64,000 bases of DNA from Phorcus lineatus. Taxonomy: Eukaryota; Mollusca; Gastropoda; Trochida; Trochidae. Position numbers and translations under genes: made by a program. The stretch is from assembly GCA_921293015.1 (NCBI GenBank), contig OV121088.1:28309645-28373644 (forward strand). Direction: 5' to 3'. Below are positions 1 to 64,000 of this stretch, piece by piece. Within the stretch, counting starts at the first letter, position 1, and the number at the start of each line of letters is the position of its first letter. The notes under the pieces were generated by a model. The model saw only the letters and a list, made by a program, of their open reading frames with translations. It did no database searches and was not told the origin of the DNA.

Positions 1-1156
1 GCGCTAACTACAAGTCTTAATTGTCTGTAGATATCATACCGCGGAGCTGAACACTGACACGGTCACGCCATCGTATTTGCATAACACAAGTGTATGTGCC
101 AGGATAATTCACATTAGTTGAGCTTTACCTTACACAGTATTGATTCAGCAGACCGCATCAATAACAAGCTTTCATGGAAAGAGAAACAAGACGAAAGAAT
201 AGCATATTAATTTCACATTGCAATGCTTAGCCTCCCTAATGGGCGTATGGTAATGGAACCGTGGGTTGAGGGACTGTCGTTGATGGAGACTATGACACTG
301 ATGAAGGTCGGTGCTATGTAAACCGTGAACTGATACTGATATTTACTGGGCAGATCTTTATCCCATACCACGCAGGTAGGAGGGCCGAGAATTCATTGTG
401 TCTCTGACAGCCAACAGCGAGTGAGGAAACCTGTATAGAAGCGTCAAGCGGCAAGCAATTACATTCAGTGATCAAGGAAGAGCCAGTCCGCGAGGCCGGC
501 TGAGTCCGCGCCTCTTTCTCTCTGTAGTAGAATCAATAGCCAATATACTAGCATGGAACGTGCCTGCTATCCAAAGTGGCGGAATCGTGCATATCAGTCA
601 GACTCGTACACACGCTAAGCTACAAATCCGGCTCAGGGCTGAGGATGTTCCCATGCCAGGAATAGACAGGACCTGTTTGAGAGGGACTTTCCTCAGTGAT
701 AGAGTGCTTATTTTGAGATTCCCATTATTAATATTGCTTGTTTAGTGGGATCCGGCACGCCAAGGGTCTTGCCCCTCTTGCCGGAGTTGTCAGTTGTAAA
801 TTGTGCACTTACAAGTTTCTCTGAGGATGTGCCACAGGATAATGTCAGCCATCATCAATCTAGAGACCAAGAGAAACTATATTTTATTAGAAGTCCAAAC
901 TTCTACGGAAACACGCTTACTGGCTTAAGGGGACAAAGCCAGCAGTGATGCCCAAATGGAATATTACAAAGTTTGTCGGATTGGTTATTAAGACAAAGAT
1001 GTGATTGCAGTAATGCCTGGCTAATGTCCACTGTAGCTGTAGGCTGCGCTGACAATTGGGTTCCACCCGGCACGACGAGGGGATATATTCTCTTCGATTT
1101 GCATTGGGGGGTCAGACACGACGGTACACGTGCTGATAGGGGGACGGGCTGTGAAA
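1..1156 (+). promoter_or_regulatory. Upstream / 5' region of the octopamine-receptor-like gene
   Basis: This stretch is less AT-rich than most of the window and probably holds 5' UTR and/or intron and promoter sequence of the receptor gene that follows. A pyrimidine-rich run ending in TCTGTAG (about 513-527) resembles a splice acceptor, and others lie near 1009 and 1036. A stop in the receptor frame (TAG, 1040-1042) shows that the receptor coding frame does not extend further upstream in this exon. Several ATGs in other frames precede the start, as in long 5' leaders or introns. No TATA box or transcription start could be fixed from sequence. Confidence 0.4.
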
Positions 1157-2341
1157 ATGTCGGACTTGGAGTTGATTAACTCGACTAATGTCTCTGGCAA
1201 CTGGTCAACTCTCTTGTCTAACCCAGAAGACGAGGAAGTTGACTCGCTGGAGACATTTATTCTTGTTCTTAAATGCATTGTGATGGTGGCGATCATGGTT
1301 GGTGCTGTTTTTGGCAATCTGTTAGTTATAACAAGTGTTATTAAGTTTGAACGTTTGAGAGCTATAACCAACTATTTTATTGTTTCTTTAGCATTTGCTG
1401 ATCTTCTTGTTGCTATGTTGGTGATGCCATTCAGTGCCAGTGTGGAAATAAGCGGAAAGTGGGTTTTTGGTAGGACCATGTGTGACATATTCAACGCAAA
1501 TGATGTACTGTTCAGTACTGCTTCGATTCTACATCTGTGCTGCATAAGCATGGATCGTTATATAGCTATAATACATCCACTGCAATACGAGATTAAGATG
1601 ACTAGAAACCGCGTTGCCGCTATGTTAGCGACAACTTGGGTAGCTTCATGTTTGATATCCTATATACCTGTACATTCACAACTCTACACAACTGCTGAGA
1701 ACTACTACAAACTTGAACATGATCACGAGGCTTGCACATTTATTGTGAATAAAATTTACGCTGGAGTTTCATCGTGTGTGTCCTTTTGGATACCTTGTTT
1801 CATTATGGTGTTTGTCTACGCAAAAATATTCCTTGAAGCTAGGAAACAGGAAAAGTTCATTCAATCCACAGCAATGTACATGCAATACAGCGATGCACGT
1901 GGTTGCCATACCAACGGCACGTTACATGGAATGGCAGACACAGTCCCACGTCTTGAAAGAAAACGCATGAAAAGGGAACACAAAGCCGCCAAAACGCTTG
2001 GGGTGATCATGGGTGCTTTTATTCTCTGTTTTCTTCCTTTCTTTTCTTGGTACGTCATTACAACGATGTGCGACGTAAGCTGTCCAACTCCGCCAATTAT
2101 TGTGCCTATGCTGTTCTGGATCGGCTATTTCAACTCCTGTCTAAACCCAATCTTATACGCATATTTCAACAGAGACTTCCGTACAGCCTTCAAGAAACTG
2201 TTAAAGATTGACAGTATGATACCGTGTGATAACCGATCCGATCCAACCACACAGGCTCTGAACACTGCGTATGCAGACCTACACAAGAACTCAAATGCGG
2301 ATATCCGGATGTCAACAAGTAGTGCTGGCAGAATTTCTTGA
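1157..2341 (+). CDS. Beta-adrenergic-like octopamine receptor (class A aminergic GPCR), single coding exon
   Basis: A 394-residue seven-transmembrane receptor predicted to bind a biogenic amine at the plasma membrane and signal through a G protein. I start at ATG 1157 (A at -3); an in-frame stop lies at 1040 and no in-frame ATG precedes it. Landmarks: N-glycosylation sites in the first 16 residues; GN 53-54 in TM1; LAFAD ending at D82 in TM2; C109 paired with C193; amine-anchoring D116; DRY 133-135; W161 in TM4; S205, S206 and S209 with P213 in TM5; CFLP 291-294 in TM6; NPILY 330-334 in TM7; then helix 8 and a tail of about 55 residues. The second extracellular loop (YTTAENY) and TM5 (VSSCVSFWIP) resemble insect Oct-beta receptors more than dopamine or serotonin types, as I remember them. 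The loop between TM5 and TM6 is short. Oddity: the toggle Trp at 6.48 is Phe. A tyramine- or serotonin-type ligand cannot be excluded. Confidence 0.9.
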   Translation: MSDLELINSTNVSGNWSTLLSNPEDEEVDSLETFILVLKCIVMVAIMVGAVFGNLLVITSVIKFERLRAITNYFIVSLAFADLLVAMLVMPFSASVEISGKWVFGRTMCDIFNANDVLFSTASILHLCCISMDRYIAIIHPLQYEIKMTRNRVAAMLATTWVASCLISYIPVHSQLYTTAENYYKLEHDHEACTFIVNKIYAGVSSCVSFWIPCFIMVFVYAKIFLEARKQEKFIQSTAMYMQYSDARGCHTNGTLHGMADTVPRLERKRMKREHKAAKTLGVIMGAFILCFLPFFSWYVITTMCDVSCPTPPIIVPMLFWIGYFNSCLNPILYAYFNRDFRTAFKKLLKIDSMIPCDNRSDPTTQALNTAYADLHKNSNADIRMSTSSAGRIS

Positions 2342-4183
2342 CAAAGAGTCTGAGAGAAATTTTGACTTTATATTGGTACTGTCACGGCGCATTTTGAATA
2401 ATTGCCACAAACATATCTGTGATACTTATTTTTTGCTTTCCAAAGAGCTTCTGAGACATCAGCGAAAGGTAGGGTAGCGCTTTTGTCAATATCAATAATC
2501 CTACGATAAATTTTACCAATCTGAACAGATGTTCTAGCTTACTGTTTCTCTTTTCGATTGTGTTGTGATTCTGTTAACGAGTTGTCTGTAACAATTAAAT
2601 ATTTCCCAGATCATGTTCAAATACTCTTTAAGTTTATCTTATATCCATTCATATAACTAACGACATATATATTTAATCAAATATGTATATGTTACCGTAT
2701 ACATAAATAGGAACGTGATAAATGAGCACGCTTAAATCAATATAAAAGTTTACCTGTATTAGGGAATATCAAATGACGTCTTTTAACGGCTGTTATAAGG
2801 GCAGGTGTTAATATTTCAGGTGTTTGTAACTATTCCTTATATTGTTTGGGCTATCATTTTTTTTATCATACATCACTTACCCTGATAATAGTTATATAAT
2901 ATATGTATATGAAAATGTCATCATTTTATTTCATTTACCTGTGTTCTATTAATATCCTTTATTATGATTTATATGTTATATATATATATGCATCTCAAAA
3001 TAATATATTATTCAATTATTTCAAAATTATTTTTGTCATTTCAAAGTATGTTTATGTGTAAAACGCGAGAAATAAATCCGTAAAGGTCTTCTATGCAACC
3101 TGGTGAAGCAAAAGAAAATGAACGTGAATAATATATTTTCTTAACAGTGCTAGGGTAAGCCTCTCTGTTGATATTCGTTTCCGATTTGATTATTTTGATC
3201 TTATACCTGAATAAAATATGTCCCTATGTAATGAAATCAAGCAACGTTCCGACTGTGAACCATGTACTCCGCTTCAATCAATAGCTTGAAGTATTAGTTC
3301 TTCAACATGTCTTCAATGAACGAGGTACTCCAACCTTTGTGAAGAGTAACTGCTTGGTTGTCGTTATAGGTCACTGCTTAATCTACAAGTTTCTTAACTG
3401 ACTACCAATTGGAATGGATGGTAACGATACTCCAGGGATAACTTAAAGAGAATTTACTATCAAGTTGACGGCACCTAGATAGATCACATTCAACACTCAA
3501 TTTCAATTCCTGTCTCCATCAGCTTTCCTGCTATATCATTGGTATCCTATACTGTATTATATATTGTCTTCGTATGAATATAATATGAAGCAAATGAAAC
3601 GTGTCCTGTCGTGATTTCTTGGATGCTGATTAAAATTGCAAAGGATCAATGCAATATGTAACATTTACAAATGGAAATATTTTTCCAACGGATTAGATCC
3701 AAATATATCTAGTTAAGATAACATATTAACGGCTATGCATCCCATTAATTTAGCTTCTTTCGTGAACATAATCCGTTGGAAAATAAGACAGCGGTTTCTT
3801 GACTTTTTGTTAATGAAACTGGGTCTATAGATATCCGATTCAGTGAAAATTATTACAGTCTACTACTCATTCATGTTTGCTTAAATAACATTAGCTATTT
3901 ATATCATATTTCCCTCGATAATAAGTTAAAACAACATATTTGATCCTTTGCAATGTTTAAGTGGTATCCTTTGGTTGCAAATGACTTGTCAGTAAAGATT
4001 TTTACACTGCGTATGCTAGTTGATACATAGCTTCCCGTATGAAATATTCATATACAACAATTCATAATTGTGTAATGGTAATCTCAAAAGGCATATGGAT
4101 GGAATATAAGGTGTATCTTGATGAACACGTTGGCTGTGAAAATATTCACTACCTGTATGTCTATTCCTAATATTACTGTTATC
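2342..4183 (+). other. 3' flank of the receptor gene, non-coding
   Basis: AT-rich sequence with no credible coding exon. Possible polyadenylation signals for the receptor are ATTAAA at 2594-2599, AATAAA at 3071-3076 and AATAAA at 3210-3215. Which one is used cannot be told from sequence. The rest shows short A/T runs and nothing I recognise. Confidence 0.5.
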
Positions 4184-4435
4184 GTGAGGTTAGGTGAATT
4201 GGGGTTTAACGCCGCTTTCAAAATTATTTCAATTAAATAACGGCTGCTAGTATTATTGCAGGAAAACCACAACGTTATATCTGTTATGAATTGCGATGAT
4301 ACCTGTGAGTATCGGCTGAAACTAGCTTGCTGAAATTCAGTGTAGCATTTCACCCAAACCTTACTGCGTGTGGAACAGTTCTCTAATGCAGAAAATTTTT
4401 GCGGGACTCTGACCCCGGAACTCTTTATCCGTCGA
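4184..4435 (-). repeat. tRNA-headed SINE, copy 1
   Basis: One of eleven copies of the same element. On the + strand it begins with GTGAGGTTAGGTGAATTGGGG followed by TTAACGCCGC, which is the 3' tail of an element transcribed from the - strand. It then shows the family body (TAGTATTATTGCAGG, TTCAGTGTAGCAT, TTACTGCGTGT) and ends near a degraded head (GACCCCGGAACTC). An open frame of 134 codons across it on the - strand is a shadow of the repeat. Confidence 0.7.
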
Positions 4436-4494
4436 GTTATAGCATATGAACTATGAACTAAATATCGTAAACATGCACAGCACACCAAAACAAA

Positions 4495-4634
4495 GGTGAG
4501 GTATTTAGTGGTTTAAAGCCGCTTTCAATAGTACTTTACATATTACATGGCCGCTTGTATTATTGCAGGGAGAAAGTCCGCAACACTATTGTTGTTATGT
4601 AATGCGGTGAAACCTGCAAACATCGACAGATGCC
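4495..4634 (-). repeat. tRNA-headed SINE, copy 2 (head missing)
   Basis: Tail and first half of the body of the same SINE, only about 60 bp from copy 1 and in the same orientation. It contains AAGCCGCTTTCAATAGTA, TATTATTGCAGGGAGAAAG and AATGCGGTGAAACCTGC, then stops. It is 5'-truncated, as expected of target-primed insertion. Confidence 0.65.
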
Positions 4635-5578
4635 ATAACCACAACATATTTTGAAATATATAAGTTTTATGATGACCATCATTGCAGAAGTCTTTACACT
4701 GGATAGGGTATAAGTACATAAGATGAGTAAAGATAATATAACATAAGATGAAAGGATAAGATAAGTTATGGTAGAATATGACTTCTGTTTACATTTATAG
4801 TTTTCATTTTGTATTTGTGCATTTGATTAATAAATCCATAACAATAGTGCAAGTTGCATTCTTAAGAACATTAAGTTATACATTAATTGTAGAAATATCC
4901 CTCACAAACTTATCAAATGCTTGGAGATTGTAATATTCGTAAACCGTTTCTTGTTTCAACAACTGCATCGGTCCATAAATAACTCTAAATATAATCAGTG
5001 AAATTGATTTGCCATTTAAAACAAATATAACGCCATATCTTTATGTTTTTTTTATCAGACTTTATTTAAATGTACAATTTCTTTTAAGGGAGAGAGTATT
5101 TTGAAAATCCAGACCAACATTCTCAGGAGCACATACACCAAAAGCAATCTAGCATCCAAACAATATCCGGAGCTAATATATATGGCTAGATATATGCTGA
5201 TAGTTTTTGAGTGATCGGGCCTCTAATCACTACACAAATGAGCAAATCTGCACAAGATATTTAAGAAAGGCTCTTCCTAAAGGTTTCATGGAATGAAGAA
5301 AAAACGTTACACGAGCTCCTGCTGTTCGTCACGGGTCGCTGATATTGTATCTAAGTTATAGGTTAGGATAAGTCAGGTAAGTAAATAACGGGATCCAGGA
5401 TCAATCGATATTAAATCTTCTCTTAGGGAATAGCCAAACGATATAGAGTACTTTTTAACTATTTTATGACAGTGATTCAGCAAAGGAATATTCATTCTGT
5501 ATAAGTTTACTGGTTGACGACAGACATCAAACAAAAACAGCGACATACAATTCATATTAATATATGTATCTCTATATC

Positions 5579-5650
<72 letters not shown>

Positions 5651-8600
5651 TGACTTTGATTCACTAATGCAGATCCGTTCTTGATGAAATGAAATCAAAT
5701 GAATAAGCAAAATGGTTTTGTCTTCAATAAAACATAAATATTGTAACAATCTGGATGAATGCAATTAATACTTTACACATACCGATGAAAGAACACACCT
5801 GGCAAGTCGCTGCTAATTACATTGTTATATTAAACAGGTATGTTGGATATGTACCAGGAAGACAAAGAGATTCACCGAACCAAGTCGGGCCATTTGCGAG
5901 AGTACATACTTGAAACCTAGAGGACGTGAATAATCTTTAAAAGAATATGTAACCGTAAATCAATAGTGTTTCATAATGATTAAAAACTAATAACTAATTC
6001 ATTTATTCGTTTCTATGACAACTGGTATTTCAGTTTCCATCATGATTTCCATTTCAATAAGCTTCCACACTAACTAATCTGAATGCCTTATGATTTTAAA
6101 AACGTTTGAGTTGTTAAACTTTAAGAGATCATGTTGTATTGACTTCATGTACGTTAAGTATGACATCAAGATTAAATATATATGTGTAGTCCTTTCACTC
6201 TTTTCAATTTCATTTGTAATTAGTTCTAGTTCACTTTTGAACACATTTATAGATAAACTGAGAATTTGAAATAGCATCATTATTCAAAGGAATGTGTTCT
6301 CACTGAAAAATACTCATTACATTTTATTTTTCTTGGAAATATCATTTTCAAGCTATCAGCACAAACAAGATAAAAAACCAATATATCCTATGTCCTATCA
6401 ATCTGATATATGAGCAAACAAAGCTATTTTCCTTCTAATTTGACGAACCCAACGCCTGTAGTTTTCGATTATCATTCTTTTTCACCAAGAATTGCTGCTC
6501 ATTTTATCCGGATGACCGTTTGACCGGTCATTAGTAAATCTCTTCCAGGAATTATTCATGCGGAAGTGTAATAAGACACCACAGTATATTCTTGTTCAAC
6601 AACCATGTGGTATAGCTTTTCTCCTTGTACCAGTCAGGCGTTGCCACACCAGTACAGAGAGCACGAGGGGGTTCATCTGGCTGTTATAGGTAGTCATGTA
6701 GAGAAGCATTACACGCAGGTAATTAGATCCAGATAAAGAAAGGTGGGGAGGTGGTGTGGAGGTAAATGACACCCCATCTGATGGACCGAATGTTTGGAAA
6801 GATCAATCATCTTCTGACAGTTAGATGTACAACTTCTAAATACAATGTTTGTTTTCTTATATACGGTTGAAGAGGTGAAAAGGTCGTACCTACATAAAAA
6901 CATTTTTAGCAGGCATTCCTTAAGTAAACAGTAGCATCCGAGAAGAAGAATACGGACATGTTTCCTAATGAAATGTTAGATCTACTAATTAGTGGGCATT
7001 TCATGAACGTAATACGCATGTCCATTGAACATATATGAATGTTATTAGATATGAAACGGTTACATTGCATCCCAGAAGTTTGTTCTCTCTCGCAGTTTAA
7101 CTACACATGGGTTATTACAATAGCGCTAATGTTAGACCAACAACACGTGTCAAAATTTTCCTATTTGCCTAGCATTTGAGAATATAGTAGCGTACCTATA
7201 ATTTGTTAGGGATTGTGATAGGCAAAGTGCTCAATTCTTTTAAAGTTTCCTTTAAATACTGGGTTTTACATAGGAATTGTAAAGTAGGTGAACACACTTA
7301 CGAGATGCAGCAGTTTCTCTGTCTTAAATCTGGTTATAGCCAAGGTTGTATCATTGTAAGGCGTGTTGTACGACTGCCACAGCCTGCTAAAATCTACTTT
7401 ATAATTCAAGAGTCAATTAGCGATGTGGGGATATCGACCTATCCATTCTAAAAAATCTTTCCTTCAAAGGCATTGCATGATTCACTGCAGTCGCAGGACT
7501 CTAGGGATTTCCTTTGTGAAATATTCACATTTCCTTAGCCCTAAATGCAATGAATCCCCAGTTTTAAGAACTTTCATCAATTAAGTTAATCATTAGCTGA
7601 AAATCATTTTAAAACGTGATCAGCCTAACTGAAATGTCATATAGTCAAGTAGTTCTGTTTCAAAAGATATTTATCAATAGTCAAAATTGAAAAAATGTTT
7701 TCTCATGTACCGCTATGAATTCTAATTAGGCAATCCCAAGATAAAATAATATGGTTTGAAAAATGGTATTCAATATTGAAAAATAAATCTCTGAAATATA
7801 AGTGTTTGAGTGCAGTCAAATTCGTACACAAAGTTCAATGTAAATTAGTTTGGTAACGATTTCCATCTTATTTGAAGGAAAATCACAGATGGAACCTTAA
7901 CAAACGTGTGTAGAAAACACCTGACAAAGACAACAGCTGTATGGCAAAGAAATGAAGCACGCCTTATCGATTTGCCAAAGTTTGTAACAGCTCTCTTCTA
8001 CCACCATCGGACGAAACGTGTTACTGGCGAGCAGGGGGAAATACTTCTCATTCATTATAGTATTAACTAGGTGAATGTTGGGAATTACTGCCAACAGGAC
8101 AGAGTCTTACTGGGACACAAACGGCTTCATGCTGTGGCCTATTTTCTACTTGAATATCTACGAGATAAGTTTGGTTCATTCCGATAGTTGGAATAGGCTT
8201 ACTGGAGAGACAATATTGACTTCTATGAGCATCCAACGACTGATTGACCACACTTCTGTGATTGTAAAAGCGGATAAATGAGAGTCACGTTATTTTCTTT
8301 CTGTCAATAAATTACAGAGGAGTCAGTCTCTAAGTCAATAATGATTTGATTTCTGAATGTAAAAGCATTAGCAGTAAGACACATCACATACATAGATCGT
8401 GTGTATTGACCGTGTGAAGATTGGGCAAGTTTATCTCCAATGTTGCATCAAAATGGTGAACTCAGAGCGATAGAACTTAAACTTACACGGCAATTGCCAA
8501 TTTAGTTGGAAACGTTATTTGGAAATTCCTGACATCGTAGGAAAAGACATTTGTCAACACTAACCTTTGTCCGATTATTCTCCATTTGGGTAATTTGGTA

Positions 8601-9971
8601 TGTTGACGTACACTTTTCCAAACATGCATTACATGGTCAAGTTACCAAATATAGATTATTCAATAAATTTTCTTTCAAATAAACATTAGAACACAATGTG
8701 TGGTAGAACTTTTCGTGGTATTATTGATTTATTTTGGTATTGGTTTACAGCTATAATGACCTTAAGGGATTATACTTAGAACATCCCTGGCCGCACGGAA
8801 ACCATCTTTTTGTAGCATTCCCTTTGGACATGAGGGTTTTTGCTATTCTACCATCAGTGTGAAATTGTTACATTTGTGAAAACACTCACTGCAATGGTAC
8901 AAATTCTTTTACTTTTAAAACTCGGACACCACGCCTCGATAATGTGGGCAGGTTGGTTAGCCTTTCGTACAGTAAGTGGTGTTGCCCAGGCTTTGTGTTA
9001 GAATACAATAAGGGTCTCGACTGGAAAAATACAACACGGGATTTTACTATTGCAGATAGGGTGATCCCAAACATAATATTGTTACATTTCTTAACTTTCA
9101 AACTGACGTGTATTTTTTATTTGTCATCAGTATCAAACAGAAAACGTTCCATAGAAACTTTGAATGGATTTCTGAAACATTTCCCAAAGTTTCGGGTTCA
9201 TTTATTAACGTTCCCTATCCTAAATCCTTATATTTCAAATGAAAGTGCCTCATTACTTTAAAAAGTTCAGTCGAATTGAGACAACAGATATTTAACACCA
9301 ATCATTGGAAATCATTATCATTAATCCGTAAACGATATTATCATTAAAGTATAATTCCTCTATTCCGTTTAAAGCTGTCAGTATATTCTTCAAATGTTTT
9401 AATTCGATCAGCGTTTTACGCTCTTGGTAACAGATTCATTGAAAACAACATATACTGTTTATTTGCAATATTTCCTGGATAGCATAGCAAATGATTTATT
9501 GCTGACATACACGACACCGTACACAATACGTCGTTATTGTTCCCTTAAACAGACTTGTTGTGACTTCTATTTTCTGCATCAAGTATCCAAGTACTTTAAA
9601 CGTGCATATGACATCAATCCAATAAAAACATAGGAGACGAAAATCTGCAATCTTGAACTATATATGAATCTGAATCTATGATAAAAACTGCGTACTGAGT
9701 TGCCTGACTTATTTCTGTCACAATGACACTTCACAGGCAGTGTAAAAGCCATTGATTGTATTGATCTTTTAGCCAACATATGCATTCACCGTAGATTGTC
9801 AGACAAGGCGATATTCAACAATTGATGCCGTAATTGAAACAAAACTGTTCCAATTTGAACGGACTATCGACTGTTCAGTTAACTTTAACAAAGATCAAGC
9901 GATACTTTAGACTTGATTAGAAACCCATCACGTCGACTGCGAAACATTAATGTGCTCTTGTTAAATTGGAG
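4635..9971. other. AT-rich intergenic DNA
   Basis: No gene seen. It holds the TA microsatellite at 5582-5648. A short piece near 8143-8185 resembles the start of block R1 (the words ATCTACGAGATAAGTTTGG also occur near 20706 and 33566). Open frames here are short, lack domains or exon signals, and are taken as chance. Confidence 0.5.
5582..5648. repeat. TA dinucleotide microsatellite
   Basis: An almost perfect run of about 33 TA units. It is likely to vary in length between individuals. Confidence 0.95.
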
Positions 9972-10030
9972 TTAATATCCGTGTCTTGCAAAGAGAGGAT
10001 TATTTCACAGGATTTAGCTCCATTGTGTAC
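9972..10030 (+). repeat. Partial block R3b copy
   Basis: The words TAATATCCGTGTCTTG and ACAGGATTTAG with TCCATT recur in the same order near 13930 and 22640. This is a fragment of the decayed repeat units described across the window. Confidence 0.5.
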
Positions 10031-13000
10031 GCCACAGCTAATGCACAAGAGCTTTCTAACCCAGCATCTGATTGGCCTTTCACTGACTATTGACTGTGTT
10101 ACGGTGTGGTTGATGATTTCACTTCGTAGTGTCATGCGTTACATTAACATAGCAATTGTTTTTTAAAACAGCCCATTCGGGCATGTCTGAAAATAGTGTT
10201 GTATAAAAATACTGGTCATTTGGAATCAGAAGGTAATTAAAAACGCTAATTTAAAAGAGTTTTAAAGAAACGCTACGTTAGATCCAGACATTAAAAGCAC
10301 AACCGTTTCATCAAAATGTCACAATTACGCGTTTTCTATCCAAATCACATGCAAAATTTTCTTTCAATACTAACATTTTACACCTTGAGCAATGAACTGA
10401 TTGAAGCGTTAAATTCTCTTTTATACAGAGATCAATAATTGTTAATATAGGCAGAAGGGCTTCAAAATATCCGGAAGAATAAGTTCTTTATCTTCTGAAC
10501 CTTTCATCTCAAAACTTTTTCTGTTGTACATGCTAACGTATGTAATACAATGACATTTTTTTTTTCTAAATAGAAGGCTAAGCCCTGCAAAATCCAGTAA
10601 ATGGGATGACCTGATTATATTTCTTTTCAAATCGAGTCAATGACCTTACCTTGTTTATATCCTTTCTATTTTAAAAAAAATGTATCATTGTGTCTTTTCA
10701 GAGCTTTGGAAACAAACACCTGTAACAAATATAATGCCTTCTTAACATGTCGCCTCAAAGTTATGTTTCTGTTGTGATCAGTAATTTGCCACAAATGTAC
10801 ACTGTTATGAATATTATATATTTTCATATTCATAATTAGTCTTAGTGTGATTAACATTTTGCGTTTCCTTAATTTGTTTTGCAAAGGAACCTTTCACTAT
10901 AACTTATCCTGCAAGTATAAGTAGTAACAGAAAATAAGCATTACAACTTAATTTTTCATAAACTATCATTTTCATCTTTAATGAGTCGTTTGATACATGT
11001 TATTTGAAAAAGAGCTATAAGCCGTATTACATCCTGACCATGGGTAACCGACGTGCAGAAATAAATTGATTTGCATAGGAACCTGTCTTACTCTCGTAGT
11101 GACTGTGGACTTATCTACAACCAGAAAAGAAGCCAAACTCGACACGCTTTCGTTCCAAATGCACTTGTTATCTGCTATACAACAATATTGGAATTCTTTA
11201 GTGGATTAGGTTACAATAAACATCCTGTACTTCAAACATTAGAGCTTTTCATTGACGCTGCCTTGTCAAAGGAGAAACTGTTGCATTCAATCAATGGATC
11301 GATAGAATTTATTTCTATGTATGGTATTGTATCAATTTATATATCCTACAGATATCTTACTACGCATGTCTTTCACATATTGCAATCCCATAACTATGTT
11401 AATATAAAAATGATTAGATTAATCCTAATCAATCATTTTTAATTTCAATAATAAAGGATGGTTTTAAATGAAAAAATAATGACACTTTTATGGCGTTATT
11501 CATATTTTTTGAGTGAATTTTGAAATAATCTGTGTTTGGAAAATGTGTGATATCACTAGCAGTCTACGAATCCCATGTAGACATTTGAAACAGTATACAT
11601 TGTTAATAGGTTATTACTTATGTTATCGTTTCTATTTAAATATTGATATAATCATTTTCACAGCTGAAAAGCAGTGCATAATACGAGTATTAAAATAATT
11701 TATATGCGTGTGCAATCGAAGACGATTGTATCTTGTATGAATAGATTATGGGCTCTTAATATCCGTTACCCAATTGAAAATTACTGTCTTAAGTTAAACT
11801 GTGATACTCTGAACCCAAAATCATAGTTATATTTATTACCCATATGGTTAATCAAAAGTTGTAACGTGTTTTCAGTAAGAGAACGTGTGCAAATATCACT
11901 TTTGCCTAGAAACGATTGTTTCATTGCGATTAACCGTATCCCGTCGTCAGTGACGTCATAAAAACATATTGTTCATGACGTCACATATTGTTTATGACGG
12001 GGGCCATCGCAAGGCAAGCAGGCAGTTTTCTGAATAGTTCCATGCGATTTAGATTGAATTGATCAGTTATGAAGAAATGATTAGCCTCGTAAGTGTGTCA
12101 TAAGTCTTTTACAAAACACGTGTAAATTTGTGTATAACCTTCGCTCTCGCTTGGGTGATACACCCATTCACTCATTCATTAAAGTCATATGACATACTTC
12201 TTTGGGTAATAATCTCTACCTATATACACTCTCAAGGTAAAGTAAAATTCACTTATTCATTTTAAAACATGTATAATTACTTCTCCTTTTCGGAGATTCA
12301 CATTTCGTTTTTCAATATCATAATTAGAAAACAACATCTAGATATAGCCATTATCTGTATAAACACGAGTAGTTTAAAAATGAATGGAAGAATTTCTTTA
12401 TTTACGAGTTCATCCTTAGTTTTGATTATCAATTGTATATATGCTTTTTCAAAGCATTTCTTTACATACTTACCTGCGCAGGATTCCAAACAAAATGACA
12501 ATACTTATCTTTCCACATTAGTGAAAAATTGTATGGCTCCCTTTGCTTAAAATTGAAACCAGTAGCATGTACAGTACATGACACAAACAAAGTTTAACTA
12601 TCGATTTTCTATATTGGTATCCTAAGTCACAAATAACATGTTGTTGATAACACCACTTTGCCAATGCTGCTTCCGCTTGCAGCTTATGCATAACTACATG
12701 CTCGTATTTTCCATGAGCAATCAATAATTTATTTAAGAAGGTAAATAACCACCAGAGTGAGTTTAAAATTGTAAAAGTGTGTCGCTTTTTATGAGATTAT
12801 TGTAAAAAATCATTCAAGCCCTGAGATATTTAACAATCAGATTTTATTATCTATGTATGGATAATGGGGTTATTTAAAGGGGCAGTGGCACGTTTTTTAA
12901 AGATTGATTTCTTTAAATTTTCAACAATAATCATTAGGTCATCCCAAATGAATTATCTTCAGAGATCAAAACATCACATTCCTCAACTCGATCATTTATA

Positions 13001-13479
13001 GTCGTAGAGGATGTTATCAAGAATAAATCCAATATTACTGGCTATACCATTTTTGTGTGAATATTTTTAAATCATTAGAGGTAAGGACTTGGATTCTATT
13101 TTTCTAATTAAAAACCATTGTCATTAGAAACATTTATTATCGTTTAATCACCTTATTTTTCTAAAATACATGCTAGTGGCCCTTTAGTATTAATACTCTT
13201 CTTTCATCGCATTCATAATTAAACAAATTCGTTATTTTTTACACTCATATGCTGAGCTGAGAGTTCAACCGTCTGAGTTACGCCGAGAGCAAGAGTGAAA
13301 TTACATACAAGATGTATTTGTGTTGTTTGTAACAACCCCAAACATAACAACAGTTATCTGTAGGGTGAACTTTTCTTTTCATAGTACGGCTCTTTTAAGA
13401 CCCACGTTGAATCAATATGTCAAATAACTGCATAAATTTTACAGTCATGGAGTGACAGCTGTCAGAAATATTGATAATA
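10031..13479. other. AT-rich intergenic DNA with a CRE pair
   Basis: No gene seen. The only distinct signal is a pair of palindromic TGACGTCA octamers, listed separately. Some A/T homopolymer runs occur. The ORF-length stretches near 11071 and 12269 have no domain, signal or splice support. Confidence 0.5.
11951..11999. promoter_or_regulatory. Two perfect CRE octamers in a short direct repeat
   Basis: TGACGTCA occurs at 11951-11958 and 11976-11983. The second lies in a short tandem repeat (CATATTGTTCATGACG, then CATATTGTTTATGACG). TGACGTCA is the CREB/ATF consensus. No gene with a visible start lies nearby, so a regulatory role is a guess. Confidence 0.35.
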
Positions 13480-13650
13480 CAAAACTTTTTATCCATATTG
13501 ATATTACAAAGCTTTTTATCTATATTGTAGTTAATGTCTAAACATCAAAATAGTAATAAATCAAATAAAAGGAGAATGATGTGACAACAGATATATTTAA
13601 CATTCTGTGCTTTTAGTTCATTCTCATAGAACTGCAATGTCATAAATGCA
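13480..13650 (+). repeat. Block R3, copy A
   Basis: This shares GAGAATGATGTGACAACA and TGCTTTTAGTTCATTCT with segments at 22255-22420, 34790-34925 and 35130-35305. It is part of the decayed tandem array. Confidence 0.6.
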
Positions 13651-13734
13651 CTGTTTGGATAGTGTATAAGTCATTGATTATACCGATACGTTATCACCAC
13701 AGCGAAATCATTTTGCTACGTTATTATTGACTTA

Positions 13735-14125
13735 ACTTTCCAAAATTGAGAAGGTATTTCTTCCAATTTCACGCGACAATAACAAAACATGAATACGGTT
13801 AACAACAAAGAAAAAATTTAATCTGTATTTGAATACAAATCCGTTTTATTTTCATTTGCCAATTTTTGCCCAAAGCAAATCAATTAAACCAAAGGCAATA
13901 CACAGATGTACTCTTGTCTTTCTATAGTTTATATCCGTGTCTTGCGGAGAGGATTGGTCTCTGGATTTAGATCCATTGAGAAGACTACCTTTCAAATGAA
14001 AGACTCTTTTCAGCCAGTTCACGTCCTTTCAAAATCTTTTCAGTCATAAAGTCATTGAAACAGGATGGTCTGTATTGATGCAACAGCGAGCATTCATTGA
14101 TCAATATTATTGCCGTTTCATGTAA
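13735..14125 (+). repeat. Block R3b, copy A
   Basis: Shares ordered words with 22470-22810 and 35380-35740: GAGAAGGTATT, CACGCGACAATAA, ATCCGTGTCTTG, GGATTTAGATCCATT, CGGATGGTCTGTATTGA-like and GATCAATATTATTGC. The length is nearly conserved. Confidence 0.65.
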
Positions 14126-15017
14126 CGACATCAAGAAAACATAAACAACCACACGTAAACAACCACATAACAACCACGTGTGTACTGATTTTATTGAATA
14201 TATGTATCTTATAAATGAATTAATTTCACTTGCGAAGTTATGTTCGCATGTAGGTTCAATTTGAATGAAAAAAATTAGGGACGATTGATTGGGTTTTGCC
14301 CATCAGACCAAGAGGATTGAAATACGTCAACACTATTGGATCAATATTGTTTAAACAGACACGTTTTTCATTTGAAAATAGATGTTCATATTCAGTAAAT
14401 ATGATGTGGCTAAATCATAATTTCATCAAAACCATGTTACGGTAGCAGCAATTTGACAAATTAAAACATTATGAAATTTCGATATTCAACAGTACATTTC
14501 CTCTTATGGCACCTATAAAAAATTGGACGGAATGTTGTATTCAAGTAAACAATTGACACGTGTACTTTAAAACCTGATTTATGGATAAAGTGTAAAATAT
14601 TCTTATACGAATCAATAATGAATTTTGGAAGAATACGAGGGGAAGTCAATAAGTTCATAGAAGTGAGTAATGATACACCCTTAAGACATCTTCGTTTATT
14701 ATTGAACTTTATTGTAGAACAATGCCTGGCGCGACACTGTGGCTGCCGGATGCTGAGACACGAATCTAATGTCCAGCATGTACACGTACTGCAAAGGAGT
14801 TAGAATATAGTGTAAAATAGAATATAAGATACTTCAGAAAACTAACAATTACAAATTTACATCGTGAAGAAATGCAAGTGTGGCAATCATTATTAGCAAA
14901 AGTGTAACTTAGCAGAACGTGTTTCATTAACAGCATTTTGGCGATCACACATGTTGAATATCTCTCCCGAAAAGGAAACATGAATTTGCGAGAATGTACA
15001 CCGACAGATGTTTCTTG
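14126..15017. other. Intergenic DNA
   Basis: No gene or recognisable repeat seen. It ends at the 4-bp target duplication CTTG (15014-15017) of the TRIM element. Confidence 0.45.
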
Positions 15018-15161
15018 TGTAACAGAAGTGATTGTGAGATCACCTCCAGTGGGATTCGAACCCGAGACCTCCGGGTGAGAGTCCTACACTCTACCGATTC
15101 AGCCAAAGAGATATCCCTCTGGCCAAAGGCAGTAGGAATGCTTTTACTTCACCCTGCCACA
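15018..15161 (-). repeat. 3' LTR of the TRIM (tRNA-like)
   Basis: 144 bp, with TG...CA ends on the - strand. It contains the B box GGTTCGAATCC and a tRNA-like A box. This could be an internal RNA polymerase III promoter, although the anticodon stem is poorly paired. Confidence 0.85.
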
Positions 15162-15267
15162 TACACCCCCTCCACAAAGTGACTCGTCCTCGAGTCCAGC
15201 CATTTGGAGTTATCAAATACCTCAGTTCGACATACTCAGGGTGCAGTGTGCACTAGGAAGTTCCCCG

Positions 15268-15285
15268 GCCCCACGTTGGGCGCCA
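15268..15285 (-). other. Primer-binding site for lysine tRNA
   Basis: An exact 18-nt complement of a tRNA-Lys 3' end (TGGCGCCCAACGTGGGGC on the - strand), separated from the 5' LTR by 2 nt. This is the usual place where reverse transcription starts. Confidence 0.85.
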
Positions 15286-15287
15286 AA

Positions 15288-15432
15288 TATAACAGAAGTG
15301 ATTGTGAGATCACCTCCAGTGGGATTCGAACCCTGGACCTCCGGGTGAGAGTCCTACACTCTACCGATTCAGGTAAAAGAGATATCCCTCTGGCCAAAGC
15401 CAGTAGGAATGCTTTTACTTCACCCTGCCACA
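15288..15432 (-). repeat. 5' LTR of the TRIM (tRNA-like)
   Basis: 145 bp and nearly identical to the 3' LTR. Its inner end reads TTATA instead of the TTACA of the 3' LTR, which is probably a point mutation. The high LTR identity suggests a fairly recent insertion compared with the decayed surroundings. Confidence 0.85.
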
Positions 15433-15486
15433 CTTGACCTTAAAGTTTCACTCGTACTTTGCTTTGTGAGTACAGCTCGGAATGGA

Positions 15487-15805
15487 TCATGGCTTGTGGT
15501 CATCAACATCTCGTTAATCCACCCAATTGCAGGTTTGTTTGGATATTGAACCATGCCAATGATTTTCCAACATTGTCAATGGTTGGCTGGAGAGAAGCAT
15601 GTCAGGTTAGATGTGATTTTAAATAGTTTGCACTTGAGTAACCTGTGGGAGTAAGGGATTGCTGACAATAACTAAGGGTTGTTCCCGTCCGTGTTCATTG
15701 TTTTTACTTTTTGGTGAATAAGCCGCATCAAATGAATTGATTGATAGGCGTTATTTATAAAGAATTATGCACCGCTGTATTGATTTTACCTTGAAGGTAA
15801 AGTTC
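15487..15805 (+). repeat. Block R4, copy A
   Basis: Clear paralogue of 24825-25145. Shared words in order: TCGTTAATCCA, CCAATGATTTTCCA, TTAGATGTGATTTT, ATAGTTTGCACTTGAGTAAC and GGGATTGCT. A third, weaker copy lies at 36330-36510. Confidence 0.75.
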
Positions 15806-17714
15806 CTTTGAGATTTTTTTGTACTTTGAGCTACATGTATAAGTCGATGTAATATTTCAACTTTTTAATGTTCCCTGCTCACTTCCACTCTTCCATGTTA
15901 ACTCCAATCCTTCATAATTATAACTTTGATATCATTATAACTCTTGTCATTCATATTAAAATGTTTTGAATAACTATCATCAGGGATATTTTAGCCATGT
16001 AAAACTCATGTTATTTTGATATACAAATGTAAATTTACTGCTGCCATTTCAAGAGAAACGCAATGGACATCAAACTGAAAAGGCATTATTAGTCAAGCTT
16101 GTGCCAGATTGTGACAGTACCAATTAGTTCATTCTCCTCATTTCATTAAGGTTAATTATTCTACTTATTCAATCTTATATCAGTTACTTTACTTTAAATG
16201 ACAAATGTTTATAAATTAGTCCTTAAAATTAAAAAAACAAATCACATGCTCTGTGTTACATACTTATTCTCCATTCATCCTTATATCACATAAATTCTGC
16301 AAAAAAATCTCCAAGATTAAAATTCTGCAAAAGTTCCTCTCTAACATTTTCACACTTTAATAGATTAGATTAGGGGATTTCATCTTAGAGCTTGAAATCA
16401 TTCCGTTAAAACCAAACACAAGTAGTCTTGTAAAGATAAGAGTCTATGCAAAATCAAATCAAAATCAACGAAACATTTAATTTATTCACAAAACTTGTGA
16501 ACAACTTTCTCCATATGATATTCAGTGTATATTATTACAAAAGTTTCCTTTTTATTTACTTTTCAAAACAAAAATATGCATATTCTAGGATTGTTTTTCA
16601 AATAATATCTTTTATGTTTTTGAAGTTGTTTTAGTATGCACAACTGTTAAATTTGATTTTAAAAAATTATTCAATATTACAACTACGTATTATTCTAATA
16701 TATTTAATATCAGTAAAATGCGTTACACTCAGTAAACCAACCAGATTATTTTTTACATGATTATGACAATGTTTCAATGGAAAACAATATTATTTCTAAT
16801 TGAGTTCTTTATTTTAGTATTTAAGTAAATCAAGATTGGTATACATTAGTAGAATTATTTTAATTTTATCTTAAGTGTTCTTTTTCCTCCTCATAAAGCA
16901 ATCGATTTCACCTTATCAAGGTCCTCTATACACAATTTCAAAGGTTTCGACGTAAGTGGAGATTAGAATTAGTTACATATATATCTTTTTTTAAAATACA
17001 AAAGAAAAAGACATGTTTATGTCTGAGTTAATTCTTTTTAAGCGAAATATACACTGCAAACAAAGGCAAGAACCTCAAAATAAAACCTGAGTTATCGGTA
17101 TATGTTGAAATCAAATTCAAATCTTTCATAATGGCAGATGGCAGATCATTGGTCTTCATAGGGCAGGACTTTCTTTCTGAGGAAATTGCATGAAGAACTC
17201 AATTTCACTACACGGTAATAAGCCGTCTGGTGAGGAAGCATGCGCAAACAAATGATGTAAAGTACCTTTCATGTTCTGGAAAGCCACAAGCTACCACGCA
17301 CCAGCAGGATAGAGCTCTGTTAAGGCATGCTAGACGCCAGCTGTTTGGTTCAAACAACCTTCTGAAACCTTACCGGTAGGCACACATCAAGACCTTGAAC
17401 TGATAATACTAAAATACCCATGTCATACCCATGATGAAATTCCATTTCAATTTTTCTCTGTGTTTCCATGCAGTTTTAGTGCTCATACCGTTGCAAAACT
17501 TTTCTTCCAAATGACCAAATGGTTGTTGTTTTTATTAAAATTTGTTTTGTATATCTTCTTTTTTCAGTTTCATACCATGCTTCCATGACCTTTTCCCCGC
17601 TGCGAAAAATCAGGGGATGCTTAAAATTAATTTTGCTGTGTATACTTACTTACGATGATGGCATAAACATACATACTTGTACCTGTTCATTTGTAGTAAG
17701 AAATTATCTTTTTT
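15806..17714. other. AT-rich intergenic DNA
   Basis: No gene or recognisable repeat. It contains long A/T-rich stretches. The short open frames are unsupported. Confidence 0.45.
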
Positions 17715-18125
17715 ATTTTTTAAAGTTTGTGTTTATATCGTTTTCTAAAATCTGCAAATAAAAGTAGATACAATCGTGTAAAGAAGATACAGATATTTTA
17801 TGACAGACATTAGATTTGGCATGTTATTCAAAAAAGTATCTTCCCTCAGCGTGTGCAATAATAAGTTCCTGCATTACTGCTTACTTGTGGAGGAGTCCTC
17901 CAACGAGATGTACATTAGTGTCATCTTGAGGGAATTCACATTTTCAGCGTCTTATATATATATTCCCAAATTGAAATTTGAGTTTCCTGCATGTCTGTCA
18001 GTAGTGATAGAATGTCAAAATGTCATTATGGCAGGCTTTTGCCTTCAGTACTTCGACCATAAATACATGCCAATGTCGGCACAATGAGAATGTATGGAAA
18101 GTCCTCTGTAATTACCTGAATAATA
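17715..18125 (+). repeat. Block R5, copy A
   Basis: Paralogue of 25828-26290 with shared words TTTGTGTTTATATC, ACAATCGTGTAAA, TTAGATTTG, CATGTTATTCAAAAA, CTTACTTGTGGAGG, GAGTCCTCC and ATTCCCAAATTGAAATTTGA. Near 18000-18060 both copies read in the same frame as a short Cys-containing peptide (CLSVVIECQN here), which may be an exon relic. Confidence 0.7.
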
Positions 18126-19475
18126 ATTTTCAGTTTCGATAATCATTTAATTATGAAAACAGGCAAAAAGATAATTAGATAACAAACTATGTAAGAGAGA
18201 GATTCAGTAATGTAACCGCACAACATTGGCAACCTCACACACTGTTTATGAAATATTAGTTGAGTAAAATAATTAAGCATGTTGAATACAAAACGATAAT
18301 GATAGCATGATTGTATTATCACTCTCCTGGACATTGCTAATATTTGTTTTGTGTTCTGTATTACCCGAGGTCTACTTTAAATAGCAGTTACAAAATACAT
18401 TATCTCTGGATGAAAGTCAGTCTATTGAAATCGTGCACGAGCATTGATGACAAACTACATCGGACTCAACATGTAATAAAATATTTCAATTCAACAACTC
18501 GTTGTTAAGGAACGATGGATACGAACGAACGATGTGTTTGGAAATCCGAGGAATATAACTGAAATATATTAGCTCTAAATTATCTATATAAAGCTTCACG
18601 TTACGCATTAGACGTAGATTTAGGGATATTAAAATTCTGTTATATGCTACTAAGAATTTTATTCAGGTTTGGGAGAGCAGTGAGTATCAGTTATTACACT
18701 TTCATAACATTAACACTATCATTTAATAAGGATACGTGCCCTTAACGTTTTTGCCTATCATAATTTCTAAGCCACATAGGATTTATAAAGTAAAGGTGCA
18801 ATGAATGTTGACCAATGAAACAGTAAACAATGTAATATACATTCACGTTACTACATACTCAAATGCAAATGCTCGGGAAAAAGGTTTTCAAAGGCGATGA
18901 CTATATTATCAATAGAATGGCATACCGTAATTTACTACCTACAGAGATTGCTTTACGCTATTAACACCTTTAAAAGGTTGTATTTCATAAAATATTGCAC
19001 TAAAATAATTTTCAACAAGCACTGGTGAAATGGTAAAAAAAGTATTTCAGAACCAATTCAATAATCTAAATAAACCTCTATAAATACCTTTTCTGGTAAT
19101 TTGACGATTCACCCAAATTTAAACACATCAATTCAGAGTGGAACCAATTTGAAAGGCACTCTCACATGCAATAAACAAAACATTGAATTATAATGTGCTT
19201 GCCAGTATTTGTCGATCACTCTTTGTAAACAGTAAACACTTTCTAGCAAAAACTGTCATTAATTAAGGGTCAGATTGACGTCTGCTCTCTTCAACAAAAT
19301 CAATTCTAAGTCACTCACTAACTTCTGTCGACAATACACTCAAGATTGTTTTAATGGTGTACAGATATCATTTCGTTGAATTGGATTGATGGAAAGACAA
19401 ACAGGTTTGATTTCAGAGTCCTTAAAAACACATTACCAAGTCTCATGCGGTTCCTTCCTTTGACAAATCACAAAC
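18126..19475. other. AT-rich intergenic DNA
   Basis: Nothing recognisable was seen apart from short A/T runs. Confidence 0.45.
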
Positions 19476-19690
19476 GGGGATGTAGCTCACATGGTAAAGG
19501 ATCCGCACATCATCCGGCAGAACGATGTTTTGATTCCGGGCCGCGGCTGCGCCATTTCAACAGAAGTTAAAAGATTGGAGATGTGCTCAGCAGTAGATGG
19601 ACAACCGTTTGAACTGGCTCTGCGCACTGTCTTCCGGTATCGAGAGCACAAAACAATGGTCCTTTATTATAATGTAAAAAGGAAAATAAA
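19476..19690 (+). repeat. tRNA-derived SINE, second family
   Basis: The head reads like a tRNA: GGGGATGTAGCTCACATGG (A box), then TTTTGATTCCGGG (weak B box) about 50 bp later. A body follows (TTTCAACAGAAGTTAAAAG) and an A-rich tail around 19670-19690. It does not fold as a clean functional tRNA, so I call it a SINE and not a tRNA gene. Confidence 0.6.
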
Positions 19691-19851
19691 GAATTGTTAA
19701 AGATGGTTATTTCATTAGCATAATTTTATGGGTGACGTATCGTCTCAACAGAAACTATATTTAATTCAATCTCTGTCAGCATATTTTTGTAGCACGAACG
19801 TTATGAATATGTATCAATGTTATAAGTTTCAAAGTATCAAGTGCAGTAAGC

Positions 19852-20215
19852 AACATGCTCTGACGCATGTCAGTTTTCAATTGATCTTACTTCCGTGTGT
19901 ATTCGAAGCCTGGCCTTGCCTAACAAAACTTACAGGTCATGTTCTGATAATCAATCAGAAACCCTAAGGTGATCGTAAGTCCTTAAGGTAACCTTAGTGC
20001 ATTGTTAAAGAATGAGACTTAAGGTAAACCTTAGAAAAGCTTGCTTTGTGAAAGGAAGCCCAGAAGTATTAAGTCAATAAGCTTTAACTCTTGGTTAGTG
20101 CTCAATAGCTCTAACCTCCATCGTACAAGTGTGATACATAATAGCACGTGCTACATAATACGGTGTGATCAACGTCGATAATTGATTTCTATCTTCAAAG
20201 GCATATACATGCAGT
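19852..20215 (+). repeat. Block R6, copy B
   Basis: Shares GACGCATGTC, CTTACTTCCGTGT, AATAAGCTTTAACTC, CAATAGCTC and GGTGTGAT with 28305-28535, in the same order. Confidence 0.65.
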
Positions 20216-20286
20216 GAGAAGGTGTCATTTTCATTCAGGGGTGTATGGATAATATTTTAACATTCAGTAAGTGAATATAACTGAAT

Positions 20287-20345
20287 TGAATGGGGATATG
20301 TGTCCTTGAGATCAAAGGAGAGATCTGTGTCTTACCTGTGGCAGT
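20287..20345 (+). repeat. Block R7, partial copy B
   Basis: GAATGGGGATATGTGTCCTT followed by AGATCAAA and GAGAGAT matches the start of R7 at 31486. The remainder of the block is interrupted here by a foldback element. Confidence 0.6.
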
Positions 20346-20356
20346 TCAAAGTCTTA

Positions 20357-20492
20357 CTGAAGAAACAATTATGGCAGAAAGCATCTGTGATCGTGACTAT
20401 GTACCTAATGAAATAATGTTATAGCAGAATTAGGTACATAATCATATTCACATTTGCTAACAAGCGCGTTCTGCCATGATGGCTTCTTCAGG
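20357..20492. mobile_element. Foldback / MITE-like inverted repeat
   Basis: Arms of about 55-65 bp fold on each other. The inner part TATGTACCTAAT (20398-20409) pairs perfectly with ATTAGGTACATA (20429-20440) across a 19-nt loop. The outer part CTGAAGAA...ATGGCAGAA pairs imperfectly with TTCTGCCATGATGGCTTCTT. There is no coding capacity and no clear target duplication. Confidence 0.55.
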
Positions 20493-20689
20493 TTATACCC
20501 TGTTTGCATAAATACTAGCAGTATATTTTATAATTATAAACTCATATTTATTTTTAAAAAGTCAGTTAGAAATATTTCACATTGAAAACTGCTTATAGTT
20601 TTTTTTGCAGCAATTCATATGCAACGCTTATAAAAAAATTACTTCCGAAACGGAGACCTTAAGTCAATTCGATACATACAAACAGTAAA

Positions 20690-20930
20690 ATTATGACTAG
20701 AATATCTACAAGATAAGTTTGGTACTTTAGGTTAATTGAACATAGGTTAACAAAGATGACCTTTTACTACCATGTGAATTGGAAACCCACTTTCATGACT
20801 ATAAAAAATCAACTTGGCTATTTGCTCTTTCTGGATAAGGCTGTTCAATTGTAGAATCATTTTACGCTAGACATTTCACAATAAATGGTTCGTCCATAAG
20901 GATAAAGTTCACCAACGCTGGTACATAGAA
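20690..20930 (+). repeat. Block R1, copy B
   Basis: Matches 33545-33810 closely (CAAGATAAGTTTGGTAC, TGGTTAACAAAGA-like, GAAACCCACTTTCATG, TTTGCTCTTTCT, GACATTTCACAA, GTTCACCAACGCTG) and 41100-41365 and 49085-49340 more weakly. Confidence 0.75.
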
Positions 20931-21064
20931 ATGGTTTTCTCTGGGGGAGAGTGATGATTTTCAGGAAGAATATTTTCGGATTTCGGGTGATTTTTTCAGG
21001 GAGGTTTATAAATTCTCGTCTGATGTATTCTCTCCCAACAGAGGTAGCAACTGTGTCATAAATT

Positions 21065-21403
21065 CCTATACAACCTCTGTCCTAATACGAACCTTTTCCG
21101 GTCTAGAAATGTAGATGCCTCATTGGATGCAGACAAGGTTATTTGTGCAATCAGCAACGCCGTTTCAAAAGTTATCATTCAAACGCCTCATTTAAGCACT
21201 TTGCTCTCTGAGTTTTCTTTACAGAATTCACAGTCGCCTCATTCAGCGACTGAATCTTTGCATATGATTGTGTGACAACAAATGTGTTATTCATGCATGC
21301 GGTGTTTCCATTGGCGGAAATATTGAGGGAAGATAATGTTTACCGCTACAAGAATCTGCCGGAAGCCCGAGAAGAGATCTTACTTGAACAGAGGTTGTAT
21401 AGG
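21065..21403. mobile_element. MITE candidate with 16-bp terminal inverted repeats
   Basis: CCTATACAACCTCTGT at 21065-21080 is exactly inverted at 21388-21403. The 339-bp element has no coding capacity, and its ends show further weak inverted similarity. No convincing target-site duplication, so the superfamily is unassigned. It lies between R1 and R2 of one unit, and the paralogous unit near 33.8-34.1 kb lacks it. Confidence 0.6.
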
Positions 21404-21679
21404 AGTTAATGATAGTGCACTCACATATGTCTGACAAGGGAATCATATAAACTTACTCATTTTAAAAATAACTTCTACAAAAATTACTCAATATTCATTG
21501 AACTATCGGTACATTGCACTGGCTATGTTTTACTTGTACTGAAGTACATAACTATAAAATGTTTCTTATTAAGTAAGAAAATGCAAACACTTAAAAATAA
21601 TTGTAATCTTCCTTGATGACGATAAGGTGCGTGTTATCCTTCAAGTGTTATCCTTCAACTTCGTTGATTACTTGATTTA

Positions 21680-21885
21680 ATCTTAAAACTTTCGTGACTG
21701 GATGCAATTTATGGGTTTCAGATTGTTAATGTAACGTGCTTAATTTATTTTGCTGAAACAAATAACTTGCATCAGTGCATGTCTCATTTACATAATGGAG
21801 AAGCACTTATACCAACCTCTTATCTGTTTATAACACAATAAATAAAGGATTATTGATGATCAATAAACTCTTGTGAATATTAAAA
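21680..21885 (+). repeat. Block R2, copy B
   Basis: Shares TTTATGGGTTTC, TTAATGTAAC, ATCAGTGCAT and CTCTTATCTGT with 34165-34375 in order and spacing. Confidence 0.7.
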
Positions 21886-22254
21886 ATACTTTAAAAATAT
21901 CGTAGATCCAAAACACATTCTAGTCTAAGAAAGGAGACTACTCAATCAAATTTTGAAGCTAATGCACTGACATATTTGTAATATTTTGTTACTTTATAAC
22001 ATTATATGTGATTATAAGAATGTATATAGATGTTATTGATGTTATTTGATGTATATATGGCTTCTGTTTCATAGTTCCATTTTCGAACTATAAATTTACC
22101 ATTGTTAGCCATCATGGCAGCATTGTAACAATACTTATCCAGAGCATCTCCTTTCATGTCACTCTTTAAAGACTTATTATTATTCCAGATCCTATCAGCT
22201 TATAGAGTTAATAAATGCAACAGTAATGGGAAAATATAAAACACAATGGAATAA

Positions 22255-22420
22255 CAATTGTTAATGGTAGGTCATATAAAACATATTGTTCCTATCAAAT
22301 TTATTGCCTAAACATTGACAATGAAATAAATATAATCAGAAAAGAATGATGTGATGACAGCTATTATCACCATTCTATGGTTTGAGTACATTCTTATTTA
22401 TTTATGAGGTTATAAATGTT
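22255..22420 (+). repeat. Block R3, copy B
   Basis: Shares GGTAGGTCA, AAAACATATTG, AGAATGATGTG and TTTGAGTACATTCTTAT-like words with 35130-35305 and 13480-13650. Confidence 0.65.
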
Positions 22421-22469
22421 ATAAAACCGACTATAAGCCATTGATACTACACAGTTAGATATTTTAAGC

Positions 22470-22810
22470 CCTTATTGAGAAGGTATTATTTCCAACTTCA
22501 CACGACAATAAAAACAACATTCATAAGGTTAATAAAAAGATGTTCTGTGTTCTAATAGAAATCAGTTTTCTTTTAAAAATGTGTCATTACATATCAACTA
22601 AGTCATAGGCAATCCACTCTTGTTATCTTTATAGTTAATATCCGTGTCTTGAAGAGCGAGGATCGCTCACAGGATTTAGATCCATTCAGAAGGATACCTT
22701 TTCAGACGGTTCACGGCCTTTCAAAGCTGTTCAATCACATTGAACCTGGAATCGGATGGCGTGTATTGACACAACAGTGACCATTCCTTCATCAATATTA
22801 TTGCCCTTTA
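22470..22810 (+). repeat. Block R3b, copy B
   Basis: Close match to 13735-14125: GAGAAGGTATTATTTCCAA, CACACGACAATAA, TTAATATCCGTGTCTTG, ACAGGATTTAGATCCATT and ATCAATATTATTGCC. Confidence 0.7.
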
Positions 22811-24104
22811 GAGCCATGGTTCATGTAAAGGCGACAAGAAATCAAAAACAGCGATGGGAATAAGAAGAGTTGGTAATGCTTTTTACAGATACCTCTATCT
22901 TTCATAACTTATTATTTTCACTGGCGAAGTTATGTTAGCGATACATTCAGGAATTGCTATGTTTTGAATATAACTTGCAAGGTAAGATTTTTGTTGTCGT
23001 TGTTGTTGTTTTTCCTACAAAACGGTTGATTGATTGAACGGTTTGAAGTAAATGTGATCATAATTAGCAAATCTTATGTGGTGAATTCACCAAACGTTAT
23101 TAGCACTATAACAGATAAGGAACTTAAATCGTTATGAAATCTAGCTATACAACCTAACAGTACCAGTATTGGCACATATAAGAAATTGTGTGGAAAGTTT
23201 GTTCAGGTAACTATTGACACGTTTTCTGTAAAATGAATGTAAAAGGAGAGAAATTATATCTACTTGTATGAATAATTGTTTTCAATATGGCAGAAAAAGT
23301 TAAACATTAACTGTTGTTTCTTTCATCTCAAATCGGATAGTCTGCCTTTGTGGTAAAGTGCTACCGGTCAGTATTATAGCAAGGTCTATTTTATGACAAT
23401 ATTGTCAGCTATCATCTATTGTCACGCTTTTTATAGCTTAAGACACTTAAGGTCATCCAATATTCTGATCAGTAATATTTATGTATCATTCTTAGGTAAA
23501 TTGTTGTGCAATGTGTCTTTTGGAAAGTGATTATGAAGTATTAGTTGATAATCTATAAAAAAATCTTTCAGTTATAATAATGCATGAATTATGTAGACTG
23601 TAATGTAAACGACGTTGTTCAGTATATCTCGTAAGATCGTTTTGCAATCCATAACTGCTATTGCAATACATAGTGCTACAAACACTGTTAACACCTTGCA
23701 GTCATAAGTCAATGTTGGATGACAGCCCCTCATGACTAATTATGTAATCATTATTTTTTTATTATTGTGTATTCTCAACCCAAGATTGCATTCCATCACG
23801 ATGACAGTGTACTCAGTTGCCTGCGTGTCCTCTTAATGTACTTGTGATGCTGAATAATGAGACCAACTTTGCGGGCTGATGGAACCAGCACTGCTGCCAT
23901 ACTGGCCAGCAATCGTGAAGTGAATTTGCAATCAAAACAATGTAGAATTAACCATTTAGGTGGTTAAATATTGCTTACAATAGTTGACAACATACATTTT
24001 CTATTTAAGGTTCTTGAAATATATGCATTTTGAATGGTTCTTGAAATATTGTTTTCCATAATTATTGTGTTGTAAAAGTACATAGGTTCTCATTTTCTTG
24101 ACGT
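22811..24104. other. Intergenic DNA
   Basis: No gene seen and no repeat recognised, apart from short T runs near 23750. Confidence 0.45.
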
Positions 24105-24236
24105 TGACGCCTGCATGTGGCCTCTTGCTGTTGGTTGAAGTTGGTCACGTGACTCGTTCTGACGCCTATATCACCAAGCGGCGACATCACCTAATGGTTA
24201 AAGAAGACGTTAAACTCCAACCCAACAACAACTAAC
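24105..24236 (+). repeat. SINE 3' fragment, third family
   Basis: GC-richer than its surroundings. It ends in GACGTTAAACTCCAACCC followed by AACAACAAC, the layout of a SINE 3' end. The CGTTAAAC core is shared with the other SINE tails in the window. The head is not seen. Confidence 0.5.
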
Positions 24237-24824
24237 GTCAGTAGTTACTTTTGGCTTTCCATTGGTAAGAGTAACAAAGGAGATAACTTCTTTTACCATA
24301 ACATTTGAAATTTTAGTATTCTCATTATTAAATATTGCAGATCAAGAAGAATCCTTGTGTAAATTATTCCAAATTTTTCAGCTATAAGAAAAATTAACGA
24401 ATCTAAAGTTAGCATTCATTACTTAAACTACATTGCCCATATTTAGACATTGTATCTGGTGAAACTTAGGGAGGCCAATAGAGTTAATAGTTAGCGATCA
24501 TTTGAGAAGGATTTTTTCGGCAAATATGTGTTCCAATAAGAGAAATATTTGTGCTACTTAATGAAATGTATTGCATTTTAATATCCAATTGAATCTGACT
24601 TTTATTAACGACTATAGCTAATTAACACTAGAAGGTGAGTATTGATATAATAGAATTGTAGCCAATACATAGCCGAGAGCGTCTTGTTGACATTTGTGAT
24701 TAAAAAAAAGTACATATTAATGTTTTTAACCTTGCGTTTATCTTATAGAAACTAACTATATTTTGATAATAATTAGTGTGACAATCATTATAGACAATAG
24801 TATAACGGTAAAGGTCGGAAGGGA

Positions 24825-25145
24825 TTATGTCTTATGGCATTTCACCTATCGTTAATCCAGCCACTTGCAAGTGTACATGAGTATCGAACTATACCAATGA
24901 TTTTCCAGCATAGTCAATCGTTAGCTGGAGTGAAAGCATGCCAGGTTAGATCTGATTTTGAATAGTTTGCACTTGAGTAACCTTTGGGAGAAAGGGATTG
25001 CTCACAACAACTAACAGTGTTTTCGGTCGGTGTTCATTTTTTGTGTGTGTGAATACGTTTTATCAAATGAAATGATTGATGGACGTTTTTTATAATGAAT
25101 TATGCAACGTTGTAGTGAATTTACCTTGAATATGAAGTTCCATTG
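24825..25145 (+). repeat. Block R4, copy B
   Basis: Paralogue of 15487-15805 over about 320 bp, with conserved word order and only small indels. Confidence 0.75.
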
Positions 25146-25677
25146 ACAAAATGAGTAATTCTGTTATTTCAACAATTCCATGTCCCTTGTTCACTTACAC
25201 TTTTTCATTTTAACTGTTCAATACATAAATGTAGTTACAACTCTTGGTTTTTTTAGTATAGAAATGTTACAACTTTCTAAAACCAGTCATGATATTGCAA
25301 AATTCGGCATTTTTTGATGAAACCTATCTAGTAAACATAACTGTAAAAACAAAAACAGTCAAGTTAATACATGTACGAGATTGTGACAATAGTGATAATA
25401 AGGACTAGTCATTTCACTTAAGACTCTCAAAGACTCTCAGACTATAATTTTTATTTCACAAATATAGATTAGCGCATTACATTAAGAGAAGTCGGCTTCT
25501 GAGAGCTTGAAATAATTATGTTATAACAAAATACATGTAGAAAACAAAGTTATAGGGTCTATGCAAGAGTAGACAACTATCAAGGGAACACTAAATATAT
25601 TTCGAAAAGATACACATTTTACACTCTTACTACAAATGCTGTTCAATGTGTATTAACCTATTACAAAAGTTGCGCAT

Positions 25678-25706
25678 ATATACATATATATATATATATA
25701 TATATT
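25678..25706. repeat. TA-rich microsatellite
   Basis: A short run of TA units with one C interruption. Confidence 0.8.
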
Positions 25707-25827
25707 CTATGTTTATGTCAGAGTATCCTCATTGGAAAGGATATATTTGAGTATGATGATGAAATAATTTACATGCCTATTTGTAGTTGCTCAAGTGTGG
25801 TAAAGAATTTGCATTCTATCGTTTCTT

Positions 25828-26290
25828 TTAATCTTTGTGTTTATATCCTTTTCTAAACTCTGCAAATCATAGTACATACAATCGTGTAAATAAGATACTA
25901 GTAGCTTTTTGAGAGATATTAGATTTGACATGTTATTCAAAAAGCTATCTTCCCGTTCGCATGTGCAATGGTAAATATCTACATTACTTCTTACTTGTGG
26001 AGGCAGTATCTTTTAAAAGAAAAAGGAGTCCTCCGATGTGATGTATATGAGCGTAATCTTGAGGGAATACACATTTTGAACAAGTAATCTATTCCCAAAT
26101 TGAAATTTGAAAGTATGTCTGTCAGCAGTGATTGAATGTCAAAATGGGATTAGGCCAGACTTTTGCATTCCATATTTCGACCATGAATACTGGCTATGCC
26201 AGGACAATGAGAATATCTGGAAAGACGTCCTTAAGTACCTGAATTATCAATTTCCAGTCCCAATAAGTATTCAATTATCAAACCAGAAAA
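25828..26290 (+). repeat. Block R5, copy B
   Basis: Paralogue of 17715-18125; a shorter copy is at 37305-37450. An open frame at about 26107-26388 reads CLSAVIECQNGIRPDFC, in the same frame as copy A until a 1-nt length difference. It may be the relic of an exon, but no splice sites or family are recognised. Confidence 0.7.
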
Positions 26291-26397
26291 AAATGATGAT
26301 AAAACAAAACTTAAATACAGATTCAGTCATGTTTTCCTGTATAAAATTTACAACCACACATACTTTTCATGATACATTCATCAAGTAACAATCTTTA

Positions 26398-26468
26398 CGT
26401 TGATATGTTCGCCGCGAATGGCTGAAATATTGCCCAAGCGGCGTTAAACAATAACTCACTCACTCACG
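26398..26468 (+). repeat. SINE 3' tail, ACTCACTCAC type
   Basis: GAATGGCTGAAATATTG, then CCAAGCGGCGTTAAACAA, then ACTCACTCACTCAC. This tail is common in molluscan genomes, as I remember them, and supports the organism guess. The 5' part is missing. Confidence 0.65.
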
Positions 26469-26663
26469 TTGATATGTTTCTACGATCTTTCTTCTGCGCA
26501 ACGTCAACATTCGATCTTACCAAAAGTCTGATCTACAAAACGTTTATACCATATACTACTAGAAGTATGTTATCAAACCATTAATGTAAGGTCAAGATAT
26601 AATACTTATAGATTACCATTTACATAATGCGTGTACGCGCCAAACCATCTAACTCCTTAATAT

Positions 26664-26927
26664 AGGTGAGGTGAGATGACTTGGGGTTTTAACGTCGCTT
26701 TCAAGAGTATTTCACTTTTATAATGGCCGCTTGTATTATAGCAGGGAGAGAGCCTGCAACGCTATTGTCACAATGCATTGCGGTGAACCATGGGTGGCGC
26801 TGAAATTCGGTGTAGCATTGCACTCAAAACTTACTGTGTGTAGCAGGGTTCTCTACAGCAGTTGCCGAGCCAAAGCTTGGATTCGAACCCCGGACCACTT
26901 CGCAATCCCGTCACACAACTGCTTGGT
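26664..26927 (-). repeat. tRNA-headed SINE, copy 3 (near full length)
   Basis: Tail at the left (GGTGAGGTGAGATGACTTGG, then TTAACGTCGC). The body follows, and at the right GGATTCGAACC, which is the B box GGTTCGAATCC when read on the - strand. This copy shows best that the head is tRNA-like. Confidence 0.75.
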
Positions 26928-27544
26928 ATAACGATGATATAAAATGACAAAAATCCTTGTACTTCATGACATTTTAATAATCTAAAATAAATAGTGCTGT
27001 TGTATAAAACCACATTTCGAGGCGACATGAATTTGCAGACATCCATCGCTTATAAAGTTTACATAGTTACAATGTTTTACACATCATTAAGGGATGAACA
27101 TAAAAGTTATGAAAGGATGAACAATTTGAGTGGTTGTGCAACATCAGATAGCCAAAATTGAGAAGGAATGTCAGTGCTCTATCGATATACATGTATACAT
27201 ACAATATCATAGACATATACTTATTAGTAAAACAACATACCGTATAAGCAATGTCATGAAAACTGTTTACAAGGGTGACTATTGTTAAGGTCAATATTTA
27301 AACACAGTGACAGGCTCTCTTTTATAAGGTTTTCTCAACCAGCCCTGAAAAGATCTTTAGGCACCATTTGAATATCTGTTTAGATCAACAGACCCTTTGC
27401 AATGAATTTCTAAATTGATTAAACTGTTCACATATGAAAACTTCAATAAAGATTGCGAGACATAATCAGTTTTATTAGTTAGTAACCTACTTTAATGTAT
27501 TTGTAAATATGCTTCAGGATATACTTCGTTACAGGTAAAAGGCA

Positions 27545-27602
27545 GGGTGGGTTGTATCTCAGTTGGAGAGCATCTGCCCAAAACCCGGGATGTCAAGGTT
27601 TA
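27545..27602 (+). repeat. tRNA-like SINE head
   Basis: GGGTTGTATCTCAGTTGGAG resembles a tRNA D-arm with A box. AAGGTTTACT stands where the B box should be but has decayed. The copy is too diverged to be a working tRNA gene. Confidence 0.45.
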
Positions 27603-28304
27603 CTAACTGGCTACTTCGTCAGTAAAAAAAACCCCAATATAGTCGCATGCAACTACTGTATAAGAGAACTCAGCCCTGAATGTGAGTTTATGTACCCATC
27701 GGAAGCGATTTGAACATGATTTAGAGTTTAAAAAAAGCCTTTTGCTACGTGGTTGGTTGATTTAACTGCGGCAAAGTCATTAAGAATGCCCAAACCAGGT
27801 GACCTACCACCTCACCATTATATATTTTCATGTAATTTTATTGTGCATCTTTTAAAAGAAGTCCCAAGTCTGTAAGTCCATTTGTAAAAAAAAAACTATG
27901 TTAATTTTCGAAACTTTAGGTCGTGCTGTACATTTAAGTTTTCAACCGATTGCGCCCGATTGCGCCCGATTGTCGCTTCTCCGCAATAAGATCTACTATC
28001 TTGGCAACTTTCTGGTGTAATAGCTTCAGCAATTAATTTTAAACAAACAAACAAATAAATGTTAACAAGATCCGTGGAATAATTAAAATAAACACGCCAA
28101 TAACATGAAGGTTTTAGCCTTACGCTAAATTCTTAATCAGTCTGAAGGAAAGTGCATACAGATAAATTAGGCATTCCTTTTTAAGAATGACGTAACCTCT
28201 GAACAGAATCTTTATTAAAATTAACATCCCTCAGCATATTTTGTGCCTCACGCTCTTCTATCGATTTCATAAGTTACAAAGCTTCAAAAGCAGTAAATGG
28301 CATG
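27603..28304. other. Intergenic DNA
   Basis: It may include the body of the preceding SINE up to about 27720. A 9-bp direct duplication (TTGCGCCCGA twice) is seen near 27950-27970. No gene. Confidence 0.4.
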
Positions 28305-28535
28305 TTTAGACGCATGTCGCGGATCGGCTTTGAAATATTCTTACTTCCGTGTCTATTTGAGGCTCAGTCATGTCTTACAAAATGTACAGGTTGTATATTG
28401 ATCATCCAACAGAAACCAGCAGTGTCATGTCAATAAGCTTTAACTCAATAGCTCCGACCTCCAATACATATGTTACAGATAAAGGCATGTAGTAAATAAC
28501 TTGGTGTGATATACATCGATAAGTGGTTTCTAGTT
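28305..28535 (+). repeat. Block R6, copy C
   Basis: Paralogue of 19852-20215 (AGACGCATGTC, TTCTTACTTCCGTGTC, ATAAGCTTTAACTCAATAGC, TTGGTGTGAT). Confidence 0.65.
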
Positions 28536-29978
28536 TAACGTGGAGGTGGGAGAGCGCAGTCGTTTGGTGTAGGAGTCCCTGAAACACTCTTAGTCCACCA
28601 GCCACCTAGGGGTCCACCTAGGGGTCCCCATGCACCACCACCACCACCAACCTCCCCCATGGCAGAACGAAACTAACTTACATAGAAAATCTGAGTGGTA
28701 ACAGTGTATAAACTGGGATGCAATGTGTCATTTTTACATTTTCCATTGGTACCACCCATTTATTCTCTGAAGCGTTTCAGATGGATGTCCCGATATCTTT
28801 GGTTCTAATGATCATAAAGACCACAATCTTGGTATCTAAATGTATGTTTAAAAGGTCAGTAAATCCATTGACAGAAATTTCAGATAGCTACCATGAGTCA
28901 TTTGTACGAATTGTTAGGTTTCCATTACAAAAACTCATCATTCATGACTTTGTTCGGTAACATTTCTATTTTCTCTTTTCTACAGTTAATGTATATCATT
29001 TTAATTTACATTATTTGCACTGAGAGTAGAATTATGAGTACTTGTAACCCTTTTGTGTACTTGTGTGTACTTATAACACACAAATTAAGTGTCCAAAAGC
29101 AAACCAAGGGACCTACCGTTAATCTACTATCATTGAAATACACCAAATCAACCTTGGAAAAATCTCACAATTTTGTATTTTGAATGTGTTGTTTTACTTT
29201 AAAATCATAAGGGATTTAAAAGGATAGATTTAAAGAGTACAAAGAAGAAGATTCAACTAATGTACTAATTCCGTCATTACACACATCACAGTCATGTAGT
29301 ATAGGAGTACATTCTTGCAATTTATTCATTTTCAATCTCCATATGACTTTTTGATTCAGCTGCTTTTTGGACATTACCAATTTATCAAAATCATAGTTTT
29401 AAGAGAGGGCATCATCATCATCAATAACATCACCGTACACCACACACCACAACAACCATCATTATCATCCTAAAAGCTGTCACGTTGCTGGGCCTTGATG
29501 TCGGCCAACTCTCTTGGAAGTCGAACTATGACTCTCATTATCAACAAGAACAACAGGCATTAGAACATGAGATGTCTTCCAAAGAGCCAACTGCTTATTG
29601 AAATGCATTGTATGATACTCTAGGCTATTGATGGTATCATGATAGTGTTCATGTTACATTGTTTGTCTCATCTTCACAGCGATAGTCATTCAGTTGCAGA
29701 CAGCAAACTTTATCAACATTTATTGTATGCAAGGCCCACCATAGACAACAAAAATGAAATCCTTATAGGATCCATCAGCCCCCCAAAACCTACCCCTTGC
29801 AGCACCAGATCGATCGAAAATCAAAACAACCACCCCAAATGTTTGAATATAATTTAAAATTAACCTGGGCCGAATCAGTAATTATTGTATTGAATACTGA
29901 TTCGACCGTATTATTTTCTGAGATATAACGGGGATTGACTATTACATCAACGGTTTTATATTACAAGTGTAAAAATAA

Positions 29979-29982
<4 letters not shown>
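28536..29982. other. Intergenic DNA with short simple repeats
   Basis: Contains CCACCTAGGGGT twice in tandem (28602-28625), a CCACCACCACCACC run near 28633, CATCATCAT near 29410, and a perfect 10-bp hairpin CGAATCAGTA / TACTGATTCG (29871-29904). No supported gene. Confidence 0.5.

Positions 29983-30041
<59 letters not shown>
29983..30041. repeat. TA microsatellite and Tc1 target
   Basis: About 29 TA units that run directly into the left end of the Tc1 element. A few TA units also lie just right of it (from 31477), so the transposon seems to have landed in a TA tract. Confidence 0.9.
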
Positions 30042-30042
<1 letters not shown>

Positions 30043-31471
30043 CAGCAAAGGGAACGCGAAAATTTAAGAGGTCAATTTATAACTAAAATTTCTGAATTTT
30101 GAACATCTGGAATTAAAAGGCTAACAAGTTTAGATAAAACAACTCCCCCAAACGCAACAAAGCTGTGGGCCATGGGTAGATGTTGCAGTCATCGCTCGAG
30201 CAAACCAAACTGCAGGTGCATTGCTTGAAAGCTGGGGGTATAAAATGTGTTAAGACAGTGTGCCTGACAGTTCAAATTTGCAAGCAACAGGTATGCACCG
30301 ATTGACGTCAGTGGAGAGGGAACAGTCTTTTGGCCGCTTGATAGCCGGACAGCGTACTCAGGTGGTTGCTACTGCGTACAACGTCATGTCAGCACTATCT
30401 ATCGTCTTCAACAACGCCACAACGCCACCAACAGTACTGCAGACAGGGTCCGTAGTGGACGCCCCCTAGTGACCACTCCCAGGCAGGACAGCCACATTGC
30501 TCGGCAACATCCCTTCAGACCAGCCACCGTAACTGCTCGTCAGACCATTGGCACTCGACAGCCCATAAGTAGTGACACGGTACGATGTCGCCTAGCAGTC
30601 CACAATCTTCGTTGCCGACGTCCTGCTCGACGTCCTATCCTCACCGCCCGTCACCGACAAGCACGAATGCAGTGGGCTACACAACACCGACATTGGCGTC
30701 AGCAACAATGGAGGTCCATAATCTTCTCAGATGAAAGCAGATACTGCGTTTCAACCTCGGATGGACGGACGAGAGTGTGGCGTCGGAGGGGTGAACGTTT
30801 TAGAGATGATTGTGTGATGGAAAGAGACGCATGGGTCGGTCAGAGCATCATTGTGTGGGCTGCTATAGGTCTGAATCAGAGAATTGGACCCCAAGTCTTC
30901 CAAAATCTTGGTGCAGGACGAGGACATGGCATAACGGTACATTGACCAGATCCTCAGACCTCACATTGTGCCTTTCTTTGCTCAATGTACCAGATGTTCC
31001 AGCAGGATAATGCCCGTCCCCACACAGCCAGAGTCACTACCGATTTTTTACGCCAAAACAACATCAGAACAATTCAATGGCCGGCCCTTAGTCAAGATTT
31101 AAACCCAATTCAACATCTGTGGGATGAAATCCAGAGACGTTTGAATCAAGTGGTTCCAAGGCCGAGAACTCGTGCTGAACTGGAAGCATCTCTCCTCAGG
31201 GTTCACGCGCAGATGCCATGGGCTTTTGTTAATCGGCTCATTAACTCCATGAACCGACGTTGTATGGCTGTTCTGAACAACCAAGGAGGGCATACCCGGT
31301 ACTGACATTGCAACGCCCCCTATGTGACAGATCCACCCATTAAAAGACATCTTTGGAATCCAGTTGGACTATTGTCAAAGTGTTAACTTTAAAGGATCGA
31401 ATTCCATTCTTACTTTTGTTCATCGTTTGAATTAACTTTAACTAAAAGATATCTCGCGTTTCTTTTGCTGT
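30042..31471 (+). mobile_element. Tc1-type DNA transposon, inactive
   Basis: A 1430-bp element flanked by TA. Its ends read ACAGCAAAGGGAACGCGA at the left and, inverted, ACAGCAAAAGAAACGCGA at the right (16 of 18 positions match). It contains one transposase pseudogene in + orientation. Length, TA target and transposase motifs fit the Tc1 group of the Tc1/mariner superfamily. Confidence 0.9.
30293..31305 (+). pseudogene. Tc1-family transposase, frameshifted and lacking the catalytic Glu
   Basis: A cut-and-paste transposase relic. It starts at ATG 30293 (HRLTSVEREQSFGRL, the N-terminal DNA-binding part). The frame changes near 30420; from about 30442 it reads DRVRSGRP, the GRPR-like hook, through FSDESRY with the first catalytic Asp. 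It shifts again near 30930 and near 30980, then reads QQDNARPHTAR (second Asp) to the TGA at 31303. The third catalytic residue, expected 35 positions after the second Asp in NPIxHLWDE, is Gln (CAA) instead of Glu. So at least three frameshifts plus one active-site change make it dead. The pieces add up to the usual length of about 340 residues. Confidence 0.9.
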
Positions 31472-31485
31472 TAAGTATATATATA

Positions 31486-31690
31486 ATTAGAATGGGGATA
31501 TGTGTCCTTTAGATCAAACGAGAGATTGGCAGTTGCTGCGCGACATTGCGACGTTAGTACCTATAGTACGTATGTCCATGAAATCTCTGTTCAAGTGACG
31601 GACAGATTCCTTATTTGTGGACCTCAAGGACAATATCATGTGAAACGTTAGTTAAATTTTTAGAGTCTCATAATCATTGACTTCCAAAAG
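31486..31690 (+). repeat. Block R7, copy C
   Basis: Begins GAATGGGGATATGTGTCC, then GACGGACAGATT, GTGGACCTCAAGG and CATGTGAAACGTTA. It matches 47735-47935 and 40045-40240. Confidence 0.65.
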
Positions 31691-32594
31691 CTTATTAAAC
31701 ATTATGATTCATAAATTGTTACACTTACAACGCAGCAAGGAGTTTCTAAAGTGAGATATTCCTACTTTATTCATTGAATTCTCTCCTATTTCTAAAAAGT
31801 CCATAGCTTAGACCGAGTAGAATTTTTTATTTGCTATATAAAACGGAACATTGATGACTTACTGACTTGTTACATCAATAAGTTCAAAGAATTGTCTCTT
31901 AAAGGCAAGAAAATGTGTACCACATCTAACACAGCCAAGCAATCCACTGTAATCTAAGTAAAATGAATTTTTTTATGATAACATTAGATATCGTTTGCAC
32001 AGAAATATACATGATGTTTGGAAATATCCTATTACTCAAAATGTAACATAATGACTCCCAAATGTATTTACAACAACATTTTCTGCATATATACATATGC
32101 TGCATATTTGAAATGTCCATGTCTTTCACTGTCATTTTTAATTAGTCAATTATCGAGTTGAAACTTAAGGGGCACAGAGAATGTTGTTGAGGTCAACTTT
32201 GTCAAACTTCATGAATGGTGTTATTTGATAGAGAAGTAGTAGTTTCTGAAAATTAGCATATTAAAGCTTATCAGTTCAGTATAGTGACAATAAGCAGGTT
32301 AAAGTCGAGAGTCTGATCGAAAACCGGACAATGACTCAATCGTAAATTTTAAATTGATTTACAGCAGAAACAAGATTCGTAGTGTTTATTGCGTAATATA
32401 ACTAAAATAAATGTATATACGGCGCAGAATGCATCTTAAGGATTTGAAAATATAAAATGTCATACTTCAGACATTGACATGTTCAAAGAACATAGGGTTT
32501 TGGCTCTCATCTAAGTCACATTTAAAATTTTTTAAACATACTCTGTGTCACTTTAACATGTTTTCAACAATATTTCAGTCATTAAACACGTGGA
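31691..32594. other. Intergenic DNA
   Basis: No gene or recognised repeat seen. Confidence 0.4.
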
Positions 32595-32815
32595 TTTAAA
32601 TCAAAAGGAAGAGTGGACAGATCAGGGGGAAAAGGGATCGAAAGGATGAGGGAAAACGTGGAAAGAATACCATAGTGAGAGAAAAACATCAGGTAACTGA
32701 ACAACTCAAATTTGGCATGGCATTTGATGACTTGTCCAGCTGCATGTAGGCTGCCCCTACCGGATGCGTGTATGGTCCGGCTGGCAAAGCTCTCAGGGTT
32801 AATGAAGCACGCAAT
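32595..32815. repeat. Repeat R9, copy 1
   Basis: About 220 bp similar to 52970-53182: AGAGTGGACA, GGGAAAA, GGAAAG, ATAGTGAG, ACAACTC-AATTTGG, CCAGCT, CCCTACC, TCCGGCTGGCA and GAAGCAC in the same order. A last fragment recurs at 47590-47630. The family is unknown; it is probably a dispersed element. Confidence 0.55.
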
Positions 32816-33057
32816 CTCCCACCCAGCAATAAGGTATCGAGTCAAGTGGTTGTATCATCAGTCAATAACTATTCTTCTTTCAGGTACATCTGCTATATTG
32901 GCATCCTTTCCGTTGCTTCAGTCTCCATGAGCAGCTTAATATCACAGATCAATTTAACATTTTAGAGAAAACTTACATGTAGGCTTAGAAAAAAATTGTC
33001 TTCATCCTGTCTGAAGTTTTTTATGTGACGCATGTTTCTGATTGACTAATGACAGTC

Positions 33058-33126
<69 letters not shown>

Positions 33127-33144
33127 AAGTAGTAGTAGTAGTAA
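33058..33144. repeat. TAG trinucleotide microsatellite
   Basis: About 28 TAG units with one A interruption near 33127. Confidence 0.95.
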
Positions 33145-33544
33145 TAGTGGTAATGGTTGTCGTCGAGCATCCAGGTTCTTCAAATGTATAAAGTTTAATT
33201 AATTTTAGAAATCATTTAAGCTTATCGTTACGTCATGCGACGATTTACAACTTTAATAATCTTTTCTGTAAAGGTGATCTGCAAAGGAATTTACCTAGAG
33301 AAAGTGACTCCTTCCTTCGTAAGTTACTTGTTAACTATATATCTTTACTACATGAATATGCTAGCGGCATTAACATTCAGGCAATCTCGCGGTCTATTCT
33401 GTTTAGAAAATCATACTTGTTCTTTAAAAGTAAATCAGAAATAACGTACATGATATAGTGTTTTAAGTCTTTTCTAGCAGTTCATATTAAACATTTGTTG
33501 AAGCATTAGTGCCGAAGCAGGAAGCCACGTCAATTTGATACGTA

Positions 33545-33810
33545 TGTAAGCTACGTGACTTGAATTTACACAAGATAAGTTTGGTACATTAGGTTTATTG
33601 CACATGGGTTAACAAAGAAGACCTTGTTCTCTCATGTGAATTAGAAACCCACTTTCATGCGTATAAAAAATCAAGTTGGCGATTTGCTCTTTCTAGATAA
33701 GGTTGATCAATTGAAAAATGATTTGATGTTAGACATTTCACAAGGAATGGTCAGTCCATGGACATGTAAGTAGTGTTCACCAACGCTGATACATGAAGAT
33801 GGCAACTTTG
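33545..33810 (+). repeat. Block R1, copy C
   Basis: The best match to 20690-20930, with about 200 bp of near-continuous similarity. Confidence 0.75.
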
Positions 33811-34164
33811 GGAGACGTTGGGGACTTTCAGGACTTTTCATGCTGCCACGGAAATTACAGGGAATAATGGTTCTGATTTCTTACCTGATATTGCCTGTGT
33901 AGTAAGTGATGATCAAATAGAGTCTTCACTCAAAACAGAAATCATATAAATTTTCTTTTAAAATAAATGAATTTTATTCATAAATTAACTATCAACCATC
34001 TTAAAACTATCGCTTCATTCCATTTGTTATATTTATTTATTTTTCATTATACAGTAATACATAAATTATGTTCATTGAGTTGATTAAGAAAACAGAATGA
34101 GGAAAACATGGCCTGATCTCACTTGAAGACAGTCATGCATGTGACTCCCATTTCTTTGATTACT

Positions 34165-34375
34165 TCATGTATTCTTTTAAAGTTTCGTGACTTAATGAAA
34201 TTTATGGGTTTCTGCCTTTTAATGTAACATGCCCGATTTATTATGCAACAGAAACAACTTGTATCAGTGCATATGTCATATACATAATTGATATGCATTT
34301 GCAAAATCTCTTATCTGTATGTCAAACAATCGATCAGAGGTTATTGACGGTCATAAAAATGTTTTGAGTAATCGA
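34165..34375 (+). repeat. Block R2, copy C
   Basis: Matches 21680-21885 in the same relative position after R1. Confidence 0.7.
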
Positions 34376-34789
34376 AGATCCAGAAGGTCATTTAGTCATA
34401 GAAAATGGGAAATACTCACTCTAATTTTTATGGTAATGTATAGATTTATGGTATATGAGATTATAAAAATGATAAATTTCTATGAATGGTTATTGAAGAT
34501 ACTGAATGTCAATTTGACATAATTTTCTTAATTTCAATAATGTCTATATTATAATTCACACTTCAGTTTAGATGATTTCAAATATCAACAAGATCAAATT
34601 GGCCTACGCTTGTTGTTACAACCTTAAAAATAACAATCGTTATCTGGATGTCCTTTTCATAATGTTTCTGTTTTCAGACTTGATCACCGTTTCAACTATC
34701 TTAATTAATCAGTAAATAGAAGAGTACACATTGGAATATAACAGCTGCCAACTATAGGTCGTTAACAATGTTAGTGCAAAACTTATTAT

Positions 34790-35305
34790 CCCTATTGAGT
34801 TAAATGTTTTAACATCAAACAGTGATGAACCAAATCAGGAGAGAATGATGTGACAACATCTGTATTTAACATTATGTGCTTTGAGGTCCTTCTTATAGCA
34901 TTCGAGGCACTGTACATTTAGTGGGTAAGTCATTGATCCTGTCGATCCCTTAATACATGGCTGCATCGTGTTGCGACACACAATGACTCGATTTTCTCTT
35001 ATTGAAACGGTAGAAATGTCGACTTCACACTGCTATAACTAAGGGCATGACTAACGTATATAACAAAGAAGAAACTGCCAACTGTGTATTCTTTACGTCA
35101 ATTACAAGACACAGATGTACTGTTCTTATTGCCAACAATGGTAGGTCACATGTATTGTAATCATAAAACATATTGTCCCCATTGGAACAAATTCATAAAC
35201 AGAACAGTAATAAGTTAAATCAGCAAAGAATGATGTGGCAACAGCTATATCAAACGTTTTGTGCTTTGAGTTCATTCTTATTGATTTAAAATGTCACAAA
35301 GGCAC
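34790..35305 (+). repeat. Block R3, two tandem copies in unit C
   Basis: R3 occurs twice (34790-34925 and 35130-35305). Both contain GAATGATGTGRCAACA and a CTTTGAGKTCMTTCTTAT-like stretch. This is a local duplication not seen in the other units. Confidence 0.6.
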
Positions 35306-35379
35306 CTGGTATGTCTCTGTAGATCCTTTATTATTTACCTCAGTCACTTGTACCACGCACAGGGATATTTCTACAAAGG

Positions 35380-35740
35380 CTTCATATTCCCTTATTGGTA
35401 ATGACTTATTGCCAACTTCAAATGATATATGAATATAACAAAAGGGATTTTTAATTTGAATAACAAAGAACAAACTGTCAACTTTGTCTTTTTACAAATC
35501 CATTTCATTTTTTATTTGCCAACGTTTTCTTATTATGAATCTATTGAGTCAAATGCAAGACAGAGAAGTACTTTCCTACAGAAATTATTGAGTTCAATTG
35601 AGTTTGATTCCTTTCAAGTGTAAGACTCTTTAACAAGCACACAACCTTTCAGAGCTAATCAGCCAATGTAAATCGGGAACCGGATGGTCTGTATTGATAC
35701 AACAGTGAGCAATCGTTGATCAATGTTATTGCTATTTAAA
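35380..35740 (+). repeat. Block R3b, copy C
   Basis: Shares CAACTTCAAATGATAT-like sequence, TTTCAGAGCTAATCAG, GGATGGTCTGTATTGATAC and GATCAATGTTATTGC with the other copies. Confidence 0.6.
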
Positions 35741-36149
35741 ACCGCCTTTATTTTAAACAGGGGAGGAGGGGGGATACTTTTCTCCATGACTTTGAACTGA
35801 AGCTAATATTTTTTCAGAACTGATAAAAGTTTGAAATGGGTAAACGAGATTAATTTAGTATTGACAAACCATGAACATGAAGTAGTCACATTGTGATGTA
35901 ATACCTGCAAACTATGCAAATTGCTGTCATTTTCACACCAAAGGTAAAGGTAAAAAAAATGCTTCGTTAAATACCTTTAGAAATCAATAATTACTACTTC
36001 GAATTATATATGACAGGGTCGTTATCAAAACATTCCGTTAAAACATGCAAAATAATAGTTGGTCAAGGATATGATTGTCACTCAAGTTTGAATATGTAAT
36101 TGATATGACACACAATGAATTCTCCCGATCTCAAGATTTTCCAGCTGGT

Positions 36150-36240
36150 TGGTAGTAGTAAGATAAGATAAGATAAGATAAGATAAGATAATACTTTATT
36201 ATCCCGGAGGAAAATTTGTTTTACAATAAAAAATTTGTTT
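36150..36240 (-). repeat. LINE 3' end with GATAA microsatellite tail
   Basis: On the - strand it reads TTCCTCCGGGATAATAAAGT, then TATTATCTTATC repeats. This is the 3' end and pentanucleotide tail seen in some CR1/Rex-like LINEs. Only the last 80 bp or so is present. The (AAGAT)n run itself is 36160-36192. Confidence 0.55.
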
Positions 36241-36329
36241 TATCTACTTAGATAGTAGAAGGCGACATTACCAGCCAGTGCATCTATTGTAATGCAGCTA
36301 GGAAAATACATTTTGTCGGATTTTAACGA

Positions 36330-36510
36330 GTTTTGACTTGAGTAACCTATACTAGTAATGAATTGCTGACAATAATATTAATATTTTTGTTCGGAAAATG
36401 TTCAGTCACCACGTTTTCACGATTATTGAATATATTGGTCGATATAAAGTTTTCTGAGATTTTTCAGGCCATTTTATTGATTTTACTCTTAAGCTAAGGT
36501 ACATGTAGCT
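36330..36510 (+). repeat. Block R4, copy C (partial)
   Basis: TTTTGACTTGAGTAACCTA, ATTGCTGACAATAA and TGTTCAGT-like words match copies A and B. The left half is disrupted by the LINE tail. Confidence 0.55.
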
Positions 36511-37304
36511 ATGTATGTTTTTATGTTACTAAGTCTACATTTCTGTATTACTGTGTTAGTTCTATTTCATTGTTCCAAATTCATTTTATGCTTCTACTTT
36601 AGCAATAATAAACTGTTATTCTTTATATTGTAGTCATTGAAGTTTTTTGAGTATGAAAAGAACTATTGGCAGTAGCTTTATCTTTCTTTTCAGAAATATA
36701 CTTAAATCATCCTCTTTATGGTTTTCATATGGAAAATATGTTCATAAACCTTTTAAAAATATTTTTATAAACTGTGTCATTGCAATGACAACGTGAACCA
36801 AAATACAAACCCAGATAAAACATTACAGGGTTTTTGTTGTGTTGCAGCTTTCAGAAATGTGCAGTAGATTTAGGTATTTTAGTAAATAAATCTTGAATTA
36901 AATCATGTTTTATCTGTTTTGTTCTCATTCAGACTCATGTTATTAGAAGAAAAGTGATATCACGTTGAACATCCTTCATCCAAAATGCAGTTTCAATACA
37001 AATGTTTTTTTTACTTATTTTTAGAGCTGCTGATTAAACATTCAGAGGGATAAAATATTCTTTGTATATTGTCTAAGTGTCGTTATTGCAAAAAGAAATT
37101 ATTGAATTATGAAGAAATACACTGTGTACAATGAACATCCCCCTTCAATCATGAGTGTTTAAGATAAAAAGGTCAATAAAACAAAGGGCCATACACGTGT
37201 ATAGATACGGCTAATGCAAGATATTTATGTAACAATTGACAAGTCATCCATTACTGTTCAAATATGGAACCAACATATCTATTACAAAATAGGTCTTCAA
37301 ATAC

Positions 37305-37450
37305 ATGGACGTCAGTGTAATCTTGTAGAGGTTTTTAGAGAATAATTGTTTTCCCAAACTGAAATTTTAAAGCGTTGCCTGTATGTTTGTCAGCAGTGAT
37401 GGCAGTGATGATTACTTTAGGCTTACAATATTTTGACAATGAATTTTAAT
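37305..37450 (+). repeat. Block R5, copy C (partial)
   Basis: GTGTAATCTTG, TTCCCAAACTGAAATTTTA, TGTTTGTCAGCAGTGAT and TATTTTGACAATGAAT follow the order of copies A and B. The peptide frame of copies A and B is not kept. Confidence 0.6.
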
Positions 37451-39720
37451 TATTGGACTGTACATGTAGATATTGCATGACACGGTATCGATGCTTTAAC
37501 TCGATATTGATATTTCATGTAAGAGTCATTTCATGATGCAACTGAAGTAGGAAATCGCATGTTGTACTCTACAAATCTCTCTGGTAATGTAACATGCGTA
37601 TATACGCCAAACCTTTGCATTAATTCGATCCAGTATTGATTTTTGATTGTATCATAGCTTATGCCAAAATTTCAACAAAAATCTTAATTCAAATATTTAT
37701 CGATTCATCTTAATCTACATATAGCCAAAGTCAACTTTTAACCATTATTTTCAATTCAATGTATCTATCTCTAAGGCAACGTTTTTGTCAGCCACGCTTA
37801 TAAACCTGAATCCTTCTTTTTAATCCTTAGTTGGCGTCTGCTATACTTAATTACATCATTGTTGCTTAAGGACGTTTACGTAGCTGTCCATTTTATGTTT
37901 AAAGACAATAATCCAATGTTCTTCTCTCCTTGTAAATTAAAGCTTATGAAGAGAAAGAATAAGACCCCATCCGACGATTGTAGCGGGTCCCTCTGCTCCA
38001 CTGCACACTGTCCCCGTGCTCAGACCACTGACCCTGGTTTGGTCATCACTTCGACCATCGTCCAGCCCAGAGTGTGATGCATCGGTCAGGATCAGCAGTC
38101 GGACACGTACCTACTGTGTAATGACGTAATAAACGAACATCGGCCCAACTTCATCGCCATCGTTATATCCTCTCCTGACTCCCATGGACAAGATATGCAA
38201 AGTTTCTCACTGTCACAATTAGTAAACGATTGATGTTCAAATGCTCAACAACAAAAAACCCAGAAGAAATGTTCTTTCTTATGATCACTAAATTGTCAAA
38301 TATGAGATCACTTGTGAATATTTTGCATTTATAAATATCAGTCACATTTATAACTATCTTTGGTGACAATGGTAAATAATTATGATACAGGCAAATGTTA
38401 CGGAACTGGTGTACAATAAACAATGAAATCAATCTATCAACTGGAGGCTCTCACTGATGAAAAATCACTTACCTGTCTATGGTTCTATACATAACGATTT
38501 CCAAGAAATTTCATACCTATGTTTTGCAATACACTTTAAAACTGATTTGTAAAGTATTCGCAGCATAATGTTGTTCTAATTAAAATGAGACTTACATGTA
38601 TGTTAAAGAATACACTTTTTATTATTTGAAATACGCTCTTATTCCGGATCTTATTCGGATGTCTCTTGAAGTAATTACCACTTTACGTTTGAAGGCTTAT
38701 ATATTCGAGGGTTTAAGGACACAAAGTTGATTGTTGCAACATATATAATTTCCTACATATACTTAAAAACCTATAATTATTTAGTTCTCGAAATTTGTAC
38801 AAATGAAAATCCGATAATAAAAATGCAAGGTACATATTTATTTAACAAAAGTTTTCAATCTACATGTTAATTAAGTGTGTTAGGGCGATATATATATTGC
38901 CTCAACACAGTTTATACATTAATACATATCCTCAAATATAATTTTGTCTCACGGTCTTCTTTAACCCATATCTAAGATAAGCGATCGGAAGACAGCAGTG
39001 TTGAGTCAGGATATAATTACACTTCAGAAACAAAGAGTACGCCCGTTCCATGAACACGACCATGTTATAGACATTGTAGAATGTTTATTCCAAATTTATT
39101 CTAAATTTGTCTCAAATAAAACATCATTTTAATGCGAATGATTTTTTTCAGAGGGTAAAACATCATTCTACACTATTACTATTAGTCGAAGAGGAAAATG
39201 TCAAGCAAAACCTGCACGCGACCATTTGGTGTGAACGTCTTTTTATGATTTGAGAGAGGGAAAAAGATTCGCATAGCTTAAACGAACATAGAACGTTCGT
39301 GTCTACACAGTACAGTAGTTATGTCAAATCAGGCCAGGGATAGCCGTAGATAACTGAAATTTCAGCTTAACATTTGACCACACTATCTTTAACAAGCTAA
39401 AATAATACGAGGCTTACAGGCAGGCTCTTCACGGAAGTTGGCTATCGTAGGTGAAGACCTTCTTTGCAAAGTGGATGTCAAACATTCGATTCTTGACGAA
39501 GTACTCGATGACGTACTCAAACTCAAAATCCTGATTTTGATTTACTAAAGACATACAGTTCCCTCTTGGCAATCCGACTATCTTGTTAGTAAAACACTTC
39601 AACACTGGCATGCATTAGAAGCAGTCTTTGTTGCATGCTAAGGAAGCGTATCTTCAGCCTTTGTGAAGTAACCGTCTCTTGATGATTAAATCTTTGTGTT
39701 TCATTTCAAGTTATTTTATA
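37451..39720. other. Intergenic DNA with a small GC-richer island
   Basis: No supported gene. Bases 37960-38170 are clearly less AT-rich than the surroundings and followed by AATAAA (38129-38134). They may be a terminal exon or repeat relic and are treated as unresolved. Confidence 0.4.
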
Positions 39721-39795
39721 GGTGAGGTGAAATTGGTTTCACTTATATCGCAGGTCACAACACCATTGTGGCTATGCATTGCGGTGACCCTGCTA
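39721..39795 (-). repeat. tRNA-headed SINE, copy 4 (short fragment)
   Basis: GGTGAGGTGAAATTGGTTT, then ATTGTGGCTATGCATTGCGG with an internal deletion. Only the tail and part of the body remain. Confidence 0.6.
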
Positions 39796-40044
39796 GTTCA
39801 TCGTGATTATGATATCACAAGGCGATGTGGCGATTAGATTATCCCTTTTCAACCAATGCTTGATATACTTTCAGGAAATAATTCAGTAAGTGTTTAATGA
39901 CTTCTGACAGCTTCTATTGCTGATTTCATTGGCTTTCCCCTAGCAGTCCTCATTGCAAATAGCAGAAACTTGGTTTGTTAGAAATAATTGTTCTAAAACA
40001 CCTTAACTTTAAGGTATAAATAAATAGATATACATTTTGATATG

Positions 40045-40240
40045 GGATGTATGACCCTAGCATCTTGGATTCTTAAAAGTGAGGTTACCTATTACATTGT
40101 CACAGGGTGACGTCATTTCATGTTCCTGTGACAGACAGATTTCTAATACGTTGACCTCAAGGTTACTCTCATGTGAAACTTGAGGATGGATTTTATCAAG
40201 AGTCTTAAAATGAATAACATCAATGGAAAAAAACAGACAT
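40045..40240 (+). repeat. Block R7, copy D
   Basis: GTTCCTGTGACAGACAGATTT, TTGACCTCAAGGTTACTCTC and ATGTGAAACTT match copy E (47735-47935). The similarity to E resumes at 40345-40450 (GGGATGACAG, ATACATGAAATATAAA). Confidence 0.7.
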
Positions 40241-40984
40241 CAGCGTATCAAGTTATTCCTAAATTGATTGATTAAAACACGTCTTACTCATAATGAAACC
40301 GCCGATACCCTGTTCTTGGTATTCACCTTATAATACATCTAAGTCTTCAAAGGGATGACAGAAACTGAACAAGACATACCTTAGCTTCAGATTAAAGAAT
40401 AGCAAGACAAGAACAGATACATGAAATATAAATGTTTTAGACAAATAATTTGCCCTTATGCATGTGACATATATGCAATAATATATACTGTAGTAACAGT
40501 TTGACGAATTCATAGTTCTGCACTCCTCTTTGGCCAAAGCTTTAGAGTTATTGAAACATATGTTGTATATGTGCTTCAGTGATGACATCGTCTCCCCCTT
40601 TTCGCTTTAAATTGCACCAGTCCCTAAAAGTGGCTGATTTAATTTTGCTGCCAATCTGTCAAAATTCATGTTTTGAGTGCAGCGCCTTCTTTTGAGAAAC
40701 GTTGCAATTCTCATTGGACGTTAACGATCAGTCGCAGCAGCCTAGACTAAAAGCACATAAAAGTTTCTGGAAATTTGTTGTATTCGCTTATTTACAAAGT
40801 TACCCCTTAAATGTTAATGTTACGTTCCTTATATGAAAGCTAAAAGCAAAATACCTTTTTCTATCATTTACAGCAGATATACACTAGTTATGTATAATCA
40901 AAATGTAAAGGTTTTGGTTATTTCTTGCTAGTTGTTTAAACTGACACATTCTAACTGTCATATATGTTTTGAAAGCATAATTGT

Positions 40985-41365
40985 TTTTTAAAGACGTTTT
41001 TCACATTTCAGCTTGTGTTGACTGTCTTGAGACAGTTCACAATCTATGTTTGCGAGCAATTACTGCCATAGCAGAGATTCTAAGGGTAGAGGTACGAACG
41101 CAAATGTGGCATTTGAATGTCTACACGATAGGTTAAGTACGTACATAAGGTTCATTTGAAAAATGTTACCAACGGTAATTGGTTCCTGCATTGGTAATTA
41201 TGAAAAACACTTTCAAGACAGTAAACCGTAAACTTGAAATTGGCTATTAGCTTTCTTCAGATAAGTGTGATAAATTTGAAAATAACTTGACGCACGACAT
41301 TTCACAACAGCCGACATTTCACTACAACCGTTGAAAGACATGTGCAAGGAGAATACTAATGAACT
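40985..41365 (+). repeat. Block R1 with left extension, copy D
   Basis: Matches 48985-49340 (GTTGACTGTCT-like, AATTACTGCCA, AGATAAGTGTGAT, AATTTGAAAATAACTTGACG, GACAT-TCACAACA). Confidence 0.75.
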
Positions 41366-42119
41366 GGACGAAAAACTACTCTTCTGCACTTTCACTGAAC
41401 CCTTGCGCCAAACTGGTTAGGAATACTCGGCAAACGTCCCTTTCTTATCCATTGACAACCTACTTCCTTATTTAGTCTTAAAAGAAAATGACTGAAGTGC
41501 ATGTCACTGTTAAGATTTTTGACAATGAGTGATTTGGAACTGAATACATATTTATTTCTCATTTTAAAAAGCATTCTGTCAAAGCAGGAGATCCCTTTTA
41601 ATCGATAGAAAAAAACTCGCAAAATCCTTTTCACCTTTTTGATATGTGTGAATCATCTGAAATATCAGGATCAGAATTTTAAGATTGGATTCCAAACGCA
41701 ATTTAAGTATTTTAAAAGCCAAAATCGACAATTTTGGTCATGTTTGTATATGGCAAAAACAAGTTCAAGTAATACAATCAGAGAAAAGCATATTGTGTAG
41801 ACATAGTCACAGTCTTTGGAAAAAGGAAACGTACACTGTAACGTCCTGTCACTTCTCATATAAGGTTCCCTTTATGGCTCTTAAAATGAGGGGTTCTTAT
41901 CACTGGTAATGCTGGTCATGAGATCTGCGTAAAAGCATTGTTTTCAAAATGTTTGCCCCGAACTCGGGCCCAATTGGTTCGAGCATTATCGTTCATTAGA
42001 GTAGCACAGTATAGGTCTGAGATCATCAAAACGATAGATAACTTGGTTAAGCACCTTGTCACCAAGCAAATGCTTTAAGGTGTCTCTAGTGCTACCATAT
42101 CCAGCTTACATTTATAACA

Positions 42120-42265
42120 TAGAATAACAACACTAAACCAATACTCCATGGTTTCTGATAAAATTTCCATAAAGGGTGTCCCCCTTCCCCAAATAACTTT
42201 TTCTCAGTAGGCGAACCCCCTCCTTTATAATTCCTAGATTCGCCTCTGTCCGCCACTGTCTTGGT
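42120..42265 (-). repeat. Degenerate repeat with GTGGCGGA end
   Basis: On the - strand GTGGCGGACAGAGGCGAATC, then AGGAGGGGGTTCGCC, resembles the widespread 'GTGGCGGATCCAGG' repeat type that I associate with hAT-like elements. A shorter + strand piece is near 44398-44435 (GGCGGATGCAGGAATTTCAG). Assignment is tentative. Confidence 0.35.
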
Positions 42266-43194
42266 ACAATTTAACTGAGAGTGTAACACTTGTAGGTAGC
42301 AAACCATACTCTCACTCGCCCGTCAACATTTCTTTGGAGGCATCAACTATTTTGGAAACAGTATGGCCTATAACTATTGACAATGAGAGGTTTGGATTTG
42401 TTGGGACTCTACCTTTATTCGGTGTTTACATTTGAACACACCCTTTTTGTGATCCTGAACACATGGTTAACGTATACTTGTCAACTATTTTTGATACACT
42501 GATAAAGTTCTGATGATAATAGTTCTGTCGCTTTACGTATACATTTACTTGCTTTCCCATTCTTGTGAAAATAATACACACTCAATTTGATGTCACAAAC
42601 ATGTAGTCAATGATACAGTAGAAACAATCCCTTCTTAGACAACCTTTTAAAGTCATGTTTGTCTTGAGGTAAAAATCTTTAATGATGCTATTTTTCCTTG
42701 GAAATAGAGTATTGCTTAGTGTCCTTTCCGTCAACCGCACTGCCGTTTATCATTGCTGGTCACACACTGTTCTTGATTTTGTTAATGTTAGTAAAGCTAA
42801 GTGATGTTGGCCTATCTCAATGGCTCCAGACAGATACTTTATATTCACGACCATGTAGCGATAGTCATGCTAGTATAGAAGATCGACTGTTATATGAATA
42901 CTTGACACTTTAGATAAGGAGACAAATAGATAAGGGCAGATAGTTCTCCAACACTTTGCTCAAGATGCTAAAATGCATCTTCCAACAGCCTCATTCTCAA
43001 ACAACTTGATCTGAAACACATGAAAAACGATAAAGAAGAACCTTTATACTATATCACAATATTTTTTCCACACAAGGATAAAATCATAGCAAACATGTTT
43101 AATTCTTGAAAACGAGTAACACTTTTCCACACTAGATTTTAGTCACGAAACAATTCTAAACTATCATTATATATTCTAAATTAAATGTTATTTC

Positions 43195-43330
43195 GTGTTA
43201 TTTTGATGTCTCTATTGACTTACTAATATAATAAATTACCTTGTTCTGCCTCATACCACATATCCATTACCATTATGTCGACCTCAAGATCACATTCGCA
43301 TCAAACCTACATAAATTGAGATGGCGAGTG
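43195..43330 (+). repeat. Block R7', copy D
   Basis: TTATTTTGATGTCTCTATTG is identical to 49693-49712. It is followed by CATATC-rich words and GTCGACCTCAAGATCAC as in the copies at 49690 and 55225. Confidence 0.65.
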
Positions 43331-43479
43331 TCAACAGCTGAAAGCAACTCTAGAGACTACTAAGTCGAGTATATGCTTCGCCAAGTCAAAAGGAAGTTAT
43401 TGTCGAGTTGTGTGACTGCGGGATATCTTAGTTTAAACCTAAATTAATCATCAATAGTCGTATATTTTCTCATATGCCT

Positions 43480-43575
43480 CGTCAATATTTCGGAAAGAGT
43501 CGTCAATATTTCAGAGAAAGTCGACCCTATCTCAAACGATACGTCAATAGTTTGTCGAACTCGTCAATAGTATGA
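43480..43575. repeat. Phased CGTCAATA repeats
   Basis: CGTCAAT starts at 43480, 43501, 43542 and 43562, i.e. at one or two steps of about 20.5 bp. It is a short degenerate tandem repeat. Confidence 0.5.
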
Positions 43576-44823
43576 CACCAATCAGCACCTGATGTACCTC
43601 GTGATGCACGTGCAGGTGACACATTCACTGCAAAGCATGCTCGACATGCGATGAGTAACTAGGAGTTGAAGGTTTTACCGACAGCGAGAGAAGTTTTTGT
43701 GGACCCAAGTGTAGACCAAAAATTTGCTTCCACAGAAAACTACTCGGTGGCTTCATAAAAAGTAGAAATGAACTAATAAACTTTTTTTGCTCCGTCCAAA
43801 AAGAACTTTTTCCCGGTCAGATTTAAGCAATGAATCACAACTTTCGAGTTTCTTCCAGACAAATTATGGCTTACAGTTTGCATACTTCACATATCAACGA
43901 AACATTACACAGTCTTTTACTAAAACCCGAAAGGAGAAAAACGTTTATTAACACCCATAACAAGGATTTTTTGTCAAGAAGTGTTTTATGTTGGCATTTT
44001 GTAACAAATTGTGATCAAACTTAAAAAATCTTTGCTTTCATGAAATAATGTTTATTTATGCAACTCAATAAACGTGTTCTTCATTCTAAGGATATCAGAC
44101 AAGGGTTTGATTAAACTGACACGGAATCATTTACACATGCAACTTATGTAATGTAACTTCAACTTTTCAAATATTTCATACATGTCATTATTTTACAACT
44201 AAACTGTGATTTAGCTTGGTTTCACTGGTGACATCATTTCTCTAGGTTGTAAAACTCCCTAAAGAACATATAAAGAAGATAGGCATAATTATACAGAAAA
44301 TCGTTCACAGACATGAAAATACACTTCGCGATGTTAAAGCTATACTATTTTGCACAAGTTTCGCAATATCAAATAATGCTTGCGATAGAAACATCCACAG
44401 GCGGATGCAGGAATTTCAGTAGGGTAGGGCACGCCCAATGGCTGTCACATGTACAGCTATTGAAATACGCTAATGACATATCACAAATTAATTAAAAAAT
44501 GCCCAATAGCTTACATGACAATAATTAGATTTCATTGGACATCGAAAACCATCCAAATGTATATGTATAAGTTGAAATTACCAACACCATTTAAATGACC
44601 ATTGCATTATATTTCAAACACTCATCAACTCAATGAAGACTGAAGTTTCACGTCAAGCCTGCCATCAGATGAGTTTCCAAAATTACGTTCGGCTAATTTA
44701 TGCGCGTCATTGTACGTTTTTTAATCAAAGTTATGGTTTTATACCTCTATATAAACACTGTACTAATCTGACTAGCGTTAAGAGTACACTTTTTAACAAC
44801 AGTCGAGTAGTAGTACATGTCGT
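43576..44823. other. Intergenic DNA
   Basis: No gene. About 44520-44790 resembles 47270-47480 (TTTCCAAAATTACGTTYG, GCGCGTCATTG-like), another pair of old duplicates. Confidence 0.4.
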
Positions 44824-45086
44824 GGTGAGGTGATATGGGGTTTAACGCCGCTCTCAAGAGTATTTCACTTATATCGCGGCTGCTAGTATAATAGAAAAAT
44901 ACCGCAACACCATTGTCTCTATGCATTGCGGTGAAACCTGCGAACATCGGCTTGAACTATAGAACCACGGGTGGTACTGCATTGAAATTCAGTGTAGCAT
45001 TGCACCCAAACCTGACTGCGTGTAGAACTGTTCTCTCTTGATCCGAGCCGAACGCGCTAACAACGTTAACTGCGCTATCCCGCCCC
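44824..45086 (-). repeat. tRNA-headed SINE, copy 5 (A box preserved)
   Basis: The most complete left-to-right copy. The tail is GGTGAGGTGATATGGGG then TTTAACGCCGC, and the body continues to TTACTGCGTG-like sequence. At the right end the - strand reads GGGCGGGATAGCGCAGTTAA, a clear tRNA A-box region. The B box part is deleted here but present in copy 3. Confidence 0.8.
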
Positions 45087-45361
45087 AGTATTAGTCGATA
45101 TTGTGACACATTGATAAAGTTTTATGAATGAGACTCCAACAACTCGTGTATTGCGTCTTTAATTCATAGTTTACAGTGAGTTGCCAAGCTGTTCGAAGTT
45201 TTTCAATAAACGCATGATTATAAATTATAATATTCAGATAGCTTGTAGGGATGACTTCCTCTAAAGATGAATTTTGGATAGTTTTATTACGCCCATGTCA
45301 GTAATAACTTGCTCGACATTACACGCGTGTTTCTGAAGACTTTCAATCATCACTACACAGG

Positions 45362-45512
45362 GGTGGGGTGAAGTGAATAGGGGTTTAACGTTGCTTTCAA
45401 GAGTATTTCACTTGTATCACGGTTGCTAGTATTATTGCAGGGAAATAACCCGCAACATATTAGTGGTTATGCATTGCGGTGAAACCTGCGAACTATGGGT
45501 GGTACCGGCACA
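45362..45512 (-). repeat. tRNA-headed SINE, copy 6 (5'-truncated)
   Basis: GGTGAAGTGAATAGGGGTTT, AACGTTGCTTTCAAGAG and TGCATTGCGGTGAAACC, stopping after GGTGGTACC. Confidence 0.75.
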
Positions 45513-45861
45513 CTGGGACTAAATGTCAGGGATATCAACATTCTCACGTCTTAGTAAAAAATATTTACTCTTTATCTAACTTGATATCGTTATCTCTTAG
45601 TATGAGAACAAATCAACACAGGGTACATGAAACTTAGCTCGCCGTGACTTACCTATTCATCGTTTATTCCAAAATAAGTATCAAACTTACTTACAGCCTT
45701 GTGAGGGATCCAAGAGGTTGCCCTCTCGTGCAAAGTTGAAGACAATGAAATTCGGTACATGTGTTTGGCTTTTATATATCGTCATTAGGAAAAATATCGT
45801 CAATAGTAAAAGGTGCGCTTGTTGCAATGCCCACGTGCAAGTTATGCTTTGTCGGGAAAAA

Positions 45862-46035
45862 ACTTAAACCGGTTTCGAATTTAGGTTTAAGTAGAATAGA
45901 CTCCTCAAACCCTGCAATAGTTACACGAAGGGCTGTTCTTTGGCCTAACGGCCTCAGAAACAGCCCTTCGTGTAACTATTGCAGGGTTTTCGGAGTCTAT
46001 TCTTTACTTAATCTTTGGAAACTACCTCAAAGATT
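45862..46035. other. Three consecutive hairpins, the middle one with 45-bp arms
   Basis: Hairpin 1: ACTTAAACC (45862-45870) pairs with GGTTTAAGT (45884-45892). Hairpin 2 begins at the next base: arms 45893-45937 and 45959-46003 match at 43 of 45 positions around a 21-nt loop that itself holds GGCC-TAAC-GGCC. Hairpin 3: AATCTTTG (46010-46017) pairs with CAAAGATT (46028-46035). The paralogous region near 49955 keeps only the hairpin 3 surroundings, so hairpin 2 looks inserted. It may be a foldback MITE or a source of double-stranded RNA. It is too long and too perfect for a typical microRNA precursor. Confidence 0.7.
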
Positions 46036-46860
46036 GTTTTAGCTGAAATATACCTAAATAAATAATTGTTGTAAAAACTTACTATTCTTTCAAATTGAAG
46101 GTTATGATCCGTATTCAATACATACAAACTTTCTGGGGGACATCATGGTATTTACGTGTTTATCATAAGACATGAACTATCATCTATCTGATATCACTGA
46201 AGTTGTTATTAATCAACGCCTTATTCCTGAAACTCTGTCACAGGTTTGAAAAAGGCGCCAGGGGGAGTCCATGCCCTTACAATTTTGAAAAAGCACCGCT
46301 ATAAAATTATTAAGGACTTTTGAAACAGAAATTATTGAAAACAAGACAACTTTCACACACGCACTCACACACCTGAATACAAAAGGGTATAACAGATGAT
46401 AGAAGTTTACATTGAACAACTTCAGTAGAAGCGATACAGAATGGTTTAATAATTTAACAGGAAGAGTAGTATATTTGCGCTACAGGGTTGCAAAAGTTTT
46501 AATAAAGACTACCAAAGACAAAGTTTACATCATTTTGAAAAGTCTATATTCACTCTCACATGTTCTCTTTAATGTATAGGTACGATTCTCTGACACAAGA
46601 AGCTAGCCCTCATTTGGAGACAAAAACAGTCTAGACAATGTCTGTATATTTAAGATCACAAGGTAAAAGTTTTGAATAGACGAAGTGAAAACAACTTTCT
46701 CAAATCTAAACTAAAGTGGTTCCTTTGACAGGAAACTTTTCCTAAATTGTATGAAATGACAGTCATGGAGCCAGCAAGACACTTAACGTCATTTCACCCA
46801 AGAAGTTTATGAAGTCACTAATGTATCTTAGAGCCAACATCATATTATTTGGAATTCCAA
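46005..46860 (+). repeat. Block R8, copy D
   Basis: Collinear with 49955-50890: TAATCTTTG-ACCTC-AAGAT, GGGGGACATCATGGT-like, GCGCTACA, CTCAAATCTA-AATAAAGTG-like, AATGACAGTCA-GGAGCCA and GAGACA-like words. Confidence 0.6.
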
Positions 46861-47734
46861 TTATACAAATGATATAAAGATATGTCAAAACGACCTTGAC
46901 AGGTATGACTCATCTCTTGTGTAAACATTCAAATTACCACTATAAAAGTAAGCGTTATTACAATTTAATATAAGATTAAATCATAGTTGAATGGTATGGA
47001 ACGTTGCATTATCTGACAATAAACAATATTTAAAAACAAGGGTATAACAGAGATTACAGTGGACATGATGACTCCTTGCCTACAGTTTGAATTTAGTTGA
47101 AGAACGACTGTTATTGTAGATGGTATGAGCAATTAAATGGAACTCGCATATAGAGTTCTGAAAGTGACACAGAGTATTTTTCATGAATTTTGTATGTTGC
47201 CTGAATAGAGCAAAAGTATCGCTTGACCTGATTTAATTTCAAATCGCCTATCTAAAATTACGACATTTTCTTGTTTTTGATTGTAAATTAAAAACAGCCA
47301 TTTGAATGTTAAGAAGTCGACATTCTGCACGCCATTTACATGTATATAAGTTAAATAACCCTATGAAGCAACACCAACCTATATTTCACGTTGTGTCTGA
47401 TATAAATAATTTTCAAAATTACGTTTGAGTCATTGACGCGCGCCGTTGTCCGGTTTTCGATCATAAATCTCGACATTTGTCCAGTTTATTGTTATTATGC
47501 TTATAAGCATTGAAATGTTTATTTTCGATACTACTTGTCGATGAAATAGCACCTTTTAGAAAGTTTGGCATATTTGTCTCAAACATACAATGTAGCTCTA
47601 GGGGTCTCTGAAGCACCAAAAAACCACACATCTTTTGATCATTATTATTTTATATGAAATGCTACAGTATAAAAGTAAAACTTGGTTAAATTACTGATTA
47701 AACTTGTGGTGCATCTAATATAGCTTCTAACTAG

Positions 47735-47935
47735 GGATATTAGTGATCGGCAAGAAAAGAGGGGTTGTCAGTTGCTTTGTGACAGTGTAACGTCGGTACA
47801 GGTATAACTTTCGACATCTCTGTTCCTGAGACAGACAGAATTACAATATGTGGTCCTCAAGGTTTCTCTCATGTGAAACGTTATTGAATTGATTTTGTTA
47901 AGGGCCCCAACATCAATAATTTCAAAAGGGTAAAC
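47735..47935 (+). repeat. Block R7, copy E
   Basis: CATCTCTGTTCCTGAGACAG, GTGGTCCTCAAGGTTTCTCTC and ATGTGAAACGTTATTGAATTG, very similar to copies C and D. It is preceded at 47590-47630 by the end of repeat R9, as is the copy at 53325. Confidence 0.7.
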
Positions 47936-48124
47936 GGACCTTTTTCTGATTTAAACATCATTTACCCACAACGAATTTAAGCAGTCCCTCGTATAGTTAT
48001 TTACATTATGATACTACATTTCAATCTATAAAAGGATGACAGGTATTGACGACCCAGCGCCAAAAAGAAAGCAGAATAGCAATGATGGTATGGAGGTATA
48101 CATGAAATATAAACGTATGACATC

Positions 48125-48413
48125 CTGCTAAATCAGCGTATATGAATCCGCTCCTGCTTCTTCCTAATACCCTGATATTTTTCGGGCTAAATCCCTCGTA
48201 TTCCTGGCTATGCTCACATATTACCTTTTCATCCAATGAAATGTCGTTAAGGAGCTTGAAGCTAAAACTTAAACTCAACGGATTTTTTCCATCCGGGCTG
48301 CTGAATGCGAGTCGTCTCAATGGTTGTTTAGATAGCTAGCGATACGATTGTTTTGAAAGAGATCAGGGTATTCGGAAGGAGCGAGAGCGGATTCATATGC
48401 GCTGATTTAGCAG
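48125..48413. mobile_element. MITE with about 53-bp terminal inverted repeats
   Basis: The left arm 48125-48177 starts CTGCTAAATCAGCG and ends ATACCCTGAT. The right arm 48362-48413 is its inverted copy with about seven mismatches. The 289-bp element has no coding capacity. The nine bases outside each end (TATGACATC and TATGCATTG) are only partly alike, so a 9-bp target duplication is possible but unproven. The matching place in unit D (about 40430-40490) lacks the element. Confidence 0.75.
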
Positions 48414-48984
48414 TATGCATTGAATGCTCTGTGTAATTTCTTTGAAACACTAATCATTTAAATGGTACAATACTTGAGTGCAATGTGCATTTCTAAAGTT
48501 GATTAACATATTATTACAACATGCAAGTATTTTACAATTCACAAAAAAGTGTCAATTTCAGTTGTTACAAATCTTTACACATGCTCTTAAGTTCAAATGC
48601 TCCCGAGTATATTCCTGACACATACACTTGTGTACATTTCGCTATTCAATCTTATAGACTCAGTAGATTAGCGTCTGTCAATTTTAATCTCTTATTTAAT
48701 TACCTACTCAAGACACTGCAAATTTGATGCATTCAATAATTTGCAAATTTAGCTCCCTACTTTCATTGTTATATTCCTTATTATTTGAAAGGTATATATT
48801 GAATTGGACGTTTTCAGTGCACATGACCTTTATTCTGAAAAGCTTAGTTGTCTATCATTTTAGTAGATTCAATTGTTATCGATTATGACGGGAAAATATA
48901 GACATGTTATCGTCGTAGTGGTTTTCACTTGGACATACTGACTGTCGTTTTGTATTCTAAAACATGCTTGATTTAAAAAGAAGT

Positions 48985-49340
48985 ATTTCAAATTCAATCT
49001 TGTGTTTACTGTCTGGAAGCTGTTCACAATCGTGTTTGCAATAAATTACTGCCAAACCAGAGACTCTGAGTGAAAGAGATACGAACACAAGTGTATTGCT
49101 TAATGTCTACAAGATGGGTTTAGTGCATAAGGTTCGGTGGACATTGGTTACCATAGGTGATTATTGTCTAACTTGGGAATAAAAAAACACTTTTGGGACT
49201 GTAAAAAAGTTAGCTTTAATGGTAGTTAGCTCTCTCAAGATAAGTGTGATCAATTTGAAAATAACTTGACGCAAGACATGTCACAACAAACGATGTAAGA
49301 TCTGTGGAAGAGGGATGTTAATGAAGTGGGGAGAAGCGTT
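48985..49340 (+). repeat. Block R1 with left extension, copy E
   Basis: Paralogue of 40985-41365, including CTTGTGTTTACTGTCT, AATTACTGCCAAA, AAGATAAGTGTGATCAATTTG and ATAACTTGACGCA. Confidence 0.75.
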
Positions 49341-49689
49341 TTTATAAAAAAAAACTTCACAGAGACTGAACCTTTTTAACCTTGTAACAGGCTTCTGTTT
49401 TCTTGATATCAACTTGCCTGGAATTGTTTTGTCAATGAGAAATGATCAAATGTTTACCTTTAATGAAGAACCCTACCTTTTTAACCTATATCCTACTCTT
49501 ATATTGACAAGATAGAGAAAAGGATAAAAAAACAAAACCTTACAATATACTATTCATACTATACAGTATTTATGTATTTAATTTCAAAATTACGACAATA
49601 CTTAACACAAACTTGTTAAATCCATGGATAAATATTTTAAATACAAGCAAGTTTTTCTAAATATCAATAAATATTCTAAATATAATCTC

Positions 49690-49870
49690 AAGGTTGTTAT
49701 TTTGATGTCTCTATTGACATATATAATAGACTGAACTTGTTATTAACCTAAGTGACAGCCCACTTCATAAGACAGACATATCTCTAATTTGTCGTCCTCA
49801 AGGTCACCTTCGCAGCAAGACTTAGCAAATTGAATGAGATGATGAGAAGTGTCCGTAAGTCAGAGCAACC
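49690..49870 (+). repeat. Block R7', copy E
   Basis: TTATTTTGATGTCTCTATTG, AGACAGACATATCTCTAATT and CGTCCTCAAGGTCACC, matching 43195-43330 and 55225-55365. Confidence 0.65.
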
Positions 49871-49954
49871 CAGGAGCCTGCTGTGTCAAGTAGACATGTA
49901 TATGGGGCCATGCCAAATAAAAGGGTTTATTTCAATATGATTGACCGTAGGGAT

Positions 49955-50890
49955 TTCTTTATATAATCTTTGAATAATACCTCGAAGATATGTTAGTTGA
50001 AAAATGCCAAACATAATTACCACACTGCTACTTTTGGATTGTCAAAATGCTGATACCAGTCTAAGAAGTTCTTGGAATTACATTGCGAACTTCATATTCG
50101 TTATTTTGATTATTTGAAAAATTGTATAATTTGTAATTAACCACAAAACCTGTAAACTAAACACTAAAGAAAACGTATTCGCTATATACATGTCCATTTA
50201 AAAATATGTAAATCTTGAATTGAATTTATTTAAAAAGGTTACTTTTCACAGTATTATAAACGAATATATAAAAGTAACACATAGCCACATTATCTTTAAA
50301 ACTTAAATTCTCAAAAACTTGTATTAGTTTTTTTTATTTAAATGTCAAATCTTCTTCACAAGAGACGTACTTTTGTTTCGGGGATAATCATGGTTTTTGC
50401 ACACATGTGGCAAAATATGACTAACTATCCGCTAGGTTAGATTGATAAGAGTGAAATATATCGTTCCCGAATCATTATGCGGAGGAGTCGTCAAAACAAG
50501 AGATGTAATATACCAATAGTGGCGCTACATAAGAGCTACATAACATTTCAAATGCACTACCACAGACTACCCATGAGTGTATGGTTTTGAAAACTTTAAT
50601 GTAACTTTCTATGTCTTCCCATAATGTTTAAGTCTGATAATGTGACATGGCAAACTGATCCTCCTCTGGCAACAAAGAGAACAGTGTAGATCAGTATATA
50701 TATCCGTCTACACGGCAGGAATCGGACAACTGGAATTGGATAGGACTGTTCTCAAATCTAGAATAAAGTGATTTCCATGTTATAAGCTTTGCCTTTTAGT
50801 GGATATAATGACAGTCACGGAGCCAACGAGACAGCTAACCACAGATATGACAGATCTTATTTAAATACCCATTTTATAAATTCAAATGTT
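49955..50890 (+). repeat. Block R8, copy E
   Basis: Paralogue of 46005-46860, same order and strand, about 4 kb downstream. Confidence 0.6.
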
Positions 50891-52572
50891 AGCGTTATTA
50901 CACTTACAATTCATGCCTTAATTTAAGAATTAGAATTATCGGGAAGAGAAATTGAACCTTTTTAACACAGCATGACATAAATGGCAAAACACATAGTTTC
51001 TACTTTTCATCAAATACGATTGAAAGTTCCCATAGAAAATAGAAAATCTGATATCGGGTGTCGCTAAAGTAATATCAATGTGTAGATATTCAGAGTAAAT
51101 CATGTTTGAGTATGCCGTTGCTGCTAATGCTTACCAGATGCATGCATGTCTGTTATTTTATAACATTATTCCAAATTGTACGTTCTGATCACATTATAAG
51201 CATCGAAAGCATGGTATTTCTTAATATCATATGGGACGTGTACAGGTCTTTTATGTAATACATTTAGATGTTAGTGTGTTCATATCTAGTTTAAATCTTT
51301 GATCAAAGCGGAATGTCCTTATTGATTATGATAGTTATATATGCGTTAAATGTAGATATTGTGTACGCGTTATGGTATGATTTGTTTTCGCAAACTTTTT
51401 ATTGCCAAAAAGAATCCCGAAAAAAACAAGATAATTTTTTATACTTTAACGTCTAATTTTAAATACATTTTTCCTTTAAGTGGGTGAGTTCCTTTTTGCA
51501 CTGCTTGACCAATATTTCAGTCATATGTTCTGCATTCGAACTTTGACGATTGAATTGAACTCACTATCCACCGTGAACTTAATTTGATATTTCTTATTTA
51601 TTAGTTATCAATATCGCCATGACTCAGGAATGAATTTTTATTATTGGCATAGCTGATGAGATGCGAGTTGATTACTTGAAGGTATTTATTTCTAAGCAAA
51701 ATAAATACAGATATTCAGCAGTATAGATTTGTCTAATCCGATCCTATTCTTAAAGGTATCGAACATTCAAATCTCCCTAAAACATGTCAAAAAACATGTC
51801 TAAAACCATATCCAATTATTATCCTATTGACAAACAGTTGCTAAAAGAAACGTCGGTATTTAGTAAAATGGTTTAAAGAATGCAAACCACAAGTGCAATT
51901 CAGACATAACGATATGATTAACACTGAACTACAAGATTAATGTTCAGAAGCATTGTCCAAGCTGGTTTGTAACAATGTCATAATGACTAAGTCAAATATA
52001 ACAACGAGATAATCACTGTAATTACGAACTGATTAATGTTATTGCAATCTAAGCTATAAATACTTACTGACGATTCCCTGTCTGAGCTTTACAGCTGACT
52101 GTGCAGTCTCGTCACATATCCTGTCCAATTTTCCAAGTGCACGTTATTTTACGTCCATCTAATTACTTTCTGAGACTGCCATTAGTTATTAGACATCTGG
52201 CAAGAGTTAATGTTTGAGTGTGAGTAAGAATGTAGCGAATTACCTTTGAATAATGTATCTTTCATATCTATATCTCATTCTATTGAATTTCATGTTATAT
52301 AAGTACCATCTCGAGAATATCTAATGGCACACCTGAGGTTCAGAGTTATACAGCTAGGAATGTAAAATCAGATAGAGGGGTTTCTGTCACAGAAATGGAC
52401 TTATCGACGTATGTTATGTTAAGCTAATAGTCATTTGTAAACACTTATAGAAACTTAATTTTTTTTTGTTGATAATCACTTTCAATATTTTCATGACTAC
52501 ATATTTATATTTTTCAGATATGAAACAATAATTTAAATCATAAACACGACTCCTTTTGACAATCATTTGTTT
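50891..52572. other. AT-rich intergenic DNA
   Basis: No gene or recognised repeat seen. Confidence 0.45.
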
Positions 52573-52757
52573 AGTAGAGAATTGTTCTTAACGCAGTAAG
52601 GTTTGGATGCAACGGCTACACTGAATTTCAGTACAGTACAGTACATGTTTCGCTATTTCGATGCTCGCAGGTTTTACCGCAATGTATGGCCACATTGGTA
52701 TTACGGGCTTTCTCCCTGCAACAAGTCTAGCGGCGTTAAACCCCCATCCTCACCTCA
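52573..52757 (+). repeat. tRNA-headed SINE, copy 7
   Basis: Opposite orientation to copies 1-6. It starts within the body (AACGCAGTAAGGTTTGG) and continues TTTTACCGCAATG and GGGCTTTCTCCCTGCAA. It ends GCGGCGTTAAACCCCCATCC then TCACCTCATCC. Confidence 0.75.
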
Positions 52758-52969
52758 TCCTAAACATCAACCACGTATAAGTTCATTCTTAAATTCTAAT
52801 GAGTCGTGATACTTTCGTAGGAGCAATTGCAATGCAGCAGAAAATACTTTTGGTTTGTGTCTATCATGTATTTCATAAACCAAGATGAAGTTAACAGTTT
52901 TATGATAATAAGTGAAGTGGGGTTAAATGTATTTTCAACCATATTTCAGTTATAAAACACACAGTCAAG

Positions 52970-53182
52970 GGAGAGTGGACATATCGGGTAGAAAAGGAAC
53001 GGAAGGTTGAGGGAAAAGACGGAAAGATAGGCATATATAGTGAGGGAGACACAGCAGGTTTTATAACAACTCGAATTTGGTCTACCTATTCCGTTGACCT
53101 TTCCAGCTTGGGTGACCCTACCAGGATCATGTAAGCTCCGGCTGGCATACATGTAGCTATCGGGGTCTTTGAAGCACCACTA
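52970..53182. repeat. Repeat R9, copy 2
   Basis: Paralogue of 32595-32815, ending GTAGCTATCGGGGTC then TTTGAAGCACCAC; the same end is seen near 47595. Confidence 0.55.
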
Positions 53183-53324
53183 ATGTATTCGAAATTTAGC
53201 TTTTGGTATCTCTTATATTTCTTTTGCATCATGGATTCTGATATTTTGCCAATTGCTTTGTTACACTGTTCTGTTGGCAGTTGCATATTCTCTGACAGCT
53301 CTGTTGCTGTGAATGACGGGTTTC

Positions 53325-53405
53325 TAATATGGAGTCCATAACGTTACTCTGATGTGACACTTTAGTCGATTGATTTCTTGAAGAGTATCAACATCACGTT
53401 CTTCT
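53325..53405 (+). repeat. Block R7, partial copy F
   Basis: AACGTTACTCTGATGTGACA, GATTGATTTCTTGAAG and ATCAACATCA follow the end of copy E word by word. The CTCAAGG motif is lost here. Confidence 0.5.
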
Positions 53406-54441
53406 GTAAAACTGTATTGAGCTAAGCAAATAAATCATAATTGTTTTCCGACTTCATTATGATGTCATAACGACTTTTATTGTGCTGTGTACAGATTTTG
53501 ATTCATTGAATACTTTTTGTCTTTAATAAAATACCCGAAAAAAAGTTTGCAAATTACAATAAATTATATAGTAAGATCAAATTCTGCTACCCTCCATTCT
53601 CTGCTAAACATGCAAATATTTTCGAAAGAGCTAGTACAGCAAGAGCAAATACGTTACAAACTACGCATTACGTCCAGTTTGGTTGAATCTTCATGTATGT
53701 CTTGATTTAAATGTCTCCTCTGCGTGACGACTTGACCAGATTGAATTGAGTTCTGTTCAATCTTATCACTTAATCAAACATCTGAAAATGGTTCCACGTT
53801 TTACAGTTTAAACTTACCGGGGCGTAATTCAAAGTTGAATGTTGTAAAACACTGACTGATATGTGGAAAAACTTTTCTGACATTCCGTTTTCCCAATTGA
53901 AATAAAGCGGATAGCCATAAATAGTTAAAACATGATTATATTCAAATTGCTTTGTGAGAGGGTTTTAATTTATCAAATCATCTGCATTATATATATGAAA
54001 TATCTTTATTCTGAAGTCGGATTGAAGTTATTTTCAGGCAATGAAAAGTGTCTTGTCTGTCACACATGCATTGCTCTTTATTAATGCTGGTCACATTCTT
54101 TGCTTCGTTTTGTTAATGTCTATTATGCTAAGTACATTTTGTACTACTCAATGTCTCCAGACAGTTACTTTATATTCAGTACTAGTACAGTTCAGCACTA
54201 CAGAAAGATCGAATCAAGTACATTTTACATATGAATATATTTGCCGGCCATCCACTATCTAAGTTTCTCCAGTTTCCTGCAAGTGAACACACGATTGTGT
54301 TTCGACCTTTTGATTCAGGTTACGTGTTCAACGTCCCCAAAAATCTTATATGTCGCGGGTCCTGGCCGCTGATACAGTGGACTGAGGCGGTGCTTTTCGT
54401 TTCGTATTTTGAATATAAGTATACATAAAAAAGATGATGTA

Positions 54442-54473
54442 TGGCCGAGGGGTATAACAATTCCCCACGGCCA
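54442..54473. other. Small GC-rich hairpin
   Basis: TGGCCGAGGGG pairs with CCCCACGGCCA around a 10-nt AT-rich loop, with one mismatch. Role unknown. Confidence 0.4.
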
Positions 54474-54756
54474 TGGCGTAACATTAAGTGTGGAATTTGA
54501 AGATGCCTACATCAAGGAACAGGTAAAGCACTAGATAGCTTTTAAAGCAAAGAAGAATGAAGCAATCTGAACGAATGTATTGTGAAATCTGGCGACATAT
54601 ATATTCTCCTCATCGTTGAGATGGGAAAATGACGTTATATTATGTATTATAGTCTTTATATTTGTACTGTCAAAAGACTTTTAGTATGGGTAGATGGTAA
54701 ATTGAACTATTTGTGTTTTGGCTTTTCATTAAGTCTTTCCCTTCACCTCACTGGAT

Positions 54757-54985
54757 GATGTGAGATGATATGGGGTATAACGCCGCTTTCAAGTGTATCT
54801 AACTTGTATCGCGGCAGCGAGTATCACTTTTGTGGTTATGCATTGCGATGAAAGCTGCGAGCATAGGCTGGAACTAGCGAACCATGTGCGCGCTGAATTC
54901 AGTGCAGTATAGCATCCAAGGTGCCAATCCTTACTGCGTGTTGAACTGCAGAGACAGTTGCCGAGCCCCTTTCGAGATCATCCAA
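54757..54985 (-). repeat. tRNA-headed SINE, copy 8
   Basis: GTGAGATGATATGGGGTATA, ACGCCGCTTTCAAGTGTA, body with a deletion, then TTACTGCGTGTTGAACTG and CAGTTGCCGAGCC. The head is partly missing. Confidence 0.75.
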
Positions 54986-55224
54986 TGTGGAAAGAATTTC
55001 TAGATGAGATAGCACACTCGTTGTGAACTGATTTATGACTACTAACAGTTAATAATTTCAATAATAAGAGATGAACAAAGTTGTTTGATGAAACAGTGAG
55101 CTTTAAAGTACATGAGTTTGCATATAACAACGTTTTCTCAATTAACCGCAAAGCGACGCATGGTTTCCATTAACTGTCAATGCAAACCAGAATCTCAAGG
55201 GAGATATTTTGATTTATTTATTTG

Positions 55225-55365
55225 CTTATTTACACATTGAAATGGCTTTGTCATCTCTCAGTGACAGCACAATTCCAGCGAGAGACATTTTGCTAATATG
55301 TGATCCTCAAGGTCACAATAGTTTTAAACCTCAAACGGAAGCAAATTGATTGCAGTAGCAAGTCA
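55225..55365 (+). repeat. Block R7', copy F
   Basis: CAGTGACAGC, GAGACATTTTGCTAATATG, TGATCCTCAAGGTCACAA and GCAAATTGATTG-like words match copy E. Confidence 0.6.
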
Positions 55366-55525
55366 GGAACTGTGGACCATAGGGTATTTAGATGATAAAC
55401 CTGCGAATGATTCCTTGATAAATATCTTGACATATATCTTGATTACATTTATAGATGTGAAACATCGCTTACCTTATGCTGGACTCTTTGATAGGAATTC
55501 TAGAAGTTGATGATATATTTTAGCG

Positions 55526-55689
55526 CAGTACCACCTATGATTCGCTAGTTCCAGCCGATGCTCGCAGGTTTCACCGCAATACATGGCCACAATGGTGTTG
55601 CGGGCTTTCTCCCTGCAATGATACTAGCAGCCGCGATATAAGTTAAATACTATTGAAAGCGGCGTTAAACCCCAAATCACCTCACACCT
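55526..55689 (+). repeat. tRNA-headed SINE, copy 9
   Basis: GTACCACCTATGATTCGC, TTTCACCGCAATACATGG, GGGCTTTCTCCCTGCAATG and GCGGCGTTAAACCCCAAATC, ending CACCTCACACC. Well preserved, 5'-truncated. Confidence 0.8.
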
Positions 55690-57186
55690 CCAACACAGTG
55701 TGATGACTGTACTTTCTCGAAGAGAATTTAATAAACCATGTCACAAACAGAAACACACATTGCATTGTTCTTGGAGTAATTTTTATTGATGAAAGCAAAC
55801 CATGACCGCAGGTTAAATGATTTTTTATTTAAATTTACCCATATGAAATTCACTATATATTTTGTATATAATGTAGATTTTCAAATTGTTTATAAGATAA
55901 ATTAGAATAAGGTAATGTCAAAAGGTTATTACTGATACATTACTTGTAGGACTGCCTTCATCGTTATGATTCAGTTATATGTCACGTTATTTCAATCAAA
56001 ATGAAGTTATCTTCTACATTGTAAGATGACTGAACACAAAATGACTTGCTTTTTGTTGTACATCATATACCATTGATCTTAAATTATGGTCCATAAATGT
56101 GCATAAAAATTGCAAGAAACACGACATTTATCACTTGTCGGCACGTAAGTCTGTGCGTCGCTCTTTAGACCACTATTAGTGGCACCAATGGACTCGGAGC
56201 GCCCGACGGGGGACCTGTTTGATAATCTAATAGCTTGAAGAGTTTGCTCCCTATTCCACATGTGGACTTGATTTGAGAGGTTTGTGGCGTCACTCTGGGT
56301 AAGTGTCACAGGTCGAAATGTATTCACCGACAATTTATGTGATAACTGGTATTCTACGATGGTAGTTGAGTTTGAAAGTGGAGTCTGATAGACGATTCGA
56401 TGGCGGAATTCTGAGCAGATGGAGCACTGTACACAGTTACGTGATAACTATTATTATCATCACTTTGATCTTTTGTAATGGTGATTCCAACCTCGAGAGT
56501 CAGCACATTCAAGTATTAAAATATACAGATATTCAAAGCAAATGTTTGATATAAATGATAAAGCTTGGTGACAATATCTATATATTTAGTTAAATATCGT
56601 CCATTATTGTAAACTGTAGATATGTTGATTATTCATTATCAAATCAAGTGTGTTATTACCTTCGAGGGCAATCATATCGGGGGTTATATACTTCATACGA
56701 TGCCCTAGGGCAAAATATCACTTTTTCATTGTGAGTCCCGTGAAAAACAATGCTTTGACATCACAGTTCACCTATGACGTTGTGTTCCAAATGCGCTTAT
56801 GCCTATGCTTGGATGTTGATTTTGATAAATGTCTTTGATTTCCCGACTTCGGTAATAAACAGTATACCATATTCGTGTCCATGACATACTATTTTTACGA
56901 CACTCGTGCCTTAATATCACTATGCCCCACGCTCTCGCTCGGGAAATACTTATATTAAGCACTCGTGTCCTAAACAAAGTATGTCATGGACACTCTTGTA
57001 ATATCCAGTATGTACATATTGGTGTTGAACTTTATAACACAGCAAGTAACATGCTAAGCCATCATGAGATAAATGATATATTTCTTGGACAATGTATATT
57101 GGACACAAATATGCGCCTCCATACGTTGACAGTGTGTATCTGATTTACATCGTTCACTCTTCATACCGAAGAAGCTGTTTCGTAGT
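55690..57186. other. Intergenic DNA
   Basis: Mostly AT-rich. Bases 56120-56420 are less AT-rich and carry open frames in both directions without domain or splice support. A foldback element lies at 56875-56993. Confidence 0.4.
56875..56993. mobile_element. Palindromic foldback element
   Basis: GTGTCCATGACATACT (56875-56890) is exactly inverted at 56978-56993. Inside, CGACACTCGTGCCTTAATAT pairs imperfectly with ATATTAAGCACTCGTGTCC. The centre carries CACGCTCTCGCTCGGG. About 119 bp, non-coding, MITE-like. Confidence 0.6.
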
Positions 57187-57378
57187 ATGAGGTGAAGTGG
57201 GTGATTTTGTATTTATTTCACTTCTGCTAGAATTGCTGCAGGAAGATAGCCCGCAACGCTATTGTGGCTATGCATTGCGGTGAAACATGTGAGCATCGGC
57301 TTGACCTATTCAGTGTAGCATTGCCCCCTAAGCTTACTGCGTGTACATTTTTTCTACTCAGACAAAGTTGCCGAGCCT
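57187..57378 (-). repeat. tRNA-headed SINE, copy 10
   Basis: ATGAGGTGAAGTGGGTGATT, then GAATTGCTGCAGGAAGATAG, GCATTGCGGTGAAACATGTG, TTCAGTGTAGCATTGC and AGTTGCCGAGCC. The CGTTAAAC motif of the tail is lost. Confidence 0.7.
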
Positions 57379-58355
57379 TCAATACACTAAGATTTAGTCT
57401 ATGAAAAATTTTAATAATTAAATGTTCCTTTATCCATAATTTATTTTTTGGGCTCCTTATTTCATTCATTAAATGTGTATTTAGTCAATCTAGACTTGCT
57501 GTATGAGAAACTAGACTGTATTAAAGGCTCCTTTATATACACAGTCATGAAGCAGGACTAAGCCTTCAATGGCGGGATATTTCTTTCCATGAAGTACAAT
57601 GATTATATCAATAAGAACTTATGAATGAAGTACATTCTACGTTTTGTAAACGTTTGATGATGAACAAGTAATGTGTTATAGATTAAACAGGTATATTGCA
57701 CATTAATAATATGTACCAACTTCTTTGTTATTAGCTGACTACACAGTACACAGTTTCTTAAGTCGTTGCAATAACAACCAATATCAGTTCAGCTTGCTTA
57801 GATACTTTTTATTGCATAAGGCTGTTAATGCAGCTAATAAAACAACATTGCGAGTCAATAACTGGGAAATGAAGGCGAGGGGTTTCATCTCTGCCTTGTG
57901 ACGCTTGGAGTCTAGACGTACCTTAATGGAAAAATATGAATAAAATTAATGGGTAAACTTAGAAGTATAATAAACGTATTTGGGATCACTATATCTGTAA
58001 AAAAAATTCTTGACCTTTGAATTGGTGGAAAATCTGTTTGTACGGTGAGTGCTGGCGAAAATTGAATGAGTCTGAGCGTCTGTATTTGAATCCCAAAGGA
58101 TCAAACCCGAAAATATTTATGTGAATTTGAATTATGAAAATGTGATCCAAAATGTTACAATGTTGCACATTAAACTTCATAACTGGTACAAGAAGTTGAT
58201 TATCAGAGTTCGTTTTAAATAATTTACCAAATAGTGGACCCAGTAAATATATTGTTCTTTAAAAGACTTTTCCTGTTATTGGATTGCACGTTATGAATGA
58301 ATATAAAAAAGAAGGTTTATCTTACTGGGACTGTCGTACCTATGTTCCTTCTTGT
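57379..58355. other. 3' flank of the W-x-x-N gene
   Basis: Includes the 3' UTR of the gene to the right (read leftward). No canonical AATAAA (TTTATT on +) was found within about 500 bp of the stop, so the poly(A) site is unknown. No other feature seen. Confidence 0.4.
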
Positions 58356-60116
58356 CTAGTACATGCCATTGTTTCTACAGGACATTCTGTTCCACATTCC
58401 TTGTCCCATTTGACCGAAGAGTTCCCAGTTTTCACGAGAACAGCTGTTTGAGGAAGGGAAGTCCGTGGACTGCATACAGCGCGAGTAGGAGCTGTTACCA
58501 TATTAAAACGTCATGTTAACTTCATTGTGAACATCTATTGACATCTATCATAAAAGGGAAGAGCAGAATTCGAATACATAAAAACAATTATACAGTCATA
58601 ACAGATTTCAATTGAAAGATTCAGGCTTGGTTATTTATTATATGTTGCAAAACTACGAAATAGTCAAACATGTATCTAGGTAATGTTTTTATTTTCTGGG
58701 TATCTAGAGAAACACTGGCACTCATTTTTGAGTATTTCCAAAATGGACTTACCACATATCGAAGTCATTGGACCACATCATTCCTTGGTTGCACTGGGAC
58801 ATTCCATTGTAGAACTCATCGGATCCCCAACAAGATTCTCCGTTGATGAAACCTGATGAGGTAGATAGTTTCCAGTTATTTTCATCAAATAGTTAATGTG
58901 ATATTTTATAACTATGGACAGAATCAACAATTTAAACGTTGCAGTCCCAGATTTAACTTACCTTCGCTGTTATCACACATAAAGTTCCAGGTCATAAAGG
59001 TGTAACCAAACATATTGTTGTAATCCCAGTCACACTGAAAATCTCTTGCTTTTTGGAAACACGCCTCGGCTGCTTGCCTCTCCTCGCTGTTGATAGAGAA
59101 GTTAATCATTTTATAAATGAGGCGTTTGGACAAAAGTTTCGAACAAAATGTTAAGTTAAACACACTAACGTTCGAGGCACTTTCGTGGATTTCCATTACT
59201 AACATTTAACTACACTGTCGATTATCTTTGGCAATTATTTGTAAAAATGAGTTGCTGCATACTTGCATGGAACTGTGAATTGTCCGTTGTAACTATAAGG
59301 TCATGATATTAAATTACACTGAATATAGAATGAATTGCAACATACCCGCACGGAACTGTCAGCTGTCCGTTGTAGGAATATCTGTATTCATTCAAGTACA
59401 TGGCTGGTCTCATCATTTCCATGCATTCTCGTTGTATAGTATAGCATCTTGAAAATCGGTTTTGTTCCCAGTTTTGTTCCCAATTCTGTTCCCAATTGTC
59501 ACCCCAGTTTTGTCTCCAGTTATCTCCCCAGTATCGGTTCCAGTTTTGTTCCCAGTTCTGCCCCCAGTTATCTCCCCAATTCTGTCTCCAGTTATCTCCC
59601 CAATTCTGTCTCCAGTTCTCTTCCCAATTTTGTCCCCGTTTGTCACCCCAATTCTGCCTCCAGTTCTGTTCCCAGGATTGGCATAGGGCTGGAACCAAAT
59701 CGACATGGTAGTTGACATTATACATTAGAGGTATCTAATTATCACTTGGTATTTCATCGTATTCTTTCAGTCAGTTATTTTTCACCAATTGTCACGTCAT
59801 CCTATAAAAGCCAGAGTATTTGTTCTGATAAGAGACGCCACCGTTTCACCGCAATACATAACCACAATGGTGTTGCTGGCCTTCTCCCTGCATTAATATT
59901 AGCTGTCGTGATATAAGTGAAATACTCTTGAAAGCGGCGTTAAACCCCAGATCACATCACCTTAACTGATAAGAGATTCATCGGAACATATACCGTGGGT
60001 TATCGACTTAATTGAAATCTTAGCAATGGTCCCTAAATATTCTTAAAGCAGTAGATAACACGAATTAACTTACCTAAACAAGCCAAAACAACCAGGAGAG
60101 AGATTTTTAACGCCAT
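58356..60116 (-). CDS. Secreted W-x-x-N repeat, Cys-rich protein (five exons, 248 aa)
   Basis: Exons on the - strand: 60116-60074, 59688-59346, 59086-58962, 58852-58753 and 58491-58356. Introns are 385, 259, 109 and 261 bp, all GT-AG with phases 1, 2, 1, 2, and the total of 747 nt includes the TAG. Residues 1-17 are a signal peptide (MALKISLLVVLACLALC). Residues 20-91 are 18 tetrapeptides of W-x-x-N type, mainly WEQN, WRQN and WGDN; unit 3 is WGDK, unit 4 RGQN and unit 12 WNRY. Residues 96-248 hold 12 cysteines (96, 103, 128, 138, 147, 166, 178, 191, 204, 209, 221, 242), suggesting a disulphide-bonded domain, rich also in Met, Asn and Trp. No transmembrane segment follows the signal. I know no family with this layout. 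An extracellular matrix, mucus, shell or egg-coat role is conceivable but only inference. A TATA box and initiator precede exon 1, and a SINE sits in intron 1. Confidence 0.85.
59263..59292 (-). pseudogene. Ghost or cassette microexon (30 nt) duplicated from the end of exon 2
   Basis: In intron 2, a 30-nt stretch between an AG and GTATGC repeats the exon 2 end: it encodes YNGQFTVPC where exon 2 has YNGQLTVPC. Inclusion would keep the frame and add ten residues. Against its use: only 53 bp would separate it from exon 2 and the pyrimidine tract is poor. It is most likely the remnant of a partial tandem duplication. Confidence 0.45.
59400..59688 (-). repeat. 12-bp coding minisatellite
   Basis: About 18 copies of a 12-bp unit (59415-59682 at the widest) encode the W-x-x-N tetrapeptides. 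Because 12 is a multiple of three, every frame on both strands stays open here, which produces several false open frames. Copy number probably varies between alleles. Confidence 0.8.
59839..59962 (+). repeat. tRNA-headed SINE, copy 11, in intron 1
   Basis: ACCGTTTCACCGCAATACAT to GCGGCGTTAAACCCCAGATC then ACATCACC. Antisense to the host gene, 5'-truncated, wholly inside intron 1. Confidence 0.8.
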
Positions 60117-60132
60117 GTCTTCAAGCAGTCCT

Positions 60133-60167
60133 AGAATGATCAACTGATTGAAGACCACGTTTATATA
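60133..60167 (-). promoter_or_regulatory. TATA box and initiator of the W-x-x-N gene
   Basis: TATATAAA lies at 60167-60160 on the - strand. TCATTCT, a perfect YYANWYY initiator, lies at 60139-60133 with its A at 60137, 30 bases from the first T of the TATA box. This predicts a 5' UTR of about 21 nt before the ATG at 60116. Confidence 0.65.
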
Positions 60168-61249
60168 CATCTTCAGAGCAATTAGCATCAAACAATTATC
60201 TTTAATTAAAACAATCAATTATCAATTATCAAATTTCAAAATTTATTTTAAGTTATGAAATGATCTTTGATTACATATAATTGTTCACTGTCCCTCCTTA
60301 TAATGTATTGCAATGCATAAAACACTTTCTCATGGATTTGTAAAAAGTTAATTACCTTGTGTGGGTGATGCGAAACGAGTGTGAACAATATTCTTAGACT
60401 TATCATTTTTGAGATATAGAGTAAGATTCGCTTATGAGACTGAATTATGTGTAAGAACAACAACATTTTCGTATCGATTAGATAGGATTGTTAGTATTGA
60501 TAGTTTTATCATTATAATGACCATTATCTATTTTGGTAGAATGTCATTTGTCACTACATATTAACATTATAAGAATGTCCAATTTAATTAATTGAATATT
60601 CGTTGGATAATACTAATTATCAGTTTCCATACTTAGACATAATTGCACTAATTACTTATTGCCAATCATAAACGACGATTACATTAATACCATTGATTAA
60701 AACAACTTTCGAACTAACGTACTGCCTTTCGTTATCCTATACCGTACTTTCAAGAAAAGCCTATTTATTTTTATCTGAACTGATTATTCATACTGATATT
60801 TCAAACGGTTAAATGAACCAATGCATTGAAGGACTAATAGATAACTCGGAAGAAGATCAAGTATAAATTCATTTACAACTATACTATACGACCATATTAT
60901 ACCTGTGGGCACCTGTACAATTATGATCAATATTGAATTATGAATTATGATCAATATGAAATAAATTGTTAGATGTAAGCAACTTATGCACTTTAATAAC
61001 TGTATATTCGTTATCATTGACAACTATCTGTAAAGAAAAGTTTTATGAAGAAGAGAATGTCTTTGTAAAATAAGTATTTATTTGTTATCTTTCCAACTCC
61101 TAAAAGGCCAAAAAACTTCCCTGGCTACGAAAACAAATTAAATGATTGATTTCATATCAAAAGAAAGCATTTGCATGTTACATAACTGACCCCTACTAAA
61201 TTTAAGTCACTTCATATGCGTTACAAAGTAATCTTTTGATTTCTTATTA

Positions 61250-61880
61250 AAGATTATATTATTGGTTATACATGGTCGTATCCGATTGTAACTGTATCAC
61301 CACAGGAGAACGAAAATCTATTCACTTGTCTACAAACACTTCTAATTGTCATGTTGATCCAAGATTGATTTTCAGATGACAATGAAAGGGGCATGGCGAC
61401 GTTTGTTTACTTTTTAATCATTGTTTACAACTTCATTTATTAATATCATTTTCTGTCAACCGAAATTAGAAACAATTGTTATTCTAACAGTGAATAGTAC
61501 TCTTTGCGTATTATCAAAACCATTTTGCATTTGCTTTGAAAAACGTTTATGAACACGATTCACTAAACACATCTTTAAACGCACGCGTTGTAAGCTCAGA
61601 TCACTGAAACAGTTTCACATGACCTTTCCAATGCAGTAGGTTAACTTGGTACAGGCTACAATGTCCTCACGTTGCAGAATTGTTTTCACTAACAAGTCCC
61701 TTGTTATCTTATCGAAGATAATGTTATTAGTTTCGCAAAGCTATATCCGATTAGCACTTTCCAATAACAGAGACGGACACAAATCTATTCATTTGTCCAG
61801 AAACACGTGTCGCTCTTGTGTTGATTGGAGATTGATCTATCCTCTGGCAACAATAAAACGTGGCATTGTGACTTTGATGG
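61250..61880 (+). repeat. Local tandem duplication, about 450 bp apart
   Basis: Shared words in order: AAGAT-ATATTATT / AAGATAATGTTATT, TATCCGATT, TCTATTCA-TTGTC, AAACAC, TGTTGAT and GGCATTG-like. Similarity is about 65-70% by eye. Confidence 0.5.
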
Positions 61881-62984
61881 ACTTGATAGCCACTGCATTC
61901 ACGAAGAAGGTGCAAATTAACTATAATAATACTGTCATTTCGCATGAATGATTATTTCTTACTTTACTGGTTGAGTCTTCGATCAGAACCAGTCTTCAGG
62001 ATATATCACTTACGAATATACAGCGAATGATTAAATACTCGCATTTATACTTATACAGATTATGATTACTTTTGGATGCAATATGCCCTACTAAACTTGC
62101 AACATAATAATGTACTGAATACCCTCTGCCGGTAGTAAAAAAACAAAACCGGGGTGAATCCATATGAACAATCACGTGACCGGGGATAAATCCTTAGATA
62201 TGTTTATGTGAGATGTTTGAATCTCCTATATGCATTCAAAACCCACACTGAGTAGAGGTATTGTCAAAGACCACAGAAAAGATAACATGTCCGACCCATG
62301 GTGAAACAAATCTTCGACGTCAAGATCACCAAAATTGACAGGACAGTGAGTCTTTCCCTCAACGTATTTTGTGTAAGATGATACTATAAAGAGGATTCGG
62401 CTCGCAAGCTACTTTATCGTCACAGTCCTTTGTCTTCTTTACAAAAAGCATAGGGGGAAACTTTAGGGGGATCCTATCAATATGATTTTAGATATTGGGA
62501 TTTAAAACCTAAAATTGGATCAATAAAGATTTCTGTAATAAATGAACATCGTAATGGTTACTTAATGTAGTTATGTACTGTTTTGTTGAAGAGTGTTACA
62601 AGTTATGATCATGTTCATATTTCTTTCTTGTACATGCATGGAAGCAAATGCCATAACGTTACTTGGCTATTCCTTTGTAATTAATAAATTCGTGCTTTAC
62701 GTTTATCCAGACATCACATGCTTCTCTCAAACTCTGCAACTGTATTTAAGCGGTTTAAAAACAATTTTCATATAAATGTAAAATTATCAAAATTATGTTT
62801 CGTGATCCTTTTTTGCATTGCATATTGCGTTTTCATATTGTCATTGTTAGAAACAACACTATAGCATAATACATTAGATGAATAAGTCAGTTTGAAGCGT
62901 CAACATACAATGCCACCACATCCGATTAACACTAGATCCTGCTGTCGCCTACGGGAGTGACAGTGATTTCCATTTGCATTGCAG

Positions 62985-63169
62985 AGTTCATCGTTGATAT
63001 GCTTAGTCAACTGATTTACATCAAGTCCCTCTCAGAGAACTCTTCCGCACCGACTTCAGTGTTACACTCCTTTGATGATCCAATAACTGTTGTAAACATT
63101 CCTAATTTACAGTTTAGCGGTTCTAAAGTTTTTTCAGCGTCTGAGAATATCAATCTCATGTTATCTTAA
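62985..63169 (+). CDS. Possible terminal exon of an unknown gene
   Basis: A good acceptor (TTTCCATTTGCATTGCAG, ending 62984) opens a 185-nt frame ending in TAA. It reads FIVDMLSQLIYIKSLSENSS, then SVLHSFDDPITVVN onward. The codon mix looks more protein-like than that of neighbouring chance frames. No domain is recognised and no partner exon was found in the window. It could equally be chance. Confidence 0.2.
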
Positions 63170-64000
63170 TACGATATGGTTGTCTCACCGCTAAAAGTGG
63201 TTATCATTAGCAGTTCAGCATTGTTATGTATTTCATAAATGACACCACGCACATGTATGTAAGCATTTGTAGTAAAGTGTACATTAGTTTAAACTATGAA
63301 CAGTCATACCAGATAAGTATATAGATATCAATTCTCAATTGCAAGTAATTTCTTTTTTAGGCTTGAGTCGTTAATCAAACGAGAGCTAATGTAACGATAA
63401 ACTTGCACGGATATAATTGGCTTTTTAATTTTATATTACTAATTTCAAGTAAGCAAATCACACTCGAAACAAACATTTCTTGTGTGATTGTCCATTATAT
63501 TGACGTTACGAAGGTTTTATTTCATGAGAAAGGTCACTTGCAACATCATTTTGTGATATTGTCACTGATTACACGAGCACAGATTAAACAACATGTTTAA
63601 AAGATCTATGATATACCAACATTTAAAAATAGATAAAAATCCCATTCTCTTATGAAGTAAATGTACATGTTGTTTAGTTTGAGAACATATGCAATCATTC
63701 ATGTTATCGTTTCCTACATATAGTGTAAAGTCCCTAACTCCCCTACAGAAACAGAAGGCCAATATATTTACGCAAACTACTTGGCTGACTTCATCTCCTG
63801 ACTGATGAATGAGTTACGTCGAACACGAGACCATAGGTTACAATTTACTGATGTCAATATGTGTTTATTTGCGGTTGTTGAGTCACAATATACAGGGTAT
63901 AGATCTGTATAAGTGCTTGAAATGTTACTCGTGTTATGCGTTATTGATGTAGTAGCTCTCGTATCTTTTATGTATAAACACGACAATATGTTTTTAATGA

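Follow-up and report, generated by a model that had tools for sequence, protein, structure and literature searches.

Gene organization of the locus

The window analysed here, a 64,000 nucleotide stretch of Phorcus lineatus contig OV121088.1 (positions 28,309,645 to 28,373,644 of the forward strand), contains on its minus strand a gene of five exons, all four of whose introns have GT..AG borders and whose unbroken reading frame of 747 bases encodes 248 residues and a stop codon. The predicted protein has a hydrophobic N-terminus, an array of Trp-rich tetrapeptides (tetrads) and a Cys-rich C-terminal tail. The same contig carries, 3.3 Mb away, a paralogue with five matching exons. The features of the window gene, in the direction of its transcription and with positions in the window, are:

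60160..60167, minus strand: TATA box TATATAAA, at -51 from the ATG, its function presumed from its position and from an arrangement common to both paralogues
60074..60116, minus strand: exon 1, with the start codon, the putative hydrophobic signal peptide MALKISLLVVLACL (judged by eye) and a GTAAGT donor; 52 bases in the paralogue
59346..59688, minus strand: exon 2, with the end of the putative signal peptide, all 18 tetrads and the first three Cys of the tail; 379 bases in the paralogue
59459..59674, minus strand: array of 18 tetrads, each encoded by 12 bases, that makes up residues 20-91 (coordinates from the exon model)
58962..59086, minus strand: exon 3, with tail Cys 138, 147 and 166; 125 bases in the paralogue
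58753..58852, minus strand: exon 4, with tail Cys 178 and 191 and bases 1 and 2 of the Cys 204 codon; 100 bases in the paralogue
58356..58491, minus strand: exon 5, with base 3 of the Cys 204 codon, tail Cys 209, 221 and 242, and the stop codon; 133 bases in the paralogue

This organization agrees with a preliminary description of the window in the five-exon model, its coordinates and its stop and in the presence of a core promoter, for which the paralogue has a counterpart, TATAAAGC, at -49 from its ATG, and a further TATA-like match at -118. TATA boxes at -51 and -49 would fit a regulated promoter. The hydrophobic N-terminus, judged by eye, is present in both proteins. The program TRF reports the array as a tandem repeat with a period of 12 at 59459-59675. 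The first A(A/T)TAAA lies 543 bases past the stop codon in both genes (at 57813 on the minus strand in the window), which may be a coincidence.

The tetrad array and the Cys-rich tail

The units of the array are, in order, WEQN WRQN WGDK RGQN WEEN WRQN WGDN WRQN WGDN in the first half and WGQN WEQN WNRY WGDN WRQN WGDN WEQN WEQN WEQN in the second. The 18 tandem W-x-x-N tetrads previously described are thus present as tetrads, and 15 of them are perfect; Trp is first in 17 and Asn fourth in 16, the imperfect units being WGDK, RGQN and WNRY. Residues 19-91 (73 in all) include 17 W, 17 N, 11 Q, 7 E, 7 G, 6 R and 5 D, and the whole protein has 23 Trp among its 248 residues. All 17 Trp of the array fall in one of the four possible phases, which none of 100,000 random placements matched, and runs of three or more consecutive Trp at a spacing of four are absent from every other stop-to-stop frame of the window, so this periodicity is not due to chance. 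The charges, earlier called balanced, are roughly so, with a net charge of -5 for the array. The 248 residues contain no N-x-S/T site (there is one N-S-C).

The tail contains 12 Cys (residues 96, 103, 128, 138, 147, 166, 178, 191, 204, 209, 221 and 242), the number first reported for it, and it is rich in Met and aromatic residues and has a net charge of -7. An internal repeat in the tail, in which the Cys would form four triplets, was considered and rejected; its segments are no more alike than shuffles that keep the Cys fixed (six pairs, p 0.08 to 0.59).

It had been proposed that the Trp side chains lie on one face of a helix. For the whole 72-residue array the hydrophobic moment is 0.01 at 100 degrees per residue versus 0.39 at 90 degrees, and for 11-residue stretches the values are 0.37 and 0.42, respectively, so the proposal fails for an ideal α-helix over the entire array and holds locally, over about three tetrads. 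By simple arithmetic, the Trp stripe on such a helix would rotate 40 degrees per tetrad and make two rounds in 18 tetrads. An AlphaFold2 model of exon 2 alone, from the single sequence, has a helix at 3-98 with a mean pLDDT of 66.9 (61 of 113 residues at 70-90) and a pTM of 0.29, and decides little; the prediction for exon 3 alone has a helix at 2-19 and a pLDDT of 58.7. A superhelix, a four-residue turn geometry and a disordered sticker chain are all compatible with these results.

A second gene and selection on the pair

The paralogue (C13:31,678,277-31,682,265) has the same intron phases and GT..AG borders as the window gene and encodes 262 residues, and the two proteins are identical at 220 of 247 aligned residues. 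By the Nei-Gojobori method (residues in gaps, 1 in the window protein and 15 in the paralogue, were left out of the rates) dN is 0.055 and dS 0.776, an overall omega of 0.07; taken separately, the repeats have an omega of 0.056 and the tail one of 0.062 (the dS of the repeats, 1.37, is uncertain because repeat units may be misaligned). None of the 12 tail Cys differs between the two proteins, and opposite each of the 17 Trp in the window gene's array the paralogue likewise has Trp. The array of the latter is longer, with 21 tetrads (19 of them Trp-first) versus 18, which suggests that array length may be free to vary while Trp, Asn and Gln are held. In both genes WNRY is the seventh unit from the end of the array, and a single unit close to its beginning starts with Arg (RGQN in the window gene, RAQN in the paralogue); these common features suggest that no homogenisation of the units has taken place since the genes duplicated.

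Comparison of the two genes by blastn finds similarity at exons 2-5 and, over 33 bases, at the start codon. The introns are otherwise unalignable and differ in length by up to 14-fold. That the introns barely align argues for an old duplication and against two alleles or an assembly artefact. Within intron 2 of the window gene, 33 bases (59259-59291, minus strand) match the end of exon 2 of the paralogue at 88% and are perhaps a partial exon duplicate. On the substitution rates, the pair are old duplicates under strong purifying selection, in the repeats and the tail alike.

A repeat with a 12-base period could in principle be a DNA satellite in which a reading frame is open by chance and no gene exists. 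Repeats of this kind often leave open frames other than the main one, and of the 236 prokaryotic or viral stretches listed with the five-Trp DNA pattern, 32 had an open Trp frame that exceeded the other two forward frames in length. The 40 of these stretches richest in W-x-x-N are mostly WN-type simple repeats or have a longer neighbouring frame; in some, such as L211 (viral, with a 258-residue frame), L084 and L091, neither of the other two forward frames is as long as the Trp frame. Against a satellite stand the five-exon paralogue with its omega of 0.07 and the results of a six-frame substitution test between the paralogues. The frame given above is free of stops across repeats and tail, with an omega of 0.06 in both, and each of the other five frames is broken by 2 to 10 stops within the tail; in the repeats alone four other frames are stop-free, and one of them, antisense, has an omega of 0.12. 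The behaviour of the tail identifies this frame as the coding frame and not a shadow of another, and a satellite with a chance open frame is for practical purposes refuted. The window gene and its paralogue are real, strongly constrained protein-coding genes, and the earlier suggestion of a probably secreted, Cys-rich protein is likewise supported, with repeats and tail both constrained by selection.

Relatives in the genome and in databases

No third copy of the gene was found when the genome was searched exon by exon with either tail, a search that distant relatives could escape; with the two tails as queries, 8 of 8 and 8 of 9 matches are exons of the two genes, and the ninth match has an E value of 6.93. 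The pattern W-x-x-N-W-x-x-N-W occurs at 64 places in the 958 Mb genome, versus 46 for a reversed control pattern, and 11 of the 64 fall within the window gene and another 11 form a cluster in the paralogue (C13:31,680,858-31,681,100). The other places inspected (the first 20 listed, L009-L028, plus L030 and L031) are short, of low complexity, or in the following open reading frames. L011, L024 and L026, on contigs C2, C9 and C11, are near-identical frames 742 to 939 residues long, probably encoding a mobile-element protein. L031 (2803-4686, minus strand) is a long frame that has Gly-Trp-Asn-Ser repeats, a stretch rich in Ser, Thr and Asp, and an end rich in Cys, a candidate for another Trp-repeat protein; it has no tblastn match to the window protein.

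The statement that the protein belongs to no recognised family stands for Pfam with the whole protein, for the PDB with tail and array searched apart (no credible match, best E 0.56) and for NCBIfam with the tail (no match). The tail by itself, for which separate searches had been proposed, also matches no Pfam family at E values up to 10, a search in which the HMMER filters discard most weak matches. The one Pfam match of the whole protein is to DUF4816 (PF16086; residues 19-52 against positions 7-40 of the profile, 13.1 bits, E 0.093); membership was rejected, as the score is far under the curated cut-off of 29.4 bits and probably reflects composition. A search of the Phorcus genome for the Cys-rich secreted domain DUF19 (PF01579) gave no match at E up to 1, a result of little weight, as 14 controls likewise gave none.

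Secreted proteins that combine repeats with Cys-rich regions are common in molluscs, and its layout, a tandem array of low complexity with a Cys-rich region after it, places the window protein in this loose class, which is not a homologous family. Within this common class the repeat is a new one. In agreement with the preliminary description, which knew of no protein with such a layout, we found none with Trp at nearly every fourth position in the literature searched (mostly open-access, at the level of titles and abstracts). In PMC8715435, WXXN denotes one motif of fungal ToxA-like proteins and not a repeat.

Three known systems are closest to the window protein. The adhesive foot protein Pvfp-1 of the mussel Perna viridis has tandem repeats that contain Trp, and W-x-x-W or W-x-x-C is the acceptor motif for C-mannosylation. 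Neither motif occurs in the 248 residues of the window protein, so its array Trp are probably not C-mannosylated, and a C-mannosylated adhesive protein of the Pvfp-1 type was rejected; the window protein also differs from Pvfp-1 in its four-residue unit and 12-Cys tail. The likeness is that of a molluscan secreted protein with notable Trp, some of which is C-mannosylated in Pvfp-1 in a role that a review terms speculative (PMC4275877). Tintinnidorin, from the shells of tintinnid ciliates, is described in PMC13408134 as having a signal peptide and being Trp-rich (3.5-4.7%), with Trp and Tyr as proposed stickers in a sticker-and-spacer assembly; its modules are of 78 residues and Cys is absent or rare, in contrast to the four-residue unit, 23 Trp in 248 residues and 12-Cys tail found here. 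On present evidence the window protein counts as a member of neither the Pvfp-1 nor the tintinnidorin group. The pedal mucus proteins of Patella vulgata are also gastropod and secreted, and 13 of 14 have 3.9-15.1% Cys, but recognised domains (vWFD, EGF, KSPI, SRCR) are common among them; one has Ser-Pro-Thr-Thr repeats, and Trp is not named in the main text (PMC7333891).

Possible functions

Our preferred reading, a tentative one that we hold at somewhat less than even confidence, is that the protein is an exported extracellular building material such as a gel, mucus, film, coat or glue. The hydrophobic N-terminus would direct export from the cell, and the 72-residue array of Trp, Asn and Gln with scattered Arg, Glu and Asp would be a multivalent sticker, copies of which may associate through Trp stacking, Trp-Arg cation-π contacts and Asn/Gln hydrogen bonds; the 12-Cys tail would be a head, held together by disulphides, that serves to anchor or crosslink the array. 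Export, self-association and a role in a matrix are all deduced from sequence, and the sticker idea from composition, which in residues 19-91 is of the sticker-and-spacer type. The hydrophobic N-terminus and TATA box on a five-exon model support this reading, as do the close identity and low omega of the pair and the retention in the paralogue of every tail Cys and array Trp; the stickers proposed for the tintinnid shell protein are a precedent. The difference of 18 versus 21 tetrads, with composition and the WNRY unit kept, is as expected if multivalency outweighs exact length. Trp is a costly and rare residue. Against a matrix role are the net charge of the array and its content of just 6 Arg in 73 residues, a sequence equally suited to glycan binding, the weak structure predictions and the finding of two genes; bulk structural proteins often form larger families.

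A polyvalent glycan- or chitin-binding secreted protein, in which a ladder of Trp stacks on sugar rings and the tail is a folded carrier, is possible but distinctly less probable. The regular spacing of Trp beside Asn and Gln favours it, and Trp-sugar stacking is established for carbohydrate-binding modules; these, however, carry their Trp on a folded surface, whereas the array is known here from sequence alone, and no carbohydrate-binding family in Pfam matched the protein. We consider it unlikely that this is a reproductive or egg-coat protein (structural or storage) from the gonad or an albumen-type gland, where lineage-restricted secreted repeat proteins are common, as many gamete-recognition proteins evolve fast and omega here is 0.07. 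Trp-rich antimicrobial peptides are well known, and Trp in the array could serve for membrane insertion in a defence or venom-type protein, but those in the literature surveyed are cationic, in contrast to the negative net charges of both array and tail, making this the least likely of these three alternatives, and improbable. A more far-reaching proposal, to which we give little credence, is that the array has an undescribed regular fold (for example a right-handed superhelical rod or assembled ladder whose Trp spiral turns once in 36 residues, nine tetrads per turn) and polymerises extracellularly into a Trp-based biomaterial undescribed in animals.

If the array does self-assemble, as the extracellular material reading supposes, the protein would be a compact natural model of extracellular materials driven by Trp, with the 18- and 21-tetrad paralogues as two diverged natural versions for comparison. 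If it is merely a lineage-restricted secretory protein, the two genes still make up a well-supported orphan pair.

Other features of the window and the genome

Elsewhere in the window, 1043-2341 on the plus strand is an open reading frame for a rhodopsin-type G-protein-coupled receptor (Pfam 7tm_1, E 1.5e-66, the whole profile in one open stretch), which by eye resembles a biogenic amine receptor. At 30268-31305, also on the plus strand, is the remnant of a Tc-type transposase in two adjoining open stretches, the first of which matches HTH_Tnp_Tc3_2.

Contig C74 of the assembly is mitochondrial, with COX1 identified by profile and the other genes by eye (invertebrate code). Its gene order is COX3, ND3, ND2, COX1, COX2 and ATP6 on one strand, and ND1, ND6, CYTB, ND4L and ND4 on the other. 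Vetigastropod snails and some other molluscs have such an order, which points to a mollusc, probably a vetigastropod. About 2.7 kb of this contig (L041, about 6300-9000) translates to (MY)n under the invertebrate code and is probably a simple AT-type repeat.
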